Shown here: piece after piece, positions 1-64,000 of the stretch
Layout of the letters: the number at the start of each line of letters is the position of its first letter
How positions within the stretch are numbered: the stretch's first letter is position 1
Origin: a gamma proteobacterium symbiont of Taylorina sp.
GTDB lineage: Bacteria > Pseudomonadota > Gammaproteobacteria > GRL18
Direction of reading: 5' to 3'
Length of the DNA: 64,000 bases
Assembly (NCBI GenBank): GCA_025655455.1
Contig: JAHXIV010000056.1
Coordinates: 1-64,000 of the forward strand
Position numbers and translations under genes: made by a program
Notes under the pieces: model-generated
What the model was told of the DNA's origin: nothing
The model's input: the letters and a program-made list of their open reading frames with translations, nothing else
Database searches by the model: none

Positions 1-98
1 TTTTGCATTGAGTATTCTTTTTAGTGAGTCTCGTACTTTATCATTAAGCTTTTATTTTGTATAGATAGCAATGAGCCTCACTTAGGATGAGGAAGTCG

Positions 99-197
99 TT
101 ATATTTTTATCCCCAGAACAGTTACATCATCATTGTATTCATACTTTTGTAATTCATAAAGCAGTAATTCCAGGTGATCAGCAAGTGTTTTTAACTT
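99..197 (-). pseudogene. Remnant of a SpoIIE-type phosphatase C-terminus
   Basis: Reading the minus strand gives an open stretch of about 32 codons ending in TAA at 99-101 whose last part reads LLYELQKYEYNDDVTVLGIK. This closely matches the C-terminal end of the intact sensor phosphatase at 10369-14136 (LLYELQQYQQDYERNDDVTV). An in-frame TGA lies just upstream and no start codon or catalytic part of the phosphatase is present, so this is a broken 3-prime end. It lies downstream of cheB on the same strand as the intact copy, so the chemotaxis operon is bracketed by homologous sequence. The rest of 1-98 holds a small hairpin (76-92, CCTCA/TGAGG) and nothing else I recognise. Confidence 0.7.
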
Positions 198-203
198 AAA
201 TCA

Positions 204-257
204 CTAAACTTCTACACCTAACACAGTCACATCATCCAGTTGCTGTTTATCTGACAT
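204..257 (-). pseudogene. Second, shorter phosphatase C-terminal remnant (17 codons)
   Basis: A 17-codon reading frame starts with an ATG that overlaps the end of cheB and ends with TAG at 204-206. Its sequence MSDKQQLDDVTVLGVEV carries the same DDVTV-(I/L)-G tail as the SpoIIE-type phosphatase. It lies immediately before the first remnant, so two 3-prime ends of this family sit in tandem. It is too short for a working phosphatase. Whether it is translated through coupling to cheB cannot be told from sequence. Confidence 0.5.
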
Positions 258-1269
258 TATTGATAATATTTGCAACATCTTGTAACGGTATTTGTTTTTC
301 AACTCCACCTAATTCAAAAGCCACTTTAGGCATACCATAAACAACCGATGTTTTTTCATCTTGTCCATAGGTTTTACCACCCGCTTCTTTTATTTTTTTT
401 ATCCCTTGAGCACCATCCTTACCCATCCCGGTAAGAATAAAAGCAATTGAATTTTGTTTTGCCTGTTTTGCTAAAGAAGTAAAAATTACATCAACACTGG
501 GCTTATGATTTGAAACCTTTGGAAAGTTTTTTAACACAACCTTATATATAAACAAGCCTTCATGAATCACTTCAAGATGCCTGTCGCCGGGCGCAATTAG
601 AATTTGGCCATGGGATAAAATATCACCGGCTTTAGCTTCTTTTATCATTGAATTTTTACAGTGTTTATTTAAGCTATTGGCAAAAGAGGCAGTGAATCCC
701 TCTGGCATATGCTGAACAACGACAATAGGAGAGTGATTAGGTCGCAATTCTAAAAATATTTTTTCCAGAGTTTGTACGCCACCGGTTGATGCTCCAATGG
801 CTATAATTTTATGTGTTTTTTTTAAAGGTTGATGGTCATTTTTTACACAGGTCTTCTTGTGAGTAAAGGATTTAGATTGTGCAGCCGCTTTTATTTTAGC
901 GATAAACTCATCGCTAATATCATCGATACTGTTAAGCAATCCTGTGTTTGGTTTCAGTATAATATCACAGGCTCCTAATCTTAAAGATTCAATCGCCTTA
1001 GATGAACCTGCCTCTACAAATGCTGAGCAAATGATAGTGGGGATTGGTTTTTGTTCCTGTATTTGCTTAAGAAAGGTCAGGCCATCCATTTTTGGCATTT
1101 CAATATCTAAAATAAAAACATCAGGCAGTCCTACTTTTTTAAATTGTTCAAATGCTTCAACAGGATTTTCAGCTTCACCAATAACCTGTATGGTTTTGCT
1201 TTTACTTAGAATACTTTTTATGGTCGATCTGACCAGTATTGCATCATCTATTATAAATACTTTTATCAT
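247..1269 (-). CDS. cheB: CheB: chemotaxis response regulator, protein-glutamate methylesterase
   Basis: CheB removes methyl groups from (and deamidates) glutamates of the chemoreceptor, working against CheR during adaptation. The 340-residue protein has an N-terminal receiver domain (about residues 1-120) with the acidic pair IIDDA, the phosphoacceptor region DIEMPKMDG and a late conserved lysine (LKPN). A linker leads to a C-terminal methylesterase domain (about 150-335). The catalytic Ser is in GASTGG, the His in VVQHMPEG and the Asp in LTGMGKDGAQG, so all three are kept. It is the last gene of the cheY-to-cheB operon, 13 bases after the ParA-like gene. Its end overlaps a short phosphatase remnant. 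No other candidate function. Confidence 0.95.
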   Translation of the reverse strand: MIKVFIIDDAILVRSTIKSILSKSKTIQVIGEAENPVEAFEQFKKVGLPDVFILDIEMPKMDGLTFLKQIQEQKPIPTIICSAFVEAGSSKAIESLRLGACDIILKPNTGLLNSIDDISDEFIAKIKAAAQSKSFTHKKTCVKNDHQPLKKTHKIIAIGASTGGVQTLEKIFLELRPNHSPIVVVQHMPEGFTASFANSLNKHCKNSMIKEAKAGDILSHGQILIAPGDRHLEVIHEGLFIYKVVLKNFPKVSNHKPSVDVIFTSLAKQAKQNSIAFILTGMGKDGAQGIKKIKEAGGKTYGQDEKTSVVYGMPKVAFELGGVEKQIPLQDVANIINNVR

Positions 1270-1282
1270 TTATTAGCCCTAA

Positions 1283-2101
1283 TTATTTACCCCCTAACAA
1301 CATATTTAATTTCTTAAAAATAGGCACGATAACCTCTTTAAAATACTCTTTTGTACTATGATCCATATAGTTTTTAAAACTAACTAATTTTATTTCTTTT
1401 TCACTGCTATATTCAGACATGTTTTTTCTCAAATCTGTTATAAAATCTCTTTTTTGTTTTGCTATCTCATAAATAGTATATCCAAATCTTCTGCTATATT
1501 TTATGACGTCATTCTCAGGCATAATGGCATAGTTTTCAAAATCTTCATGACTTAAATAGCTTTTTAGAGCATATTTTTCACTAAAAATTCCTCTAGGATC
1601 ACCAAAATAATTTTCAAACTGATAATCTAATTTATTGATATTTTTGGCTTTATTTAAAATGAAAAGTATTTTAATTTCCGGGTTTAAATGCTTTAATGTC
1701 TGGTAAATAATACTGGCATTAATTCCATCTTGTTCCCCATCAAGCAAAGGAATTATTACTAAATCTATAAAGTATATCATACCGCTTTGTTTAAAAGCAT
1801 TTAAGGCTAAAGTGGTCGTTTTATTGCCACCGATATCAACACAAACAGATTCATTTTGACTAAATATTTCTGTAATTTCGTCTCTTATAAAATCATCTGA
1901 TATGTTCACTGTTTTTCTTACGCTTAAATTACTGGCACCAAAACTAAGATAATCTTTATTATCATCATCAAATTCATAATATTTTATAGGATTTTTATTA
2001 TTAAGAAGATATAAATAAGGGGTAACAATCTGCATAGCAATGGTACTTTTACCCACACCACCCTTACTCGAAATGGTTAATATTTTTATGGTTTTATTCA
2101 T
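1283..2101 (-). CDS. ParA/MinD-type P-loop ATPase within the chemotaxis operon
   Basis: The 272-residue protein starts with a deviant Walker A motif, SSKGGVGKSTIAMQI, the hallmark of ParA/MinD/Soj ATPases. A Walker B-like segment (VCVDIGGNKTT) follows near residue 90 and a later stretch reads FILNKAKN. The family uses ATP-driven dimerisation to position cargo on the nucleoid or membrane. It lies 4 bases after cheR and 13 bases before cheB, so it is cotranscribed with the chemosensory genes. Known relatives in such operons (ParC in Vibrio, PpfA in Rhodobacter) place chemoreceptor arrays in the cell, and that is the likely role here by analogy. The C-terminal third (SFKNYMDHSTKEYF onward) matches nothing I recognise. 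It has no ParB partner nearby. Confidence 0.8.
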   Translation of the reverse strand: MNKTIKILTISSKGGVGKSTIAMQIVTPYLYLLNNKNPIKYYEFDDDNKDYLSFGASNLSVRKTVNISDDFIRDEITEIFSQNESVCVDIGGNKTTTLALNAFKQSGMIYFIDLVIIPLLDGEQDGINASIIYQTLKHLNPEIKILFILNKAKNINKLDYQFENYFGDPRGIFSEKYALKSYLSHEDFENYAIMPENDVIKYSRRFGYTIYEIAKQKRDFITDLRKNMSEYSSEKEIKLVSFKNYMDHSTKEYFKEVIVPIFKKLNMLLGGK

Positions 2102-2105
2102 ATCC

Positions 2106-2939
2106 TTATTCCTGCCCTATGCCTTTTTTTTGATAGATCGAAGTTTGGCATTTTTTTAAATATCCAGTATCTAAACCATCTAAATTTTCTGTTAAACTAA
2201 TAATAAGATAACCACCAATATTTAAGTTGGCTAATATATTATTTAATACTTGTTGTTTTGTTTTTGTATTAAAATAGATAAATACATTTCTCAAAAAAAT
2301 AATATCAAATGAGCCATAGCAGCTATCAGGAACGATGAGATTATTTATGTCAAATTTCATATTGGTAGAAAGTTTTTGATCAATTAAAAATTTTCCTGCA
2401 AATCGCCCTGAACCCTTTAAGCAATATTTTTTTTTGTAGTATGCAGGAATTTTATTTGTCCAGGATTCACAATATAAGCCCTTTTTTGCTTTTTTTATCA
2501 CCTCTGTATTGATATCAGTGCCGATGATTTGCCATTGTTTAAGGTTTAAAAAATTATCCAGTATCATGGCGATACTATAAGCTTCAGCCCCGACACTGGA
2601 AGCAGCACTCCAGATTCTCAATGGCTGTTGCCTTTCTGAATCAGCAGCCGCTGGATTAACAGAAATTTGCCTGACAATGGAAGTTAAAAAATCAAAATGT
2701 TGGGATTCCCTGAAAAAAGAGGTCTCATTGGTGGTGAGATGATTGATCATCTGAATTTTTTCTTCAGGATCCTGATTAACAATTTTAAGATAATGAGAAA
2801 AACTGTCTATCTCATAGTGTAATAATCGACTATAGAGCCTGTTTTGTACTAAATCTAATTTACTATCATCTAAACTCATCCCTACCGCATCCAGGATAAG
2901 TTTTTGAAAACTTTTAAATTCTATTTTATTTAATGTCAT
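2106..2939 (-). CDS. cheR: CheR: chemoreceptor glutamate O-methyltransferase
   Basis: CheR transfers methyl groups from S-adenosylmethionine to receptor glutamates. The 277-residue protein has the usual two parts: an alpha-helical N-terminal domain (about 1-75, with NHLTTNETSFFRE, the typical segment that starts the transferase region) and a C-terminal SAM-binding domain. The SAM motif reads IWSAASSVGAEAYSIAM where most CheR proteins have W(S)AGCSTGEEPYS, so the central Cys-Ser-Thr-Gly-Glu is changed but the fold signature remains. Later motifs IIFLRNVFIYFN and GGYLIISLTE are standard. It lies between cheV and the ParA-like gene. The MCP in this operon lacks an obvious C-terminal CheR-tethering pentapeptide. 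Confidence 0.92.
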   Translation of the reverse strand: MTLNKIEFKSFQKLILDAVGMSLDDSKLDLVQNRLYSRLLHYEIDSFSHYLKIVNQDPEEKIQMINHLTTNETSFFRESQHFDFLTSIVRQISVNPAAADSERQQPLRIWSAASSVGAEAYSIAMILDNFLNLKQWQIIGTDINTEVIKKAKKGLYCESWTNKIPAYYKKKYCLKGSGRFAGKFLIDQKLSTNMKFDINNLIVPDSCYGSFDIIFLRNVFIYFNTKTKQQVLNNILANLNIGGYLIISLTENLDGLDTGYLKKCQTSIYQKKGIGQE

Positions 2940-2948
2940 TGTCAGTGT

Positions 2949-3932
2949 TTAGTAAAGAATAAATTCTTCTATCGCTTCACCCAGAGCCAGCATATCGACC
3001 TTTCCTATGGTCTTTGCGATTTGACTGGTGCTCAGCTCTTTCTCCTTTACATTATTTGACATATTGGTATGGATAATAATATTGATATTATCATATGAAT
3101 TGTCTTGTCTGATAAAACGAATCACTTCTCTGCCGCTTGCTCCAGGCATCTCAAGGTCGGTTATAAATAATCCAATATCGGAGGGTTCAATATTAACCAG
3201 ATCATCAATTAGTGCCTGCCCGTCATTATATATTTTATATTGACATTCCAGTTTTAAAAATAACTTTTCAACCATTTTTCTTATAAATCGACTATCATCT
3301 GCAAATAGTATGGTTTTGTTCTTTTTTTTAGAGGCAAAACGTTTAGATACTATAAAATTACTGGTTTCTGCATTACTCTGTTTTTCTATAGTGTCAAATA
3401 CATCCAGTAGAAACCGATCACTATCAAAGATAGTACAAAGTTTATCGATACCATTGATATTGATATTAATTTTAGAAATAAAAGAGGATTTAGAATTATC
3501 AGCACTATTATCACTCATATCCTTAGAATCTATGGTGACAATATCTTCAACTTCTTTAACGACAATAGCAAACCTTTTTCCACCATAACAAACGATGATG
3601 ACCAGTTCATATTGATCATCATCCAATATCGGATTTCCCATCCATTTATCAAAGTTAACGATAGAGGTCATCTTTCCTCTAATATTCGCAGTGCCTGAAA
3701 TATAATTATCTTTATCATGATTGTGAACAATATCTAAATCCCTATAAACTAAAAGTTCCTCTATTTTAGAGATATTTTTTGCATAATATTGATTGTCTGA
3801 GCCTAAAAAAAGTAAATATTGATTGGTATCATTGGCATTGGTTGAGACTAATTTTACTAAATCCAGCTCATCATCTTCCATATCATCATCGATAATTGAA
3901 ATGATATCATCAATATTTGGTAAATCTGCCAT
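2949..3932 (-). CDS. cheV: CheV-type coupling protein (CheW domain plus receiver domain)
   Basis: The 327-residue protein has an acidic N-terminal stretch (IDDIISIIDDDMEDDE), a CheW-like domain from about residue 37 to 175 (YLLFLGSDNQYYAKNISKIEELL, then GTANIRGKMTSIVNFDKW), and a receiver domain from about 205 to 325. The receiver begins KTILFADDSRFIRK and has its phosphoacceptor aspartate in LFITDLEMPGASG. This is the CheV architecture: it couples receptors to CheA and can be phosphorylated, which may give adaptation. It lies 2 bases after the separate cheW, so the operon encodes both kinds of coupling protein. The N-terminal acidic leader is longer than in the usual CheV. Confidence 0.85.
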   Translation of the reverse strand: MADLPNIDDIISIIDDDMEDDELDLVKLVSTNANDTNQYLLFLGSDNQYYAKNISKIEELLVYRDLDIVHNHDKDNYISGTANIRGKMTSIVNFDKWMGNPILDDDQYELVIIVCYGGKRFAIVVKEVEDIVTIDSKDMSDNSADNSKSSFISKINININGIDKLCTIFDSDRFLLDVFDTIEKQSNAETSNFIVSKRFASKKKNKTILFADDSRFIRKMVEKLFLKLECQYKIYNDGQALIDDLVNIEPSDIGLFITDLEMPGASGREVIRFIRQDNSYDNINIIIHTNMSNNVKEKELSTSQIAKTIGKVDMLALGEAIEEFILY

Positions 3933-3934
3933 AT

Positions 3935-4444
3935 TTATCCTTTATCTTTTGACGACTTTTCTTTGGCTAAGATGGAGAGTTCCTTAATATCTAAAACGGT
4001 ATCAATATCTAACACAGCAATATATTCATCATTATATTTAGCCATGTTTTTTATAAAGTATTTATCAATTCTTGTCCCGAAATCAGGTGTCGATTCTATA
4101 TTTTCAGCACTGATATCATCGACTTCATACACCTGATCAATAATGACAGCAATTTGAAGCTCTTTGTTAAAATGTCTTTTTCTTAAAATGACTAAAGAAG
4201 TCGTATCATAAATTTGAGTTTGTTTTATCCCAAAGCGCTGTAATAAATCGATAACAGCGATTAGATTACCTCTTATATTGGTTACTCCTGAAACAAAGTC
4301 ACTCATCATAGGGACTTTGGTGATATTTTGATACTCTACTATCTCTATCACCTCCAGAGCAGTAATAGCATAAATATCTTTATTGGCAACAAATAAAAAA
4401 TATTGATTTTTTTCATTGGATGATTCATTGTTTTGCTTACTCAT
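3935..4444 (-). CDS. cheW: CheW: chemotaxis coupling protein
   Basis: This 169-residue single-domain protein bridges chemoreceptors and the CheA kinase. CheW features are visible throughout: QYFLFVANKDIYAITALEVIEIVEY at the start, the conserved SGVTNIRGNLIAVIDL near residue 60, and a later VIIDQVYEVDDI strand. It follows the MCP gene by 2 bases and precedes cheV by 2 bases, so translation is probably coupled. The C-terminus (ELSILAKEKSSKDKG) is a short charged tail beyond the domain. Confidence 0.93.
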   Translation of the reverse strand: MSKQNNESSNEKNQYFLFVANKDIYAITALEVIEIVEYQNITKVPMMSDFVSGVTNIRGNLIAVIDLLQRFGIKQTQIYDTTSLVILRKRHFNKELQIAVIIDQVYEVDDISAENIESTPDFGTRIDKYFIKNMAKYNDEYIAVLDIDTVLDIKELSILAKEKSSKDKG

Positions 4445-4446
4445 GA

Positions 4447-7400
4447 TTAATATCTATTAAATTCTCTTAAATCTAAATCATCAGTAGGCTCATTATTATC
4501 AGCATTGTCCGTATGCTCTATGCTATTTATCATAGCAGGTACAGATTGATTGTCAGGAGAGACCGGCTCTCTCTGCGGGTTAATATTTTGTTCTGAAAAT
4601 TTGAAAAACTCCATAATACCCGCAAGAGAAGTTATCTGACTATCCAGCTCTTCACTGGTAGAGGCCAAATCCTGTGAACCGGTTGCATTACTTTGTGTGA
4701 CCCGATCCAATTGATTCATAGATTGTGTTATCTGAGAAATACCAATATCCTGTTCTGAGGCTGAAGCGGCTATATCTTTTATCAATATGGCTGTTTCTTG
4801 AATCTGTGGTACCACGTTTGAGATGAGCTTGCCGGCGTTTTTACTGATGCTTAAACTATTTTCTGTAATCGTGCTGATTTCAGATGCAGCCACTTGTGAT
4901 CTTTTTGCCAGTTTTCTTACCTCTGCAGCAACAACAGCAAAGCCTTTACCATGCTCACCCGCTCGAGCTGCTTCAATAGCAGCATTCAGTGCCAGCAAGT
5001 TAGTTTGATAAACAATATCTTCAATGATTTTAATTCTTTGAGAAATAGTTTCCATGGCATCGACTGTTTTATTGACAGCAGTACCACCCTCAATGGACAT
5101 TTTGGCTGATTGTTCTGCTAATAAGTCTGTTTTATCCGCATTTTTCCTGGATTCACTGATATTGCCGCTCATTTGTTCCAGAGCACTGGTTGTTTCCTGT
5201 AATGAAGTAGCTTGCTGAGTTGCACCTGAACTTAATATTTGTGCTGTTGAATTGACAATTTGTGAGGCTTTAGCAATTTCTTCCGTGCTATTTTTAGTAT
5301 CAATAATGATAGATTTAAACTTTTCGGCTACATTATTAATAGAATGCTTGAGCTTGTTATAATCCCCCTGATAGGATTCTGTTATTCGATAATTTAAATT
5401 ACCTTTTTCAAGCTCACTAAGAGCCATCGTAATTTCTGAAAAAGCTTTATTTATATCCCTTAACAGACAGTTTACCGCTTCAATAATGGTTAGATAACCC
5501 CCTTCTAAACCTCTACTATCTACTCTGGTTTCTAAATCTCCAATAGTGACCGCTGAACTGGCCATTTCAAAATTAGCAATTAAGCCTTTCAGATTGCCTC
5601 TGACTTTTTCAATGGTATTATTGATAAAGATTTTTTTACCAGGCAGAGTTTCAAGTGGTGCATCAAAATTTCCTTTACCAAATTCTTCAACAACCGCCAT
5701 AGCCAGTTTTTTAACCTTGATGTGACCATTGACCATATTATTAATACCGCTGGCCATGGTATTAAATTCACCTGCATAATTATCGGCTGGGATAACCACA
5801 TCAATATCCCCTAAATCATGCTCATGGCTCATATGGTTGATATCAGCAATTAAACCTTTCAGATTGCCTCTGACTTTTTCAATAGTATTATTAATAAAGA
5901 CTTTTTTACCCGGTAAGGTTTCAAGTGGCGCATCAAAGTTTCCTTTGCCAAATTCTTCAACAACCGCCATGGCCATTTTTTTAACTTTGATATGACCATT
6001 GACCATATTGTTAATACCATCTGCCATTGCTTTGAAATCACCTTCATAATTATCAGCAGGAATGACAAAATCAATATCACCCAGGTCATGCTCATGACTC
6101 ATCCTATTAATATCATCAATAAAGTTTTCTAATTTTGCCGCCATATTATTGACAGAATCTTTGATACCCGCATATTCACCATCATAGTCTGATACAATCC
6201 TATCTTTTAAGTGACCCGTTGATAAAGCTTGCAGATTGGATGAAATTGCACTGATAAATTCATTATCAATTTTAATATTTTCCTCTATTCTTGTTATATT
6301 TTGATTGACAACACTGGCCATATTGCCGATCTCATCATTAGATTGCTCATTTAGGGGAGCGATGTCTTTGGTCTTTTTATTTAAATAATTAAAAAATCCC
6401 AACAATCCATTTTGAAACTCTTCTAAAGGTTTAACGAGGATATGATTAAAAATAAAAATGGCAATAATAGCTGCAATAATTAACAGGATGATAGTTAACA
6501 AAATAATATGTTGTATTAATTTATTTGTTTTTTGTAAAATTTCTGACTCATCAATCTGAGAAATAATAGCCCACTCTATGTCCTGACCTACAGTAAATAA
6601 ACTATAAGAACTCAGTACAGAGTTGCCATTATAATCAATCATTATTTTTGTATCCTCATCACCTCTTAAAGCATTTTTAACGGCAATCGTATTAACCTCA
6701 CTTCTTGATGGATTATTAAATGAAGCAATGACATTATGTTTTTCAGGGCTGAGATAACTATCACTTCTCATCAATTTATCTGTACCAACCAGATAGTCTT
6801 CCTGAGACTGTCCGTAACCTTTTCTCAGCTGCATGATATGATCGATGCTTTCTACGGGTACTTGCAGTATTAATACGGATCTGAATTCACCCTCTATATA
6901 GACAGGTGTTCCTACAAACATGAAGGGCAAATTATTTGAGGGTTCATAAAGATCAATATCGACAAATACCGTTCTTTGTTCTTTGACCACTTTGTTCCAG
7001 ACTTTACCTAAACCGCTATTCACCAATTCATCGTGCTTAATATTTTTGCCGTAGTCTGATTCTTTGGCCTGAGAATACATCATGTGACCATGCGCTTTAC
7101 AGATTAAAAAAACATCATGATAACCGGTTTTTTTAGCATAAGTCTTAAAATATTTTTCATGCGGCAGCATCACTTTTTTTGATGATTCATGATTGACTGG
7201 AAAATCTTCATCTGCTGCGATATCCAGTTCATCATGTACCTCGATTAAATTAGTCGTTAATTCCAGACTGTTTGCACTAATCGCTAATATCTCAACATCA
7301 TTAGTAATCTGTTCGAAAAAACTCTTTAATTGAGACTTTTTCATTTCCATTGATGAATGCAAAACATTAGAGTTTTTTTCCAGCAGGTTTTCTTTAAAAC

Positions 7401-7506
7401 TATTGATAGACATCACAGCTAATATAGTCGACACAGTGGCTAATGTGACTATCAAAAGTATTATCATTTTTATTTTTATTGTTCCAATTTTCATAATTTT
7501 GTCCAT
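4447..7506 (-). CDS. Methyl-accepting chemotaxis protein with duplicated HAMP-like region
   Basis: This 1019-residue membrane chemoreceptor has a first transmembrane helix at about 13-30 ([19 protein letters not shown]) and a periplasmic ligand-binding region to about 330. The ligand-binding region looks like a double-Cache type; an example stretch is [21 protein letters not shown] second helix spans about 331-353. A long HAMP and HAMP-like region follows from 354 to about 700 and contains two near-identical 90-residue units. The signalling domain spans about 735-985, with the hairpin tip [20 protein letters not shown] and [14 protein letters not shown]. It is the sole receptor gene in the operon, between cheA and cheW, so it is probably the dedicated input. 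The C-terminus ends LREFNRY, not a clear CheR/CheB-docking pentapeptide. Ligand unknown. Confidence 0.93.
5577..6116 (-). repeat. Tandem 270-bp duplication inside the MCP gene
   Basis: Two adjacent units of 270 bp encode almost the same 90 residues, each running from [11 protein letters not shown] through [13 protein letters not shown] and [17 protein letters not shown] to [11 protein letters not shown]. For example, the bases CAGATTGCCTCTGACTTTTT recur exactly 270 bp apart (5590 and 5860). The units lie in the cytoplasmic poly-HAMP-like region, so the duplication lengthens the signalling rod. Differences are few and mostly silent or conservative, which suggests a recent event or ongoing gene conversion. 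Confidence 0.88.
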
Positions 7507-7532
7507 TTTTATATAACGGTGTGCTAATACGC

Positions 7533-9545
7533 TTAAACAATATGGCTTAATAACATTGGCACATCCAATATTAAAGCAACTTCACCATTTCCCAGAATCG
7601 TACCACCACTTATCCAGGATATTTTTTCAAACACTTCTCCCAGTGGTTTTATCACAGTTTGAAATTCACCATGAAGTTCGTGTACTATCAAGCCGGCTAT
7701 TTGATTACCGCTATTCACTATAATAATATTTTCTCTTTCATAATCAACCCTGTTAATGTCAAAATAATCACCAATATCAAGCAGGGGTAATATTGAACCT
7801 CTCAAATTAATAAATTCATTATTTTTCATATTCGATCGGTTTTCAGAGGTTAATTCGATACACTCCTGAATCATCTCTAGAGGAATAATAAATTTGGTAT
7901 CGCCTGATTGAACCAGAAATCCATCTATAATCGCCAGGGTTAAAGGCAGGCAAACTGTTATTTTACTGCCCTGACCTAAAGTAGAATCAACATCAACTGT
8001 GCCTTTGAGTTCTTCAATATTTCTTTTGACCACATCCATGCCGACACCACGACCTGAAACATCTGATACACTCTCTGCAGTGGACAATCCCGCAGCAAAG
8101 ATAAGATTGTAAATTTCCTTATCCGTCAGCTGTGCAGTTGGGGAAACCAGTTTATTTTTAATTGCCTGAGCAAGAATAATCTCTTTTGGGATTCCAGCGC
8201 CATCATCCTCAACTTCTATTACAATGGAGCCTGCATCCGGATAAGCACGCAGATCAATGCGTCCCTTTTCTTTTTTCCCATTAGCAATGCGTTTTTCCAT
8301 AGATTCAATCCCATGATCCACAGAATTTCGCAACATATGCACCAGTGGATCAGAGATTTTTTCAACCACGCTTTTATCAAGCTCGGTATCTTCTCCACTG
8401 ATCACAAACTCTATCTGTTTTCCCAGTTTTTTTGCAGTGTCATTGACAATTCTTCTGAGTTTATTAAAACTACTGCCCACTTGTACCATGCGTATATCCA
8501 TTACACCGGTTCTAATCTCTTCAAGCATGGATGTCAGGGTATCTGCAGCTTCTAATAGTTCGATATTATCATCCATGTCAGCAATTTGAGTTATTTTTGC
8601 ATTGGCGATAACCATCTCACTAATGAGATTAATTAACTGGTCAACTTTTGATGAATCAACTCTGAGTGAAAAGTTTTTTTCTACGCGGGTTTCTTTTTTC
8701 TTTATTGGTTTAGCCAATGCATTTGAGGTGGGTTTAGCCTTTTCTGCAATAGATGGTTCTACAACGGCGGGTTCTACTGATTCAGTATTTTCTGTTTCAA
8801 TCTTTTCATTGATATTGATAATACTCAGATCTATATCGTCTTTGACAAATTCAAAAGCAGCGACTATCTCGTCTATAGGCTCTTCACATTGATATTGCAT
8901 CGATAGAGTGAGATAAGATTTTAAGGGTTCCAGTTGTTTGATATCGGGTATATCACTATCTTCAATTGTCAGGTTCGTAACATCCCCGATAACTCCTAAA
9001 TATTTAATGATAGCCATGATATCCATATCAGATTTAAAAAAACTATCTTTTGGTTTTATCGTGATATGATAGGATGAAATTTTATCAACAACAGCCTCTT
9101 CTGCTTCACTCTCCTTTTTGTCACTTTTAAGATCTAAAACATCAGGCTTGCCAAGCCCTGAAAAAGCAGAGAGCTGAGCCAGGATATCATTGTGACAGGT
9201 AAGTTGATCATCATCCAGTTGTTCATCTTGTACGGTTACATCGATTAAAGTTCTTGAATGGTCATTAACCAGTAAAAAAAGCTCAAGCATCGCTTGTGTT
9301 AAAACAATTTTTTTATTTCTAACCTGATCAAGTAGATTTTCAGCAACATGTGCAAAGGAAACCACATCATCAAAGCCAAACATGCCTGCATTACCTTTCA
9401 TGGTATGCATCGCACGAAAAAGTTTGTTGATCATCTCACTGTCAACTGCTTCAATAGATATCTCTGACATATCCATCAAAGTATCTTCCATAATGCTTAA
9501 TTGTTCGTCCATATCTTCACAAAACAGCTGCAGCTCTTCTGTCAT
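7533..9545 (-). CDS. cheA: CheA: chemotaxis histidine kinase
   Basis: CheA autophosphorylates on histidine in response to receptor state and passes phosphate to CheY, CheB and CheV. The 670-residue protein has an N-terminal HPt domain with phosphoacceptor His47 in [12 protein letters not shown] variable middle domain (about 150-250) follows, of uncertain relation to the CheY-binding P2. The dimerisation helices span about 290-360. The ATP-binding domain has the N box [16 protein letters not shown], the G1 box VEDDGAGIP and [20 protein letters not shown] CheW-like regulatory domain occupies about 515-668. Its ATG overlaps the stop of the STAS gene (ATGA), so the two are translationally coupled. 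All catalytic boxes look intact. Confidence 0.95.
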
Positions 9546-9814
9546 GGTGCAATGCCTAAAGTTTGATTTAGATTGAACATTTTAAAGGTTTGTTTTACTT
9601 GTCTGGCTTCTATATTGGTCAGTTTAAGATGAATAGCTTTTTCATCACAATATTTTTTTAACGACAGGATAAGTTGAATACTATTTAAATCAATTTTTTC
9701 TACATTGGAAAAATTTAAGGTAAATGAACTTTTAACAGACTGAACCTCTTTTAAAATTTTTTTATGACAGTTTTCAACTTCATAAATATTGAGTTCATTC
9801 AATAAAATTTTCAC
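9542..9814 (-). CDS. STAS-domain protein (anti-sigma-factor-antagonist type) in the che operon
   Basis: This 90-residue protein starts at GTG and shows the STAS pattern. A strand like FTLNFSNVEKIDLNSIQLILSL includes the conserved Asp and the Ser where phosphorylation usually occurs in SpoIIAA/RsbV proteins, followed by HLKLTNIEARQVKQTFKMF. It sits between cheY (3-base gap) and cheA (4-base overlap). STAS proteins of this type are usually switched by a serine kinase and a SpoIIE/RsbU-type phosphatase, and such a phosphatase is encoded just upstream (10369-14136). Dephosphorylation by that neighbour is inference. No RsbW-type kinase is visible in this window. Confidence 0.8.
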   Translation of the reverse strand: MKILLNELNIYEVENCHKKILKEVQSVKSSFTLNFSNVEKIDLNSIQLILSLKKYCDEKAIHLKLTNIEARQVKQTFKMFNLNQTLGIAP

Positions 9815-9817
9815 TGT

Positions 9818-10180
9818 TTAATCCAGTTGATCAAAAATCTTTTGCAGCTTTGCTTCATTGACTGGTTTTTTTACCGCATCTATAGCACCGACTTTCATGA
9901 TTTTTTGAATAAACTGTGCATTAACAACAGAGGTTACCATCGCTACATTGGCATCAGGATCATGGGCAATAATTTTTTCAACCATACCAAGTCCGTCAAG
10001 TACAGGCATCTCAACATCGCTTAAAACTAAATCCGGCTTTAACTCTTTATAGGCTTCAAAACCCAATTCGCCATTTTCAGCCTCGCCGATGATCTCATGA
10101 CCAAGTTTTTTTACTATATTTCCAACTATCATTCTTGATGCTCTTGCATCATCAACTAATAACACTTTTTTGACCATCAT
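9818..10180 (-). CDS. cheY: CheY: single-domain response regulator
   Basis: This 120-residue receiver domain has no output domain. Acidic residues Asp10/Asp11 (LLVDDARASR), phosphoacceptor Asp55 (LVLSDVEMPVLDG), the Thr of AMVTSV and the Lys of AVKKPV are all present. It is the first gene of the operon, with a clear ribosome site (AAAGGA) just before two adjacent ATG codons, and is followed by the STAS gene 3 bases on. In canonical systems CheY-P binds the flagellar switch. No flagellar or pilus genes are in this window, so the target here is open. Confidence 0.93.
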   Translation of the reverse strand: MMVKKVLLVDDARASRMIVGNIVKKLGHEIIGEAENGELGFEAYKELKPDLVLSDVEMPVLDGLGMVEKIIAHDPDANVAMVTSVVNAQFIQKIMKVGAIDAVKKPVNEAKLQKIFDQLD

Positions 10181-10368
10181 TTATCCTTTACTGCTAACCT
10201 CTGTATTTTATTCAATATAGCACATATTGATGATCTCTTTTATAGTTCTTTATTTAAAAACTACCTCATTGGCAAAATCAGCTATTCTATGTATTTCATT
10301 GATATTAAAATCTATTTATCGAACGTGTATAACGGGGTGTTAACGATCATTAGTTGTACGATAATTGC

Positions 10369-13300
10369 TCAAATTTTTAATCCAATCACTGTCACATCAT
10401 CATTACGTTCATAATCTTGCTGGTATTGCTGCAATTCATAAAGCAGAAATTCCTGTTGATCGGCAAAACTCTCATGACTATTTTCCAGTAGTAATTGAAT
10501 AAAGCGTTTTTTGCCAAATGGAAAGCCCTTTTCCCCTCCATTTTGATCAGGATAACCATCAGTGGTCAAATAAATTTGAGTTGGGATACTCACATCAAAC
10601 TGATGATCGTTAAAGATATAATTAGCATCTGACTTTTTATAACCAATAGAATGTCGATCGCCTTTAATTGTTTTTAATTCATCATTTTGAATAATAAATA
10701 ATGGTGTATTGGCTCCGGCAAAACGAATGAATTTTTCTTTCTTATTATAATAGAGTATGCTGCCGTCAAAACCGGCATTGGAGATGGAAGAACTATCTTC
10801 CTGTTGCAAAAGGTGTTTGATACTACGGTTAAAGATAGCCAGCATATTGGCAGGACTAATACTGTCATCCTTATGCAAGCTTGCTGTTAATTGTCTCTCA
10901 ACCGCCTTAACCAGCATGGTCACAAAAGCTCCGGGCACGCCATGGCCAGTACAGTCAATCACCATGATAACGACTTCATCTTTATTGACCTCTTCTACCA
11001 GATATATATCACCGCCAACAATATCTTTTGGGTGCCAGATGGCAAATGAGTCCTGGAAATAAGTTTGAAATATTTTATATTCTGGAATCAATGAACTTTG
11101 AATCAGTGCGGCATATTCAATGGAATCTTGTGTATGTTTATGGATTTCTTCAATTTCATGCTGCTGCCTGATCAGTAAATTATGAGCACGTTTACGTCTG
11201 CTAATATCACTAAAAGTAACCACTGAACCGGATATTTGATCATTCCTGATGATTGGACCTGCTCTATACTCAATGGGAAAACTTGTGCCGTCTTTTCGCC
11301 ACAGTACTTCATTATCAACCTGACTAAGTTTGCCTTCACTCAGGGCATGAAACATGGGGCATTCATCTACAGGGTATGGCGAACCGTCAGCATAACTATG
11401 ATGAATCAGTGCATGAATTTGATGTCCCAGAATTTCATTTTCATTATATTGTAGCATTTTCAGTGCAGCTGGATTGATAAAGTTTACCAGACCATCACTG
11501 CCCACACCAAAGATACCCTCCCCCACTGAGGTCAATAATAAACGAGTCTTTTCTTCTGCCAGCATTAATGTCTGAGTTTTTTCCAGAACCTGCAACTCAA
11601 GACTATTAGAAAAAGCTTCCAGATCTTTCGTTTTAGCTTTAACCAATGCATTTAACTTGCGATTCCAGTAGACAAAAATAAAGATTAGTAAGATTAAGAA
11701 AGCCGCTACTTTCATCAGTAAGGAATAATCGACCCTGGTGGTGATATTAAGTGCAGTCCATTTGTCATAAATTTCAGAGAGCTCTTTTTCAGTTAAAGCA
11801 GCAATCGCCTTATTAAAAATTGAAATAACCTGAGGCGGCCAGTCATTTCGTATAGCAATTTTTAGATTAAGCTTATATTGTGTTTTGTAAGCCAGCTTGA
11901 GTTCTTTATATTTCTCCTGGCGGGAAAAATATTTTGCGGTTACGGTATTCACCAGGAAGATATCGATTTCATTATTGAGCAACTTTTCAAAACCTTCCTG
12001 TGTACTTTTTAATAAAACAAGGGGGATATCAGGTCGACTTTCGTTCATAATTCCATTTATGGTATAACCACCCACGACAGCAATTTTTTTATTCTCTAAA
12101 TCATCAAAACCATCTAAATAATCTTCATTCTTGCGACTCACAAACACATAAGGGGTGGAAAAAATATTTTTTTCCGTGAAATTCATATAGCTTTTTCTTT
12201 CATCTGTTATGCCAACGCCGCTATACATATCAGCATGACGATCTTTGGCAAAGTCTATCGCTTCAGCCCATGTTCCTGCCTTGATAGGAATAAGATTTAA
12301 AGCACTTTTCTTTTTAATAAGTTTTAAGATATCTGAAATAATACCCGCATGTTTTCCAACATCATTCGTCCATTCAAAAGGCGCCCAGTCAGGATCATAA
12401 ACATAACGTACAGCAATTTTTTTATCCAGCCACTGTTTTTCTTTGTTCGTTAAGTTCAACTTATCAGTTTGTGGTATCCATATTCTGTTAATATTTCTAC
12501 GAGTCTTTGTATCCATATTTTTAAAAACCCTGGAAATAATCTCAGCTAAAATTTTCCAGTCTTTTCTTACCCCCATATAAAGATTAACAGGTTTACGACT
12601 TGCTAAAAGAGAATGAATAGTCATAGAACTTATAAAGTTCTGCTCACTAACATAAGAAGTTGAAGCAGGATCGCCAATAAATGCTTCAGCCAGGCCGGAA
12701 TCAACGGCCTTAAGACAGGACAAAATATCAGGCATCACCAGGCGTTTTATCTTTGGATGATGCTCTTTTAACCAGTTTTCAAGCTCAAATCCCTTTACAA
12801 CAGCAATCGTTTTTCCATAGAGCGATTTGATATTAGTAAAATTTTGTTGATCTTTTCTTGCATAGATATACTCGGTTAACTTGAAATAAGGGAAAGTGAA
12901 ATTTGTATAAGATTCTCTTTCTACTGTGTGATAAAGAGCAGGAAGTAAATCAAATTGTTTATCTTTAAAGCCTTGGATCAGCTCATTCCAGCTTAAACCT
13001 GTTTTAACATTAAAAGTAAGTCCTGTTTTTGCTTCTACAATATTTAAATAATCATGGGCTATTCCTTGGTATACTCCATTATCTACAAAATCAAAGGGAG
13101 CCCAATCCATTTCACCAGCAACATTAATGACCGGATGGTCTTTTATCCAGGATTTTTCTTCTTCTGTTAATAAGCTTTCTGTTTGTTTTTCATCACTCGT
13201 TTGATAAATAAGTCCATTTAAATTCTTATTACCCTTTACCAGTCCCATTAATCGATAAAGATGTATATTTGTACTGACATTTTCAGGGTTAATATCCCCA

Positions 13301-14136
13301 ACAGGAACATTCTTCTGATCCACTAATTGACTAATGGCCATTCCCTCAAAATGTAAGGCCTCTTTGCTTCTGTTTTGAGTATTGTATTGCTTAAAAATGA
13401 CATCGACCGTTTCATCTATATGCTGCAGCGCATATTCCCATCCTTGCAGAGATGCCTGGCGAAATTTTTTCACAATTTCCGGATGTTTTTCAAGCATATT
13501 TTGGCTGGTAAACAAGATATCACTATACAGATCAAAACCAAAATCCTTGGGATTAAATATGGTATAGTCAATATTTGCCTGCCTTAGGGCATAGGGCTCA
13601 TTAGACAAATAAGCAATAATTGCATCTGTCTTATCATTGATCAGGTCATTCACATCAAATGAATGTTGCTGGCGGATAAACATGTCTGATCGAACACCAG
13701 CAGAAATCAGCATTGAATTGATGGAAGCCAATCCGGTTTGATCATCGGTCAGCATAATACGTTTACCTTCCAGATCACTGACCTGTTGAATATCATCGCG
13801 CTTTTTTGCCAGTAAAATTTCAGGGGAGTGTTGAAATATTGCAGCCAGCATCACAACAGGCTTACCTTCTAGGCGATCTAACACTAAAGAGGATCGTCCA
13901 ATGGCAAAGTCAGTTTTTCCGGAAATAACATCATCGACATTATTCATGCCTGACTGATATTCCTTGATATGCACATCTAAATCCAATGTATTATAAAATC
14001 CTTTTTCTTTTGCCATATAATAACCGGCAAACTGAAATTGATTTTTCCAGACCAGTTGAAGGTTTACTTTTTCACTGGCATAATTTGGCTGTATAAAAAT
14101 AAAACTGCATAATAAAATAAGGAATAACTTAAACAT
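10369..14136 (-). CDS. Transmembrane sensor: NMT1-like and two SBP_bac_3 domains, PAS, SpoIIE-type phosphatase
   Basis: This 1255-residue protein starts with a signal peptide (cleavage near NYA, residue 20). The periplasmic part has an NMT1/THI5-like substrate-binding domain at about 22-310 (LQLVWKNQFQFAGYYMAKEKGFY). Two bacterial extracellular solute-binding family-3 domains follow at about 334-560 (VAGEMDWAPFDFV) and 570-795 (VYDPDWAPFEW). A transmembrane helix spans about 803-826, then a short coiled coil, a PAS domain at 862-985 (SVGEGIFGVGSDG) and a PP2C-like SpoIIE domain at 1022-1255. The phosphatase metal-site motifs are present: IVGGDIY, VIDCTGHGVPGAF and NDDVTV at the end. It should sense small ligands outside and dephosphorylate a serine/threonine protein inside; the STAS protein of the che operon is the obvious candidate target. 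Between it and cheY are 188 bases. Confidence 0.88.
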   Translation of the reverse strand: MFKLFLILLCSFIFIQPNYASEKVNLQLVWKNQFQFAGYYMAKEKGFYNTLDLDVHIKEYQSGMNNVDDVISGKTDFAIGRSSLVLDRLEGKPVVMLAAIFQHSPEILLAKKRDDIQQVSDLEGKRIMLTDDQTGLASINSMLISAGVRSDMFIRQQHSFDVNDLINDKTDAIIAYLSNEPYALRQANIDYTIFNPKDFGFDLYSDILFTSQNMLEKHPEIVKKFRQASLQGWEYALQHIDETVDVIFKQYNTQNRSKEALHFEGMAISQLVDQKNVPVGDINPENVSTNIHLYRLMGLVKGNKNLNGLIYQTSDEKQTESLLTEEEKSWIKDHPVINVAGEMDWAPFDFVDNGVYQGIAHDYLNIVEAKTGLTFNVKTGLSWNELIQGFKDKQFDLLPALYHTVERESYTNFTFPYFKLTEYIYARKDQQNFTNIKSLYGKTIAVVKGFELENWLKEHHPKIKRLVMPDILSCLKAVDSGLAEAFIGDPASTSYVSEQNFISSMTIHSLLASRKPVNLYMGVRKDWKILAEIISRVFKNMDTKTRRNINRIWIPQTDKLNLTNKEKQWLDKKIAVRYVYDPDWAPFEWTNDVGKHAGIISDILKLIKKKSALNLIPIKAGTWAEAIDFAKDRHADMYSGVGITDERKSYMNFTEKNIFSTPYVFVSRKNEDYLDGFDDLENKKIAVVGGYTINGIMNESRPDIPLVLLKSTQEGFEKLLNNEIDIFLVNTVTAKYFSRQEKYKELKLAYKTQYKLNLKIAIRNDWPPQVISIFNKAIAALTEKELSEIYDKWTALNITTRVDYSLLMKVAAFLILLIFIFVYWNRKLNALVKAKTKDLEAFSNSLELQVLEKTQTLMLAEEKTRLLLTSVGEGIFGVGSDGLVNFINPAALKMLQYNENEILGHQIHALIHHSYADGSPYPVDECPMFHALSEGKLSQVDNEVLWRKDGTSFPIEYRAGPIIRNDQISGSVVTFSDISRRKRAHNLLIRQQHEIEEIHKHTQDSIEYAALIQSSLIPEYKIFQTYFQDSFAIWHPKDIVGGDIYLVEEVNKDEVVIMVIDCTGHGVPGAFVTMLVKAVERQLTASLHKDDSISPANMLAIFNRSIKHLLQQEDSSSISNAGFDGSILYYNKKEKFIRFAGANTPLFIIQNDELKTIKGDRHSIGYKKSDANYIFNDHQFDVSIPTQIYLTTDGYPDQNGGEKGFPFGKKRFIQLLLENSHESFADQQEFLLYELQQYQQDYERNDDVTVIGLKI

Positions 14137-14187
14137 GATTAGCCTATTTGTATTTAATGAATACTGAATATTTTTTTAATTCAAAAT

Positions 14188-14575
14188 TTATATTTTTATT
14201 CCAACAACTGTCACATCATCATCACGTTCATGGTCTTTTTGATATTGCTGCAATTCATAAAGCAAATATCTTTGCCGGACTGATAATTTTATCTTTACGC
14301 AGGCTTGCTGCCAGTTGACGTTCAACAGCCTTAGGATAGGCATCAATATAGACATCTGCCTGATGCAGAAAAACAGTATCAATTCCAGCATATAATGATT
14401 CTATTTTAAGCAGTTTTATATCAGGAAATTGTTTTGTTAAATATTCAACAATGGCATATCCATTAATAAGAGCCACTTGTTTATTTTTAAATCAGCAATA
14501 CTTTTGATTGAATTGTCGTTATTTCTGGCGAAAACATAGTCTTTTATTTTAAGGTGTGATTTGATAGAGACTATA
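14188..14575 (-). pseudogene. Decayed paralogue of the sensor phosphatase (internal deletions and frameshift)
   Basis: The 549-base gap between the sensor gene and the FHA gene is filled by a wreck of a second copy. Reading down the minus strand there is a piece of a solute-binding domain (DYVFARNNDNSIKSIADLK), a one-base frameshift, then NKQVALINGYAIVEYLTKQF to VYIDAYPKA. This is joined directly to a fragment of the phosphatase domain (VERQLAASLRKDKIISPAKI). A second junction in another frame then leads to the family C-terminus LLYELQQYQKDHERDDDVTV. At least two deletions and one frameshift are therefore needed. The two ORF-track entries here (14188-14391, 14255-14476) are parts of this pseudogene. 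Confidence 0.8.
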
Positions 14576-14685
14576 AATATTGTTTGCTAAAACATTTCAA
14601 ATCTTAAAGATTGACAGGCTGTTGTTAACTATTTCACAACAATGTCTGTATTGCCCCATTTTAAAGGTTTGAGTATTGTCTCTTT

Positions 14686-15171
14686 CTAGGATAGCCCCAA
14701 TAAAGCTTTTATTGAACCCCATAAGCCTTTCTTCTTTTTACTTCTCTTTGATACAACCTTTGCTGCTTTCTTTTGTACTGCCCCTTCCTGTTGGATCTGT
14801 TTTTGAAAATCTGCAGATATCATAATGGTTGCATCTTCATCAAAATCTTCCTGCTGCTCTTCATCTGATCCTGATGAACTAAAAAGAGCATCATAATAAT
14901 ATTCAATTTGATGTTTACCAATACTAATAACATCCTTTTCTTTTAACACATGTCGGGTAATTTTATTATCATTAACAAAGGTGCCGTTAGTGCTGTTATT
15001 ATCCAGCAATACCGCTCCTTCTTTAGTATTTTGAATAGAAGCATGCTGACTGCTGACCGCTAAATTATCAATAGTGATATCATTTTTTGATGTTCTACCA
15101 ATGAAAATTTCAGGCTTATCAAAAATATATTCCTGAATTTCCTGATCAGCAAATTTTAATACCAGTTTCAT
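14686..15171 (-). CDS. FHA-domain protein
   Basis: This 161-residue protein has an N-terminal forkhead-associated domain (about 1-95). The motif set FIGRTSKNDITIDNLAVSSQHA and DNNSTNGTFVNDNKI is the standard phosphothreonine-binding signature. A low-complexity acidic linker follows (SGSDEEQQEDFDEDAT) and then a lysine-rich tail (KRSKKKKGLW). The linker threonine in DEDATIMIS resembles the phosphorylated threonine of other FHA regulators, but that is inference. It is on the same strand as the sensor phosphatase and its pseudogene, so it may belong to the same Ser/Thr phosphorylation circuit. No Ser/Thr kinase is present in the window. Confidence 0.85.
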   Translation of the reverse strand: MKLVLKFADQEIQEYIFDKPEIFIGRTSKNDITIDNLAVSSQHASIQNTKEGAVLLDNNSTNGTFVNDNKITRHVLKEKDVISIGKHQIEYYYDALFSSSGSDEEQQEDFDEDATIMISADFQKQIQQEGAVQKKAAKVVSKRSKKKKGLWGSIKALLGLS

Positions 15172-15220
15172 TATGACTCCTAAGATAAAGTAAAGAATAA
15201 AAGAAAGTATATACTATGAC

Positions 15221-15246
15221 AAAAAAAAAGGAACCATAAGGTTCCT
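15221..15246 (-). terminator. Rho-independent terminator after pnp
   Basis: On the minus strand the stem AGGAACC / GGTTCCT with a 4-base loop is followed by nine T residues. It lies about 60 bases after the pnp stop codon and before the FHA gene, so it ends the rimP-to-pnp transcription unit. Confidence 0.85.
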
Positions 15247-15305
15247 CTCTTTTATCCTGGGAAACGATTTTAACTGCGTTTTCCAGGTTTATAAGTCAAT
15301 AGAGA

Positions 15306-17438
15306 TTATTCTTCTGTTGTATCAGCTTCAGCCTTCTGTTCAGCAGCAATAGCTTTCATACTTAAGCGAATACGTCCCTGCTTGTCAATTTCAAGCACTT
15401 TAACATCAACATATTCACCTTCAGAGAGTTTATCTGTTACGTTGTTGACTCGTTCTTCACAAATCTGTGAAATATGAACAAGACCATCCTTCCCAGGAAT
15501 AATGGTAACAAAAGCACCAAAATCCATGATTTTAGTCACACGACCATTATAGATTTTACCCACTTCAACATCCTGAGTAATCTCTTCAATACGGCGTTGG
15601 CATTCCTGAGCAGAAGAAAAGTCAACAGAAGAAATTTTAACAATACCTTCATCGTTAATATCAACATTGGCACCGGTTTCTTCACTCAGAGCCTTAATAG
15701 TTGAGCCACCTTTACCAATAACGTCACGAATCTTGTCAGGATTAATCTGAATGGTCAGTATACGTGGTGCATAATCAGACATATCTGTATTAACTTCTGA
15801 GATAACAGCATTCATTTGCCCCAGGATATTCAGACGAGCATCTTTAGCCTGAGCTAAAGCAATTTCCATGATTTCCTTAGTAATACCTTCAATCTTGATA
15901 TCCATTTGTAAAGCATTGACACCATTTTCAGTACCCGCTACTTTAAAGTCCATATCGCCAAGATGATCTTCATCACCCAGGATATCAGTTAACACTGCAA
16001 ATCCTTCCCCTTCCTTAATTAAGCCCATTGCAATTCCGGCAACAGGAGAAGAAATAGGTACACCGGCATCCATTAAGGATAAACTGGTTCCACAAACTGA
16101 AGCCATTGAACTGGAGCCATTTGACTCAGTAATTTCAGAAACGACACGAATAGTATAAGGAAATTCATCAACCGTCGGCATCACTGCAGCAACACCGCGC
16201 TTTGCCAAACGACCATGGCCGATTTCACGACGCTTAGGAGTACCAACACGCCCTGTTTCACCCACACTATAAGGAGGAAAATTATAATGCAGCATAAAGG
16301 AGTCTTTATAACTCCCTTCCAGGGCATCAATAATTTGTGCATCACGTGCAGTACCTAAAGTAGTCACAACCAATGCCTGAGTTTCACCCCGGGTAAATAA
16401 AGCGGAACCATGCGTGCGTTCAAGAACGCCGGTACGAATATGTAAGGGACGAACCGTAGTAGTATCACGACCATCAATTCTTGGATTGCCGGCAATAATA
16501 CTCTCACGTACTACTTTTTTCTCAAGTTTGTAAAAAGCTCCGGATAAATCTGAATCTGACCATTTAGCATCTTCAGCTGCTTTTTCTGAAGAACCAGAGT
16601 GTTTTTCAATCATTGCTGCTTTGATATCATCCAGTTTATTAAGACGCTCAAGCTTATCACAGATTTTATAAGCTGTAATTACATCATCTTCGCAATCACC
16701 ATTCACAGTACTGATTAAATCGCCATCCACTTCCGGTGCAATCCATTCAGTTCTGGTGTTACCCACCTCTGCTGCAAAAGCATTAATTTCATTAACCACT
16801 GTTTGTAATTGTTCATGTCCAAACATAACAGCACCGAGCATCACTTCTTCTGATAACTCATCTGCTTCAGATTCAACCATCAATACAGCGGTGTCTGTAC
16901 CGGCGACAATCAAATCCAGTTCAGACTCATCCAATTGATCGCGGGAAGGATTTAATTGATATTCACCATCAGTATAGCCAACTCGACAGCAGCCTATAGG
17001 GCCATTAAATGGTACATCAGCCAAAGACATGGCTGCAGAAGCCCCTATCATGGCTGGAATATCAGGATCAATATCAGGGTTCAAAGAAACAACCGTACAA
17101 ATCACCTGAACTTCATTGTAATAACCCTTGGGGAATAATGGACGCAGTGGACGGTCAATTAGACGGGAAACCAGTGTTTCATTTTCACTTGGACGACCTT
17201 CACGTTTGAAAAAACCACCTGGAATTTTACCTGCTGCATAGGTTTTTTCCTGATAATCGATAGTCATCGGGAAAAAATCAAAACCTGCACGTGCTTCTTT
17301 CTTTGCAACCACCGTAGTAAATACAGTGGTTCCACCGATATCAACCATAACAGCCCCTGAAGCCTGGCGAGCTATCTCGCCAGTTTCAAGAGTGACTGTA
17401 TTCTGACCATATTGAAAAGTTCTTTTTATTGGGGTCAC
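15306..17438 (-). CDS. pnp: Polyribonucleotide nucleotidyltransferase (PNPase)
   Basis: PNPase degrades RNA 3-prime to 5-prime by phosphorolysis and is a core part of the degradosome. The 710-residue protein has two RNase PH-like domains (first about 10-140; second about 315-455). The second starts [13 protein letters not shown] and carries the active-site segment [16 protein letters not shown] near residue 490. A KH domain follows with [12 protein letters not shown] (about 560), then an S1 domain with [19 protein letters not shown] (about 620-690). The start is GTG with a CGGAG ribosome site upstream. It follows rpsO by 67 bases, the normal gammaproteobacterial order. Length matches E. coli PNPase (711). 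Confidence 0.97.
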
Positions 17439-17505
17439 GTTATTTTTGCTCCGTTATATTCAGCTTTAAACAACTGAATTAATAAAATTGAAATAAATAA
17501 AATTT

Positions 17506-17772
17506 CTACTTACGCAAGCCCAGCTTGGAAATAAGAGAACTATAACGTTGAACATCCTTGCGTTTTAAATAGTCAAGCATTTTACGACGCTTACTGACCA
17601 TTCTTAATAAACCCTGACGGGAATGAAAATCATGATTATGAACTTTAAAATGTTCTGTTAAATCAATGATTTTTGCTGTTAATAAAGCAACTTGTACTTC
17701 CGGGGAACCTGTATCATTGGTGCCACGACTATGTTCTTTGACTATTTCACTTTTCTGTTGTACAGAAATCAT
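17506..17772 (-). CDS. rpsO: 30S ribosomal protein S15
   Basis: S15 is an early-binding 16S rRNA protein that helps form the platform of the small subunit. The 88-residue sequence has the conserved blocks [47 protein letters not shown] and [13 protein letters not shown] good ribosome site (TAGGAG) precedes the ATG. It lies between truB and pnp. In E. coli S15 represses its own mRNA through a leader pseudoknot; I did not test for one here. Confidence 0.97.
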
Positions 17773-17869
17773 AACTACTCCTAAAAAATTAAAGTACCAG
17801 TAAAAACAGGCTGTTTAAACCAGTATAACTCAACTAAAGGATGAATCCAGGGACTCAAACAAGCGGTGT

Positions 17870-17898
17870 ATTTTACCCGTTCAAAGGACTTTAAACAA
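17870..17898 (-). promoter_or_regulatory. Candidate sigma-70 promoter for rpsO-pnp
   Basis: In the 144-base gap between truB and rpsO the minus strand reads TTGTTT, 17 bases, TAAAAT. Both boxes are only moderate matches to the consensus, but spacing is ideal and the position (about 100 bases before rpsO) suits an internal operon promoter. Confidence 0.35.
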
Positions 17899-17916
17899 GT
17901 TATATATTAACCAAAA

Positions 17917-18840
17917 TTACAAAAAAAGAAGTCTTTTAGGTTGCAATATATTTTCATCATTTGATATCGCTAAAGCAATCAGAACTTCATTAAAGTATAA
18001 GCGATAATGACAGCCCGGCTCGGAAATCAGTGCGACTGGACAATTAACACTATGACCATGATTGACAAGATCATATTCTGCTTTGTTGAGAATGACTGCG
18101 GGGAAAGTTTTAATGGCAGTATCGGTTGCTAATAGTAATGAATCAATCTGTTCATTATTAATTTGGTTAAGGTCTTCCAGTGTAATGGACTGTGCCAGTG
18201 AGAACGGGCCGGAGATGGTGCGTCGTAATTCACTGATATAAGCACCGCAACCCAGCGTTTGACCAATATCTTCACATAATGTACGAATATAGGTGCCTTT
18301 CGAACAATGAACCTCTATTTCAATAAATGCCTGGCTGTCTTTATCAGTGACAAAGTTAAGCAGTTTGATATCAAAAATAGTAATTTGACGTGACTTGCGT
18401 TCAATTTCGATCCCTTTACGGGCATATTCATACAGAGGACGACCATTATGCTTAAGTGCAGAATACATGGGGGGTGTCTGCTGTTGAATACCTGTAAAAG
18501 AAGCTAATAATTTCAGTAGCTGTGCCTTGTTCAATACCGGTACTGAGTGAGTTGCTATCACTTCACCATCAGAATCACCGGTTGTTGTCACTGAACCGAG
18601 AATACATTTTGCGACATAGGTTTTATCTGAATCTAATAGATAATGGGAAACTTTAGTTGCTTCTCCAAAACAAAGGGGTAATACACCAGTGGCTAGAGGA
18701 TCGAGACTACCGGTGTGCCCTGCTTTTTTTGCCTGATATAAATATTTGACTTTTTGCAGTGCGGAATTGGATGTCATCCCGGCTGGCTTATCCAGGATTA
18801 GAATACCACTAATAGAGCGGCCTTTTTTATTGCGAGCGAT
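17917..18840 (-). CDS. truB: tRNA pseudouridine-55 synthase TruB, apparent AUC start
   Basis: TruB makes pseudouridine 55 in the T-loop of tRNAs. The ORF track begins at an internal ATG (18777, MTSNSALQKV), but the frame stays open upstream and encodes the conserved family start RNKKGRSISGILILDKPAG. That segment contains no ATG, GTG, TTG or CTG before the upstream in-frame stop. The best-aligned first codon is ATC at 18838-18840 (giving MARNKKGR, where relatives have MARR-KGR), 20 bases after the rbfA stop and just downstream of a CGGGG stretch. That gives 307 residues, close to E. coli (314). The catalytic Asp lies in GHTGSLDPLATG, and the PUA-like C-terminus is present. A true rare AUC start or an ATG-to-ATC sequence change are both possible. 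Confidence 0.93.
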   Translation of the reverse strand: MARNKKGRSISGILILDKPAGMTSNSALQKVKYLYQAKKAGHTGSLDPLATGVLPLCFGEATKVSHYLLDSDKTYVAKCILGSVTTTGDSDGEVIATHSVPVLNKAQLLKLLASFTGIQQQTPPMYSALKHNGRPLYEYARKGIEIERKSRQITIFDIKLLNFVTDKDSQAFIEIEVHCSKGTYIRTLCEDIGQTLGCGAYISELRRTISGPFSLAQSITLEDLNQINNEQIDSLLLATDTAIKTFPAVILNKAEYDLVNHGHSVNCPVALISEPGCHYRLYFNEVLIALAISNDENILQPKRLLFL

Positions 18841-18860
18841 AAGAGATACCCCGACCTGAA

Positions 18861-19262
18861 TTAATCAATATCATGGTCAGAATTGTGACGTTTATTATCC
18901 TCTTCAATGACGCTGTCTATCAGCTGAGAAAGCTGTGCACCATGGATTACCGACTCATCATAACGAAACTCAAGATTAGGAACGATGCGCAGCTGAATTC
19001 TATGTCCCAGTTCGTAGCGCAAAAATCCTGTTGCCTTCTTCAAGCCTTCTTTTACTATAGCCAGTTTGTTGTTTTCAGCATCCTGATCAATATCCATAAT
19101 AGTATAAAAGACTTTGGCCAGACTCAAATCCCTGCTTACATCCACTGCAGTGATAGAGATGAGTGCCAGTCTGGGATCTTTTACTTCACGGCTTAATAAA
19201 GTGGCTAACTCACGTTGAATTAATTCTCCAACCCGACGTGAACGACTAAATTCAGCAGCCAT
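18861..19262 (-). CDS. rbfA: Ribosome-binding factor A
   Basis: RbfA binds the 30S subunit during late 16S rRNA maturation and cold adaptation. The 133-residue protein shows the family blocks RRVGELIQRELATLLSREVKDPR, TAVDVSRDLSLAKVFYT and LGHRIQLRIVPNLEFRYDES. The KH-like fold ends with a His/Asp-rich tail (NKRHNSDHDID). It starts 2 bases after the infB stop and is followed by truB, the classic order. Confidence 0.96.
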   Translation of the reverse strand: MAAEFSRSRRVGELIQRELATLLSREVKDPRLALISITAVDVSRDLSLAKVFYTIMDIDQDAENNKLAIVKEGLKKATGFLRYELGHRIQLRIVPNLEFRYDESVIHGAQLSQLIDSVIEEDNKRHNSDHDID

Positions 19263-19264
19263 GA

Positions 19265-21793
19265 CTAGAGTGTCCTTTTAACCTGAACACGTTCAAAGAC
19301 TTCAATCTGATCACCGACTTTAACATCATTATAGTTTTTTACGCCGATACCACACTCCATGCCAGATTTGACTTCATTCACATCATCTTTAAAGCGCCTT
19401 AGTGATTCTAATTCACCCTCATAGATAACCACATTATCACGCAAGACACGGATAGGATTATTACGTTTAACCAGTCCTTCTGTTACCATACAACCGGCGA
19501 TTGAACCTATTTTTGGTGCCTTGAAAACATCTCTGACTTCAGCAAGTCCAATAATATCTTCTTTAAATTCAGGCAATAACATACCTGTCATTGCTGATTT
19601 CACTTCATCCAGCAGATCATAGATAATACTATAATAGTGCAAATCAATTTCTTCTGCTTCGATAACCTTTTTCGCTGCTGCATCGGCTCGAACATTAAAA
19701 CCTATCATAATAGCACCGGAAGCCAATGCCAGTTGAGCATCAGAAACATTAATACCACCGACCCCGTCAGAAACTACATTAACCTTAATTTCATCAGTAG
19801 ATAATTTTTTCAGCGATTCGCCGATGGCTTCAACGGAACCCTGGACATCCGCCTTTAAAACAACATTGACGGTCTGAACATCTCCAGATTCCATTTGAGT
19901 AAACATATTCTCAAGTTTAGCAGCTTGTTGTCTGGCCAACTTAATGTCACGATATTTACCCTGACGGAAAAGAGCAACCTCACGAGCCTTACGTTCATCC
20001 TTAACAACTAATACTTCTGCTCCAGCTGTTGGTGTACCGGACAGACCTAAAATTTCAACCGGAGTGGAAGGTCCTGCAGTTTTAATCTGCTTATTATTTT
20101 CATCCAGCATCGCTCGAACACGACCAAAATCCTGTCCGGCAATAACCATGTCACCCTTATGCATTTGACCACTCTGAACTAAAACCGTTGCAACAGTACC
20201 GCGTCCTTTATCAAGACGTGATTCAATAACGATGCCCTTTGCAGGGCCTTCTGCAACAGCCTTTAATTCCATAATTTCAGCAGTGACTGAGATGGCATCC
20301 AGTAACTCATCAATACCCTGACCTGTTTTAGCTGAAACAGGCACAAACATGACATCACCACCCCATTCTTCAGGAATAACATCCTGTGCTGACAACTCAT
20401 TTTTTACCCGTTCAGGATCGGAGGCTTCTTTATCAATTTTATTGATTGCAATAATAATAGGCACATTAGCAGCTTTAGAATGCTGTATTGCTTCCTTAGT
20501 CTGCGGCATTACACCATCATCAGCAGCAACAACAACAATAACAATATCAGTTGCATTAGCACCACGAGCACGCATTGAAGTGAACGCAGCATGTCCCGGT
20601 GTATCCAGGAAGGTAATCATACCCTTATCTGTATCAACATGATAGGCACCAATATGTTGAGTAATACCACCAGCTTCACCATCGGCTATTTTTGACTCTC
20701 TGATATAATCCAGTAAAGAAGTTTTACCATGGTCAACATGTCCCATAATCGTTACCACCGGAGAACGAGGCTTTTCTATACCATCACCATGAGAATCCAT
20801 CAGCGCTTCTTCGATTTGTTCATCTTTCATAAAGATGGGATTATGGCCCATTTCTTCAACAACAATTGAAGCTGTTTCCTGATCAAGCATCTGATTGATT
20901 GTCACCATACTGCCAAGATTCATCATCACTTTAATAATTTCACCAGCCTTAACCGATATTTTTTTAGCTAAATCACCGACTTTAATCGTTTCCGGTAATG
21001 AAACATCGATGACTTTGACTTCTGTGGGCATCTCAAACACGTGACGAGTTTCTATCTGAGGCTGCCTGGCTCCTTTTTTCTTTTTAAAACGTCCACCCGA
21101 TCTGTCATCAGCAGCAGATTTGTTTTTACGTCGGATTGTTGTTTTTTCAGCACTTTGTTTGGGTTTATCAGGATGACGTTTTTTAGCATGCTCTAACTTA
21201 TCTGGTTTATTTTCAGATCTCGGAGCTTCTTTAAGTATCGGTCTGGATTGTTTTTTGGCTAATTGTTCCGCTTCACGCTGATTATTAACTTTCTTTTCCT
21301 GTTTCTCTTTTGCCTGAAGTTCTTCCTGCTGCTGTTTTTTGGTTTCTTCCGCCAACCTGGATTTTTCCAGTTCTTGCTGTGCTTTTAAATCAGCCTGTTG
21401 TTTTTCAGCAGTCTGCTTTTCTTCCTGAGCGACCCGACGAGCTTCTAATAATTCAGCATCAGCAGATATTATCTTTGTATCAAGTTCACTTTTCTTGACA
21501 TAGGTGCGTTTTTTTCTAACTTCTACCTTGACTTTATTGCCGGTTTTATTAGAACTGGCTGATGTAGTCAATTCGCTGGTTGTTTTACGTCGCAAAACAA
21601 TTTTATTTGGCGATGTATTCTCAACAGAGCCATGTTTATTGCGTAAAAAAGCCAGCAGCTTTTGTTTTTCATCATCAGTGATGGTTGAATCCGGTCCGTC
21701 AACCTTAATATCAGCACCGTGCATCTGTTCAATAAGACGTTCTATGGGCGTGCCGACTGTTGCTGCAAATTGTGAAACTGTTATTTCTGACAT
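19265..21793 (-). CDS. infB: Translation initiation factor IF-2
   Basis: IF-2 is the GTPase that brings initiator tRNA to the 30S subunit and promotes subunit joining. The 842-residue protein starts with an IF2_N domain ([15 protein letters not shown]), then a long charged, Lys/Glu/Gln-rich linker (about 75-250) and a second IF2_N. The GTPase domain begins near 345 with [32 protein letters not shown] and SAKTGQG. The C-terminal domains follow, ending in [10 protein letters not shown]. Length is similar to E. coli IF2-alpha (890). It lies between nusA and rbfA. An alternative internal start giving a shorter IF2 form cannot be judged. Confidence 0.97.
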
Positions 21794-21814
21794 GATATTT
21801 TCCTCGCCCTTAAC

Positions 21815-23380
21815 TTATTGCTTATCTTCTGTTTGCTGCTCTTCTGCTGTTACTGTATTTGAAACAGAGTCAGCGCTAGAGTCAGAGTCGGATTCAGCAA
21901 ACCAGGGAGCACGGGCTGTCATAATAATTTCAGCAGCTCGTTTTTCATCCAAACCTTCTATATCAATTAATTCATCAACTGATTGTTCAGCTAAATCTTC
22001 CATGGTAATAATATTTCTTGATGCCAGTTGGTGAGCTAGAGTCTCATCCATTCCATCCATCTCCAGTAAATCAGCCGCCGGATCAGCATCACCTAATTGT
22101 TCTTCATCACTAATAGCCTTAGTCAACAAGACATCTTTTGCCCGGTCTCTTAAAGCCAAAACAATGTCTTCATCCAGTTCTTCAATTTCAAGCATTTCCT
22201 GAATCGGCACATAGGCAACTTCTTCTAAAGAAGTAAAACCTTCATTAAGTAATATAATCGCCAGATCTTCATCAACAGTCAGATCATCCATTAATGTATT
22301 GAGTGCTTTTTCAGCATCCTCCTGATTCTTGTTTTCAGCTTCTTCAGCTGTCATTACATTGAGTTCCCAACCGGTTAATTGAGACGCTAGTTTAATATTT
22401 TGTCCATTGCGGCCGATGGCCATTGATAATTGCGATTCTTCAACGGCCACATCCATAGTGTGACGTTCTTCATCAACAACAATAGACTGTACTTCTGCTG
22501 GAGACATAGCATTAATAACGAATTGCGCAGGATTTTCATCCCATAAAATAATATCAACTCTTTCACCGGCCAACTCATTGGAAACAACCTGTACTCTTGA
22601 ACCTCGCATACCAACACAGGCACCCACCGGATCAATACGTTCATCATGTGCTTCAACAGCAATTTTTGCCCGTAAACCCGGATCACGGGCAGCGCTATGT
22701 ATCTGGATCAAGCCATCACCAATTTCAGGCACTTCTATTTTAAATAATTCTATTAAAAATTCAGATGAAACCCGACTTAAATTAAGCTGTGGTCCGCGGT
22801 TTTGAGTTTTAACATCAAAAAGATAACCTCGAACCCGATCACCGTTTCGTACTGGTTCCCTTGGGATCATATCTTCTCTTTTTACAATGGCATCAACATT
22901 GTTGCCAATATCAACGATAACATTACCTCTTTCAATTCTCTTAACTGTACCGGACAACATATCACCAATACGTTCCTGATATTCATCAACTACTTTCTTT
23001 CTTTCAGCTTCTCTGACTTTCTGCACTATCACCTGTTTGGCAGCTTGTGCTGCAATGCGACCAAATTCAACAGATTCAATGGATTCTTCAATAAATTCAC
23101 CCGGATTAATCTCAGGATTATCATCAATAACCCGTGAAAGCAGAACTTGTTTGTCATAATATTCGAAAGGATCCACTTCATCATCAAGCACCTGCCAGCA
23201 GCGAAAAGTCTCATAATCACCGGTATTTCTGTCTATATCCACTCTAACTTCAACATCCTTGGTATATTTCTTCTTCGTTGCAGAAGCTAAAGCAAGTTCA
23301 AGTGCCTGGAAAATAATTTCTTTTTCAATGCCGCGTTCATGTGCAACAGTATCAACGACCAGGAGGATTTCTTTACTCAT
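21815..23380 (-). CDS. nusA: Transcription termination/antitermination factor NusA
   Basis: NusA binds RNA polymerase and modulates pausing, termination and antitermination. The 521-residue protein has the N-terminal polymerase-binding domain (MSKEILLVVDTVAHERGI onward), an S1 domain near 135-200 (SGTVKRIERGNVIVDIGN), and two KH domains with VGMRGSRVQVVSNELAGE and AIGRNGQNIKLASQLTGW. Two C-terminal acidic helix-hairpin repeats (about 370-500) complete the gammaproteobacterial form. The C-terminus is Ser/Asp/Glu-rich. It follows rimP and precedes infB by 21 bases. Confidence 0.97.
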   Translation of the reverse strand: MSKEILLVVDTVAHERGIEKEIIFQALELALASATKKKYTKDVEVRVDIDRNTGDYETFRCWQVLDDEVDPFEYYDKQVLLSRVIDDNPEINPGEFIEESIESVEFGRIAAQAAKQVIVQKVREAERKKVVDEYQERIGDMLSGTVKRIERGNVIVDIGNNVDAIVKREDMIPREPVRNGDRVRGYLFDVKTQNRGPQLNLSRVSSEFLIELFKIEVPEIGDGLIQIHSAARDPGLRAKIAVEAHDERIDPVGACVGMRGSRVQVVSNELAGERVDIILWDENPAQFVINAMSPAEVQSIVVDEERHTMDVAVEESQLSMAIGRNGQNIKLASQLTGWELNVMTAEEAENKNQEDAEKALNTLMDDLTVDEDLAIILLNEGFTSLEEVAYVPIQEMLEIEELDEDIVLALRDRAKDVLLTKAISDEEQLGDADPAADLLEMDGMDETLAHQLASRNIITMEDLAEQSVDELIDIEGLDEKRAAEIIMTARAPWFAESDSDSSADSVSNTVTAEEQQTEDKQ

Positions 23381-23414
23381 ATATTTACCTTAACTATTAT
23401 GACCACTAAGATCT

Positions 23415-23891
23415 TTAAAATTTTGCCACTAAATTAGCTTTTTCAATGTCTAAAAAAGGAATGCTTATTATTTCATTATTTTCGTCACTAAAAAGAATAT
23501 TATCGTCTTCAATTGAAGTGATAGTTGCTCTAAATTTGCGTTGTCCTGTGCCAATATTAGCACCGTGCTGAGGACGAAAAGTCTTAAATTTAACTTCCTG
23601 ACCAATAAATTGTTCAAAATGAGCAAGCTTAAATAAGGGTCTGTTCATACCGGGAGAAGACACTTCCAGAGTATATTCATCACTAATAGGATCTTCAACG
23701 TCTAATACAGCACCTATCTGACGACTTACAAGTGCACAGTCATCAACATTGACTCCTGCCGGGGAATCAATATAAATCCTCAAAATAGAATGACGCCCTT
23801 GAGAAATATACTCTAAGCCAACAAATTCATAGTCCATAGAGCTGACTACAGGTTCTAATAGTGTTTCCAGTTGTTGGCTTTTTACTATCAA
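23415..23891 (-). CDS. rimP: Ribosome maturation factor RimP
   Basis: RimP assists assembly of the 30S subunit and leads the nusA-infB operon in most bacteria. The 158-residue protein has the family pattern LEPVVSSMDYEFVGLEY, LRIYIDSPAGVNVDDCALVSRQIGAVLDVED, YTLEVSSPGMNRPLFK and the C-terminal SH3-like domain. The first codon is TTG with a GAGAT ribosome-site-like stretch upstream. No ATG is available that would keep the conserved N-terminus. A terminator-like hairpin lies 86 bases before this start. Confidence 0.95.
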   Translation of the reverse strand: MIVKSQQLETLLEPVVSSMDYEFVGLEYISQGRHSILRIYIDSPAGVNVDDCALVSRQIGAVLDVEDPISDEYTLEVSSPGMNRPLFKLAHFEQFIGQEVKFKTFRPQHGANIGTGQRKFRATITSIEDDNILFSDENNEIISIPFLDIEKANLVAKF

Positions 23892-23976
23892 TGACTTATA
23901 TCTCGTTTAAAAAATTCTTTCATCCTGCCTGTCTCTACACTTTAGTATGCTTTTCAGTATAAGCTCTTCAATAAGC

Positions 23977-24000
23977 AAAAAAAAATGGGCCATAGGCCCA
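23977..24000 (-). terminator. Terminator hairpin upstream of rimP
   Basis: The minus strand reads a perfect 6-base stem TGGGCC / GGCCCA with a 3-base loop followed by nine T residues. It lies between a strong promoter (24128-24156) and rimP, so it either ends a separate small RNA or attenuates the rimP-nusA-infB operon. Confidence 0.85.
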
Positions 24001-24121
24001 CTCTCTCGATTCCTGTTCAAAATAACACTGAAACAGGCTGGAAATCAGATAATTTCCTTTGTAGTTCTTTATAGTAAATATACTGAAGAGCCGTCAGCCA
24101 GAAAACTGCTCTTAATTAATG
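23977..24121 (-). ncRNA. Candidate small RNA or attenuated leader of the rimP operon (~145 nt)
   Basis: The 314-base gap before rimP holds, in order on the minus strand, a sigma-70 promoter, a hairpin AAGAG(C)/GCTCTT (24086-24113) with an inner CAG/CTG, a hairpin GGAAAT/ATTTCC (24040-24057), a hairpin CCTGTT/AACAGG (24012-24037), and a terminator (23977-24000). A transcript from about 24121 would be about 145 nt and almost fully structured. No ORF fits. It lacks tRNA features, although this locus carries a tRNA in E. coli (metY). It could be a free RNA or a leader controlling NusA/IF2 expression. I cannot match it to a known family. Confidence 0.6.
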
Positions 24122-24127
24122 CGCTAG

Positions 24128-24156
24128 ATTATAGGGTTAAGTGCCTTTCATAGCAA
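24128..24156 (-). promoter_or_regulatory. Strong sigma-70 promoter upstream of the rimP-nusA-infB operon
   Basis: The minus strand reads TTGCTA, a 17-base spacer, and a perfect TATAAT. The expected start of transcription is near 24121, ahead of the hairpin string and terminator. Confidence 0.65.
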
Positions 24157-24205
24157 GTTCTTTTGTAATTAAATGATGTCATGAGAAGAAATTTTTATTT
24201 CTACT

Positions 24206-24844
24206 TTATTTTTTCTTCCATATTCCATTTTGAGACTGATACATCCATCCTGAAGAAATTTTATTAATCCAGGTCTTACTGAATGTTTTTTGAATATCTG
24301 CCCGCCATTCAGGATGACCATTTGCATTAGCTATTTCACTATAAAGTGCATTTCTATCCTTATTTTCAGCCTTGATTAAATTTTTTGCTTTAGATTTTTG
24401 TTTAACTGACAATTTTTTACCGCTGACCAGTGCAATCAAACCATTATTTGTAAATCCAATGCTGCCGGACTGATAGTAAGGCTGCAGCTTTGACTGTCTT
24501 TTTCCCATACTATTTCTAATAGATCGTATTTTTGCTGATTCTATTGAAATGTTGGCCTGCCCTGCCTGTGCTGTTGGAATAAAAAAGTCCAGTACGGCAA
24601 TCAATGAGTGATTTTTTCTATAAATAAAATTACTTTGTGGCTCAGACAGTGAGTCAACTGGTTTAGACTGCAGGACTTCATCAATAATTTGCTCGGCTGC
24701 TTTTTCAGCTGCCGCTGCAGGAAAATAGATATTAATTGTGACACAGGAGATAATAGTTAAACTAATTAACAGACCAAGAAATAATTGACGTAATTGATTT
24801 TTTTTTATGCTATTAGGATTAAATTTTAAAGTAATTGAATTCAT
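24206..24844 (-). CDS. Lipoprotein with YdbL-like (DUF1318) domain
   Basis: This 212-residue protein begins with a long basic n-region, a hydrophobic helix and a lipobox ending at Cys34 (TIISCVTINIYFPAAAAEKAAE). The C-terminal half matches the YdbL/DUF1318 family: NNGLIALVSGKKLS, KAENKDRNALYSEIANANGHPEWRADIQKTF and a closing WINKISSGWMYQ. It lies 77 bases after the YdbH-like gene. In E. coli ydbH is followed by ynbE (a tiny lipoprotein) and ydbL (a periplasmic protein). Here a single lipoprotein carries the YdbL domain and no separate ynbE is present, so this gene may combine both roles; that part is inference. Confidence 0.8.
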   Translation of the reverse strand: MNSITLKFNPNSIKKNQLRQLFLGLLISLTIISCVTINIYFPAAAAEKAAEQIIDEVLQSKPVDSLSEPQSNFIYRKNHSLIAVLDFFIPTAQAGQANISIESAKIRSIRNSMGKRQSKLQPYYQSGSIGFTNNGLIALVSGKKLSVKQKSKAKNLIKAENKDRNALYSEIANANGHPEWRADIQKTFSKTWINKISSGWMYQSQNGIWKKK

Positions 24845-24921
24845 TTTATTAAGCCCTGATTAATTTTTGAGTACTTGTTGGGGGCTGTTGACCTGATCAA
24901 CAGTTCCTGATATTAACACAT

Positions 24922-27273
24922 TTATTGTATGACTGCCTGATTGGCGTTTCGAATAGATGTTAAACGGCTGATCAGTACCTGCCAGTTAACTTTATCCTGA
25001 AATCCCATCACATCTATTCTTGGAATACCACCACCCTTTACAATATAATACCCATCCCCTTTTTTTTCTACCCCGGCCATGGAACAGATATTATTTTCCA
25101 GCCGGCAACTCAAACCAATTTTATGATAACCGAAGGTTTCAAAAATACTTAAAAAACTTCTTGATATTAATCCTGAAACACCGCCCAGACTGGATATATT
25201 ATCAATTGCTGTCTGGCTGATTCTATGTCGACTTTTATCCTTTTCCGGGGTACGAAAAGAAGCATTAAAGGCAATAGGCTGCCATGACTGCAATATCAGG
25301 TTGGATATATTTCCTTCCAGACGTCCCTGAATTTCACCAAAATCATAAGTTTTTGTTAAAGATTCAAGATTGAGGTGATTGAGATCGATATTGGCTTGCA
25401 AACGGGCATAATCCTGCAGAGGATTTTCGATAGTTAAGTTTTTAATGATAATCGTGCCGTCAAAAACCTGCAGCAGCATAGCACCACCAATTTTAAAATG
25501 ATCTTTACCATAAGTCGTTGAAGGAATGATTGCTGAAAGTTTTCCATCCATAACAGGCCAGTTAAAATGCTCTGAAATGAGTGAGAGTGAAATCGGTTTT
25601 ATCATACCATCAACAACCAGAGTCATTTTACGATCAGCTTCAGATGTTTGATCCATGTGTTTTATATCAAGGTGATCAATTTGAATAGCACCATCAAACA
25701 ATGGAATTTCGGTCTTTTCAAGCAGTCTGAACTGATCACCTTGAGTAATAAAATCAACTGAGGTCTGTCCTAATGGTAATTGACTGAGGCTGGCTTTTTC
25801 CCATGTCAGATGACTTTTAATTTCTTTATTGATATTAGAATTCTGCCAGTTAATCACAGCATTCAAATGTTCAAAAGAAATATTATCTTTAAATTTCAAA
25901 CTTAAATTATAAGCATTTAGATTAATATCAACATGTTGAGAGTTATTTATAGATTTTAGCTTAACTGTAGAATCTAGTTTTCCATCCAGTTCAAAATCTT
26001 CATAATCCGTCCCTTCTAAAATATTGTTTAAATATAATGAATTAAGCCGGCTGGAATTGCTTAGTCTTAATTTAGCTTCTAAATTAATGAGTTTGGCTAT
26101 GTCCTTTAAATCGGGGTCTAAATTAATTTTTCCTGTCGATTCAAGTTCCAGAATATGTGGAAGTTTAAGAGAAAATTTTGAGAAAGCAATTGTATTATGA
26201 TTTTTTTGATAACTTAGTTGAGCATCTAATAATTCATTGCCCTGGAAAACGACATAAATTCCATTTTGATAGATTTCTCCTTTTGGCTTACTAAGCAGAA
26301 CACGAATTTCCTGATTCTGTGATAATTTTTGCTGGTATCCACGGGGCATAAGTTTCGTTTGAGCAGACGAGCTGCTCAACTCAGCTTTATACCCACGGGG
26401 CATAAGTTTCGTTTGAGCAGACGAGCTGCTCAACTCAGCTTTATAATTTAACTGATATTGAAATTCCAGGTTTTCAGCCAGATCCTCCTGATAAGAATAA
26501 TGCAGTTGCTTAAAACTCCCATTAATATTTGCAGATTTAAGCCTAAAGCTATTTTCTTGAGAAATCTTGCCTGAAAATTGAGCAATAAAACTCCCCTGTC
26601 CGCCCAATTCATTAAATTTTTTAATTTCTGCTGCTAAATAGAAATCAATATAGTGTTTAATTTCCTGATAGTTTACTTGTTGAGCTTGTAATTTTGCTGA
26701 CCAGTTGTTTTTATTGATTTGAAATTCAATAGAAATTAATCCATTTTCTTTGGAATGACTGGTATTTAAATGATCAATTGTTAATGACAACTGATCATTC
26801 AGCAAATTATATTGCAGTGAAAAAAGAGCCGTAGATAATAAAGACTTAGATTGGGAATTTACGGGAAACAGACCTCGTGCTGAAATATTTCCCTTTTCAC
26901 AGAAAAAACTATTATTCTCAAAGGAAAAAGACGGACAGTGTAATTTTACTGATTTTAGACTGCTATAAGGTTCAGGAAATTTTATTTTAGAAAAATTAAT
27001 ATTGAGACTGGCTGGTAAAGAACTAATATCCAGTTCCAGCTCTAGTTGATCCAGTTGTAAATCCTGATAGAGTTTTGCAGAACTATCTAAACTCTCTGTA
27101 CTATCTGACTTTTTTTCTAAAGAGTCAGATGCTGTATTCAACAGCAATTGTTCAATTGATAAGCGTATATGACCAATAGACAAGGAACTCTGACAATAAA
27201 ATAAACCAATAATCACTATCATTACTAAAACCAACTTTTTTGGTAATGACAACAGAGTTATAAAGTAATTCAT
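24922..27273 (-). CDS. ydbH: YdbH-like AsmA-type intermembrane (phospholipid transport) protein
   Basis: This 783-residue protein has one N-terminal membrane helix (KLVLVMIVIIGLFYCQSSL) followed by a long periplasmic beta-rich region of the repeating-groove type seen in AsmA/TamB/YdbH proteins. The C-terminus has the YdbH signature: HKIGLSCRLENNICSMAGV, GYYIVKGGGIPRIDVMGF and VNWQVLISRL. In E. coli YdbH, with TamB and YhdP, carries phospholipids across the periplasm to the outer membrane. Length is somewhat below E. coli YdbH (879). It carries an in-frame insertion of two 18-residue units near residue 280-315. Upstream is cysM; the partner lipoprotein follows. Confidence 0.82.
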   Translation of the reverse strand: MNYFITLLSLPKKLVLVMIVIIGLFYCQSSLSIGHIRLSIEQLLLNTASDSLEKKSDSTESLDSSAKLYQDLQLDQLELELDISSLPASLNINFSKIKFPEPYSSLKSVKLHCPSFSFENNSFFCEKGNISARGLFPVNSQSKSLLSTALFSLQYNLLNDQLSLTIDHLNTSHSKENGLISIEFQINKNNWSAKLQAQQVNYQEIKHYIDFYLAAEIKKFNELGGQGSFIAQFSGKISQENSFRLKSANINGSFKQLHYSYQEDLAENLEFQYQLNYKAELSSSSAQTKLMPRGYKAELSSSSAQTKLMPRGYQQKLSQNQEIRVLLSKPKGEIYQNGIYVVFQGNELLDAQLSYQKNHNTIAFSKFSLKLPHILELESTGKINLDPDLKDIAKLINLEAKLRLSNSSRLNSLYLNNILEGTDYEDFELDGKLDSTVKLKSINNSQHVDINLNAYNLSLKFKDNISFEHLNAVINWQNSNINKEIKSHLTWEKASLSQLPLGQTSVDFITQGDQFRLLEKTEIPLFDGAIQIDHLDIKHMDQTSEADRKMTLVVDGMIKPISLSLISEHFNWPVMDGKLSAIIPSTTYGKDHFKIGGAMLLQVFDGTIIIKNLTIENPLQDYARLQANIDLNHLNLESLTKTYDFGEIQGRLEGNISNLILQSWQPIAFNASFRTPEKDKSRHRISQTAIDNISSLGGVSGLISRSFLSIFETFGYHKIGLSCRLENNICSMAGVEKKGDGYYIVKGGGIPRIDVMGFQDKVNWQVLISRLTSIRNANQAVIQ
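26339..26446 (-). repeat. Two tandem copies of a 54-bp palindrome-bearing unit inside ydbH
   Basis: The unit starts CCACGGGGCATAAGTTTCG and recurs exactly 54 bp later (26339 and 26393). Each copy contains the palindrome TGAGCAG-ACGAG-CTGCTCA. On the coding strand each copy encodes KAELSSSSAQTKLMPRGY, so the reading frame is kept. Removing both copies leaves a smooth join QYQLNY/QQKLSQ, which suggests insertion into a pre-existing gene. Confidence 0.9.
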
Positions 27274-27299
27274 TCTGATTTATGCAAGATCAACAGCCT

Positions 27300-28190
27300 C
27301 TAAGCTGGAAATACTCCAGTTGATAAATATCGATCACCCCGATCACAAATAATAACAACAATAGTCGCATTTTCTATTTTTTCAGAAAGTTTTAATGCAG
27401 CAGCAATGGCTCCACCGGATGAAACACCGGCAAAAATACCTTCTCTGGAAGCTAATTCTCTCACTGCATTTTCAGCTTCTTCCTGTGTCACATCAATAAT
27501 CGAATCCACTTCCCGGGCATTGTATATTTTAGGTAAATATTCTTCAGGCCAGCGACGAATGCCGGGGATCTGCGATCCTTCTGTCGGCTGAACACCAATA
27601 ATTTTAATCTCGGGATTTTTTTCCTTTAAAAACCGGGATGTCCCCATAATAGTCCCTGTTGTACCCATTGAACTGACAAAATGAGTCACTTCTTTATGAG
27701 TATCTTTCCATATTTCAGGACCGGTGCCTAAATAATGTGATATGGGGTTATCCTGATTAGAAAATTGATCCAGAATAATTCCTTTTCCCTCAGCCTCCAT
27801 CTCCTTTGACTTATCAATAGCCGCTTCCATGCTGCCCTCTGCAGGCGTCAATATAATTTCAGATCCAAATGCCCTCATCACACCTCGTCGCTCTTCACTC
27901 ATATGTTCCGGCATAATCAATATCATCTTATAGCCTTTTATGGCAGCAGCCATCGCTAAGGCAATACCGGTATTACCGCTGGTGGCTTCGATCAATGTAT
28001 CACCGGGTTTTATATCACCGCGCTGCTCAGCACGATTTATCATACTTAATGCGGGACGATCTTTTACAGAGCCTGCAGGGTTATTCCCTTCAAGTTTAAC
28101 AAGAATATGATTAGAAGTATTACCCGGCATCCGCTGTAATTTAACTAAAGGGGTATTACCGATAAATTGATCAATTGTAGGATAGTTCAT
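27300..28190 (-). CDS. cysM: Cysteine synthase B (O-acetylserine/thiosulfate sulfhydrylase)
   Basis: CysM makes cysteine (or S-sulfocysteine from thiosulfate) from O-acetylserine using pyridoxal phosphate. The catalytic Lys is in NPAGSVKDRPA, the phosphate-loop motifs are EATSGNTGIALA and SSMGTTGTIMG, and the CysM-type MPEHMSEERR replaces the CysK loop. I take the ATG at 28190 (MNYPTIDQFIGNTPLV, 296 residues, as in E. coli at 303) and not the track start at a TTG eight codons earlier. It is divergent from the HPt gene. In several gammaproteobacteria cysM lies next to a BarA/GacS sensor gene, which fits the HPt neighbour. Confidence 0.95.
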   Translation of the reverse strand: MNYPTIDQFIGNTPLVKLQRMPGNTSNHILVKLEGNNPAGSVKDRPALSMINRAEQRGDIKPGDTLIEATSGNTGIALAMAAAIKGYKMILIMPEHMSEERRGVMRAFGSEIILTPAEGSMEAAIDKSKEMEAEGKGIILDQFSNQDNPISHYLGTGPEIWKDTHKEVTHFVSSMGTTGTIMGTSRFLKEKNPEIKIIGVQPTEGSQIPGIRRWPEEYLPKIYNAREVDSIIDVTQEEAENAVRELASREGIFAGVSSGGAIAAALKLSEKIENATIVVIICDRGDRYLSTGVFPA

Positions 28191-28304
28191 TTGATTATCT
28201 TTGTAGGTTTTCAAGGTTTAAGGAAAATGGAAACAAATAAATAAGAACTATTTTAAACCTTTATGGTATATTTACAAACATTGAAAACCTGACTGGAATA
28301 ACTA

Positions 28305-28643
28305 TTGAAAATTTTGCCTGTTCTTGATTTAACCAAGGCTCTTGATGTCTCTTCTAATAATCGATCTCTGGCTGATGATCTTCTGGCTATGTTAATTAAA
28401 GCCATTCCTGAATATAACATGGAAATAGATAATCAGCGAGGCAATAGAAAAGAATTAAAATTAATCATCCATAAAATTTACGGTGCTTTACGATATCTTG
28501 GTGCTCCTGCGCTCTCTGCTATTATTGGTGAAATAAATAATGACTTATTTGAACTGAGTGATGAACAGCTGGATGATAAAATTGGGAATGTTTTTATAGA
28601 ATTTGACAGATTGCTCAAAGAAGAAAAATATACTAATTACTGA
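28305..28643 (+). CDS. Stand-alone HPt protein resembling the BarA C-terminal domain
   Basis: This 112-residue protein has an HPt pattern: LADDLLAMLIKAIPEY, then IIHKIYGALRYLGAPAL with likely phosphoacceptor His56. The His-x-(I/L)-x-GA-x-RY-x-G-x-P block is very close to the HPt domain of BarA-type hybrid sensors. The first codon is TTG directly after an in-frame TAA stop, with a weak GGA ahead. No kinase or receiver domain precedes it. It may be a free phosphotransfer protein or what is left of a split or eroded barA next to cysM. It is the only plus-strand gene in the first 49 kb. Confidence 0.72.
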   Translation: MKILPVLDLTKALDVSSNNRSLADDLLAMLIKAIPEYNMEIDNQRGNRKELKLIIHKIYGALRYLGAPALSAIIGEINNDLFELSDEQLDDKIGNVFIEFDRLLKEEKYTNY

Positions 28644-28669
28644 GAAGTCCGTTTATAAAGCAGTAAGGC

Positions 28670-29179
28670 TTAACGGGCAACACCGGAAAGCACTTCTACC
28701 TTCCAGCGTAGAATGTCATTCTTATTGAAGACACCAAGATCATCCAGCATAATATATTTTTCAATATTGCTCGATTGGCTGGCGGCTAATCGGGTTTTAA
28801 TCTTATATTGCCCTTTTTTCAATAATAGACATTTTCCCAACTGCTGCTGTGCTGACTGGCATTTTAAGAATTCGATCTGAAGATTAACAGACTGCAGACG
28901 ATAACGCTTAGAGTGATTTTTAATTTTGGCTGCCAGCTTATAATTATTACCATAGGCTAATGAAGAATTAACATCAGTTAAACTGATTTCTTCAACGGGG
29001 ATCAGCTGCTGCTTTTTTTCTATTCGCTTGTCCATTTGAAAATAAAAGAATGTGGACAATGAAATTAAAAGTAGTGTTATGGTAATTAGAGCATTACCAA
29101 ACAAGGGTTTTTTTATGCGTGTATATGCTAATAGAAATATAATAAATAAAATGGCGATAAGGCCATAAAAAAATCCCAT
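28670..29179 (-). CDS. Small membrane protein of unknown function, two TM helices
   Basis: The 169-residue protein has two hydrophobic helices at about 5-20 (FYGLIAILFIIFLLAY) and 28-47 (NALITITLLLISLSTFFYF), then a soluble C-terminal domain with beta-strand character (YKLAAKIKNHSKRYRLQSVNLQIEF) and two cysteines (KCQSAQ, KCLLL). The layout resembles DUF2393-type proteins, but I cannot confirm that. It lies 12 bases after aroG and probably shares its transcript. No function is proposed. Confidence 0.65.
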   Translation of the reverse strand: MGFFYGLIAILFIIFLLAYTRIKKPLFGNALITITLLLISLSTFFYFQMDKRIEKKQQLIPVEEISLTDVNSSLAYGNNYKLAAKIKNHSKRYRLQSVNLQIEFLKCQSAQQQLGKCLLLKKGQYKIKTRLAASQSSNIEKYIMLDDLGVFNKNDILRWKVEVLSGVAR

Positions 29180-29191
29180 TACAATCTCCGA

Positions 29192-30259
29192 TTATTCACC
29201 GGCCAAATGAATTCGCCGCTGCTGTACCGCTTCAGATAATTTTGTTAATACTGCAAAGCTATCATCCCAGTTAATACAGGCATCGGTAATACTTTGACCA
29301 TAAATCAGCTTATCTTTATTCAGACACTTCTGATTACCTTCAACCAGATGACTTTCTATCATTGCACCAATAATTCTTTCATCACCCTCTGCAATTTGCT
29401 GGGAGACATTTTCAGCAACACTGATTTGCTGTTTAAATTTTTTCTGACTATTAGCATGGCTAAAATCAATCATCAAATTAGGCTTTGTTCCACAGTGTGA
29501 TAATTCTGTTGCTACTTTTTCAACATGGGATGAATCATAATTAGGCTCATTACCACCACGTAAAATAATATGACAGTCTTCATTTCCTGCTGTGGTGAAA
29601 ATGGCTGACTTCCCTTGTTTGGTAACAGAAAGAAAAACGTGGGGACGACTGGAAGAGGCAATGGCATCAATAGCAACACGCACTCCGCCATCAGTGGCAT
29701 TTTTAAAACCAACAGGACAGGATAAACCGGAAGCTAATTCTCTATGCACCTGACTTTCTGTTGTACGAGCACCGATTGCTCCCCAACTGATTAAATCGGC
29801 CACATATTGAGGACTGATTAAATCAAGAAATTCTGTTCCTGTCGGAACACCCATATCATTCACATAAACCAGTAAATCCCTGGCAATACCCAAGCCATTA
29901 TTGATTGAAAAACTTTCATCCAGTTCAGGGTCATTAATTAACCCCTTCCAACCCACCGTGGTACGAGGTTTTTCAAAATAAACACGCATAATGATGAGTA
30001 AATCTTTTTCTAATTTCTCACGTGATGTTTTAATTAATTCAGCATATTCTTTTGCTGCCTTAACGTCATGAATGGAACAAGGTCCAATGATAACAATAAG
30101 CCTGTCATCATTTCCAGCAAGGATATCATGAATTTCCTTGCGGGTATCCTGAATTGTTTTCTGGGCATTGTCGGTGCTGGGGAATTGTTTATGAATTTCT
30201 TCAGGAGAAGTTACTTCCTGCATCTCAACAATTCTCAAATCATCCGTATTATTAATCAT
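29192..30259 (-). CDS. aroG: 3-deoxy-7-phosphoheptulonate (DAHP) synthase, class I AroG-type
   Basis: This enzyme condenses phosphoenolpyruvate and erythrose 4-phosphate, the first step of the shikimate pathway. The sequence follows E. coli AroG closely: IGPCSIHDVKAAKEYA, MRVYFEKPRTTVGWKGLINDP, SWGAIGARTTESQVHRELASGLS, GFKNATDGG, HIILRGGNEPNY and MIDFSHANS. I use the ATG at 30259 (MINNTDDLRIVEM, 355 residues) because it lines up with the AroG N-terminus; the track start is a TTG five codons earlier. Which aromatic amino acid inhibits it (Phe, Tyr or Trp isozyme) cannot be decided by eye. Confidence 0.95.
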   Translation of the reverse strand: MINNTDDLRIVEMQEVTSPEEIHKQFPSTDNAQKTIQDTRKEIHDILAGNDDRLIVIIGPCSIHDVKAAKEYAELIKTSREKLEKDLLIIMRVYFEKPRTTVGWKGLINDPELDESFSINNGLGIARDLLVYVNDMGVPTGTEFLDLISPQYVADLISWGAIGARTTESQVHRELASGLSCPVGFKNATDGGVRVAIDAIASSSRPHVFLSVTKQGKSAIFTTAGNEDCHIILRGGNEPNYDSSHVEKVATELSHCGTKPNLMIDFSHANSQKKFKQQISVAENVSQQIAEGDERIIGAMIESHLVEGNQKCLNKDKLIYGQSITDACINWDDSFAVLTKLSEAVQQRRIHLAGE

Positions 30260-30317
30260 TCTTGTTATTTCCAACTTCTGTTAAACCAGTTATCATCAGT
30301 ACTTAAAGTACTATCTT

Positions 30318-30737
30318 CTACTTGACAGATACAACGGTGTTACCCGCCTTAATCCATTTTTTAATACCATCCTTTACATTGTATACTTTCTGGTATCCTA
30401 ACTTCTTGTCAAGGAAATTTGAAACCTGATCCGTTCGATTACCGGTACGACAAATTAAGATAAAAGATTCATCTTTTTTTGCAATTTTATCCAGTTCAGA
30501 CAGCCATTTATCCAGATTATACCTACCGCGTGCATCAAAAAAAGTCATTTTATGACTACCTTCGACTACACCAGTACTTTTCCACTCTTCTGCTCTTCTG
30601 ATATCAATAATGGGCACTTTCTTATCCATCATTTGTTTCAAATCCACATTGGATAGTTGTCCAACTTCGGAAAAACAAATATTAGAAAAGAAAACTATTA
30701 GTGTCGCTATAGATAATAAAAAAATCTTAAAATTCAT
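30318..30737 (-). CDS. Exported rhodanese-domain protein
   Basis: The 139-residue protein has a signal peptide (IFLLSIATLIVFFSNICFS) followed by one rhodanese domain. The domain includes VPIIDIRRAEEWKSTGVVEGS and the active-site loop LICRTGNRTDQVSNFL, with the catalytic Cys in CRTGNRT. Such periplasmic proteins transfer sulfane sulfur or handle persulfides. It is 3 bases after a DUF2892 membrane protein gene, and E. coli YgaP combines a rhodanese domain and a similar membrane part in one chain. The two probably act together; the substrate is unknown. Confidence 0.88.
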   Translation of the reverse strand: MNFKIFLLSIATLIVFFSNICFSEVGQLSNVDLKQMMDKKVPIIDIRRAEEWKSTGVVEGSHKMTFFDARGRYNLDKWLSELDKIAKKDESFILICRTGNRTDQVSNFLDKKLGYQKVYNVKDGIKKWIKAGNTVVSVK

Positions 30738-30740
30738 TTA

Positions 30741-30968
30741 TTAATCCTTAGATACTATCTGGCAAAGCTCAGCTTCTGATTTTAAGCCTAATACCTTTTT
30801 AAAGATAATTACCGCTGGACAAAATCCAGAAAAAACACTTTGTACCATATTAAGGCCAATAAACAGAGTAAACCACTGCCAATATCCATTGGGATACAAC
30901 ATAGCCAATGCAGTAGTTGCAAAAACCATAACACCAGCCATTAGAAGTACAGCGCGTTCGATAGACAT
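30741..30968 (-). CDS. DUF2892-type inner-membrane protein
   Basis: The 75-residue protein starts MSIERAVLLMAGVMVFATTALAM and has a second hydrophobic segment (WQWFTLFIGLNMVQSVFSGFCPA). The pattern MSIERAV...G...GFCP...K.LGLK is characteristic of DUF2892 proteins, including the membrane part of the YgaP sulfurtransferase. It is cotranscribed with the exported rhodanese downstream (3-base gap), which supports a sulfur-handling membrane pair. Confidence 0.85.
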   Translation of the reverse strand: MSIERAVLLMAGVMVFATTALAMLYPNGYWQWFTLFIGLNMVQSVFSGFCPAVIIFKKVLGLKSEAELCQIVSKD

Positions 30969-30995
30969 AAAGATCTCCAGTTTTGATTACAAAGT

Positions 30996-32576
30996 TTAGT
31001 GTTCACGGGTAGCCAGGAATTCAATTTCCGGCCAGCGTTCCATTGTTAAATTAAGATTAACCCGGGTTGGTGCGATATAAGTTAAATCACCACCACCATC
31101 CAAAGCGAGATTATCACTTAATTTCTTCTTAAAATCATCTAATTTCTTTTCATCTTTACAGACAACCCATCTTGCGGTCTGAACATTAACATTTTCAAAC
31201 ACACAATCCACCTTGTACTCAGTCTTTAAACGTTCTTTAACAACATCAAATTGAAGGATACCAACAGCGCCAAGAATCAAATCATTATTATTAAATGGTT
31301 TAAATAATTGTGTTGCACCTTCTTCACTTAATTGCTCAAGACCTTTTAGTAACGCTTTCATTCTTAAAGGGTCTTTCAATCTTGCTCTTCGAAAAAGTTC
31401 CGGTGCAAAATTGGGAATTCCAGTAAATTTTAAATCATCACCCTGAGTAAAAGTATCACCGATGCGGATTGTACCATGATTATGTAAGCCAATTATATCA
31501 CCCGAATAGGCTGTTTCAACATGACTTCTATCCTGTGCCATAAAGGTAATCGCATTGGCCACCTGAATATCCTTAGCAATACGCACATGACGCATTTTCA
31601 TTCCCTTAGTATATTGACCAGAACAAATACGCATAAATGCAACTCGATCACGATGCTGAGGATCCATATTAGCCTGAATTTTAAAAACAAATCCAGTCAT
31701 CTTGTTATCATCAGATTTGACTTCTTCGGTTGTCGTTGCACGATTTTGTGGTGCAGGTGCATAATCAACAAAGGCATCGAGCATCTCATCAACACCGAAG
31801 TTATTAATAGCAGAACCAAAGAAAACCGGTGTCAACAATCCCTCAAGAAACATTTCCAGATCAAATTCATTACTGGCACCGCGTACCAGCTCTACTTCTT
31901 CACGCAGCTCCTCGGCTTGATCACCAATTAATTCATCCAGACGAGGATTATCAAGACCAAGAATGGTCTCTCCTTCCTGGATCTTCCCCCCATGAGTGGC
32001 ACTGAATAATTTAATTTTATCATTATAAAGGTGATATACACCCTTAAAACGCTTTCCCATACCAATAGGCCAGGTAATTGGTGCGCAGGCAATTTTTAAA
32101 ACATCCTCAACCTCATCCATTAACTCAATTGGTTCACGACCTTCTCTATCCAATTTATTAATAAAGGTTAATATTGGTGTATCGCGTAAACGACAGACTT
32201 CCATTAATTTAACTGTTCTTTGCTCAACACCCTTAGCCACGTCAATAACCATCAGCGCAGAGTCCACAGCAGTCAAAGTACGGTAGGTATCCTCTGAAAA
32301 GTCTTCATGTCCTGGTGTATCCAGCAAGTTGATAATGCAGTCCTTATAAGGAAACTGCATCACAGAGGAAGTCACAGAAATCCCCCGTTCTTTTTCCATA
32401 TCCATCCAGTCAGACGTTGCATGACGACTCGCCTTACGACCCTTAATCGTTCCCGCCATCTGAATCGCACCACCATAGAGCAGTAGTTTTTCAGTCAGGG
32501 TTGTTTTTCCCGCATCGGGATGAGAAATAATCGCAAAAGTACGCCTACGTCTTATTTCTTCTAAAAATTCACTCAT
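30996..32576 (-). CDS. prfC: Peptide chain release factor 3
   Basis: RF3 is a GTPase that recycles RF1/RF2 after translation termination. The 526-residue protein (E. coli 529) has the G motifs [29 protein letters not shown] and [10 protein letters not shown], plus the RF3-specific [24 protein letters not shown]. Domains II and III follow, with [19 protein letters not shown]. It lies downstream of rimI, with a 71-base gap that contains an imperfect inverted repeat. Confidence 0.97.
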
Positions 32577-32607
32577 AAATTTAATTCCAGTTCAACATAT
32601 AATCTAA

Positions 32608-32653
32608 CCGTGCCGAGGAGTCAGACTCTTCTTTCCGGACTCCCCGCTTACGG
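32608..32653. repeat. Imperfect inverted repeat between rimI and prfC
   Basis: The segment carries CCGT...GAGGAGTC and GACTCCCC...ACGG arms around a short centre, overlapping the rimI stop codon. It has no T-run, so it is not a standard terminator. The GGAGTC/GACTCC core is shared with the 70-80 bp elements elsewhere in the window, but the AAATG extension is missing. Confidence 0.4.
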
Positions 32654-33124
32654 ATTGTTATTACCGTAACAATACTTTAATTCTCCTGCAAACAAAAGTG
32701 CATCTTCTTTTCCCTTTTTTGCTGGATAATAATTTTCCCTTACACCAATTTCATTAAATCCAATCGATTCATAAAGATGAATCGCAGACTTATTAGAGCT
32801 TCGTACTTCAAGGTACAATGTTTTTATACCCTTATTCCTGACATAAGAAATTAACCATTCTAATAATCCCAATCCATAGCCATTATTCTGATATTCTGGA
32901 GCTATGCAGATATTTAACAGGCTGACCTCATCCAGTACGGTGCTGAAAATAATATAACCTCTGATTTCATCATCCACTTCGTAAACAAAGCAATGATAAG
33001 CTGAAGTGAAGCAATCTGACATAATTCCCCTGCTCCAGGGAAAATCATAAGCTTCATTTTCAATTGCCATCACAGGTTCAATATCAAAATGAGTCATTTT
33101 GCGGATAAACGAGTCAAGTTTCAT
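32648..33124 (-). CDS. rimI: Ribosomal-protein alanine N-acetyltransferase
   Basis: RimI acetylates the N-terminal alanine of ribosomal protein S18. The 158-residue GNAT protein has ENEAYDFPWSRGIMSDCF at the start, the acetyl-CoA loop IAPEYQNNGYGLGLLEWLI, and LEVRSSNKSAIHLYESIGFNEIGVRENYYP, a block typical of RimI. It follows the uracil-DNA glycosylase gene by 34 bases. Confidence 0.93.
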   Translation of the reverse strand: MKLDSFIRKMTHFDIEPVMAIENEAYDFPWSRGIMSDCFTSAYHCFVYEVDDEIRGYIIFSTVLDEVSLLNICIAPEYQNNGYGLGLLEWLISYVRNKGIKTLYLEVRSSNKSAIHLYESIGFNEIGVRENYYPAKKGKEDALLFAGELKYCYGNNNP

Positions 33125-33158
33125 GTTTGATAAGAGCCTTCAGACAATTAAAGTGAAC

Positions 33159-33860
33159 TTATTGAAGTACGCTTTTTATTAAAATTAAATCCTTTAATGC
33201 TTCTTTTTTGTACAATGGATTTCTTAATAAATAGGCTGGATGATAACTCACTATAGCTTGATAGCTTTGATTGTTAATTTCTATAGTATGAATTTTATTC
33301 CTCAATTGATTAAAACTATCGGTTGACTTTAATAGAGCCTGTGCCTGAATTGTACCCAGAAGGATTAAAACATCTGGCTTTACCTGTTCAAGCTGAGTTA
33401 TTAAATGGCTGCGGCAGTTATTGATTTCTGCTTCGGAAATAAGAAAATTTTCAAATGAATGACATTTAATTAACCCGGTAAAAAAATAATTGTTTGTTAT
33501 TCCAATAACATCCAGCATCTTTTTAAATAATGAATGTGAATCATCGGTTAAATAATGACCTTCACGTTCTTCAGCTGCGTTCGGTGCCTCACAAATAAAA
33601 AAGACCTGTGCATCTGCATTGCCCTCACCTGATAATACCTTCAAATGATTTTTTCTTGATGAACAAAGTGAACAGGAAGTTATTTTCCTGATTGATTTAT
33701 TAACAGGAATATTGTCAACTTGTTCCAAAGTGGGTACTTGATCAGAGCTGCTGCTATTATCAACAATTTCTTCAATAATAACATCATCCGGACTGGATTT
33801 TATTAACCAGGTCTGGATACCGATTTCATTTAAATATTGCTGTTTTAAATTCTTATTCAT
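33159..33860 (-). CDS. Uracil-DNA glycosylase family 4-like protein
   Basis: The 233-residue protein has a variable N-terminus (about 1-75) and a UDG-superfamily domain. Possible iron-sulfur ligands are CSLCSSRK near residue 80, LIKCHSFEN and INNCRSHL, matching the four-Cys pattern of family 4. The C-terminal motif SYHPAYLLRNPLYKKEALKDL is typical. The catalytic motif reads FICEAPNAAEE, where family 4 proteins usually have GEAPG(x)xED, so two glycines are replaced; activity may differ. In many gammaproteobacteria a gene of this type precedes rimI, as here. Older annotations call it a DNA-polymerase-related protein. Confidence 0.85.
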   Translation of the reverse strand: MNKNLKQQYLNEIGIQTWLIKSSPDDVIIEEIVDNSSSSDQVPTLEQVDNIPVNKSIRKITSCSLCSSRKNHLKVLSGEGNADAQVFFICEAPNAAEEREGHYLTDDSHSLFKKMLDVIGITNNYFFTGLIKCHSFENFLISEAEINNCRSHLITQLEQVKPDVLILLGTIQAQALLKSTDSFNQLRNKIHTIEINNQSYQAIVSYHPAYLLRNPLYKKEALKDLILIKSVLQ

Positions 33861-33878
33861 TACTGCTATTAACTACAA

Positions 33879-35414
33879 TTATAACTGAGGATGAGCTCTT
33901 TCATCAGGTTGAATAAGTTTATTTAAGGCATTAATATAGGATTTGGCTGATGCAATGACAATATCGGTATCAGTCCCCTGGGCATTGACTATTCGTCCTG
34001 ATTTTTCCAGGCGAACAGTCACATCGCCCTGGGCATCTGTTCCACTGGTAATATTATTCACTGAATATAATATTAATTTTGAATCACTATGGATAATTTT
34101 TTCAATTGATTTAAATGCCGCATCCACTGGTCCGCTGCCTTCTGCGGTAGCAGAATGTTCTACTCCATTGACGCTTAATGTCACACCGGCATTGGGTATT
34201 TCACCCGTTTCAGAGCAGACTTTGATTGAAATAAGTTTAATATAATCATCTTTATCTGTTGCTGATGCTTCAGAAACCAATGCCTGAAGATCATCATCAA
34301 AGATTTCATGTTTCTTGTCAGCCAGGTCTTTAAAACGGGCAAAGGCCTGATTAAGACTTTCTTCCGAATCAAATTCAATATTTAAATCCTTTAAACGACT
34401 CTTTAAAGCACTGCGTCCGGAATGTTTTCCTAAAATAATATGCTGGGCTACCCAGCCGACATCTTCAGCCAGCATAATTTCATAGGTTTCACGATTTTTT
34501 AATACGCCATCCTGATGAATACCGGATTCATGAGCAAATGCATTAGCGCCGACAATGGCTTTATTAGGTTGAACGGGAAAACCGGTAATTCCGGAAACCA
34601 GTCTGGATGCCGGGACAATTTGTGTCGTATCTAATGTGGTATCACAGCTAAAAACATCCTGACGGGTTCTAACCGCCATAACCACTTCTTCAAGAGAAGC
34701 ATTTCCGGCTCTCTCACCTAAACCGTTGATAGTACATTCTACCTGACGGGCACCATTGAGCACTGCTGACAAGGAATTGGCAACAGCCAGGCCAAGGTCA
34801 TTATGACAATGTACGGAAAAAATAGCCTTATCTGAATTAGGAATTTTTGCTAATAAATTATGCAGCAGATTGCCAAACTGATGGGGAATATTATAACCCA
34901 CTGTATCAGGAATATTAATAGTTCTTGCTCCGGCATCTATCACCGCTTCAATGACCCGACATAAAAAATCCAGTTCAGAACGTCCCGCATCTTCAGGAGA
35001 AAATTCTACATTATCAGTATACTGCCTGGCTCGTTTAACTGAGGCAACTGCCTGTTCAACCACTTGATCCGGAGACATACGAAGTTTCTTTTCCATATGT
35101 ATCGGTGAAGTTGCAATGAAGGTATGAATTCTGGAAGAGTTTGCACCTTTTAAGGCTTCCCCTGCCCTATCAATATCTTTATCAAGCGCTCTGGCCAAAC
35201 CACATACGGTACTTTCCGTAATGTTATCAGCAACAGCCTTTACAGCTTCAAAATCTCCGGGGCTGGCAATTGGAAATCCTGCCTCGATAATATCAACTTT
35301 CATACGCTCAAGTATTTTAGCGATACGAATTTTTTCGTCTTTGGTCATAGATGCGCCGGGACTTTGTTCTCCATCACGCAAGGTAGTATCAAAAATGATT
35401 AATTTATCAGACAT
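33879..35414 (-). CDS. leuA: 2-isopropylmalate synthase
   Basis: LeuA condenses acetyl-CoA with 2-oxoisovalerate, the first committed step to leucine. The 511-residue protein has [19 protein letters not shown], the metal-binding [15 protein letters not shown] and [19 protein letters not shown], and a C-terminal regulatory domain (about 390-500) for leucine feedback. I use the ATG at 35414 (MSDKLIIFD), which matches the family start; the track begins at a GTG four codons earlier. It is the last gene of the ilvB-ilvH-ilvC-pssA-leuA group. Confidence 0.96.
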
Positions 35415-35488
35415 GGCTTGGTTCACTTTTAGTTGTAATGCTCTGTTGTATTAAGCATTATTCTATCATAGTAGATATCAATATTATT

Positions 35489-36253
35489 TTATTTTACTTT
35501 ATTAATTTTGCGCAGCAGATATCCAAACGGGCCGGACAGTGTATAGAGGGCAAACATAGCGAATAAAATAAAGGAAGGTTGGTAAACAATGGTGGTGAAG
35601 ATTAACACCATAATTAAAATACTGACAAAGGGCACTTTATTTTTTAAATCTAAATCTTTAAAGCTGCGGTATTTAACATTGCTGACCATTAATATTCCAC
35701 TGCCTATCGTTAACAAAAAAGATAAATAGCTCATTTGTATACCACTATAATTGTTTTCCGTGCATAGCCATACAAAACCGACCACAAAACCGGCAGCAAT
35801 AGGACTGGCCAGTCCCTGAAAATAGCGTTTATCAGCGTGTCCCACTTGTGTATTAAAACGGGCAAGACGTAATGCAGCACTGACCACATAAATAAAACAA
35901 GCAACCCAGCCGACTTTTCCCAGTGATGACAGAGACCAGGTATACATCACCAGAGCAGGAGCAACACCAAAGGAAACCATGTCAGAAAGACTGTCATATT
36001 CAACACCAAAATCACTTTCTGTATGGGTCATACGCGCAACGCGGCCATCAAGACCATCAAGGATCATGGCAATAAAAATTGCCATGGCTGCCGCTTCAAA
36101 TTGGCCGTTCATAGCAGAAATTACCGCAAAAAAACCACCAAACAAGGCACCTGTTGTAAACAAATTAGGTAATAAGTATATACCTCGATTTCTTTTCTTA
36201 GGAATTTCGTGTTCAGATGCTTCCTGTTCAATCAAATTTTTTTCATTAGCCAT
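35489..36253 (-). CDS. pssA: CDP-diacylglycerol-serine O-phosphatidyltransferase
   Basis: This integral membrane enzyme makes phosphatidylserine from CDP-diacylglycerol and serine. The 254-residue protein has the CDP-alcohol phosphatidyltransferase motif DGRVARMTHTESDFGVEYDSLSD (all conserved Asp, Gly and Arg in place) and about seven hydrophobic helices. It is the Bacillus/Helicobacter-type membrane PssA, not the soluble E. coli type. Its place between ilvC and leuA is a known conserved arrangement. A palindromic element lies in the gap to ilvC. Confidence 0.93.
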   Translation of the reverse strand: MANEKNLIEQEASEHEIPKKRNRGIYLLPNLFTTGALFGGFFAVISAMNGQFEAAAMAIFIAMILDGLDGRVARMTHTESDFGVEYDSLSDMVSFGVAPALVMYTWSLSSLGKVGWVACFIYVVSAALRLARFNTQVGHADKRYFQGLASPIAAGFVVGFVWLCTENNYSGIQMSYLSFLLTIGSGILMVSNVKYRSFKDLDLKNKVPFVSILIMVLIFTTIVYQPSFILFAMFALYTLSGPFGYLLRKINKVK

Positions 36254-36292
36254 AACTTTTTTGACAGCTCTTATATTGTATACAATTTAAAA

Positions 36293-36362
36293 GGGGTTGG
36301 AGTCAAATGGAAAGATTACGGAATTAAAAAAATCTGTAGTCATTCCATTTGACTCCGCCCCC
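36293..36362. repeat. Palindromic element, copy A (between ilvC and pssA)
   Basis: A 70-bp sequence with ends GGGGTTGGAGTCAAATGG and CCATTTGACTCCGCCCCC, which pair as a long inverted repeat around an AT-rich centre of about 34 bases. The same ends occur at 37466, 52622 and 54479. It sits in the operon gap about 40 bases upstream of pssA. Confidence 0.9.
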
Positions 36363-36404
36363 TTACAAAATAAAACAGGATAAAAACTAAGGGCAGCCCT
36401 AAAG

Positions 36405-37430
<1,026 letters not shown>

Positions 37431-37465
37431 TTATCCTTATATTGTCCAAAAAGTTTTACTATTTT

Positions 37466-37537
37466 GGGTCGCAGTCAAATGGCATATCGACTGATAAATA
37501 TTAAATTCATCATTGAATGCCATTTGACTCCGAACCC
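37466..37537. repeat. Palindromic element, copy B (between ilvH and ilvC)
   Basis: A 72-bp sequence with ends GGGTCGCAGTCAAATGGCAT and ATGCCATTTGACTCCGAACCC. It is the same family as copy A with one mismatch in the left arm (GCAGTC for GGAGTC). The inner TGGCAT/ATGCCA lengthens the stem. Confidence 0.9.
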
Positions 37538-37547
37538 TGTTTATGTC

Positions 37548-38045
37548 TTACACATGTAATGCAGAGTGCCCGCGTGAAATACCCATCACACCGGAACGTA
37601 CTGTCTCTAAAATACTGTCACATTCAAATAAAGCGATGAACGCATCCAGCTTATCACTGGTACCAGTGAGTTCAATGGTATAGGAATCTTCACTGACATC
37701 AATAACATTGCCGCGAAAAATATCATTTAAACGCATAATTTCATCACGAGTCGGCATAGGAGCCTTTAATTTGATGAGCATCATTTCACGTTCAATATGT
37801 TTAACACCATTTTCATTTAAATCATTTAGCTTGACCACATCAATTAATTTATTGAGCTGTTTGGTAATTTGTTCAATAATTTCATCAGAACCCCGGGTGA
37901 CTAGAGTCATACGAGACAGAGTTGGATCTTCAGTCGGTGCAACCGTTAAAGATTCAATATTATAAGCTCTGGCTGAAAAAAGACCGGCTACACGAGACAA
38001 AGCTCCTGATTCATTTTCTAATAAAATAGAAATAATATGACGCAT
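37548..38045 (-). CDS. ilvH: Acetolactate synthase small (regulatory) subunit
   Basis: This subunit activates the catalytic subunit and mediates valine inhibition. The 165-residue protein starts with an ACT domain (ISILLENESGALSRVAGLFSARAYNIESLTV) and has the IlvH-type second half (EREMMLIKLKAP, DSYTIELTGTSDKLDAFI, GVMGISRG). It follows the large-subunit gene by 25 bases. Length matches IlvH (163) better than IlvN (96). Confidence 0.95.
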   Translation of the reverse strand: MRHIISILLENESGALSRVAGLFSARAYNIESLTVAPTEDPTLSRMTLVTRGSDEIIEQITKQLNKLIDVVKLNDLNENGVKHIEREMMLIKLKAPMPTRDEIMRLNDIFRGNVIDVSEDSYTIELTGTSDKLDAFIALFECDSILETVRSGVMGISRGHSALHV

Positions 38046-38070
38046 TATTTATATCCTTTTCCTTTATCTA

Positions 38071-39789
38071 TTAAACCAGTTCACTGTCAGGTGCCAATTG
38101 CATCTCATGATGTCCCTTGCCGGCCACAATCATAGGATAAACATTTTCTTCACGATTGATAATAACATCAACAAAAACCAGTTTGTCTTTCATAGCAAAT
38201 GCTTCTTTTAAAGCATCATCAACATCGCTGGTTTGTTCTACTTTTATACCAACATGACCATAACTTTCTGCCAGCTTAACAAAATCAGGTATTGAATCCA
38301 TATAGGTCATGGCATAACGACCTTCATAGAAAAACTCCTGCCATTGTCTCACCATACCTAAAAAGCGGTTATTCAGATTAATAATTTTAATGGGCAGGTG
38401 AAACTGCAGACAGGTTGCTAACTCCTGAATATTCATCTGAATACTACCGTCTCCGGTGATACAGGCGACCGTTTTACCAGGATTAGCCAATTGTACACCA
38501 ACCGCTGCCGGCAGGCCAAAGCCCATGGTTCCCAGACCACCGGAATTGATCCATTGTCTGGGTTTATCAAATTTATAATATTGTGCGGCAAACATTTGAT
38601 GCTGTCCTACATCTGAAGTGATAAAAGCTTCACCCTGAGTGACATCATACAATTTCTCAACCACATATTGCGGCTTAATCGTTTTTGTTTTCTTATTATA
38701 ACGCAGACAATTTTTCTTACGCCATTGATTAATTTGTTTCCACCACGACTTTAAAGCTTCTTCATCTGTATTACTTTCATTGTTCTTAAGCATTTCAAGC
38801 ATACTGGTCAGTACATCATCAACATCACCCACTATAGGTACATGAACTTTGACTGTCTTTGAAATTGATGCCGGATCAATATCAATGTGGATAATTTTTG
38901 CATCGGGGCAAAATTGTTCAAGATGTCCTGTCACTCTATCATCAAAGCGGGCACCAATTGCAATTAACACATCCGTATCATGCATTGCCATATTGGATTC
39001 ATAGGTACCATGCATACCCAGCATGCCTAAAAATTGTTCATCGGTTCCCGGATAAGCACCTAAGCCCATTAAAGTACTGGTAATAGGCAGATTAAGACGC
39101 TGCACCAGAGAAGTTAATGATTGAGATGCATTAGAAAGTATCACACCACCACCGGTATAGACAACAGGTTTCTTTGCCTGTGCAATTAATTTTAAAGCTT
39201 TCTTTATTTGATAAGGATGCCCCTTGGTGACCGGATTATAAGAACGCATACTAATAGACTGCAAATAAGTATAGGGTATCTTTATATTCGGATCAGTTAT
39301 ATCCTTGGGTATATCAACCACAACAGGACCGGGACGTCCGGTTGAGGCGACGTAAAATGCTTTTTTCAGTGTTTCAGCGAGATCTTTAACATCCTTAACC
39401 AAAAAATTATGTTTAACACAAGGGCGTGAAATACCAACAGAATCGACCTCCTGGAATGCATCGCTGCCAATAAAGGCGGTGGGAACCTGTCCCGTCAAAA
39501 CCACCATTGGAATTGAATCTGAATAAGCCGTTGCAATACCGGTTACTGCATTGGTCATCCCCGGACCGGAAGTTACCAGAGCCACACCTGTCTTTCCCGA
39601 CGAACGTGAATATCCATCAGCTGCATGTACAGCAGCCTGTTCATGACGTGTTAATATATGTTTGACTGAGTCTGCCTGAAATAATGCATCATAAATATGC
39701 AGTACGGCACCACCCGGATAACCAAACAGATATTCAACACCCTCATCTTTGAGAAATTGTGCAATAATCTCGGAACCTGATAATTCCAC
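38071..39789 (-). CDS. ilvB: Acetolactate synthase large (catalytic) subunit
   Basis: This thiamine-diphosphate enzyme makes acetolactate or acetohydroxybutyrate. The 572-residue protein has the catalytic Glu in LTRHEQAAVHAADGYSR, LVTSGPGMTNAVTGIA, the FAD-region GARFDDRVTG and the ThDP motif TGDGSIQMNIQELATCLQ...NN. The start is GTG with GGGAG upstream. It is the first gene of the ilvB-ilvH-ilvC-pssA-leuA group. ilvB and ilvI names are both used for this subunit in related genomes. I looked for a leader peptide rich in Val/Leu/Ile in the 120 bases upstream and saw none. Confidence 0.96.
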   Translation of the reverse strand: MELSGSEIIAQFLKDEGVEYLFGYPGGAVLHIYDALFQADSVKHILTRHEQAAVHAADGYSRSSGKTGVALVTSGPGMTNAVTGIATAYSDSIPMVVLTGQVPTAFIGSDAFQEVDSVGISRPCVKHNFLVKDVKDLAETLKKAFYVASTGRPGPVVVDIPKDITDPNIKIPYTYLQSISMRSYNPVTKGHPYQIKKALKLIAQAKKPVVYTGGGVILSNASQSLTSLVQRLNLPITSTLMGLGAYPGTDEQFLGMLGMHGTYESNMAMHDTDVLIAIGARFDDRVTGHLEQFCPDAKIIHIDIDPASISKTVKVHVPIVGDVDDVLTSMLEMLKNNESNTDEEALKSWWKQINQWRKKNCLRYNKKTKTIKPQYVVEKLYDVTQGEAFITSDVGQHQMFAAQYYKFDKPRQWINSGGLGTMGFGLPAAVGVQLANPGKTVACITGDGSIQMNIQELATCLQFHLPIKIINLNNRFLGMVRQWQEFFYEGRYAMTYMDSIPDFVKLAESYGHVGIKVEQTSDVDDALKEAFAMKDKLVFVDVIINREENVYPMIVAGKGHHEMQLAPDSELV

Positions 39790-39829
39790 TTTCTAACTCC
39801 CGTATAGCTAACTTTTAAAATAATCGTCT

Positions 39830-39858
39830 AGTATACCCTTTCAGGATATACGTTTCAG
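39830..39858 (-). promoter_or_regulatory. Candidate sigma-70 promoter of the ilvB operon
   Basis: The minus strand reads CTGAAA, a 17-base spacer and TATACT, about 41 bases before the GTG start of ilvB. The -10 box matches five of six consensus bases and the -35 four of six. Confidence 0.4.
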
Positions 39859-39909
39859 CAAAAAAAACCAATACTCGTAAAAAAATTTTAATCTATTTTG
39901 CTGCAACAT

Positions 39910-39943
39910 AAAAAAAGGGCTGAATCAATATGACTCAGCCCTT
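39910..39943 (-). terminator. Rho-independent terminator after the peroxiredoxin gene
   Basis: The minus strand reads GGGCTGA, an 11-base loop, TCAGCCC and then a run of seven T residues, about 75 bases after the peroxiredoxin stop codon. It separates that gene from the ilvB operon. Confidence 0.85.
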
Positions 39944-40018
39944 AACTTTTAACTTTTCTTAAGCACATGAGCTGTGCTTAGAAGAAAATAATATCGATTT
40001 TCGTAACTTATTTTCGTG

Positions 40019-40657
40019 TTATAGTTGATCAGCTTCGTCAGCCAGATAATCAGCAACACCTTCTGTTGTTGCAGTCATACCCTTATCGCCTTTATTCCAA
40101 CCTGCCGGACAAACTTCACCATGTTCTTCAGTGAACTGCAGTGCATCAATCATACGTAACATTTCATCAATATTACGACCCAGAGGCAGGTCATTAACTA
40201 CCTGGTGACGTACAACACCATCTTTATCGATTAAAAATGAAGCACGGTAGGCAATACCTGCACCACGATTATAAGCGCCATCATCTCCGACACCGCCGCC
40301 AACTTCAACATCATAGTCATTACAAATAGATTGTTTTAAATCAGCAACCAGAGGATATTTAACTTCACCAATACCGCCATTGTTGATTGCAGTACTTCTC
40401 CACGCTTTATGAGTAAAGTGTGAATCTGTTGAACAGCCAATCACTTCAACACCACGTGAAGTGAATTCTTCAATACGGTGATCAAAAGCAATCAGTTCTG
40501 ATGGGCAAACAAAAGTGAAATCCAGCGGGTAAAAGAATAATACTGCATATTTTCCCTTAATGTGTTCAGCAAAATTAAAATCTGCTTTTATTTCGCCATC
40601 AGCCATTACTGCATTTGCTGTGAAATCGGGTGCTGCTTTGCCAACTAATACGCTCAT
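40019..40657 (-). CDS. 2-Cys peroxiredoxin (AhpC/Prx1 type)
   Basis: This enzyme reduces hydrogen peroxide and organic peroxides. The 212-residue protein has the peroxidatic Cys51 in YPLDFTFVCPSE, the conserved Arg/Trp region HKAWRST and a resolving Cys near 183 in EVCPAGWNKGDKGM, so it is a typical 2-Cys enzyme. It stands alone between its own promoter and terminator. The partner reductase is not in this window. Confidence 0.95.
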   Translation of the reverse strand: MSVLVGKAAPDFTANAVMADGEIKADFNFAEHIKGKYAVLFFYPLDFTFVCPSELIAFDHRIEEFTSRGVEVIGCSTDSHFTHKAWRSTAINNGGIGEVKYPLVADLKQSICNDYDVEVGGGVGDDGAYNRGAGIAYRASFLIDKDGVVRHQVVNDLPLGRNIDEMLRMIDALQFTEEHGEVCPAGWNKGDKGMTATTEGVADYLADEADQL

Positions 40658-40729
40658 TGTCCATTTCTCCTATGGATAGTTCTTTTAAAGAATAAAGTAA
40701 AAAATAATACCTTAGTGAATTTGTTGGTT

Positions 40730-40758
40730 ATTCTAAAGTATGTTAAAAATGAAAGCAA
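40730..40758 (-). promoter_or_regulatory. Candidate sigma-70 promoter of the peroxiredoxin gene
   Basis: The minus strand reads TTGCTT, a 17-base spacer and TAGAAT, about 73 bases before the ATG. The ribosome site before the gene is AGGAGA. Confidence 0.5.
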
Positions 40759-40776
40759 GTAATAAAGTGTAATTAA

Positions 40777-43071
40777 CTATTTTAGTTTAGCAAAGGCTGC
40801 TGCCATAGCATTATTTTCAGGGGCTGGCTGTTTGGCTATTTTTTTATGCATTTTATTTTTAATTGGCTCAGCGATGGTCTTTTTCGGTGCTTCAACTTTT
40901 TCACTTAAACGCATAGTCAAAGCGATTCTATTTCTTTTTAAATCAACTTCAACAACTTTTATTGTCACAATATCCCCTGCTTTTACTATGTCACGGGGAT
41001 CTTTAACAAATTTATCTGCTAATTGTGATATATGAACCAGACCATCCTGGTGAACACCAATATCAACAAAGGCACCAAAATTAGTCACATTAGTGACAAC
41101 ACCCTGCAATAACATTTCAGGTTTTAAATCCTTTGGAGCTTCAATACCGTCTTTAAATTCAGCAGTTTTAAATTCAGGACGTGGATCACGACCTGGTTTT
41201 TCAAGTTCCTGGACAATGTCCCTGATGGTCAACACACCAAACTTTTCATCAGTATAATCGGCAGGATTCAATGATTTAAGAAATTGTGTATCACCAATTA
41301 ATTTTCTGATATCCCGATTTTTCCGCAATGCAATTTTTTCAACCAATTGATAAGTTTCCGGGTGAACAGCTGATGCATCAAGAGGATTATCACCATTCAT
41401 CACTCTTAAAAATCCGGCTGATTGTTCAAATGCCTTTTCACCCAGCCTGGGAACTTTCATTAATTGTTTACGGTTTTTAAAAGCACCATGTTGTTCACGG
41501 TAACTGACTATATTAGCAGCAATTGTGGTACTTAAACCGGATACTTGCTCCAGTAATGGAATAGAAGCTGTATTGATGTCAACCCCGACACCATTTACAC
41601 AATCTTCAATGATGACATTCAGCTTACGACTGAGTTGTACCTGACTGACATCATGTTGATACTGCCCTACGCCAATTGATTTTGGATCAATTTTGACTAA
41701 TTCAGCCAAGGGATCCTGCAAACGTCTGGCAATTGAAACTGCTCCACGTAGTGACACATCCAAATCAGGGAATTCTTTTGCTGCCAGTTCCGAGGCAGAA
41801 TAAACTGAGGCTCCCGCTTCAGAAACCATAATTTTATTCATCCCGAGTCGTGGATACTGCTTAATCAGATCAGCTGCCAGCTTATCCGTCTCCCGTGATG
41901 CAGTACCATTGCCGATACTGATTAATTTAACCTGATATTTTTGTGCCAGAGCTGCCAGTACATGGATAGATTGATCCCACTGCCTTTTAGGCGCATGAGG
42001 ATAAATAGTAGAATCTTCCAGAAATTTTCCTGTTTCATCAACCACAACGACCTTAACCCCTGTTCTTAGACCCGGATCTAAACCAAGAGTCACTTTCTGA
42101 CCGGCTGGAGCCGCCAATAATAAATCTTTCAGATTATCACCAAACACATCAATTGCGGCGGCTTCCGCAATTTCTCTAAGACGTTTCTTAATATCCATAT
42201 CTAAAGAAACTTTTATTTTAATACGCCAGGTCCATTTCACTACCTCCATCAGCCATGCGTCAGCAAATCTATCATGATTTTCTATAGCATAAAATTGTGC
42301 AATTTTATATTCCATAGTGCAAAGTTGGGCAGGTTTCAAATCATTTTCTTCAATCTCTGTATTAATAGAAAGAAAACCTTCTTTGCGACCTCGAAATAAT
42401 GCAAGAATACGATGAGAAGGCATTTTGTAAAGATTTTCTTTAGTATCAAAATAATCAGAAAATTTACTGCCGCTCTCTTCCTGTCCTTTAACAACCCTGG
42501 AAACCATAACACCATTATTCCAGAGATATTCTCGTAAATTACCAATCAGCTCGGGGTTTTCTGCAAATCTTTCCATCAGGATCTGTTTGGCACCATCTAA
42601 TGCTTCTTTACAGCTTGTAATGGCTTTATCACTATTAATATATTTTTCAGCTTCCAGCTCCGGCTTAAGTTGTGGATCATCTAATAAAGATTGAGCCAAT
42701 GCTTCTAAACCTGCTTCACGTGCAATCTGTGCTTTCGTCTGACGTTTAATTTTATAGGGCTTATAGAGATCTTCGAGGCGTGTTTTAGTTTCTGCCTCAT
42801 AAAGAGTTGACTTGAGTTGTTCAGTCAACTTTCCCTGTTCTGCAATAGTTTTAATAATCACTTCTCTACGCTCATCCAGATCACGTAGATAAATCAGCCT
42901 TTCATCCAGCAACCTGAGTTGAGTATCATCCAGACTAGCGGTTACTTCCTTACGATAGCGAGCAATAAAAGGGACAGTATCACCGCCATCTAATAAGGTG
43001 ATTGTCGCTTCTACCTGAGATTCATGTACTGATAGTTCTTCAGCAATGCGCTGAATAATTGATTTAAGCAT
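40777..43071 (-). CDS. tex: Tex: RNA-binding transcription accessory protein
   Basis: Tex (YhgF) is a conserved nucleic-acid-binding protein linked to transcription and, in pathogens, toxin expression. The 764-residue protein has the N-terminal helical part (VPFIARYRKEVTASLDDTQLRLL), a YqgF-like RNase H-fold domain near 330 (TLGLDPGLRTGVKVVVVDETG), helix-hairpin-helix motifs (GLSTTIAANIVSYREQHGAFKNR) and an S1 domain near 650 (NFGAFVDIGVHQDGLVHIS). A Lys/Ala/Pro-rich tail follows. Length is near that of E. coli YhgF (773). Confidence 0.96.
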   Translation of the reverse strand: MLKSIIQRIAEELSVHESQVEATITLLDGGDTVPFIARYRKEVTASLDDTQLRLLDERLIYLRDLDERREVIIKTIAEQGKLTEQLKSTLYEAETKTRLEDLYKPYKIKRQTKAQIAREAGLEALAQSLLDDPQLKPELEAEKYINSDKAITSCKEALDGAKQILMERFAENPELIGNLREYLWNNGVMVSRVVKGQEESGSKFSDYFDTKENLYKMPSHRILALFRGRKEGFLSINTEIEENDLKPAQLCTMEYKIAQFYAIENHDRFADAWLMEVVKWTWRIKIKVSLDMDIKKRLREIAEAAAIDVFGDNLKDLLLAAPAGQKVTLGLDPGLRTGVKVVVVDETGKFLEDSTIYPHAPKRQWDQSIHVLAALAQKYQVKLISIGNGTASRETDKLAADLIKQYPRLGMNKIMVSEAGASVYSASELAAKEFPDLDVSLRGAVSIARRLQDPLAELVKIDPKSIGVGQYQHDVSQVQLSRKLNVIIEDCVNGVGVDINTASIPLLEQVSGLSTTIAANIVSYREQHGAFKNRKQLMKVPRLGEKAFEQSAGFLRVMNGDNPLDASAVHPETYQLVEKIALRKNRDIRKLIGDTQFLKSLNPADYTDEKFGVLTIRDIVQELEKPGRDPRPEFKTAEFKDGIEAPKDLKPEMLLQGVVTNVTNFGAFVDIGVHQDGLVHISQLADKFVKDPRDIVKAGDIVTIKVVEVDLKRNRIALTMRLSEKVEAPKKTIAEPIKNKMHKKIAKQPAPENNAMAAAFAKLK

Positions 43072-43127
43072 TTTTGAGATATTTTCCGCTGATAAAAAAG
43101 GGGACGATTATAAACCATTATAAAAAA

Positions 43128-44366
43128 TTACCAACTAATTTTAACCTCAAGTACAGCTTGAGCAGAACTCTTGTGTACGGTTAAAAGCAGATTGTTTTGT
43201 GTAATTTCAACACCTTCTTTGGGTATAGAATGTGTTTTATGAACAATAAATCCAGCCAGTGTAGTATATTTTCCGATAGGAATATTGATGTCTAATTGTT
43301 CGCATAATACGTCCAGCTCTATCCTTGCATTGACAATATAATCCCTCTCTCCCATACAACGAATAAACTGATCCTGATCTTCATGATGGCTGTCATATTC
43401 ATCCTCCAGATCTTCTACAACTTCCTCCATAATATCTTCAAGAGCAACAATTCCTTCTGCTCCGCCAAATTCATCCACCACTATGGCGACAACTATTCCA
43501 GCGCTTCTAAGTTCAAACATCAGATCTTTGATGCTTTTTAGTGCAGGTACGTAAAATGCGGGCTGAATAAATTCAGTAATCGGTGTTTCAGGATCAATAT
43601 TAATTAAATCCAGTGTATTTAAAACACCAATAATTTTATCAATACGCTGATCATAAACCGGCAAACGGATATGGGATTTTTCCACTGAAATCTGTTTTGC
43701 ATCTCCACAGCTAATTCCTTTTTCAACGGCACTAACATCAATCAGGGGCAGCATAATCTCTTTGACGGTTGTTTCAGAAAAATTAAACATTCTTCTGATC
43801 ATGTTTTGTTCTACCGGCTGTATATCACCTGCAGAAACCGCCGGCATTTGCAGCATGGTGACAATTTCTTCACGCAGAGTAAAAGGGTTTTGATTATTTC
43901 CACCTGATAATTTAGCCAGTTGTCGGGTTAAAAAACTAAAGACAGCTAATATAGGATAAAAAAGGATAGAACAGTAATATAAAATAAAGATAATATAAGG
44001 TGTGATGACATCGGCACGTTGCTGAAAAATACTTTTTGGTACAATTTCCCCAAAAACCCATATCAGGGGAGCAATCAGAACAACAGCCAGCCAGCTGCCA
44101 TTTTCACCAAACAGGTGAATCATTAAAGCTGCAGCCATCGTCGTATTGGTTACAACAGAAATATTAGTCCCTATCAAAGTAATTGATAATAACCATTCCG
44201 GATTTTCCAACATTTTTAAAGCCAGTTTTGCCCCCCTGGATCCCTTTGCGGCTCTATGTCTTAACTTTAGCTGATCTGCACTGACAATCGCCATTTCAGA
44301 ACCGGAGAAAAAACCTTCCAGTAAGAGACAAAGAAAAATAATCAATAAGGTAGTAGAAACTTCCAT
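43128..44366 (-). CDS. CNNM/CorC-family membrane protein (DUF21-CBS-CorC_HlyC), second of a pair
   Basis: The 412-residue protein has a DUF21 transmembrane domain (about 1-180; LEGFFSGSEMAIVSAD at the start), a tandem CBS pair (about 195-330; IMLPLIDVSAVEKG and VVAIVVDEFGGAEGIVALEDIMEEVVEDLEDEYD) and a C-terminal CorC/HlyC domain. Members are linked to magnesium or cobalt transport. It lies 2 bases after a paralogue of the same architecture, so they are one unit and may form a heteromer. The transported ion cannot be told from sequence. Confidence 0.88.
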   Translation of the reverse strand: MEVSTTLLIIFLCLLLEGFFSGSEMAIVSADQLKLRHRAAKGSRGAKLALKMLENPEWLLSITLIGTNISVVTNTTMAAALMIHLFGENGSWLAVVLIAPLIWVFGEIVPKSIFQQRADVITPYIIFILYYCSILFYPILAVFSFLTRQLAKLSGGNNQNPFTLREEIVTMLQMPAVSAGDIQPVEQNMIRRMFNFSETTVKEIMLPLIDVSAVEKGISCGDAKQISVEKSHIRLPVYDQRIDKIIGVLNTLDLINIDPETPITEFIQPAFYVPALKSIKDLMFELRSAGIVVAIVVDEFGGAEGIVALEDIMEEVVEDLEDEYDSHHEDQDQFIRCMGERDYIVNARIELDVLCEQLDINIPIGKYTTLAGFIVHKTHSIPKEGVEITQNNLLLTVHKSSAQAVLEVKISW

Positions 44367-44368
44367 TG

Positions 44369-45760
44369 TTAGTTACTCTCCTTGTCAGATTTTTCAGGAC
44401 GATCAAAATCATCGGCTTCGATTACTGTGTCTATTAGCTCATCACAATGTGCAAGAGGGCTATTGTCAGATATAATTTCCTCCTCATTCGTCATTGAGTT
44501 GCTCAGTTTTTCTACCTGCAGTTCTTCAATTCTGTTTCTAACCACATTTAAAACACTAAATCTAAAGTCTTGAATATCTATTATTTCACCTCTGTCAGGC
44601 AGTTCTCCAAAAGCATGTAATACAAAGCCGGCTACTGTTTCCATATTACTTTCACTGAGCATACTATTAAAATAGTCATTAAATTCATCCAGTGAAAGTG
44701 TGCCATGTAATAAATAACGATTATTATCTATTTTCTGAACCTGTACCTGTTCCAGTTTATCTGATGGACTGGGAATATCACCAAAAATGCATTCCAGCAG
44801 ATCTTCCATTGTGACCAGACCTGTTATACCTCCGTACTCATCAACAGTAAGAGCAAAAGATCGTTTATTTTTTCTAAAATTACCAAAAAGTTCAATTGCA
44901 GATTTGGATTCAGGGACAAAATAGGGTTTTCTTAATATTTTCAGCAAAGCTTTTTGCTCTTTATCAAAATCACCAAAATCTATATCTAAAAGATCCCTGG
45001 CATGCAGAATACCGATAATATCATCCCTATGCTCATTATAAACAGGAAAGCGTGATTGTTTGGTTTGCCGTTGAGTTTCCACTATCTTTAATATTGGGGT
45101 ATCAAAGGGAATAAAAGTAATATCCGATCGGGGCGTTAACATATCTTCAAGTTTTTTATTGCCAAATTCAAAGATCCTTTCAATAAACCCCGCTTCATGT
45201 TGATCCAGTGCGCCCTTGCCGACAGCGTCCTGTGCTAAGGTTCTGACCATATCTTCTGTGACCAGATTACCCCGGGATCGCTCTTTTCCAATCAGCATGG
45301 TGATAAAAAAATCTGAAACATGTCTTACTACCCAGCGTAGTGGTGTGATCATACGTGAAAAAATTTCAATGGGACGGCTTTCAAAACCGGCAAAAGCAAC
45401 TCTATTGCGAATAGCCAGAGTCTTGGGGGTGATTTCACCAAAAATTAATAGAATGGGAACCATAATAAACAGATTATAGAGCTTATTTTCTGCACCAAAA
45501 AGTTGAATAATCATGGAAGTGGAAATAACAGAAGCAGTGACATTGACAAATTCGTTGCCAATTAAAATAGTCACAATTAAACGTCGTGGTTCAGAAAGTA
45601 GTTTTTCAATCAGGCTTGCATTAGGGTTATTATCTTTTTTCATCTGTTCAAGATGGACGCTATCCAGAGAGAATAGCGCTGTCTCTGAACTGGAAAAAAA
45701 ACCGGACAAGCCCAATAATATAATAAAAAGGACTATTTCAAGTAAAATAATAAAATCCAC
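44369..45760 (-). CDS. CNNM/CorC-family membrane protein (DUF21-CBS-CorC_HlyC), first of a pair
   Basis: The domain order is DUF21 (LSGFFSSSETALFSLD near the start), two CBS domains (MLTPRSDITFIPFD and LTVDEYGGITGLVTMEDLLECIFGDI) and CorC_HlyC, then an acidic C-terminal tail (about 430-463). I prefer the GTG at 45760 (463 residues), which has an excellent GGAGA ribosome site, over the track start at a TTG 14 codons earlier. Co-encoded with a second member 2 bases downstream. Confidence 0.88.
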   Translation of the reverse strand: MDFIILLEIVLFIILLGLSGFFSSSETALFSLDSVHLEQMKKDNNPNASLIEKLLSEPRRLIVTILIGNEFVNVTASVISTSMIIQLFGAENKLYNLFIMVPILLIFGEITPKTLAIRNRVAFAGFESRPIEIFSRMITPLRWVVRHVSDFFITMLIGKERSRGNLVTEDMVRTLAQDAVGKGALDQHEAGFIERIFEFGNKKLEDMLTPRSDITFIPFDTPILKIVETQRQTKQSRFPVYNEHRDDIIGILHARDLLDIDFGDFDKEQKALLKILRKPYFVPESKSAIELFGNFRKNKRSFALTVDEYGGITGLVTMEDLLECIFGDIPSPSDKLEQVQVQKIDNNRYLLHGTLSLDEFNDYFNSMLSESNMETVAGFVLHAFGELPDRGEIIDIQDFRFSVLNVVRNRIEELQVEKLSNSMTNEEEIISDNSPLAHCDELIDTVIEADDFDRPEKSDKESN

Positions 45761-45963
45761 CAAAATTTCTCCAAAAATGGCTATAGTAGCAATAATTAAC
45801 AAATGATGACATATTTTTTATATACGTGATATATAAATTTTATAAAGTAATCTTTAATAAAGTTCAGTTAGAGAGCTGATTTCCAATGCTGACAGAGCGC
45901 TTTATCAGGTAAAAAAGTCGGGTTGAAGTAGGTGTGCTATATACCTAAAAAACTCAGCTAAAT

Positions 45964-47040
45964 CTACAAGAATGTGTGATAAGGTTTTATTCTTTTCCAC
46001 CAGCGCTTAATTAATTTCTTTGTAAACAGCAGTCTTTTTCCTGTCGGGGATATTAATTGAACTTCAGTAATTTTGCCTGATTTGATATCTTTCAGTAGTG
46101 GTTCTAAATACTGTTTTTCAAATTGTTGTAATAAACCAACCCGGCTGAATATATCCCTGTTTTGTGCAGCCTGCATAAAATCATCAATAATATAAATAAC
46201 ATGCTGCTGTTCTGATAATAAATAGCCGCCGCTTAAATCAGCATAAGAATAATGGTTCAACTGACACAAACCTTTGGCAATGATATTATCCGTATAAATT
46301 AATACATTTGATTGTTCATTCTGCACATTATCGATATTATCAATAGACTCCCCCGCTCCCCAGAACCAGATACTATTGACAGGAATTTTTCCTTGTTTCT
46401 GACGCTCTTTGTTAACAGAACTCTGATGCAGTATCATTTGAAATTCATTAGACAGGTTAATCCAGTGCTGACTGTCTTCCCCGCTATAAAGAAAGGATTT
46501 AAGCGGCTGCATTAAGACCTTTTCAGGTGCTGTTGAATGGAGATTAATAGCTTTGTCAGAGACAATATACCAGCGTTGCGGGGAGATAAACACTAATTGC
46601 CAAAAATATTCTTCCGCAATATCTTGATAAAATTGGTTAATTTCAGAAACAAGTTGTTCAGCTTCATCCTGTGAAATACTTATTTTTGTTTCAGCCAATA
46701 GCAATTGATCTCTGTCCGGAGCCATAAAACAAGGGTCAGCCCGCATTATCCAGACATTTTTTTTCAGGCAATGCTTTGTGGTAGAAGTTTTTATATCAAA
46801 TAGATAGGAAAACCCTGCAATAGGTAATTGAGTCGCATTGTTCTGATGAGAATAACCTAATTCATTAAACAGGCAGCTGTAATAATCATTGTAGGGGATA
46901 ATTTTTTTTGTCAGTGTTCCACGTGACAATAAAGTAGAAAAAGCAGTTAATTCAGGTAATTCAGAAGCGGGTAGTTGTTTAAGATCAGGCACCGGATCAA
47001 AGAGATCCGGTACTATTAATGAAACTTGTTTATCTGACAT
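45964..47040 (-). CDS. RpfE-like protein (phosphoglycerate-mutase-related family), function unknown
   Basis: This 358-residue soluble protein carries blocks I associate with the RpfE family of Xanthomonas and relatives: VWIMRADPCFMAPDRDQLLL, ISQDEAEQLVSEINQFY, PQRWYIVS and, most tellingly, NEFQMILHQSSVNKERQ followed by VNSIWFWGAGES. Some databases annotate such proteins as cofactor-independent phosphoglycerate mutase-related, but the catalytic motifs of that enzyme are not visible here. It follows hom by 23 bases, where many gammaproteobacteria have thrC. Role unknown. Confidence 0.7.
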   Translation of the reverse strand: MSDKQVSLIVPDLFDPVPDLKQLPASELPELTAFSTLLSRGTLTKKIIPYNDYYSCLFNELGYSHQNNATQLPIAGFSYLFDIKTSTTKHCLKKNVWIMRADPCFMAPDRDQLLLAETKISISQDEAEQLVSEINQFYQDIAEEYFWQLVFISPQRWYIVSDKAINLHSTAPEKVLMQPLKSFLYSGEDSQHWINLSNEFQMILHQSSVNKERQKQGKIPVNSIWFWGAGESIDNIDNVQNEQSNVLIYTDNIIAKGLCQLNHYSYADLSGGYLLSEQQHVIYIIDDFMQAAQNRDIFSRVGLLQQFEKQYLEPLLKDIKSGKITEVQLISPTGKRLLFTKKLIKRWWKRIKPYHTFL

Positions 47041-47063
47041 AAATTTATCAGGTTGATGGAACC

Positions 47064-48389
47064 CTAATCTGCATCCAGGTGTTCCAGGCGGATACGGGTA
47101 ACATCACCATCAACCACATCCAGAGCATGAATTTTTTGCAAAGCAGTATTCATATTTTTTTCAATAGTCGTATGAGTAATAATAATAATGGTAGACTTAT
47201 TATCGCTGCCATGCTCCTTTTGCAGCATAGAATCAATACTAATATTATTTTCGGCAAGAATGCTGGTAATATTGGCTAATACACCGGTTTCGTCAGAAGC
47301 TGCAATACGTAAATAATAAGCAGTTTCAACTTCATCAATAGCTAATATCGGTGTATCAGATAATGATTCAGGCTGAAAGGCTAAATGCGGTACTCTGTTT
47401 TCAGGATCGGTGGTCAGTACACGAACCACATCCACAATATCTGCAACAACAGCAGACGCTGTGGGTTCTGCTCCTGCCCCTGCCCCATAATAGAGTGTAG
47501 AACCCACAGCATCACCTTCAACCAGAACCGCATTCATAACACCGTCAACATTGGCAATCAGACAACGTTTTGGAATCAGGGTAGGATGAACCCGCAGTTC
47601 AATTCCATTTTTAGTACGACGGCTAACACCAAGATGTTTAATACTGAATCCCAGTTCAGTGGCATAATCCACATCTTCTCTGGTAATTTTACTGATCCCT
47701 TCGGTATAAGCTTTTTCAAATTGCAGGGGAATTCCGAAAGCAATGGAAGCCAGAATTGTCAATTTATGTGCAGCATCAATACCTTCCACATCAAATGTCG
47801 GATCAGCTTCTGCATAGCCAAGACGCTGCGCTTCTGCCAGCACTGAATTAAAATCACGCTGCTTATCACGCATTTCTGTTAATATAAAATTACCTGTTCC
47901 ATTGATAATACCGGCAAGCCATTCAATATTATTTCCAGTCAGTCCTTCCCTAATCGCCTTAATAATAGGAATACCACCGGCAACTGCAGCTTCAAAAGCA
48001 ACCATTACGCCTTTTTTCTGAGCGGCAGAAAAGATTTCATTACCATGTTTAGCAATGAGTGCTTTATTGGCAGTAACAACATGTTTGCCATTGGCAATCG
48101 CCTTGAGTACCAGTTCTCTTGCCAGTGTAACTCCGCCAATGAGTTCAACAACAATTGAGACCTCCGGATCAGTAACTACTCCAATTGGATTTTCAGTTAA
48201 TTTAATACCATCAGTTTTGCAAATACGGGGCTTGTTAATATCCCTTGCTGATGCGTGGCTGATCACAATACCACGACCAGCTCGACGAGAAATTTCTTCT
48301 GCATTGCGTTGTAATACATTGACAGTACCACCGCCAACAGTACCTAATCCTAATAATCCAACCTTAACCGGTTTCAATTGATTCTCCAT
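47064..48389 (-). CDS. hom: Homoserine dehydrogenase
   Basis: The enzyme reduces aspartate semialdehyde to homoserine for threonine and methionine synthesis. The 441-residue protein has the Rossmann motif VGLLGLGTVGGGTVNVL, VTANKALIAKHG, AAVAGGIPIIKAIREGL, NGTGNFILTEM and a C-terminal ACT domain (about 350-430; YYLRIAASDETGVLANI). It is monofunctional (no aspartokinase domain). It lies 35 bases after alaC, a conserved neighbourhood. Confidence 0.96.
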   Translation of the reverse strand: MENQLKPVKVGLLGLGTVGGGTVNVLQRNAEEISRRAGRGIVISHASARDINKPRICKTDGIKLTENPIGVVTDPEVSIVVELIGGVTLARELVLKAIANGKHVVTANKALIAKHGNEIFSAAQKKGVMVAFEAAVAGGIPIIKAIREGLTGNNIEWLAGIINGTGNFILTEMRDKQRDFNSVLAEAQRLGYAEADPTFDVEGIDAAHKLTILASIAFGIPLQFEKAYTEGISKITREDVDYATELGFSIKHLGVSRRTKNGIELRVHPTLIPKRCLIANVDGVMNAVLVEGDAVGSTLYYGAGAGAEPTASAVVADIVDVVRVLTTDPENRVPHLAFQPESLSDTPILAIDEVETAYYLRIAASDETGVLANITSILAENNISIDSMLQKEHGSDNKSTIIIITHTTIEKNMNTALQKIHALDVVDGDVTRIRLEHLDAD

Positions 48390-48424
48390 TTAAACATTAA
48401 TTTATTTGCGCGGCATTATAGCAA

Positions 48425-49624
48425 TTATGAAGCAAAAACCCCAACTTTATCTTTTTTAAACATATCTTTTAAGCAGCGCAAAGCCTGGCGAGTACGGTGT
48501 TCATTTTCAATTAAACTAAAACGCACATGATCATCGCCATATTCACCAAAACCAACCCCCGGTGAAACGGCAACCTTAGCATCAATTAATAGTTTCTTTG
48601 AGAATTCAAGCGATCCCATGGCCTTATATTCCAGAGGTATCGGTGCCCAGACAAACATGGTTGCCTTGGGTTTTTCAACATCCCAGCCTATTGAGTCCAG
48701 ACCTGAACAGAGAACATCTCGTCTATCCTGATACATGGCACGAATTTGTTCGACACATTCCTGAGGACCATCTAATGCATGAATCGCAGCAACCTGAATG
48801 GGCGTAAACATGCCGTAATCAAGATAGGACTTCATTCGTGTCAGTGCGGCAACAAGCGTGGGATTCCCACACATAAAACCAACCCGCCAGCCCGGCATAT
48901 TATAAGTTTTTGATAATGAATAAAATTCAACAGCAATTTCTTTTGCTCCGGGTACTTGCAGTATTGAAGGTGCTTTGTAACCATCAAAAACAATTTCAGC
49001 ATAAGCGATATCATGAACCACCCATATTTTATGCTCTTTTGCAATTTTAACTACTTTTTCAAAGAAATCTAATTCCACACAATGCGTGGTTGGATTACCG
49101 GGGAAATTAAGTACCAGCATCTTTGGCTTTGGCCAGGAGTTCTTAATCGCATTTTCCAATTCTGCAAAAAAATCAATATCCGGTGTCATGGGTACATGAC
49201 GAATATCTGCACCGGCAATCACAAAACCATAGGGATGAATAGGATAAGAAGGATTAGGAACCAACACAGCATCACCCGGTCCCACGGTGGCCAGAGCAAG
49301 ATGAGCCAATCCTTCCTTAGAACCTATCGTGACAATCGCTTCTGATTCCGGATCCAGATCAACATCATAACTACGTTTATACCAGTTGCAAATGGCTTTA
49401 CGTAAACGGGGAACGCCGCGAGACATTGAATAACGGTGGGTATCGTTACGTTGGGTTGCTTCAACCATTTTATCAACAATATGTTTAGGTGTCGGTTGAT
49501 CCGGATTACCCATACCAAAGTCAATAATGTCCTCACCACGGGCTCGCGCCTCTGCTTTTAATGCATTAACAATATTAAAAACATAGGGTGGTAAGCGTTT
49601 AATACGCTGAAAGTCATCGTTCAA
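48425..49624 (-). CDS. alaC: Glutamate-pyruvate (alanine) aminotransferase AlaC
   Basis: This class I PLP-dependent aminotransferase makes alanine from pyruvate. The 399-residue protein closely follows E. coli Ala[41 protein letters not shown], the PLP lysine in [16 protein letters not shown], and [14 protein letters not shown] at the end. The first codon is TTG with GAGGTG upstream; no ATG preserves the conserved start. It is divergent from the Mth938-like gene. Confidence 0.93.
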
Positions 49625-49662
49625 AACAACACCTCATAAAGAAAATCTCATAAAAAATTATA

Positions 49663-49692
49663 TCGAAAAAATTATATTAATATTGATATAAT
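49663..49692 (+). promoter_or_regulatory. Candidate sigma-70 promoter for the Mth938-like gene
   Basis: In the 121-base divergent gap after alaC the plus strand reads TCGAAA, an 18-base spacer and a perfect TATAAT, about 53 bases before the ATG at 49746. Confidence 0.45.
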
Positions 49693-49745
49693 GCTAAAAA
49701 TCAAGCAGCTCAAACCAGTCAATTCAAAACAAAGCAGTTAAAATT

Positions 49746-50159
49746 ATGTTACAACTAGAAACTATTGAAAACTCATATTCTTTTCATTCTTATGACAAAC
49801 AATCGGCCAGTCTTATAAAACCTGACCATAGTATTCACTCTAATCAATCTATTGAAGATACATTAGTTCAAATTTCCAGCACAACAATAATCTATAAAGA
49901 TAAACTGGATAACACTAACCTTCCCGCACAGTTCATGGACTTTGATCAGAACAGCATAACAAGATTACTGGAACATAATGCCGACATTTATCTTATTGGT
50001 ACCGGCTCTATCCCCTGCTTTCCGGAAAAAGAACTATTTAAATATATTACAAAAAATAAATTACCCATTGATTTCATGGATACCGGGGCAGCTTGTAGAA
50101 CCTTTAATATATTAACCGGTGAATATCGTAACGTTGCTGCTTTGATATTCTTCCAGTAG
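49746..50159 (+). CDS. Mth938/Xcc1710-like domain protein
   Basis: The 137-residue protein matches the small Mth938-like (DUF498) fold: DLVL-like strand ADIYLIGTGSIPCFPEKELFKYI, IDFMDTGAACRTFNILTGEYRNVAALIF. The central GTG-x-x-x-x-F and the MDTGAACRTFN-(I/L) block are the family signature. Bacterial members are of unknown biochemical role; the human relative NDUFAF3 is a complex I assembly factor. It is encoded divergently from alaC. Confidence 0.85.
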   Translation: MLQLETIENSYSFHSYDKQSASLIKPDHSIHSNQSIEDTLVQISSTTIIYKDKLDNTNLPAQFMDFDQNSITRLLEHNADIYLIGTGSIPCFPEKELFKYITKNKLPIDFMDTGAACRTFNILTGEYRNVAALIFFQ

Positions 50160-50270
50160 AAATATCATCAAATCATTTTCCAGCTTAAAAGCTAATGTTA
50201 CTAAACTTTTCTACCAGCTTCAATGTATAGATAATAAAAATCTGCACAACCATCAGAGCACAAAAGATTC

Positions 50271-50299
50271 TTGACAAGCCCACATTTGATTCATAGAAT
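50271..50299 (+). promoter_or_regulatory. Sigma-70 promoter of the btuB riboswitch transcript
   Basis: A perfect TTGACA, a 17-base spacer and TAGAAT lie about 40 bases before the first conserved riboswitch segment. The predicted start of transcription is near 50306. Confidence 0.75.
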
Positions 50300-50344
50300 A
50301 TGGCGCTATTCTTGTGGTGTTTTATTCTTATTCTTAATTTGTTC

Positions 50345-50580
50345 AGAATAGAAAAAACAGGGAAATTGGTTAAATTCCAATGCTGCCCCCGCAACGGTAA
50401 TTGAATGTACGATAGTGGAATCCACTGTATTCTATCATCTATGATGAGTGTAAAGAATATGGGAAGGAACTATCGATAATTACGCTTTTGATTTAAGGCG
50501 TATTTCTTCATAAGCCCGGAGACCGACCAGGAGAATGACCTTAACCATGCGGTGGGCAGTGGTTGAAGCGGGCTATCGAT
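50345..50580 (+). ncRNA. Cobalamin riboswitch upstream of btuB
   Basis: The segment has the conserved cobalamin-riboswitch order: AACAGGGAAATTGGTTAAAT, then CTGCCCCCGCAACGGTAA, a variable arm (hairpin AGTGG/CCACT at 50414-50426), the B12 box AAGCCCGGAGACCGACC at 50512-50528, and a closing ATGCGGTGGGCAGTGG. It lies about 100 bases before btuB and after a strong promoter. On binding adenosylcobalamin such RNAs shut off expression, here of the whole uptake and salvage operon. The rest of the 519-base gap (50160-50344) holds only the promoter. Confidence 0.95.
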
Positions 50581-50678
50581 CTTATTGATATATCTCAGAC
50601 TCATAGTTCCTTCTTTACTCATTCCCATGCATTTAATCTCATTATTTGTACACGGGGTGTGTGTACTAAGGAAATTCT

Positions 50679-52592
50679 ATGTCTAATCAATCTCATTTTG
50701 TCAGTATAACTTCAATACTGAGCCTTTTTTTATATTCAATACTTTCTTACGCAGAAAGTATTCCGCCAGAATACAGTTCTTCTATGAATTCAGATTTACC
50801 TCAAATTGTAGTGACTGCCACAAGAACAGCCAATACAGTTGATGAAACAATTGCACCGGTCACTATTATCACCAGAGAAGATATTGAACGCAGTCAGGCA
50901 AGTTCTTTAATTGATGTATTGCGAACAGCTCCGGGGGTAAATTTTACCAGCAATGGCGGTATGGGCAGTACCTCCGGAATTTCCATTCGTGGAACCAATA
51001 TTGATCATGTGCTGTATCTCATTGATGGCGTACCGGTTCGTTCTGCAACATCAGGATCTATGACTATTGAATTTATACCATTAGCACAGATTGAACGTAT
51101 TGAAGTTGTACGTGGACCGCGTTCCAGTTTATATGGATCTGATGCCATTGGTGGTGTTGTTCAACTTTTTACCACCAAAAACAAACAGGAAAAAATATCA
51201 GCCAGTATCGGCTATGGTTCTGATAATACCAGGGAATTAACCGGTAGTTATTCTACAGGCAGCAAAACAACTTCTTTTAGTGCTGGCATATCCATTTTGG
51301 ATACAGATGGCTATGATTTTTTTGGGCGTGATTCCTATGGCATGATTAATACGGCTGATAAGGATGATGATGGCTATGAAAATTATTCTATGACATTAAA
51401 TGCCAGTCATAGCATAACTTCAGATTTGGAACTTTCAGGATTTTACTTACGTAGTCAGGGTGAATCTGAGTTTGATGGTTATGCAACTGAGACAACTCAT
51501 CTGGACTTTACAGAGCAGGTTTTTAGCGGTACTCTGGATTATGCCATTAATGAGATTTGGCAAAGTCAGCTGCAGCTCAGCAGAAGCTATGATAAGCAAT
51601 ATAACTATCTGCACAAACTTCCAGCAGGAAATATTTATTATACCGATGCAAAGAGTCATTTTAATACCAGAACCGATCTACTCAATTGGCAAAATGACTT
51701 TGTTCTGCGTGATAGCGATTTAATGACGATTGGTATTGATTATAAAAATGACAAAGTGGATAGTTCAACGGACTTTAGCGAAGATAGCCGCTGGAATAAA
51801 GCCATTTATGGTCAGTATCTATACTATGGTGATATTTTTGATACGCAAGTCTCTGTTAGAAGTGATGACAATGAATCCTTCGGTACACATAACACCTGGA
51901 GTTTTGCGACCGGCTTTGCATTGGATGATGCGGTTCGTGTGACGACTTCCTATGGAACTGCGTTTAAAGCCCCCTCTTTTAACGATTTGTACTGGCCGGC
52001 AGATTTTTTCTTCAAGGGTAATCCTGATCTTAAACCGGAAGAATCATCAAGCTTTGATTTTGGGGTAGAAATCACAACAGGAAAAACACTCTGGAGCGCT
52101 CACTATTTTGATACTGAAGTGGATAATTTAATCACCTACGTTGATTCATATCCAGATGTCAGTATGATGGAAAATGTATCTAAGGCCAGTATAGACGGCT
52201 TTGAATTAACGGTTAATAGTGAAATATTGGGTTTTGAAGTAACTGCCAATGTTTCATTTGTCAACCCGCTTGATCAGGAAAGCGGAAAAATACTGGCACG
52301 CAGAAGTAAGAGAAATATTAATATTTCTGTGGATAAAAGTTCAGGACAATTAAGTTATGGTGCCTCAATAATTGCCAGTTCAGAAAGATATAATAAAGTT
52401 GATGAACAGGAACGACTGGCAGGTTTTGGCTTGCTCAATATTCGCAGCGCATGGCGATTTAACAAGCATTGGACAGTAAAGGCAAAGATTGATAATCTTC
52501 TGGATAAAGACTATGTCTTAACTCAGCAAGGTGGTTTTGACTACAAACAACCCGATCGCTTTGCTTTTGCTTCTATTCATTATCAAATGTAA
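50679..52592 (+). CDS. btuB: TonB-dependent outer-membrane vitamin B12 receptor
   Basis: The 637-residue protein has a signal peptide, a TonB-box-like segment (PQIVVTATR), a plug domain (DVLRTAPGVNFTSNGGMGS, LIDGVPVRS, RIEVVRGPRSSLYGSDAIGG) and a 22-strand type barrel ending FAFASIHYQM. The preceding cobalamin riboswitch and following btuCDF genes identify the substrate. The last residue is Met and not the usual aromatic; Tyr is two places earlier. A palindromic element separates it from btuC. Confidence 0.93.
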   Translation: MSNQSHFVSITSILSLFLYSILSYAESIPPEYSSSMNSDLPQIVVTATRTANTVDETIAPVTIITREDIERSQASSLIDVLRTAPGVNFTSNGGMGSTSGISIRGTNIDHVLYLIDGVPVRSATSGSMTIEFIPLAQIERIEVVRGPRSSLYGSDAIGGVVQLFTTKNKQEKISASIGYGSDNTRELTGSYSTGSKTTSFSAGISILDTDGYDFFGRDSYGMINTADKDDDGYENYSMTLNASHSITSDLELSGFYLRSQGESEFDGYATETTHLDFTEQVFSGTLDYAINEIWQSQLQLSRSYDKQYNYLHKLPAGNIYYTDAKSHFNTRTDLLNWQNDFVLRDSDLMTIGIDYKNDKVDSSTDFSEDSRWNKAIYGQYLYYGDIFDTQVSVRSDDNESFGTHNTWSFATGFALDDAVRVTTSYGTAFKAPSFNDLYWPADFFFKGNPDLKPEESSSFDFGVEITTGKTLWSAHYFDTEVDNLITYVDSYPDVSMMENVSKASIDGFELTVNSEILGFEVTANVSFVNPLDQESGKILARRSKRNINISVDKSSGQLSYGASIIASSERYNKVDEQERLAGFGLLNIRSAWRFNKHWTVKAKIDNLLDKDYVLTQQGGFDYKQPDRFAFASIHYQM

Positions 52593-52620
52593 TCTTTCTC
52601 TTCATGGATTGCTATTCCCA

Positions 52621-52700
52621 AGGGGGCGGAGCCAAATGGTATTAAATATTATAACTTATATTAACATCAGGCAGTACATAACATTTGACTCCGACCCCCT
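52621..52700. repeat. Palindromic element, copy C (between btuB and btuC)
   Basis: Ends GGGGGCGGAGCCAAATGGTA and ACATTTGACTCCGACCCCC flank about 44 AT-rich bases. It fills most of the 120-base btuB-btuC gap and ends 13 bases before the btuC start. Same family as copies A, B and D. Confidence 0.9.
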
Positions 52701-52712
52701 ACCCATTATCTT

Positions 52713-53687
52713 ATGTTAATAAACAACAAATTTTTATTTTTGACCTGTCTTATTCTGCTTGTACTCATCAGCTTTGTCTTTTCATTGCTGACGGGTTCAA
52801 GCAAGCTCTCATCAAATGATATTATTTCACTTTTTAATGGTACTGCTTCTCCGCTGCTGCAAACTTTGATTTTTGAACTGCGTTTGCCCCGTGCTCTGGC
52901 TGCTTTTGCTGCAGGTGCACTCTTATCTCTGGCAGGTGTCCTGATGCAGGTATTATTGAGAAATCCACTGGCTGACCCATACGTGCTTGGGGTTTCAGGT
53001 GGTTCGGCTCTGGCTGCTTTACTGGCTATGTTGATGGGTGTAAACAGCTTACTTATGACAGGCAGTGCATTTATCGGCGCATTGATTTCCATTCTACTGG
53101 TGTTTGTATTTTCGCATCAATCCGGCAGCTGGACAGTGTCAAGATTGTTGTTAACCGGGATTATATTAGCTTCCGGCTGGGGAGCCATGATCAGTTTTAT
53201 ACTGGTGATAGCCCCTGCAGAACAGGTTCATGGTATGTTATTCTGGCTGATGGGCGATCTAAGTTATGACAGACCTCTACTACCTGCTTATCTTATATTA
53301 TTGTGCGGTCTGATATTTTCTATGCTTATCAGTCGTCAATTAAATATTATGCTCTGGGGTGATCTTCAGGCAGGCAGTCTGGGTATTCAAATCAAAAACC
53401 TCAGATTAAAAATCTTTTTCTTATCTTCCTTAATGACGGCAGGTGCCATTACCTTAGCTGGAAGTATTGGTTTTGTCGGTCTGGTTATCCCACATCTGGT
53501 AAGACTGGTATTGGGCACTGATCATCGTTACCTATTGCCGGCCAGTGCATTAACCGGGGGAGCATTATTAATCATTGCAGATACACTGGCCAGAACAATA
53601 CTATCACCACAGCAATTGCCTGTTGGAATTTTAACTGCCTTAATCGGCGTTCCATTATTTCTATATCTTCTGAAAAAGAGTACATAA
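52713..53687 (+). CDS. btuC: Vitamin B12 ABC transporter permease
   Basis: This 324-residue FecCD-type permease has about ten hydrophobic helices. Family blocks are LRLPRALAAFAAGALLSLAG, NPLADPYVLGVSGGSALAA and GSIGFVGLVIPHLVRLVLGTDHR near residue 250, the ATPase-contact region. The btuD start overlaps its last base, so translation is coupled. FecCD permeases also move siderophores; the riboswitch and cob genes support B12. Confidence 0.93.
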   Translation: MLINNKFLFLTCLILLVLISFVFSLLTGSSKLSSNDIISLFNGTASPLLQTLIFELRLPRALAAFAAGALLSLAGVLMQVLLRNPLADPYVLGVSGGSALAALLAMLMGVNSLLMTGSAFIGALISILLVFVFSHQSGSWTVSRLLLTGIILASGWGAMISFILVIAPAEQVHGMLFWLMGDLSYDRPLLPAYLILLCGLIFSMLISRQLNIMLWGDLQAGSLGIQIKNLRLKIFFLSSLMTAGAITLAGSIGFVGLVIPHLVRLVLGTDHRYLLPASALTGGALLIIADTLARTILSPQQLPVGILTALIGVPLFLYLLKKST

Positions 53688-54496
53688 TGTCCCTGCAATG
53701 CCGACATCTCAGGCTTTCAATTGCCGATAAAGTTATCTGTAAAGATTTAAAGATCAGCTTTAATCCCGGAGAATTCTGGGGCATTATGGGCATTAACGGG
53801 GTTGGAAAAACCACCTTATTAAAAAGTTTAATTGGTCTTCATGAAGTTGATACAGAAAATGATAAAAATATGTGTATTCAACTCAATAATCAAAGTATTT
53901 ATTCCTACAAGCGTCTTGAACTGGCACAGAAAACAGGTATTATGCTGCAGGAATATGAGTATAACTTCCCCTCAACTGTACTGGAAGCAACCCTGATTGG
54001 TCGACATCCCTTTCTTAATCAATGGCAGATTGAAGATACTCATGATGAACAACTGGCACTGCAGGCTTTAAAAAGAGCAGGACTGGAGAAATTATCTCAG
54101 CGCGCCTTAAGTACACTTTCAGGCGGAGAAAAACGCCGTGTCAATCTGGCCACCCTGCTGACACAGAATCCAGATTATTATTTACTGGATGAGCCGGTCA
54201 ATCATCTGGATCTTAAAGCACAAATGGATATATTAACACTACTGAGCAATCAATTTAAAAACTCCGGTCAATGCGGCATTATGGTGATTCATGATCCTAA
54301 TCTTGCCTGGCGTTTTTGTGATCACATCTTATTGTTATTTAATAAAGGTGAGTGGTTAGCTGGTGACACCCAACAAATTCTGACAAAAGATAATCTCAGT
54401 CGTCTTTATGACTGTAAAATTCAGCAAGCAGGCAATGGAAAAAATGACACTTTTTTTAGTCCGGTGCTTGAGTCAGAAGGGATCGGAGTCAAATGA
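53687..54496 (+). CDS. btuD: Vitamin B12 ABC transporter ATP-binding protein
   Basis: The 269-residue ATPase has Walker A GINGVGKTTLL, Q-loop MLQEYEYNFPS, signature LSGGEKRRVNLA, Walker B DYYLLDEPVNHLD and the switch His in MVIHDPN. The last codons (IGVK and the TGA stop) come from palindromic element D, which begins at 54479. The TGA overlaps the ATG of btuF. Confidence 0.93.
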   Translation: MSLQCRHLRLSIADKVICKDLKISFNPGEFWGIMGINGVGKTTLLKSLIGLHEVDTENDKNMCIQLNNQSIYSYKRLELAQKTGIMLQEYEYNFPSTVLEATLIGRHPFLNQWQIEDTHDEQLALQALKRAGLEKLSQRALSTLSGGEKRRVNLATLLTQNPDYYLLDEPVNHLDLKAQMDILTLLSNQFKNSGQCGIMVIHDPNLAWRFCDHILLLFNKGEWLAGDTQQILTKDNLSRLYDCKIQQAGNGKNDTFFSPVLESEGIGVK

Positions 54497-54551
54497 CATG
54501 CACATCCGAACTTATAATAAAGAAAGTATTTTATCATTTGACTCCCCCCCC
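54479..54551. repeat. Palindromic element, copy D (btuD/btuF junction, coding)
   Basis: Ends GGGATCGGAGTCAAATGACA and TCATTTGACTCCCCCCCC flank an AT-rich centre. Unlike the other copies it lies inside coding sequence: the left arm contains the btuD stop and the btuF start (AAATGA), and the remainder encodes the first 20 residues of BtuF. Confidence 0.9.
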
Positions 54552-55422
54552 TGGTGCAGTATATTTGTTTTTCCTGATAATGAGCAGTTATTCTTATGCG
54601 CAAATAGAGGTTATTGATGATACCGGTCAATTAGTGTCACTGGAAAAACCTGCTCAAATAGTGATCAGTTTGTCTCCCGGATTGACTGAGCTTATCTACG
54701 CCGCAGGCGGCTCTGATAAAATAAAAGCAGCTGTAAGCTATAGCGATTTTCCTGAACAGGCAAAACAATTACCACGTATAGGCAATTATGACGCCTTGGA
54801 TATAGAACAAATATTACAAATAAAGCCGGATCTTATTATTGCCTGGAAAAGTGGTAATCCAGTCAATCAAATTGCTCAGCTGCAAAAGTTTGGACTAAAT
54901 ATTTATATCAGTGAACCTTTACATTTCAATGACATACCAGAGACAATTAAAAAGCTTGGTAAGTTAATGGGAAGTGATACTATTGCACAAAAAAATACTG
55001 ATGAATTTATCAGACAATTAAATGCTTTAAAAAAACAATATACACCACTGAACTTAAATAAGAAGAAAACGACTTTTATTCAAATCTGGAATAATCCGCT
55101 GATGAGTATTAACGATAAACATTTAATTTCAAAAGTAATCAGTTTTTGCGGGGGGCATAATATTTTTTCTCAGGCCGCAAGCTTAACCTATTCACCGGAT
55201 ATTGAATCGGTCTTAAAATCTAACCCTGAAATTATTATTGCAACCGGTATGGCTAAGCAGTCTGGATTATGGCTGAAGCGCTGGCAGCAATGGCCCTATT
55301 TATCGGCGGTTAAAAATAAACGACTTTATAGTGTCAACCCGGATCATTTAGTCAGACATACGCCAAGAATTCTATCCGGTATTAAGGAAGTGTGTGAATT
55401 AATTCAACCTGCAGGGAAATAA
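54493..55422 (+). CDS. btuF: Periplasmic vitamin B12-binding protein
   Basis: BtuF delivers cobalamin to BtuCD. The 309-residue protein has a class III binding-protein fold with IVISLSPGLTELIYAAGGSDKI, RIGNYDALDIEQILQIKPDLII and FIQIWNNPLMSI. The N-terminus MTCTSELIIKKVFYHLTPPP is encoded by palindromic element D. It is followed by a short hydrophobic core (VYLFFLIMSS) and a likely cleavage site at YAQ, so the export signal is a chimera of element and native sequence. No other start codon upstream of the hydrophobic core is available. Confidence 0.9.
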   Translation: MTCTSELIIKKVFYHLTPPPGAVYLFFLIMSSYSYAQIEVIDDTGQLVSLEKPAQIVISLSPGLTELIYAAGGSDKIKAAVSYSDFPEQAKQLPRIGNYDALDIEQILQIKPDLIIAWKSGNPVNQIAQLQKFGLNIYISEPLHFNDIPETIKKLGKLMGSDTIAQKNTDEFIRQLNALKKQYTPLNLNKKKTTFIQIWNNPLMSINDKHLISKVISFCGGHNIFSQAASLTYSPDIESVLKSNPEIIIATGMAKQSGLWLKRWQQWPYLSAVKNKRLYSVNPDHLVRHTPRILSGIKEVCELIQPAGK

Positions 55423-55428
55423 TAATTT

Positions 55429-56469
55429 ATGTTTGATATTTCAGCTGTCAATAGACATAAGGAAAAAGACATTCAACAGATCATTGATCAAAAAACCAAA
55501 CCTCCAGGTGCCTTAGGCCAGTTGGAAAATCTGGCAAAACAACTGGCTCTGGTTCTGGTTCTGGGTAATAATAAAATTATAATTAACCATCCGACCATGC
55601 TGATTTTTGCCGGTGATCACGGTATTGCTGAAGAAGATGTCAGCATCGCTCCTCCAGCCGTGACTCAACAGATGGTGCTTAATTTTTTAAATGGTGGAGC
55701 CGCGATTAATTGTTTCTGTGAGAGCAATAAGATGGCAATTGAAGTGATTGATGCAGGTATATTGTTGCCCGTTCATGATGTCCGTTTAATAGTCCAGTCT
55801 TTGGGAACAGGCACCAAAAACTTCAGCAAGCAGCCGGCAATGGAAAAAACTGCTGTAGAAAAAGGTTTGAAGCTGGGTGCTGACGTAGTTAACAAACACG
55901 TTGCATCTGCTTGTAATGTGATTGGTTTTGGTGAAATGGGAATTGCTAATAGCTCTTCTGCAGCGGCTATTATGGCTGCCGTATTAAAGCTGCCGGTGGC
56001 TGACTGTGTGGGTAGAGGTACTGGTATTGATGATACAAAACTAGAAAAAAAAATAAAGCTGATCGAACAAGCCACTCAACTTCACAAAAAAAACTTAAAC
56101 TCACCATTAAATATACTGGCCAGTGTGGGTGGTTTTGAAATTGTACAAATGGTCGGTGCCATGCTGGCCGCTGCAGAAAAAAAATGCATTCTGCTGATCG
56201 ATGGTTTCATTGCAACTTCAGCTGCATTGCTGGCCTGTCAAATCAATCAAAATACGCGTGATTATATGGTCTTTTGTCATCAGTCAAATGAACAGGGGCA
56301 TCAATTTATGCTTGAACACCTGCAGGCAAAGCCCCTGCTGTCTCTTGAACTTCGTCTGGGAGAAGGCACAGGTGCAGCTTTAGCTCTGCCCTTATTACGG
56401 GCAGCCGCTGCTTTTTATAATAATATGGCCAGTTTTGAAAGTGCTGGTGTTGAACCTAAAATTAATTGA
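55429..56469 (+). CDS. cobT: Nicotinate-nucleotide-dimethylbenzimidazole phosphoribosyltransferase
   Basis: CobT makes alpha-ribazole phosphate, the lower ligand precursor of cobalamin. The 346-residue protein has TKPPGALGQLENLAKQLAL, IFAGDHGIAEEDVS, GEMGIANSSSAAAIMA, CVGRGTGIDD and the late LRLGEGTGAALALPLLRAA containing the catalytic Glu. It begins 6 bases after btuF. Confidence 0.96.
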   Translation: MFDISAVNRHKEKDIQQIIDQKTKPPGALGQLENLAKQLALVLVLGNNKIIINHPTMLIFAGDHGIAEEDVSIAPPAVTQQMVLNFLNGGAAINCFCESNKMAIEVIDAGILLPVHDVRLIVQSLGTGTKNFSKQPAMEKTAVEKGLKLGADVVNKHVASACNVIGFGEMGIANSSSAAAIMAAVLKLPVADCVGRGTGIDDTKLEKKIKLIEQATQLHKKNLNSPLNILASVGGFEIVQMVGAMLAAAEKKCILLIDGFIATSAALLACQINQNTRDYMVFCHQSNEQGHQFMLEHLQAKPLLSLELRLGEGTGAALALPLLRAAAAFYNNMASFESAGVEPKIN

Positions 56470-56475
56470 AGTAAA

Positions 56476-57246
56476 ATGTTAAGACAACAATTAAATTTAT
56501 TTTATATTGCGCTGGGATTTCTCACCCGAATTCCTGTCCCTGCAAGCATTGATTACAGTCAGAAAAATCTTAATCAGGCCAGTCGATATTTCTCATTAGT
56601 GGGTTGGCTGATTGGCTTTTTATGTGCATTAATCTTTTGGCTGGGGCAGTTAGTTTTACCTGCCGCTATCGCCATACTTCTGTCAATGTTATTTAGTATT
56701 TTGCATACAGGCTGCTTCCATGAGGATGGTCTGGCTGATACTTGTGACGGCTTTGGCGGCGGCTGGGAAGTACAGCAAAAATTAACTATCATGAAAGATT
56801 CCACAATCGGTACTTATGGTGCAAGCGCTTTATGGTTTACGTATACCATTAAATTTGCTCTATTATTCAGTCTGGCCGAACTCTCTATAATTAACACTGT
56901 ATTTGCAATGATCGCAGCACATCCAGTCAGCAGAGCAGTGTCCACACTAATGATTTTTATCCTGCCCTATGTTTCAGACAGTAAAACTTCCAAGGTGAAA
57001 CCTCTGGCCGAATCTCAGCAAATGATTGATCTGCTCATTAATCTTTTTATCGGGGCGATAGCATTGCTGCTTGTTGATGATATCTTATGGATAGTGCTGG
57101 CTTTAGCCATATCCACCGGTTTGATGCACCAACTACTGCTCAGACAAATTGGCGGTTTTACCGGTGACACTTTAGGTGCGGTACAGCAAATTTCAGAACT
57201 TTTGATTTATTTGCTGGTATTAATATCAACAGGGACAATATTGTGA
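56476..57246 (+). CDS. cobS: Adenosylcobinamide-GDP ribazoletransferase (cobalamin synthase)
   Basis: CobS is the membrane enzyme joining alpha-ribazole (phosphate) to adenosylcobinamide-GDP. The 256-residue protein has FLTRIPVP at the N-terminus, the metal-binding motif HEDGLADTCDGFGGG, MKDSTIGTYGA and QIGGFTGDTLGAVQQISE near the C-terminus, with several hydrophobic helices. It overlaps cobU by 4 bases. Confidence 0.96.
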   Translation: MLRQQLNLFYIALGFLTRIPVPASIDYSQKNLNQASRYFSLVGWLIGFLCALIFWLGQLVLPAAIAILLSMLFSILHTGCFHEDGLADTCDGFGGGWEVQQKLTIMKDSTIGTYGASALWFTYTIKFALLFSLAELSIINTVFAMIAAHPVSRAVSTLMIFILPYVSDSKTSKVKPLAESQQMIDLLINLFIGAIALLLVDDILWIVLALAISTGLMHQLLLRQIGGFTGDTLGAVQQISELLIYLLVLISTGTIL

Positions 57247-57785
57247 TCCATTTAGTCATTGGTGGTGCGCGTTCAGGTAAAAGCACATTTGCAGAAAAAC
57301 AGGCTATGCTTGTTGCGGCATCTGATAGAAATCCTGAATTAAAGATTGTCTATATTGCAACAGCAAGCATTAAAGATGATGAAATGGCACAGAGAATTCA
57401 ACATCATCAACAATCACGACCTAAAGACTGGTTATTAATCGAAGAACCTCTTGCCTTATCAAATGTCATATCAACACATTCTCATCCAAACAAAACCCTA
57501 ATCATAGAATGTATGACTTTATGGCTGACAAACTGGCTTTGCAGTACCAATTATGAACAATGGCCTTTGGAAAAACAGGCATTTATTGATGCATTAATGA
57601 CCAGTCAATCCAATATTATCATTGTTTCCAATGAAGTAGGCAGTGGCATTGTCCCCTTGGGGAAATTAAGCCGGGACTTTGTGGATCAAGCCGGCTGGCT
57701 AAATCAGGATCTGGTTGAAATTGCTGACAAGGTTACACTGGTCGTTGCAGGGTGTGCTATAGCATTGAAAGAGAATTCGGGGTGA
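57243..57785 (+). CDS. cobU: Adenosylcobinamide kinase / adenosylcobinamide-phosphate guanylyltransferase
   Basis: The 180-residue bifunctional enzyme activates cobinamide with GTP. It has the P-loop IGGARSGKSTFAE, IATASIKDDEMAQRI, a His in RIQHHQQSRPKDW that is the guanylylation site in the family, and SNEVGSGIVP near residue 130. The start is GTG overlapping the cobS stop. Confidence 0.96.
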   Translation: MIHLVIGGARSGKSTFAEKQAMLVAASDRNPELKIVYIATASIKDDEMAQRIQHHQQSRPKDWLLIEEPLALSNVISTHSHPNKTLIIECMTLWLTNWLCSTNYEQWPLEKQAFIDALMTSQSNIIIVSNEVGSGIVPLGKLSRDFVDQAGWLNQDLVEIADKVTLVVAGCAIALKENSG

Positions 57786-57788
57786 AAT

Positions 57789-58448
57789 ATGAAAAGTAAA
57801 CAGACCAATACCGATCTGTTTTTAATCAGACATGGTCAGCCTGAATTACAAAATACTCTGTTAGGTTCAACTGATTCCCCTTTGAGCCAATATGGCTGGT
57901 CTCAACTGGAAAAAATAATTGAGCAGTTGAATGACATTGATTTTCTGATTTCAAGTCCTCTGAGTCGTTGTGCTGAATTTGCTCAGCAATATGCTGATAA
58001 AAAACAGCAGGAATTAGTGATTAATGAAAATTGGCGTGAATGTCATTTTGGTGACTGGGATGGAACAGATTACCAATCCCTGTATCAGCAATTCCCGCTT
58101 GCTGTTGAAGCTTTTTATAACGATCCTTATAAAAATATGCCGGCCAATTCAGAAGCTTTAGGCAACTTTTGTGATCGAATTGAAAATGCCCTGTTTCAGT
58201 TATTAAAAAAAGAGCAGGGAAAAAAAATTGCTATTTTTACTCATGCGGGAGTCATTCGTACTTTAGTGGCCTGGTGTTTAAAAATTAACTATGAATCTGG
58301 TGTGCAATTCCAGAGGTTTGCAGTAGATTATGCCAGTATCACCCATATTTCAATTTATCATGCAGAAAGCAGCAGTTTGCACAATGATGAGGGAAAAAGT
58401 TCATTATTTCCACAATTAGTCAGTCTAAACCAAACTCATTGTTTATAA
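57789..58448 (+). CDS. cobC: Alpha-ribazole phosphatase (histidine phosphatase family)
   Basis: The 219-residue protein has the phosphatase motif LIRHGQPE, SSPLSRC, ENWRECHFGDWDG and the second catalytic His in FTHAGVIRTLVAW. As last gene of the cob operon it should remove the 5-prime phosphate from alpha-ribazole phosphate or cobalamin phosphate. The generic histidine-phosphatase family means the assignment rests partly on context. It converges with the TpsA-like gene; the 111-base gap shows no clear terminator. Confidence 0.88.
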   Translation: MKSKQTNTDLFLIRHGQPELQNTLLGSTDSPLSQYGWSQLEKIIEQLNDIDFLISSPLSRCAEFAQQYADKKQQELVINENWRECHFGDWDGTDYQSLYQQFPLAVEAFYNDPYKNMPANSEALGNFCDRIENALFQLLKKEQGKKIAIFTHAGVIRTLVAWCLKINYESGVQFQRFAVDYASITHISIYHAESSSLHNDEGKSSLFPQLVSLNQTHCL

Positions 58449-58559
58449 AATCAATTTGTTAAATCATACTTTTGTAAGTTCTCAATAAGTCCGAGCATGA
58501 CTCCCTCTCTCTATGATGATATGGACTCCTCTTTCCAAATAGTATCTACCCCGATAGCA

Positions 58560-61163
58560 TTATTGATCCAGCCGGGTACCGCCAAATGAAATGGCTGATG
58601 GATTTTCCGGTTTATCAGGAATACCGCCACGTCCGGATGAAACCAGTGTACTGGAATTTTTTCTGTTGATGGTGGAACAGGGATCGGATGCTATTTGAAT
58701 GTCAGGCACAAAATCACTGGATAAAACGGCTAGTACAGCATTGATATCCATTTCCGGAGATGTAATAAAAAGGGTGCCGGGATTGCCCTCTGGTGCAGCT
58801 GCCTGGATAACATTTTGACCACTTCCGGCTTCAAATGCCTGACGTTCAATACCACCAATTTCGGGTATCAGGGCATAGGGTGTAATGAGATATGGGGCAT
58901 CAATTCTTATATCACCCCCATTTGCACCTTCTGCAGTATTGGCTTGAATAAAGCCGCCGGCCATAATAAGAATATCATTCTTGATGTCAATATCTCCGCC
59001 ATTACCTGTCCTGACTGATGTGGTAATGATGCCATCGTTCAAGTTGATGAATCCTTTTCCATAAAGATTGATGGCACCACCATTATTGGTATTGGCAGCC
59101 GTGCTGATTTGACTGCTGCCAGTGACCTGTAAGTGATCATTGAACTGTAAATTAACGGTGCTGGCTGGTGCATTGCCTGTTGCATTGGCATAGATAGCTG
59201 AACCATTGTGGATGTCAATGGTATTGGCATCCATATTCAGTGAGCCAGTGATTGAATTGACTTGATTGTTATCAGGATTAAAATTGCCGTTGGTCACACT
59301 AATCACACCGCCATTGAGCAATTGAATATGATTAGCCTGAATATCAATATTACCTGCCTGTCCACTGGAAACTGGGTTGGCCTGACTGGAAATCCCGGTA
59401 AAAAGCAAAAATTGTGATGCCTGACTATCAATGGTTAACTGATTGGCTGTTACCCAAACAGTGCCTGCATTGCCACTACTATACGTTGTGCTGTCAATGC
59501 CGGAACCATTTAAAATTTTAAGGGACTTGTCTGCTGCAATAGAAATATTACCTGCATGACCGCTGGCAGATTGAGTTGTTTGAGTGGCGATTCCGGTAAA
59601 ATATTTTGAGTTTTGATTATCAAGTAATAAGTGTTCAGCATGTACTTTTACAGTACCTGCATTCCCATTGCCGAAAGTGTTACTGGTAATTTGTCCGCCA
59701 CTCAACATTTTAATAGTATCGTTGACTTCAATATCAACAATGCCCGCATCACCTGCAGCATCTTTATAGACGTCACTGCCAATCCATGAAAAAACATCTG
59801 GATTCTGACTATCCAGTATTAAATTTTTAGCATGGATGATGACTGAACCGGAATTTCCCGCACCTAATGTGCTGCTGGAAATTGTTGACCAGTTTAACAT
59901 TTCCAGCGATTGTTCCACTATAATGCTAACGTTGCCCGCCTGACCAGTAGAACCAGGCAGTGCAAAACTTGAAATTTTAGTTAAAAATTCTGAGTCCTGT
60001 CCATCTATTATTAAATGACCTGCACGTACATTAACCGTACCTGAATCTCCTGTACCCAGTGTATCACTGGAGATAGCTGCTCCATTTAGAATTTCAAACT
60101 GACCACTGACCTTAATATTGATGTCTCCTGAGACACCACTGGAATCATAATAGGCACGACTGATAATTCCGGTGAGTAAAGTTGAATCCTGTCCATCCAG
60201 AGTCAGCTCTTCAGTAATAATATTAATATTGGCTGCATCACCCGCCCCCAGGTTAATGCTGGAAATCTGTGAACCATTGAGTACTTTCAGATGACCTGTT
60301 TGTATATGGGTCGGCTGCAGGGCATGTTTATCGTTCGAATTGAGGTTAAAAAGCTGGCTGTTATTTAATTCGATCAGGCCGGCACTCAGTGTTAACAGTC
60401 CTCCACCATTACCACTGACATCTACTGAACTGGCATCCAGAGTCAAATTTCCGGAACTCATTCGTTCTACAGCTAAAGCCATTGGAAGCGGCGTTTTATC
60501 GATACCCTGAGCCACCAGATTAATCATACCCGTTTCGCTGATAAGACTGGCATTATGTAATTCAATGTTACCGGCAGTGATGCTCACCTGACTTTGGGGT
60601 GAAAATTGAAGTATGCTGCCATTGATAGTCAAATTAGCTGGCTGAGGATTTAAAAATCCAAATGTCTGTGGTTGGGACAGGCTTAAAGTACTTTTATCAG
60701 GATCCGTAGCACTAAAAATATCGCCGTCCTCAAAACGTAACTCATCTGCTGTACTGACATGAAAGGCTGCCGGGACATCGATCTGTGCATTGGCGCCAAA
60801 TATTATTCCGGCAGGATTGAGGAAATAGAAATCAGCTTTACCCACTTCTGATTTTAATAATCCGTTTATATTTGAGACCCGGCCGCCTGTTACCCGGCTG
60901 ATTATATTAACAATATCACTGGAACCAGTAAAAGTAGCGCTTTCACTGACACCATTAACCGTATTAATATCAAAAGTCTTAAAGCTATGAAACAGGTTAT
61001 TACCTGTACGGCTGCCCAGATCTTGACTAATAATATAATCAGGTCCATGCAGATTTTTGGCAGGACCAGTGCTGCCATCAGTGATAACTTCAGCCTTAAC
61101 CATTGACAAATTAGTCAATAGCAGAAATGAAATAGTGATATAGAGAAAAATTTTCTGTTTCAT
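58560..61163 (-). CDS. TpsA-like filamentous hemagglutinin-family exoprotein
   Basis: The 867-residue protein has a signal peptide and an N-terminal two-partner-secretion domain (about 25-180). That domain includes LFHSFKTFDINTVNGVSESATF, NIISRVTGGRVSNINGLL and FYFLNPAGIIFGANAQIDVPAAFHVSTADEL. The remainder is a repetitive beta-helix: many units of the type LEMLNWSTISSSTLGAGNSG-(x)-V-x-I-x-A. No cleaved toxin domain is visible at the C-terminus. It is the last gene of a tpsB-CHAT-tpsA unit and should be secreted by the TpsB at the window edge. Probably a surface adhesin or matrix protein. Confidence 0.88.
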   Translation of the reverse strand: MKQKIFLYITISFLLLTNLSMVKAEVITDGSTGPAKNLHGPDYIISQDLGSRTGNNLFHSFKTFDINTVNGVSESATFTGSSDIVNIISRVTGGRVSNINGLLKSEVGKADFYFLNPAGIIFGANAQIDVPAAFHVSTADELRFEDGDIFSATDPDKSTLSLSQPQTFGFLNPQPANLTINGSILQFSPQSQVSITAGNIELHNASLISETGMINLVAQGIDKTPLPMALAVERMSSGNLTLDASSVDVSGNGGGLLTLSAGLIELNNSQLFNLNSNDKHALQPTHIQTGHLKVLNGSQISSINLGAGDAANINIITEELTLDGQDSTLLTGIISRAYYDSSGVSGDINIKVSGQFEILNGAAISSDTLGTGDSGTVNVRAGHLIIDGQDSEFLTKISSFALPGSTGQAGNVSIIVEQSLEMLNWSTISSSTLGAGNSGSVIIHAKNLILDSQNPDVFSWIGSDVYKDAAGDAGIVDIEVNDTIKMLSGGQITSNTFGNGNAGTVKVHAEHLLLDNQNSKYFTGIATQTTQSASGHAGNISIAADKSLKILNGSGIDSTTYSSGNAGTVWVTANQLTIDSQASQFLLFTGISSQANPVSSGQAGNIDIQANHIQLLNGGVISVTNGNFNPDNNQVNSITGSLNMDANTIDIHNGSAIYANATGNAPASTVNLQFNDHLQVTGSSQISTAANTNNGGAINLYGKGFINLNDGIITTSVRTGNGGDIDIKNDILIMAGGFIQANTAEGANGGDIRIDAPYLITPYALIPEIGGIERQAFEAGSGQNVIQAAAPEGNPGTLFITSPEMDINAVLAVLSSDFVPDIQIASDPCSTINRKNSSTLVSSGRGGIPDKPENPSAISFGGTRLDQ

Positions 61164-61195
61164 TAAAATTCACCATACTCCGAACCCATACAGTT

Positions 61196-63679
61196 CTATA
61201 ACCAATTACCAATCAATAAAAATGCTGACCAGAAAAAAGGATGTCGATATTTTTCCTGTTTTAACAATTGAATCTGTGCTGCCTGCAATGCTTTAGCTTT
61301 AGTCATCTGTGCCTGGCTCAGGTTATAGTAGAAAGATGGCAGTAATTGCTGAGCCGCCTCATCTGCGATAGGCCAGAGTGTGCCCAGAATACTCCTGGCT
61401 CCGGATTTTAAGGCGATACCGGCAAGTCCAAGTGGTGAGCGATCATCTCCTTCTGCTGTTTGACAGGCACTGAGTGTTAATAGTTCAATTGGTTGTTCTG
61501 CCAGTTGTTTGGGCTGTAATAAATTGCTCAATTGATTCATATTGAGTTTATGATCATAGGTCATTAAAAAGTTTTGTTCCGGTGCTCCGCCAAAAAAACC
61601 ATGTGAAGCAATATGGACAATACGATAAGGTTTTTCAGTCACTTCAGTGGTGAAGCGTTGTAATAAAAAATTCTCATTCTGTAATACCTGCCCTTGCATG
61701 AGTTCAGATAATGCTTTAATCTCCTGTTCAACACCGGGCAGTGCCAAAGCCTGTTGTACTTTACCAGTGATATCAATTTTTCTTGCAGGGGCTGAATAAG
61801 AAATCCCCCTGATTTTAAGATCATCAGGTTTTAACTGATCAATTGTGGCTGGTAATCCACGTAAGCCGCGATTATTGTTCCCGGTATTTTGTGCCAGAGA
61901 GTTCCACATCAATTCAGGCAATTCCAGAACCACCGGCCCTGGTTGTGATAAACCCGCCAGTAAAGTCTGCATATTTTTTTTAGGCAGTGATTTTGCGTCA
62001 AAAAGAGTCAGACCGGGAACTGTGGCGAGAGAAAAATCCTCGATTAAAAAATGCGACCCATTGGAGAGTGCTGCAATGGGTAATGATCGTAAAACGCCAT
62101 CAGGTACAAATACCAGGGTTTCAATATTGTGTTGTCTGAGCTGTTGCAGAATGGGGTTTATCAGCCATTGATAGAGTTGTTCTGCTAAATTTTGTTTAAA
62201 TGGATGCAATGTCCCATTTGTTGCAGGACGTAGACTGTTAACCAGTCGTTTGACTGATTTCTGTAATTTTAACTGATTGACATTAACTGAATAACGGCTT
62301 AATTTTTTGCCGATGCTCAGCAGAAGTTCTAATCGATCGGGTAAAATAATCGGGTACAATACAGCAGTATCTGATGCCAGCATTTCCAGTTTTTCAGTAC
62401 GACTGGTAATACAGGCATCATGAAAGTAATCCTGGAGTTCAGATAATTTGATTTTTTCAATGGTATCACGCGCTTCACGTAATAAAGCCTGTTCATTATT
62501 ATCTATCACAATTTGACTATTTTTTGCTATTGTATTGGTGGTGGTATTTGCAACAAGAGCCGCTTGTTGTAATAATAAATCGGCCAGTCCAGTATAAACG
62601 GGTGATAAAGTTTCACGAAACGATGAACGGCCGTCCTGATAGTTGATTGGAATATCCCTGCGTATGGCATTAATATAATAGACTGTCCGGCGATAAGCGG
62701 AGATTGCCGCTGTTCTGTCTCCCTGTGCTCTCAATATTCTGGCTGATTGCCATTGCCATTTTAATAAAAGATCATCGCTGTTGATTTGCTGTGCATCCAT
62801 GATGGCCTGTTCAGTCAAACTGCGCGCTTTATCAAAATTCTGTTGCTTCTCATAGAATGCACCTGACTGCCCTTTAGCCTGTGAGCGTAATTTCAGGGAA
62901 TTTAATTGTCGGGAAAGTTTTAACACATCATCAAGTATTGCATCTGGAGCCATCAGCTGGTAAATTTTCCCACTATCGTTTTGCAGGGAATCTTCCGCGA
63001 TACTTAATAAAAGTTCAGCACGCTCATAAAGATTGGGAATGAGTAAAGCCTCATGGTATGCGATTTTCAATTGTTCAGTAGCCTTGCTGGTATGAACGGA
63101 TACTCTGGCCAGATTACGCCGTGTTGCAACAACAAGTGCAATATCATTACTCTCTTTTGCCAGCTTGAGTGCATGACGATAATGTGTACTGGCTTCAGCT
63201 TGTCTATCCTGATTGAATAAAATACTGCCTAAAGCATTACTGACTGCTGCGGCGATTGCCGGTTGTTTGATTTTTATTGCTAACTGCTGTGTTGTCTCTA
63301 ATAACTGACTGGCTCGAACATAGTGTTGTTGCTGCAATAATAATTGTCCCAGAGATAAGCCGGCGATCGCCTCCATTCGTGTTTTTCGCTGCACTTGAGC
63401 CAAAGTGATAGCAGTGTTCAGATCCGATTGTGCCTCTCTTAAATGACCCAGAACCCGATAAGCTTCTCCCCTGCGGATGAGTGCTTTCACTTTTTCAGAA
63501 TCATCTGTCCGCTCAATGATAATACTGGTGAGTTTAATCGCAGTGATATAATCACCATTGCTAAAGGCAATGCCGGCCTCATCAACAGGATTGGCCGACA
63601 GTATGACAGGGCAGAAAAAAAGCAGATAAAAACTGATAAAAAAAATCGTTTTAATTGTCTTATTCGTTCTTTTAAACAC
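61196..63679 (-). CDS. Exported TPR-CHAT domain protein (caspase-like)
   Basis: The 827-residue protein has a signal peptide (IKTIFFISFYLLFFCPVILSA), a helical TPR-like region (about 35-390: DYITAIKLTSIIIERTDD, ALGSILFNQDRQAEASTHYRHALKLAKE) and a C-terminal CHAT domain (about 510-827). The likely catalytic dyad is His near 691 (RIVHIASHGFFGG) and Cys near 738 (LLTLSACQTAEGDD). I place the start at the GTG at 63679, which has an AAGGA ribosome site and gives a normal signal peptide, and not at the track start 11 codons earlier. It lies between tpsB and tpsA, so it may process or regulate the secreted protein in the periplasm; that is inference. Confidence 0.87.
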   Translation of the reverse strand: MFKRTNKTIKTIFFISFYLLFFCPVILSANPVDEAGIAFSNGDYITAIKLTSIIIERTDDSEKVKALIRRGEAYRVLGHLREAQSDLNTAITLAQVQRKTRMEAIAGLSLGQLLLQQQHYVRASQLLETTQQLAIKIKQPAIAAAVSNALGSILFNQDRQAEASTHYRHALKLAKESNDIALVVATRRNLARVSVHTSKATEQLKIAYHEALLIPNLYERAELLLSIAEDSLQNDSGKIYQLMAPDAILDDVLKLSRQLNSLKLRSQAKGQSGAFYEKQQNFDKARSLTEQAIMDAQQINSDDLLLKWQWQSARILRAQGDRTAAISAYRRTVYYINAIRRDIPINYQDGRSSFRETLSPVYTGLADLLLQQAALVANTTTNTIAKNSQIVIDNNEQALLREARDTIEKIKLSELQDYFHDACITSRTEKLEMLASDTAVLYPIILPDRLELLLSIGKKLSRYSVNVNQLKLQKSVKRLVNSLRPATNGTLHPFKQNLAEQLYQWLINPILQQLRQHNIETLVFVPDGVLRSLPIAALSNGSHFLIEDFSLATVPGLTLFDAKSLPKKNMQTLLAGLSQPGPVVLELPELMWNSLAQNTGNNNRGLRGLPATIDQLKPDDLKIRGISYSAPARKIDITGKVQQALALPGVEQEIKALSELMQGQVLQNENFLLQRFTTEVTEKPYRIVHIASHGFFGGAPEQNFLMTYDHKLNMNQLSNLLQPKQLAEQPIELLTLSACQTAEGDDRSPLGLAGIALKSGARSILGTLWPIADEAAQQLLPSFYYNLSQAQMTKAKALQAAQIQLLKQEKYRHPFFWSAFLLIGNWL

Positions 63680-63729
63680 TGTATAGTCCTTCTCATGTAA
63701 CAAAAAGTTCACCTGAAATTATGATGCCT

Positions 63730-64000
63730 CTATAGCAGATTAAAATTGATACGAAAATGGATGCCGTCATCCTGTAAATTATGATCCGGATAATCAGGTG
63801 CTTCTTTAATATCATGTGCGAAATAGATGGCAGCATCCATCCGCTCACGAATTTTCCATGTGATGCCCATGCCAATGCTGAATAAATAGTTTTTATCACC
63901 ATAGTCATGATAATTCCAGGCAACACCGTAGTCGATAAAGGGCACCAATTCAAACTGTCCGTATTTTGAATTATCTAACACGGGGTGATGTAATTCCAGT
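63730..64000 (-). CDS. TpsB/ShlB-type outer-membrane transporter, C-terminal part (runs off window)
   Basis: The reading frame is open to the window edge (LELHHPVLDNSKYGQFELVPFID) and ends at TAG 63730-63732. The visible 89 codons match the end of a TpsB barrel: FELVPFIDYGVAWNYHD, FSIGMGITWKIRERMDAAIYFAHDI and a final IHFRINFNLL beta strand. The M at 63981 in the ORF track is an internal GTG. TpsB proteins export TpsA partners across the outer membrane; the partner here is the gene at 58560-61163. The rest of the gene lies beyond 64000. Confidence 0.8.
   Translation of the reverse strand, partial: LELHHPVLDNSKYGQFELVPFIDYGVAWNYHDYGDKNYLFSIGMGITWKIRERMDAAIYFAHDIKEAPDYPDHNLQDDGIHFRINFNLL

Follow-up and report, generated by a model that had tools for sequence, protein, structure and literature searches.

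A probable rimP-leader attenuator in front of rimP-nusA-infB in a gammaproteobacterial symbiont

The window, that is, the whole 64,000-nucleotide stretch of symbiont DNA that was analyzed, carries a rimP-nusA-infB operon on its minus strand, preceded by a gap in which a promoter sequence and a terminator sequence can be recognized:

19265 to 21793, minus strand: infB (Pfam IF2_N, GTP_EFTU and IF-2)
21815 to 23380, minus strand: nusA (Pfam NusA_N, S1, KH and HHH)
23415 to 23891, minus strand: rimP, with a TTG start (Pfam RimP_N and RimP C-terminal domain)
23977 to 24007, minus strand: rimP-leader intrinsic terminator, GAGAGAGUGGGCC-UAU-GGCCCAUUUUUUUUU, with its stem at 24007-23979 and its U-run continuing to 23977
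24128 to 24156, minus strand: sigma-70-type promoter, with -35 TTGCTA at 24156-24151, a 17-nt spacer and -10 TATAAT at 24133-24128

The TTG start of rimP, at 23891, aligns with the ATG of relatives. Between the terminator and rimP there is a frame of 11 codons (MKEFFKRDISH, 23888-23923, minus strand), the TGA of which overlaps the rimP TTG. The nearest relative (L002), which has the only other TTG start, shows the same overlap with an unrelated frame of 17 codons, and the TTGA arrangement is absent from the other 21 loci checked. Translational coupling of the 11-codon frame to rimP is possible. On the far side of the promoter lies a gene (24206-24844, minus strand, with its stop at 24206) for a protein of 212 amino acids, whose N-terminus is lipoprotein-like and whose C-terminal domain is DUF1318, adjoined by a gene for a 783-amino-acid protein that has no Pfam match. 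We take DUF1318 to be a YdbL-type domain; presumably, the 212-residue protein may be a YnbE-YdbL-type fusion and its 783-residue neighbor YdbH-like.

Since promoter- and terminator-like consensus sites are frequent in A+T-rich sequence, such sites prove little by themselves. The promoter, TTGCTA-17-TATAAT, matches the consensus at 10 of 12 positions and is followed by the discriminator CTAGCGC (minus strand). The earlier note, made from the letters of this DNA alone, had called it near-perfect; a promoter is indeed present and conserved, but 10 of 12 makes it a good one, short of near-perfect. Its family form, CTTGCTATGA...CCCTATAATCTAGC, is almost invariant in all 20 loci of the window's family that contain the region (the window's and 19 more), and no other site in the 4.5 Mb genome matches CTTGC-N18-CTATAATNNNGC perfectly. 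It lies approximately 230 nt upstream of rimP and has been kept across the family although the gene upstream of it changes: the DUF1318 gene is the neighbor in L001 and L002, and a CBS-domain-like gene ends there in L003 and L020. In other families, the upstream neighbor is often an initiator tRNA.

The terminator has a stem of 13 pairs followed by a run of 9 U, with the core UGGGCC-UAU-GGCCCA-UUUUUU, and ends 85 nt before the rimP TTG, so that the strong terminator claimed at about 86 bases from rimP is where it was said to be. Judged by consensus alone, terminator sites are within chance (1 found in a stretch of 2.5 kb, with 1.6 expected). The exact motif, however, is unique both in the window (0.01 expected) and in the genome. 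Among the genomes of 144 relatives, the core GGGCCNNNGGCCCANTTTTT gave 40 matches in 39 genomes (the palindromic stem makes one genome count on both strands), all of them lying before rimP at a distance of 21-137 nt and none elsewhere, and a reversed control pattern in the same search gave no match. In a looser form, the motif is found at 22/22 loci of the window's family and at 45/66 loci of other families; the E. coli equivalent, UGGGCUUUAGGCCCUUUUUUU, lies 17 nt before rimP. Since every match to the motif sits at rimP, the terminator belongs to the rimP operon. Comparison with relatives thus settles, on the level of sequence, that promoter and terminator exceed chance.

Could the terminator simply end the upstream transcription unit, that of the DUF1318 gene stopping at 24206, next to an unrelated promoter and with no regulation involved? 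Transcripts of the upstream genes, which lie on this strand too, would reach it. However, the DUF1318 gene is separated from the terminator by the promoter, and the terminator stays with rimP while the upstream neighbor changes. In addition, the GGG/CCC of the stem is kept as sequence, with the innermost pair varying (C-G, U-A or A-U), and this conservation exceeds what a generic stop would need. A mere end of the upstream unit is thus very improbable.

An element of this kind has been described before. The rimP-leader is found in many bacteria as a GGGc...gCCC stem 4-130 nt from the gene, and since no antiterminator was seen, a protein effector, NusA, was proposed (Naville & Gautheret 2010, PMC2965389). 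The window's element resembles this general form (Fig. 2b of that paper) in its place before rimP-nusA-infB, its G-rich 5' arm and C-rich 3' arm with GGGc...gCCC, its U-run, its distance from rimP (85 nt) and the absence of an antiterminator; it differs in having a family-specific hairpin (H4, below) just upstream and a conserved promoter of its own. It is a member of the general rimP-leader, and we consider, with a probability of about three in four, that it acts as a transcription attenuator of the rimP-nusA-infB operon. Although conserved, it is an unremarkable representative, and the words "previously unnoticed" of the earlier note do not hold for this kind of element.

The Rfam model of the element does not recognize it. 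The covariance search proposed as a check in the earlier note gave no match to RF01770 (gathering score 47 bits), either in the window, in the gap at E<=10 or in the genome, whereas the E. coli leader scores 102 bits. RF01770 describes the tandem form, which in E. coli has the order metY - t1 - t2 - rimP. The window shares with this form the operon and the downstream terminator, t2, but lacks both the upstream one, t1 (CCCg...cGGG), and the initiator tRNA that comes before it. A more permissive Rfam scan returned Bp1_162, L20 leader and SraG, which are chance-level partial matches that pick up the terminator hairpin.

No tRNA or tRNA remnant was found in the gap before rimP, as the earlier note had observed in comparing the locus with E. 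coli, where metY occupies this position; the operon here accordingly does not begin with an initiator tRNA gene in the manner of metY-nusA-infB. At 66 rimP loci of other gammaproteobacterial families, an initiator tRNA lies upstream in 49, the CCC...GGG terminator is present in 38 and GGGC...GCCC in 45. In the window's family, the initiator tRNA and the CCCg...cGGG upstream terminator (t1) are each found at 0/22 loci and t2 at 22/22, which identifies t2 as the retained part. From this distribution, the family has evidently lost the initiator-tRNA gene together with t1, and only t2 remains.

The sole intact gene for initiator tRNA that the genome was found to contain is on a different contig (C2:276348). 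There (L124, C2:275500-277094) it lies close to the contig end and is followed by opposite-strand sequence resembling a tyrosine recombinase, so that it may be an integration site for mobile elements. Elsewhere (L125, C60:6005-6050 and 9188-9232) there are two fragments of approximately 45 nt that are 96% identical to the 3' half of the initiator tRNA, with no whole tRNA, as is typical of attachment-site copies left behind by mobile elements.

The stretch between promoter and terminator would be transcribed into a short, folded RNA:

23977 to 24121, minus strand: predicted attenuated leader RNA of approximately 145 nt, its start placed 7 nt past the -10 box
24086 to 24113, minus strand: hairpin H1, AGAGC...GCUCU, individual to this genome and, in the leader without its terminator, not above chance
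24073 to 24084, minus strand: hairpin H2, 4 bp, negligible, from fold prediction
24040 to 24057, minus strand: hairpin H3, GGAAAU...AUUUCC, from fold prediction and weak covariation
24012 to 24037, minus strand: hairpin H4, CCUGUU...AACAGG, adjoining the 5' side of the terminator, from family conservation and compensatory changes

The coordinates and the length of about 145 nt given in the earlier note are right. The full leader has a minimum free energy of -42.3 kcal/mol and a z-score of -4.1 against shuffled sequence, and most of this excess stability is due to the terminator; without it, the leader is marginally more stable than shuffled sequence (z -1.8 or -1.1 in two computations), which makes the other hairpins unconvincing from this genome alone. 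The mean z-score of the terminator-less leader across 20 family loci, including the window's, is -2.7. Four hairpins besides the terminator had been claimed. Of these, H4 is borne out by comparison with relatives, H1 and H3 are weak and H2 is negligible; no conservation of H1 or H2 was found across the family loci. A hairpin of the GGAG/CUCC type occurs at the position of H3 in most relatives, with weak covariation (P 0.027) and with pairs broken in L005, L010 and L013.

H4 is at the same position in nearly all of the 20 family loci, with a highly variable loop. The covarying pairs include U-A, U-G and C-G at one position and G-C and A-U at another, and L006 has a very different stem, UCCAUUC/GAAUGGA. 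Aligning the gap in relatives, as the earlier note had advised, thus does reveal a stem with compensatory changes. MAFFT with RNAalifold on the leader recovers the terminator only, and H4 was therefore tested with hand-chosen, anchored arms. Of 112 pair cells, 101 are paired, compared with a mean of 93.2 when the 3' arms are reassigned between species and with none of 20,000 shuffles reaching 101; anchoring by hand leans towards pairing and the species, being related, are not independent, and the reassignment control partly answers the first of these biases while shared ancestry remains. For these reasons the covariation of H4 is good evidence, short of final. One member of the genus, L020 (G010), has a natural deletion: its leader is only about 62 nt long, the hairpins are absent and the terminator is weakened to GGGCC/AGCCC. 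Thus, the hairpins are not essential to the rimP-leader element.

In many relatives H4 is followed by a short U-tract, and the two together could be a second, weak terminator that replaces metY-t1 and makes the leader a tandem attenuator of the E. coli type. In favor of this are the conservation of H4 with its compensatory changes, the 4-6 U found after it in many relatives (for example, GAACAGGAAUUUUUAAGAG), and the CCCG...CGGG terminator that lies ahead of the rimP terminator in E. coli and numerous others. In the window, however, H4 is followed by AAUCGAGAGAG, which holds no U-tract; its stems of 5-7 bp and the very long loops of several relatives are poor for intrinsic termination, and a site for RNase III or a protein would explain H4 equally well. 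We therefore consider a second terminator at H4 unlikely. It is similarly doubtful, if conceivable, that the covarying H3-H4 pair took the place of the lost tRNA and t1 as a separate sensor controlling the rimP terminator, which would make the architecture of the attenuator lineage-specific and hitherto undescribed; in that case the pair would, tentatively, serve as an additional weak terminator, as a site for RNase III or as a hairpin that binds a protein.

Another possibility is that the short RNA is the product that matters, that is, an independent, trans-acting small regulatory RNA with the terminator as its 3' end, and with rimP reached mainly by readthrough. It would have its own strong promoter, a stable fold and a long U-run, and the attenuator-derived sRNAs listed as associating with ProQ include the rimP leader of Salmonella (PMC5391140). 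Against this, conservation is poor beyond the promoter, H4 and the terminator, most of the leader sequence 5' of the terminator being unconserved and its length ranging from approximately 40 to 190 nt among relatives, and the linkage of the terminator motif to rimP holds in every genome, as a cis element predicts. An independent trans function, to which nothing points, is thus quite improbable; of the small RNA that the earlier note had proposed as one of two readings, what stands is a possible by-product of the kind seen in Salmonella.

How would the rimP-leader work? RNA polymerase would start at the conserved promoter, make the hairpin-rich leader and meet the GGGCC/GGCCC terminator, where some polymerases would stop and release the RNA of approximately 145 nt, while others would read through so that rimP, nusA and infB are expressed. 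NusA would likely increase termination and thereby limit its own operon. Placed after a conserved promoter and ahead of the first gene, a terminator is bound to lower operon expression except where readthrough occurs, and attenuation, which follows from this anatomy, is judged highly probable. There is some evidence on the other side, namely the variable length and mostly unconserved sequence of the leader and the short leader with weaker terminator in L020. With its strong stem and run of 9 U, the terminator could also be a nearly constitutive stop.

The identity of the effector is less firmly indicated. No conserved pairing of an antiterminator with either arm of the terminator was found in the family leaders (mean p 0.44 and 0.48); the near-identical L011 and L013 have a duplex of -12.8 kcal/mol with a terminator arm (p 0.01-0.02) that is absent from the other loci. 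Together with the conservation of GGG/CCC as sequence, this makes a protein effector likelier than an RNA switch. A leader for boxA/Nus processive antitermination was considered and rejected: there is no conserved boxA (UGCUCUUUA) in the leaders, the best matches having 1-4 mismatches and lying at unrelated positions. By analogy with other bacteria, NusA is, somewhat more likely than not, the main effector. In E. coli, where rimP is preceded by t1 and t2, transcripts of the operon become more abundant on a reduction of NusA-dependent termination (PMC6511841), and in S. agalactiae a single start site gives rise to rimP transcripts of a short and a long form (PMC4448216). According to the account of Mondal et al. 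2016 in PMC12288461, NusA of B. subtilis is autoregulated through NusA-stimulated termination in its own leader. The mechanism described there is alike, in that NusA-stimulated intrinsic termination would limit operon expression; it has been demonstrated in B. subtilis, whereas for the window we infer it, as we do actual transcription and termination at the leader. An E. coli rimP reporter decreases in a rho mutant, pointing to other layers of control as well. An operon-attenuating leader with NusA feedback, the other reading put forward in the earlier note, is thus the best supported, being a published element with support in other bacteria.

The general rimP-leader being already known, the new part is small and may lie in the fact that one family has lost metY and t1 and in the covarying H4 beside t2. 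The known range of the element now takes in a family of Gammaproteobacteria with an RNA that escapes the Rfam model. That t2 was kept when the tRNA gene and t1 were lost supports t2 as the core regulatory element, and a family with t2 as the only recognised terminator before rimP would allow autoregulation by NusA to be tested more cleanly than in E. coli, with its overlapping set of two terminators, three promoters and a tRNA. Elsewhere in the window, on the plus strand, there is a cobalamin riboswitch at 50298-50545 (84.9 bits).

Follow-up and report, generated by a model that had tools for sequence, protein, structure and literature searches.

How does a gene fare when a mobile repeat comes to lie on the junction with its upstream neighbour? 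This question is raised by btuD and btuF in the 64,000-nucleotide stretch of DNA analysed here (the window), where a mobile palindrome between two vitamin B12 uptake genes supplies the end of BtuD and the start of BtuF (Table 1).

The junction and its repeat family

BtuD ends in GGA GTC AAA TGA and BtuF begins at the overlapping ATG, as read from the sequence and its open reading frames, so the initial annotation, which had located this stop and start in the left arm of a repeat, described the sequence correctly. It had drawn the repeat from 54479 to 54560; the left end stands, but the element is 73 bp long and stops at 54551, and of the first 20 BtuF residues that had been assigned to it, residues 1-19 and only two bases of codon 20 are in fact encoded by the element. 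Further features have emerged beyond that description, namely the last residues of BtuD (GIGVK) being encoded by the element as well, a C8 run and a frameshifted older start upstream. BtuF is a full-length intact ORF of 309 aa with no internal stop and the sole BtuF match in the genome, with a Peripla_BP_2 domain (PF01497, E 6.6e-23) and btuB/btuC/btuD-like neighbours. Its top NCBIfam match is BtuF, under the curated cut-off, and the identities of BtuC, BtuD and BtuF are backed by domain searches and context, with no NCBIfam curated cut-off reached for these names.

The arm of the element belongs to a family whose 17-mer GGGGTCGGAGTCAAATG was found, at up to 3 mismatches, as 186 half-sites in the 4.5-Mb genome, compared to 1 for a reversed-pattern control. 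The family has the consensus GGGGTC GGAGTCAAATG ... CATTTGACTCC GACCCC, and a sample of 60 distinct inverted doublets from fetched stretches of the genome had a modal length of 72-75 bp. The hairpin of the element at the btuF junction folds better than 200 of 200 shuffles (z = -4.1). Together, the half-sites, the doublets and this hairpin show that the repeat is not due to chance. In some copies both arms are altered together (GGAGCCAAATG/CATTTGGCTCC), as expected for a conserved hairpin, and the btuF-junction copy itself has diverged from the family consensus. Four family copies are carried by the window, two of them within the btu cluster. The family is present in seven related genomes (G002, G005, G006, G011, G013, G014, and G018) and absent from most others, and a search of the plasmid collection with the btuD-btuF junction gave no match.

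Table 1. Features of the btuD-btuF junction and of other loci carrying the repeat family. For lpxB, rnhB, mpl, ubiX and folC the names are putative, as read off the gene sequences.
Feature	Position	Strand	Remarks
btuD (ABC ATPase)	53687..54496	+	last residues GIGVK and TGA stop element-derived
btuF (B12-binding protein, Peripla_BP_2)	54493..55422	+	first ~20 residues MTCTSELIIKKVFYHLTPPP element-derived
73-bp palindromic mobile repeat (dimeric inverted-repeat element)	54479..54551	.	60-doublet family, genome count, 13 relatives' junctions without element
Stem 5' strand GGAGTCAAATGA, 12-bp perfect stem	54485..54496	+	includes GGAG Shine-Dalgarno-like motif, btuF ATG, btuD TGA
Stem 3' strand TCATTTGACTCC	54534..54545	+	
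Native segment of BtuF signal peptide, GAVYLFFLIMSSYSYA preceding QIEV	54552..54600	+	positional alignment with relatives' cores LFLILASSSPLQA, LLILVLLSSTNCHA
Likely ancestral btuF ATG	54444..54446	+	joined-flank reading MEKMTLFLVRCLSQNGAVYLFFLIM; homologous ATG in G006; now out of BtuF frame
C8 run, right end of element	54544..54551	+	C-count sets BtuF frame
Second family copy, between btuB and btuC, same gene cluster	52622..52698	.	
101-bp element with lpxB stop and rnhB start	L139:1506-1606	minus	
Element copy holding ubiX start	L024:1746-1819		
In-frame element inside ubiX	L024:1448-1520	minus	~24 extra residues (GAESNGIGCELNNYHDPAAFDSDP), absent in relatives
folC element	L016:1407-1520		no own start codon before conserved region; sole nearby ATG/GTG/TTG is right-arm TTG
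Element in N-terminus of ABC-transporter ATPase	L128:3324-3396	minus	right after MILQQ

The probable displaced start and the reading frame

Thirteen relatives have a readable adjacent btuD-btuF junction and the element is absent from all of them, with BtuD tails and BtuF n-regions unlike those in the window and with the two genes overlapping by tens of bases at one extreme and separated by tens of bases at the other. Agreement of the BtuF N-terminus with such element-free relatives had been set beforehand as the observation to speak against an insertion, and it is common to none of the 13. The proposal that an inserted repeat remade the junction, placing a new start and n-region before the native core, is thus borne out. 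On the other hand, the claim that the 4-base overlap and the reading frame had been kept has to be given up: ATGA occurs in 0 of the 13 relatives and was rejected as the ancestral arrangement, indicating that the overlap was created by the insertion, and 73 bp would have broken the frame from the likely old start.

This older start can be traced in the genome that we took as the nearest by rnhB and ubiX identity (G006), where BtuD ends in NDTFFSPQLSL* and the junction carries no element although 56 half-sites at no more than 1 mismatch are found elsewhere. When the element is removed, the joined flanks align with G006 and the BtuF frame is open from ATG 54435 or 54444 (MEKMTLFLVRCLSQNGAVYLFFLIMSSYSYAQ), with a homologous ATG in the same frame in G006 (MIPFLALNYHFNYWQIFLLILVLLSSTNCHAQ). 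By this alignment ATG 54444 (or 54435) is likely the older BtuF start, still there but now out of frame, since 73 is 3n+1. The element's own ATG at 54493 is open and in the BtuF frame; the insertion thus appears to have broken the frame from the likely ancestral start while supplying the ATG that rescued it. Such a rescue in the right frame is no freak event, as the arm ATG is open through to the end in 17 of the 64 orientations of 32 full-length copies. The joined flanks provide no early stop for BtuD, which means that the flanks have changed since or that the element boundary is inexact, and because the closest sequenced relative is only ~67% identical in BtuF (a partial match), the exact pre-insertion sequence was not seen.

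Predicted initiation and export of BtuF

Both the GGAG, only 4 bases from the ATG, and the btuF ATG itself are paired within the stem, with an unpaired probability of ~0.001 compared to a median of 0.46, the lowest of the 37 ORF starts in the window. The second least accessible start belongs to a gene beginning at 36253 (minus strand), which adjoins another element copy (36253-36362). Overlapping ATGA stop/start pairs are coupled via termination-reinitiation in tested gene pairs (PMC6728339). With its start and GGAG buried in the least accessible position of the 37, BtuF should come from ribosomes finishing BtuD, and as the terminating ribosome covers the 5' arm, reinitiation at the overlapping ATG would be the natural route.

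We therefore propose that a 73-bp copy of a dispersed palindrome of the REP/TIR type (RAYT-associated) entered the 3' end of btuD, across a short overlap of this gene with btuF, and that translation of btuF now initiates at 54493. In free mRNA the btuF start would be locked in the 12-bp stem, until a ribosome reaching the end of btuD occupies the 5' arm and opens it; after termination at the TGA this ribosome would reinitiate on the overlapping ATG, presumably aided by the GGAG, and BtuF would then be made only when BtuD is made. Export would proceed through a hybrid signal peptide, in which an element-coded n-region with KK precedes the native core. This chimeric signal has 36 residues before the Q, an n-region net charge of +1 and a core hydrophobicity of 2.70, all within or near the range of the relatives, and its hydrophobic core and cleavage region, judging by sequence, are native. 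Taken as a whole, the insertion account with a btuF start at 54493, coupled translation and hybrid-signal export has in our estimate a probability of about 0.7.

An alternative btuF start is TTG 54538 in the right arm (MTPPPGAVYLFFLIM...), in which case the contribution of the element would shrink to a weak start and a few residues at the end of the n-region. The region around this TTG is less occluded (0.33 vs 0.001), and the right-arm TTG is the sole ATG, GTG or TTG start open to ubiX and folC inside or downstream of their elements, but TTG 54538 has no clear Shine-Dalgarno sequence and would yield an n-region without positive charge, whereas ATG 54493 has both the GGAG and the canonical ATGA overlap, so that we find initiation in the right arm unlikely. 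The frame itself hangs on the C8 run, the sole G/C run of at least 7 in the window: C7 or C10 would join BtuF to 54435, 54444 or 54498, and with C6 or C9 BtuF would be without a start. The run could be misassembled, and if its true length is 7, or if it varies from cell to cell, BtuF would be read from the native ATG 54435 or 54444 with the element adding 24 in-frame residues to the signal peptide, in the manner of Rickettsia palindromic elements. A run of C7 or C10 would indeed keep the frame open from 54408 through the element into BtuF, and in-frame through-insertions by the family are known in ubiX and an ABC ATPase; however, the assembly shows C8, and an n-region made long by the insert and bearing several acidic residues would make a poorer signal, which renders a native start with a shorter run quite improbable. 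As the btuF start is buried in a hairpin and the native start displaced, it might also be thought that the insertion wrecked expression or export and that btuF is an early pseudogene. This we regard as very improbable, given that the remaining protein is intact, 309 aa without a stop and 60-67% identical to congeners, and that the divergence of this element copy from the consensus suggests that time has elapsed without decay of btuF.

Other genes and related repeat systems

Initiation from ATG 54493 would not be the only case of a start taken over by the family. The other cases rest on ORF logic over a sample of copies, and an in-element start was counted only where no native start remained; many apparent ORF starts in elements (14-base overlap) were discarded, the right-arm TTG merely extending ORFs with a downstream native start. 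Between lpxB and rnhB, the LpxB stop is inside the element, and so are all the starts open to RnhB; in 14 congeners RnhB has a native start. This element is possibly one of a longer, ~100-bp subclass (also at L127 and L137), and some of the native rnhB start region may lie within it. In the mpl/ubiX case the right-arm TTGA supplies the stop as well as the start, and an AGGAGG precedes the TTG by seven bases. The family took over the starts of rnhB and ubiX, and probably that of folC. It is possible, though we advance it only tentatively, that copies of the family function as portable modules for gene junctions, with a left arm GGAG-TCAA-ATG(A) and a right arm TTGA, each offering an overlapping start and stop within a hairpin, and that they have repeatedly rewritten gene ends (btuD/btuF, lpxB/rnhB, mpl/ubiX, folC) and put the downstream gene under coupled translation. 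The C8 of btuF might in that case also be a slip-prone frame switch, with initiation in the element, initiation at the old native ATG and an off state as its settings.

Among known systems, the family resembles the TIR repeats of tyrosine-transposase genes (TIRtrons/TIRYT), with the published end motif GGGGWSAS (PMC3733652), in having short inverted repeats that are often dimeric and a GGGG-rich end, and perhaps in its link to RAYT-like genes, which adjoin copies. The motif fits exactly in a second repeat type of the genome (GGGGTCAG), whereas the family consensus GGGGTCGG is one base off, and variants with GGGGTCAG occur among the 60 doublets. Unlike in TIRYT, the RAYT-like protein beside a family copy is without HUH histidines and, apparently, the tyrosine region. 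The gene for this protein (L150:3215-4057, minus strand; orthologues L162-L174) is kept at full length in nearly all congeners; the HUH histidines of the protein are lost (DSFQLF for DNHYHI), apparently together with the catalytic-tyrosine region, and its sequence suggests a transposase that was domesticated and is no longer catalytic. In this genome only, a diverged element copy is located ~105 bp from the gene; none is found beside its orthologues. Since the catalytic residues are missing and the orthologues have no adjacent copy, we do not claim the gene as the mobiliser of the family. A second RAYT (L151:3205-4020) is HUH-intact and flanked by a related repeat, GGGGTCAGAGTAAAAT, that fits the published GGGGWSAS. 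Flank matches in 32 full-length copies were at the shuffled level, giving no target-site duplication, as for mobile repeats of the IS200/RAYT type.

With REPINs (PMC3116915) the family has in common inverted doublets of a conserved 16-17-mer, a variable spacer, a hairpin formed by two inverted short repeats, compensated changes and a mostly intergenic location. In the arms GGGGTCGGAGTCAAATG, however, no internal palindrome is evident and the GTAG tag is absent, whereas each REP has an imperfect palindromic core, often with such a tag. A dimeric repeat of the TIR/REP type, without the palindromic arms of REPINs proper, is the most fitting description of the element. Rickettsia palindromic elements, in-frame palindromic repeats that add residues to unrelated proteins (reviewed in PMC10969869), likewise enter coding sequence, and in-frame insertion within a coding gene is also seen in ubiX; in contrast, they are in-frame inserts of ~150 bp, while the family has a modal length of 72-75 bp, which sets it apart by length, and takes over stop and start at the btuF junction.

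Repeats of this class are usually regarded as extragenic. The termini of GTAG/CGTC REPs often give flanking ORFs a TAG stop and some lie within ORFs or at N-termini, the N-terminal cases being mostly judged non-coding or annotation errors (PMC3733652). btuF differs in that its older start is out of frame, which makes a start from the element necessary, and in that a stop has been captured jointly with a start. Because this older start can be located and lies in another frame, initiation within the element is almost a necessity if BtuF is made with a signal peptide. Repeats writing stops or protein segments are already known; new is the joint capture of a stop, a start and the front of a signal peptide with a traceable displaced native start. 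In conclusion, coupled translation at btuD/btuF is a testable prediction, and btuF offers a clean test case for the capacity of selfish palindromes to give rise to functional gene starts, signal peptides and translational coupling.
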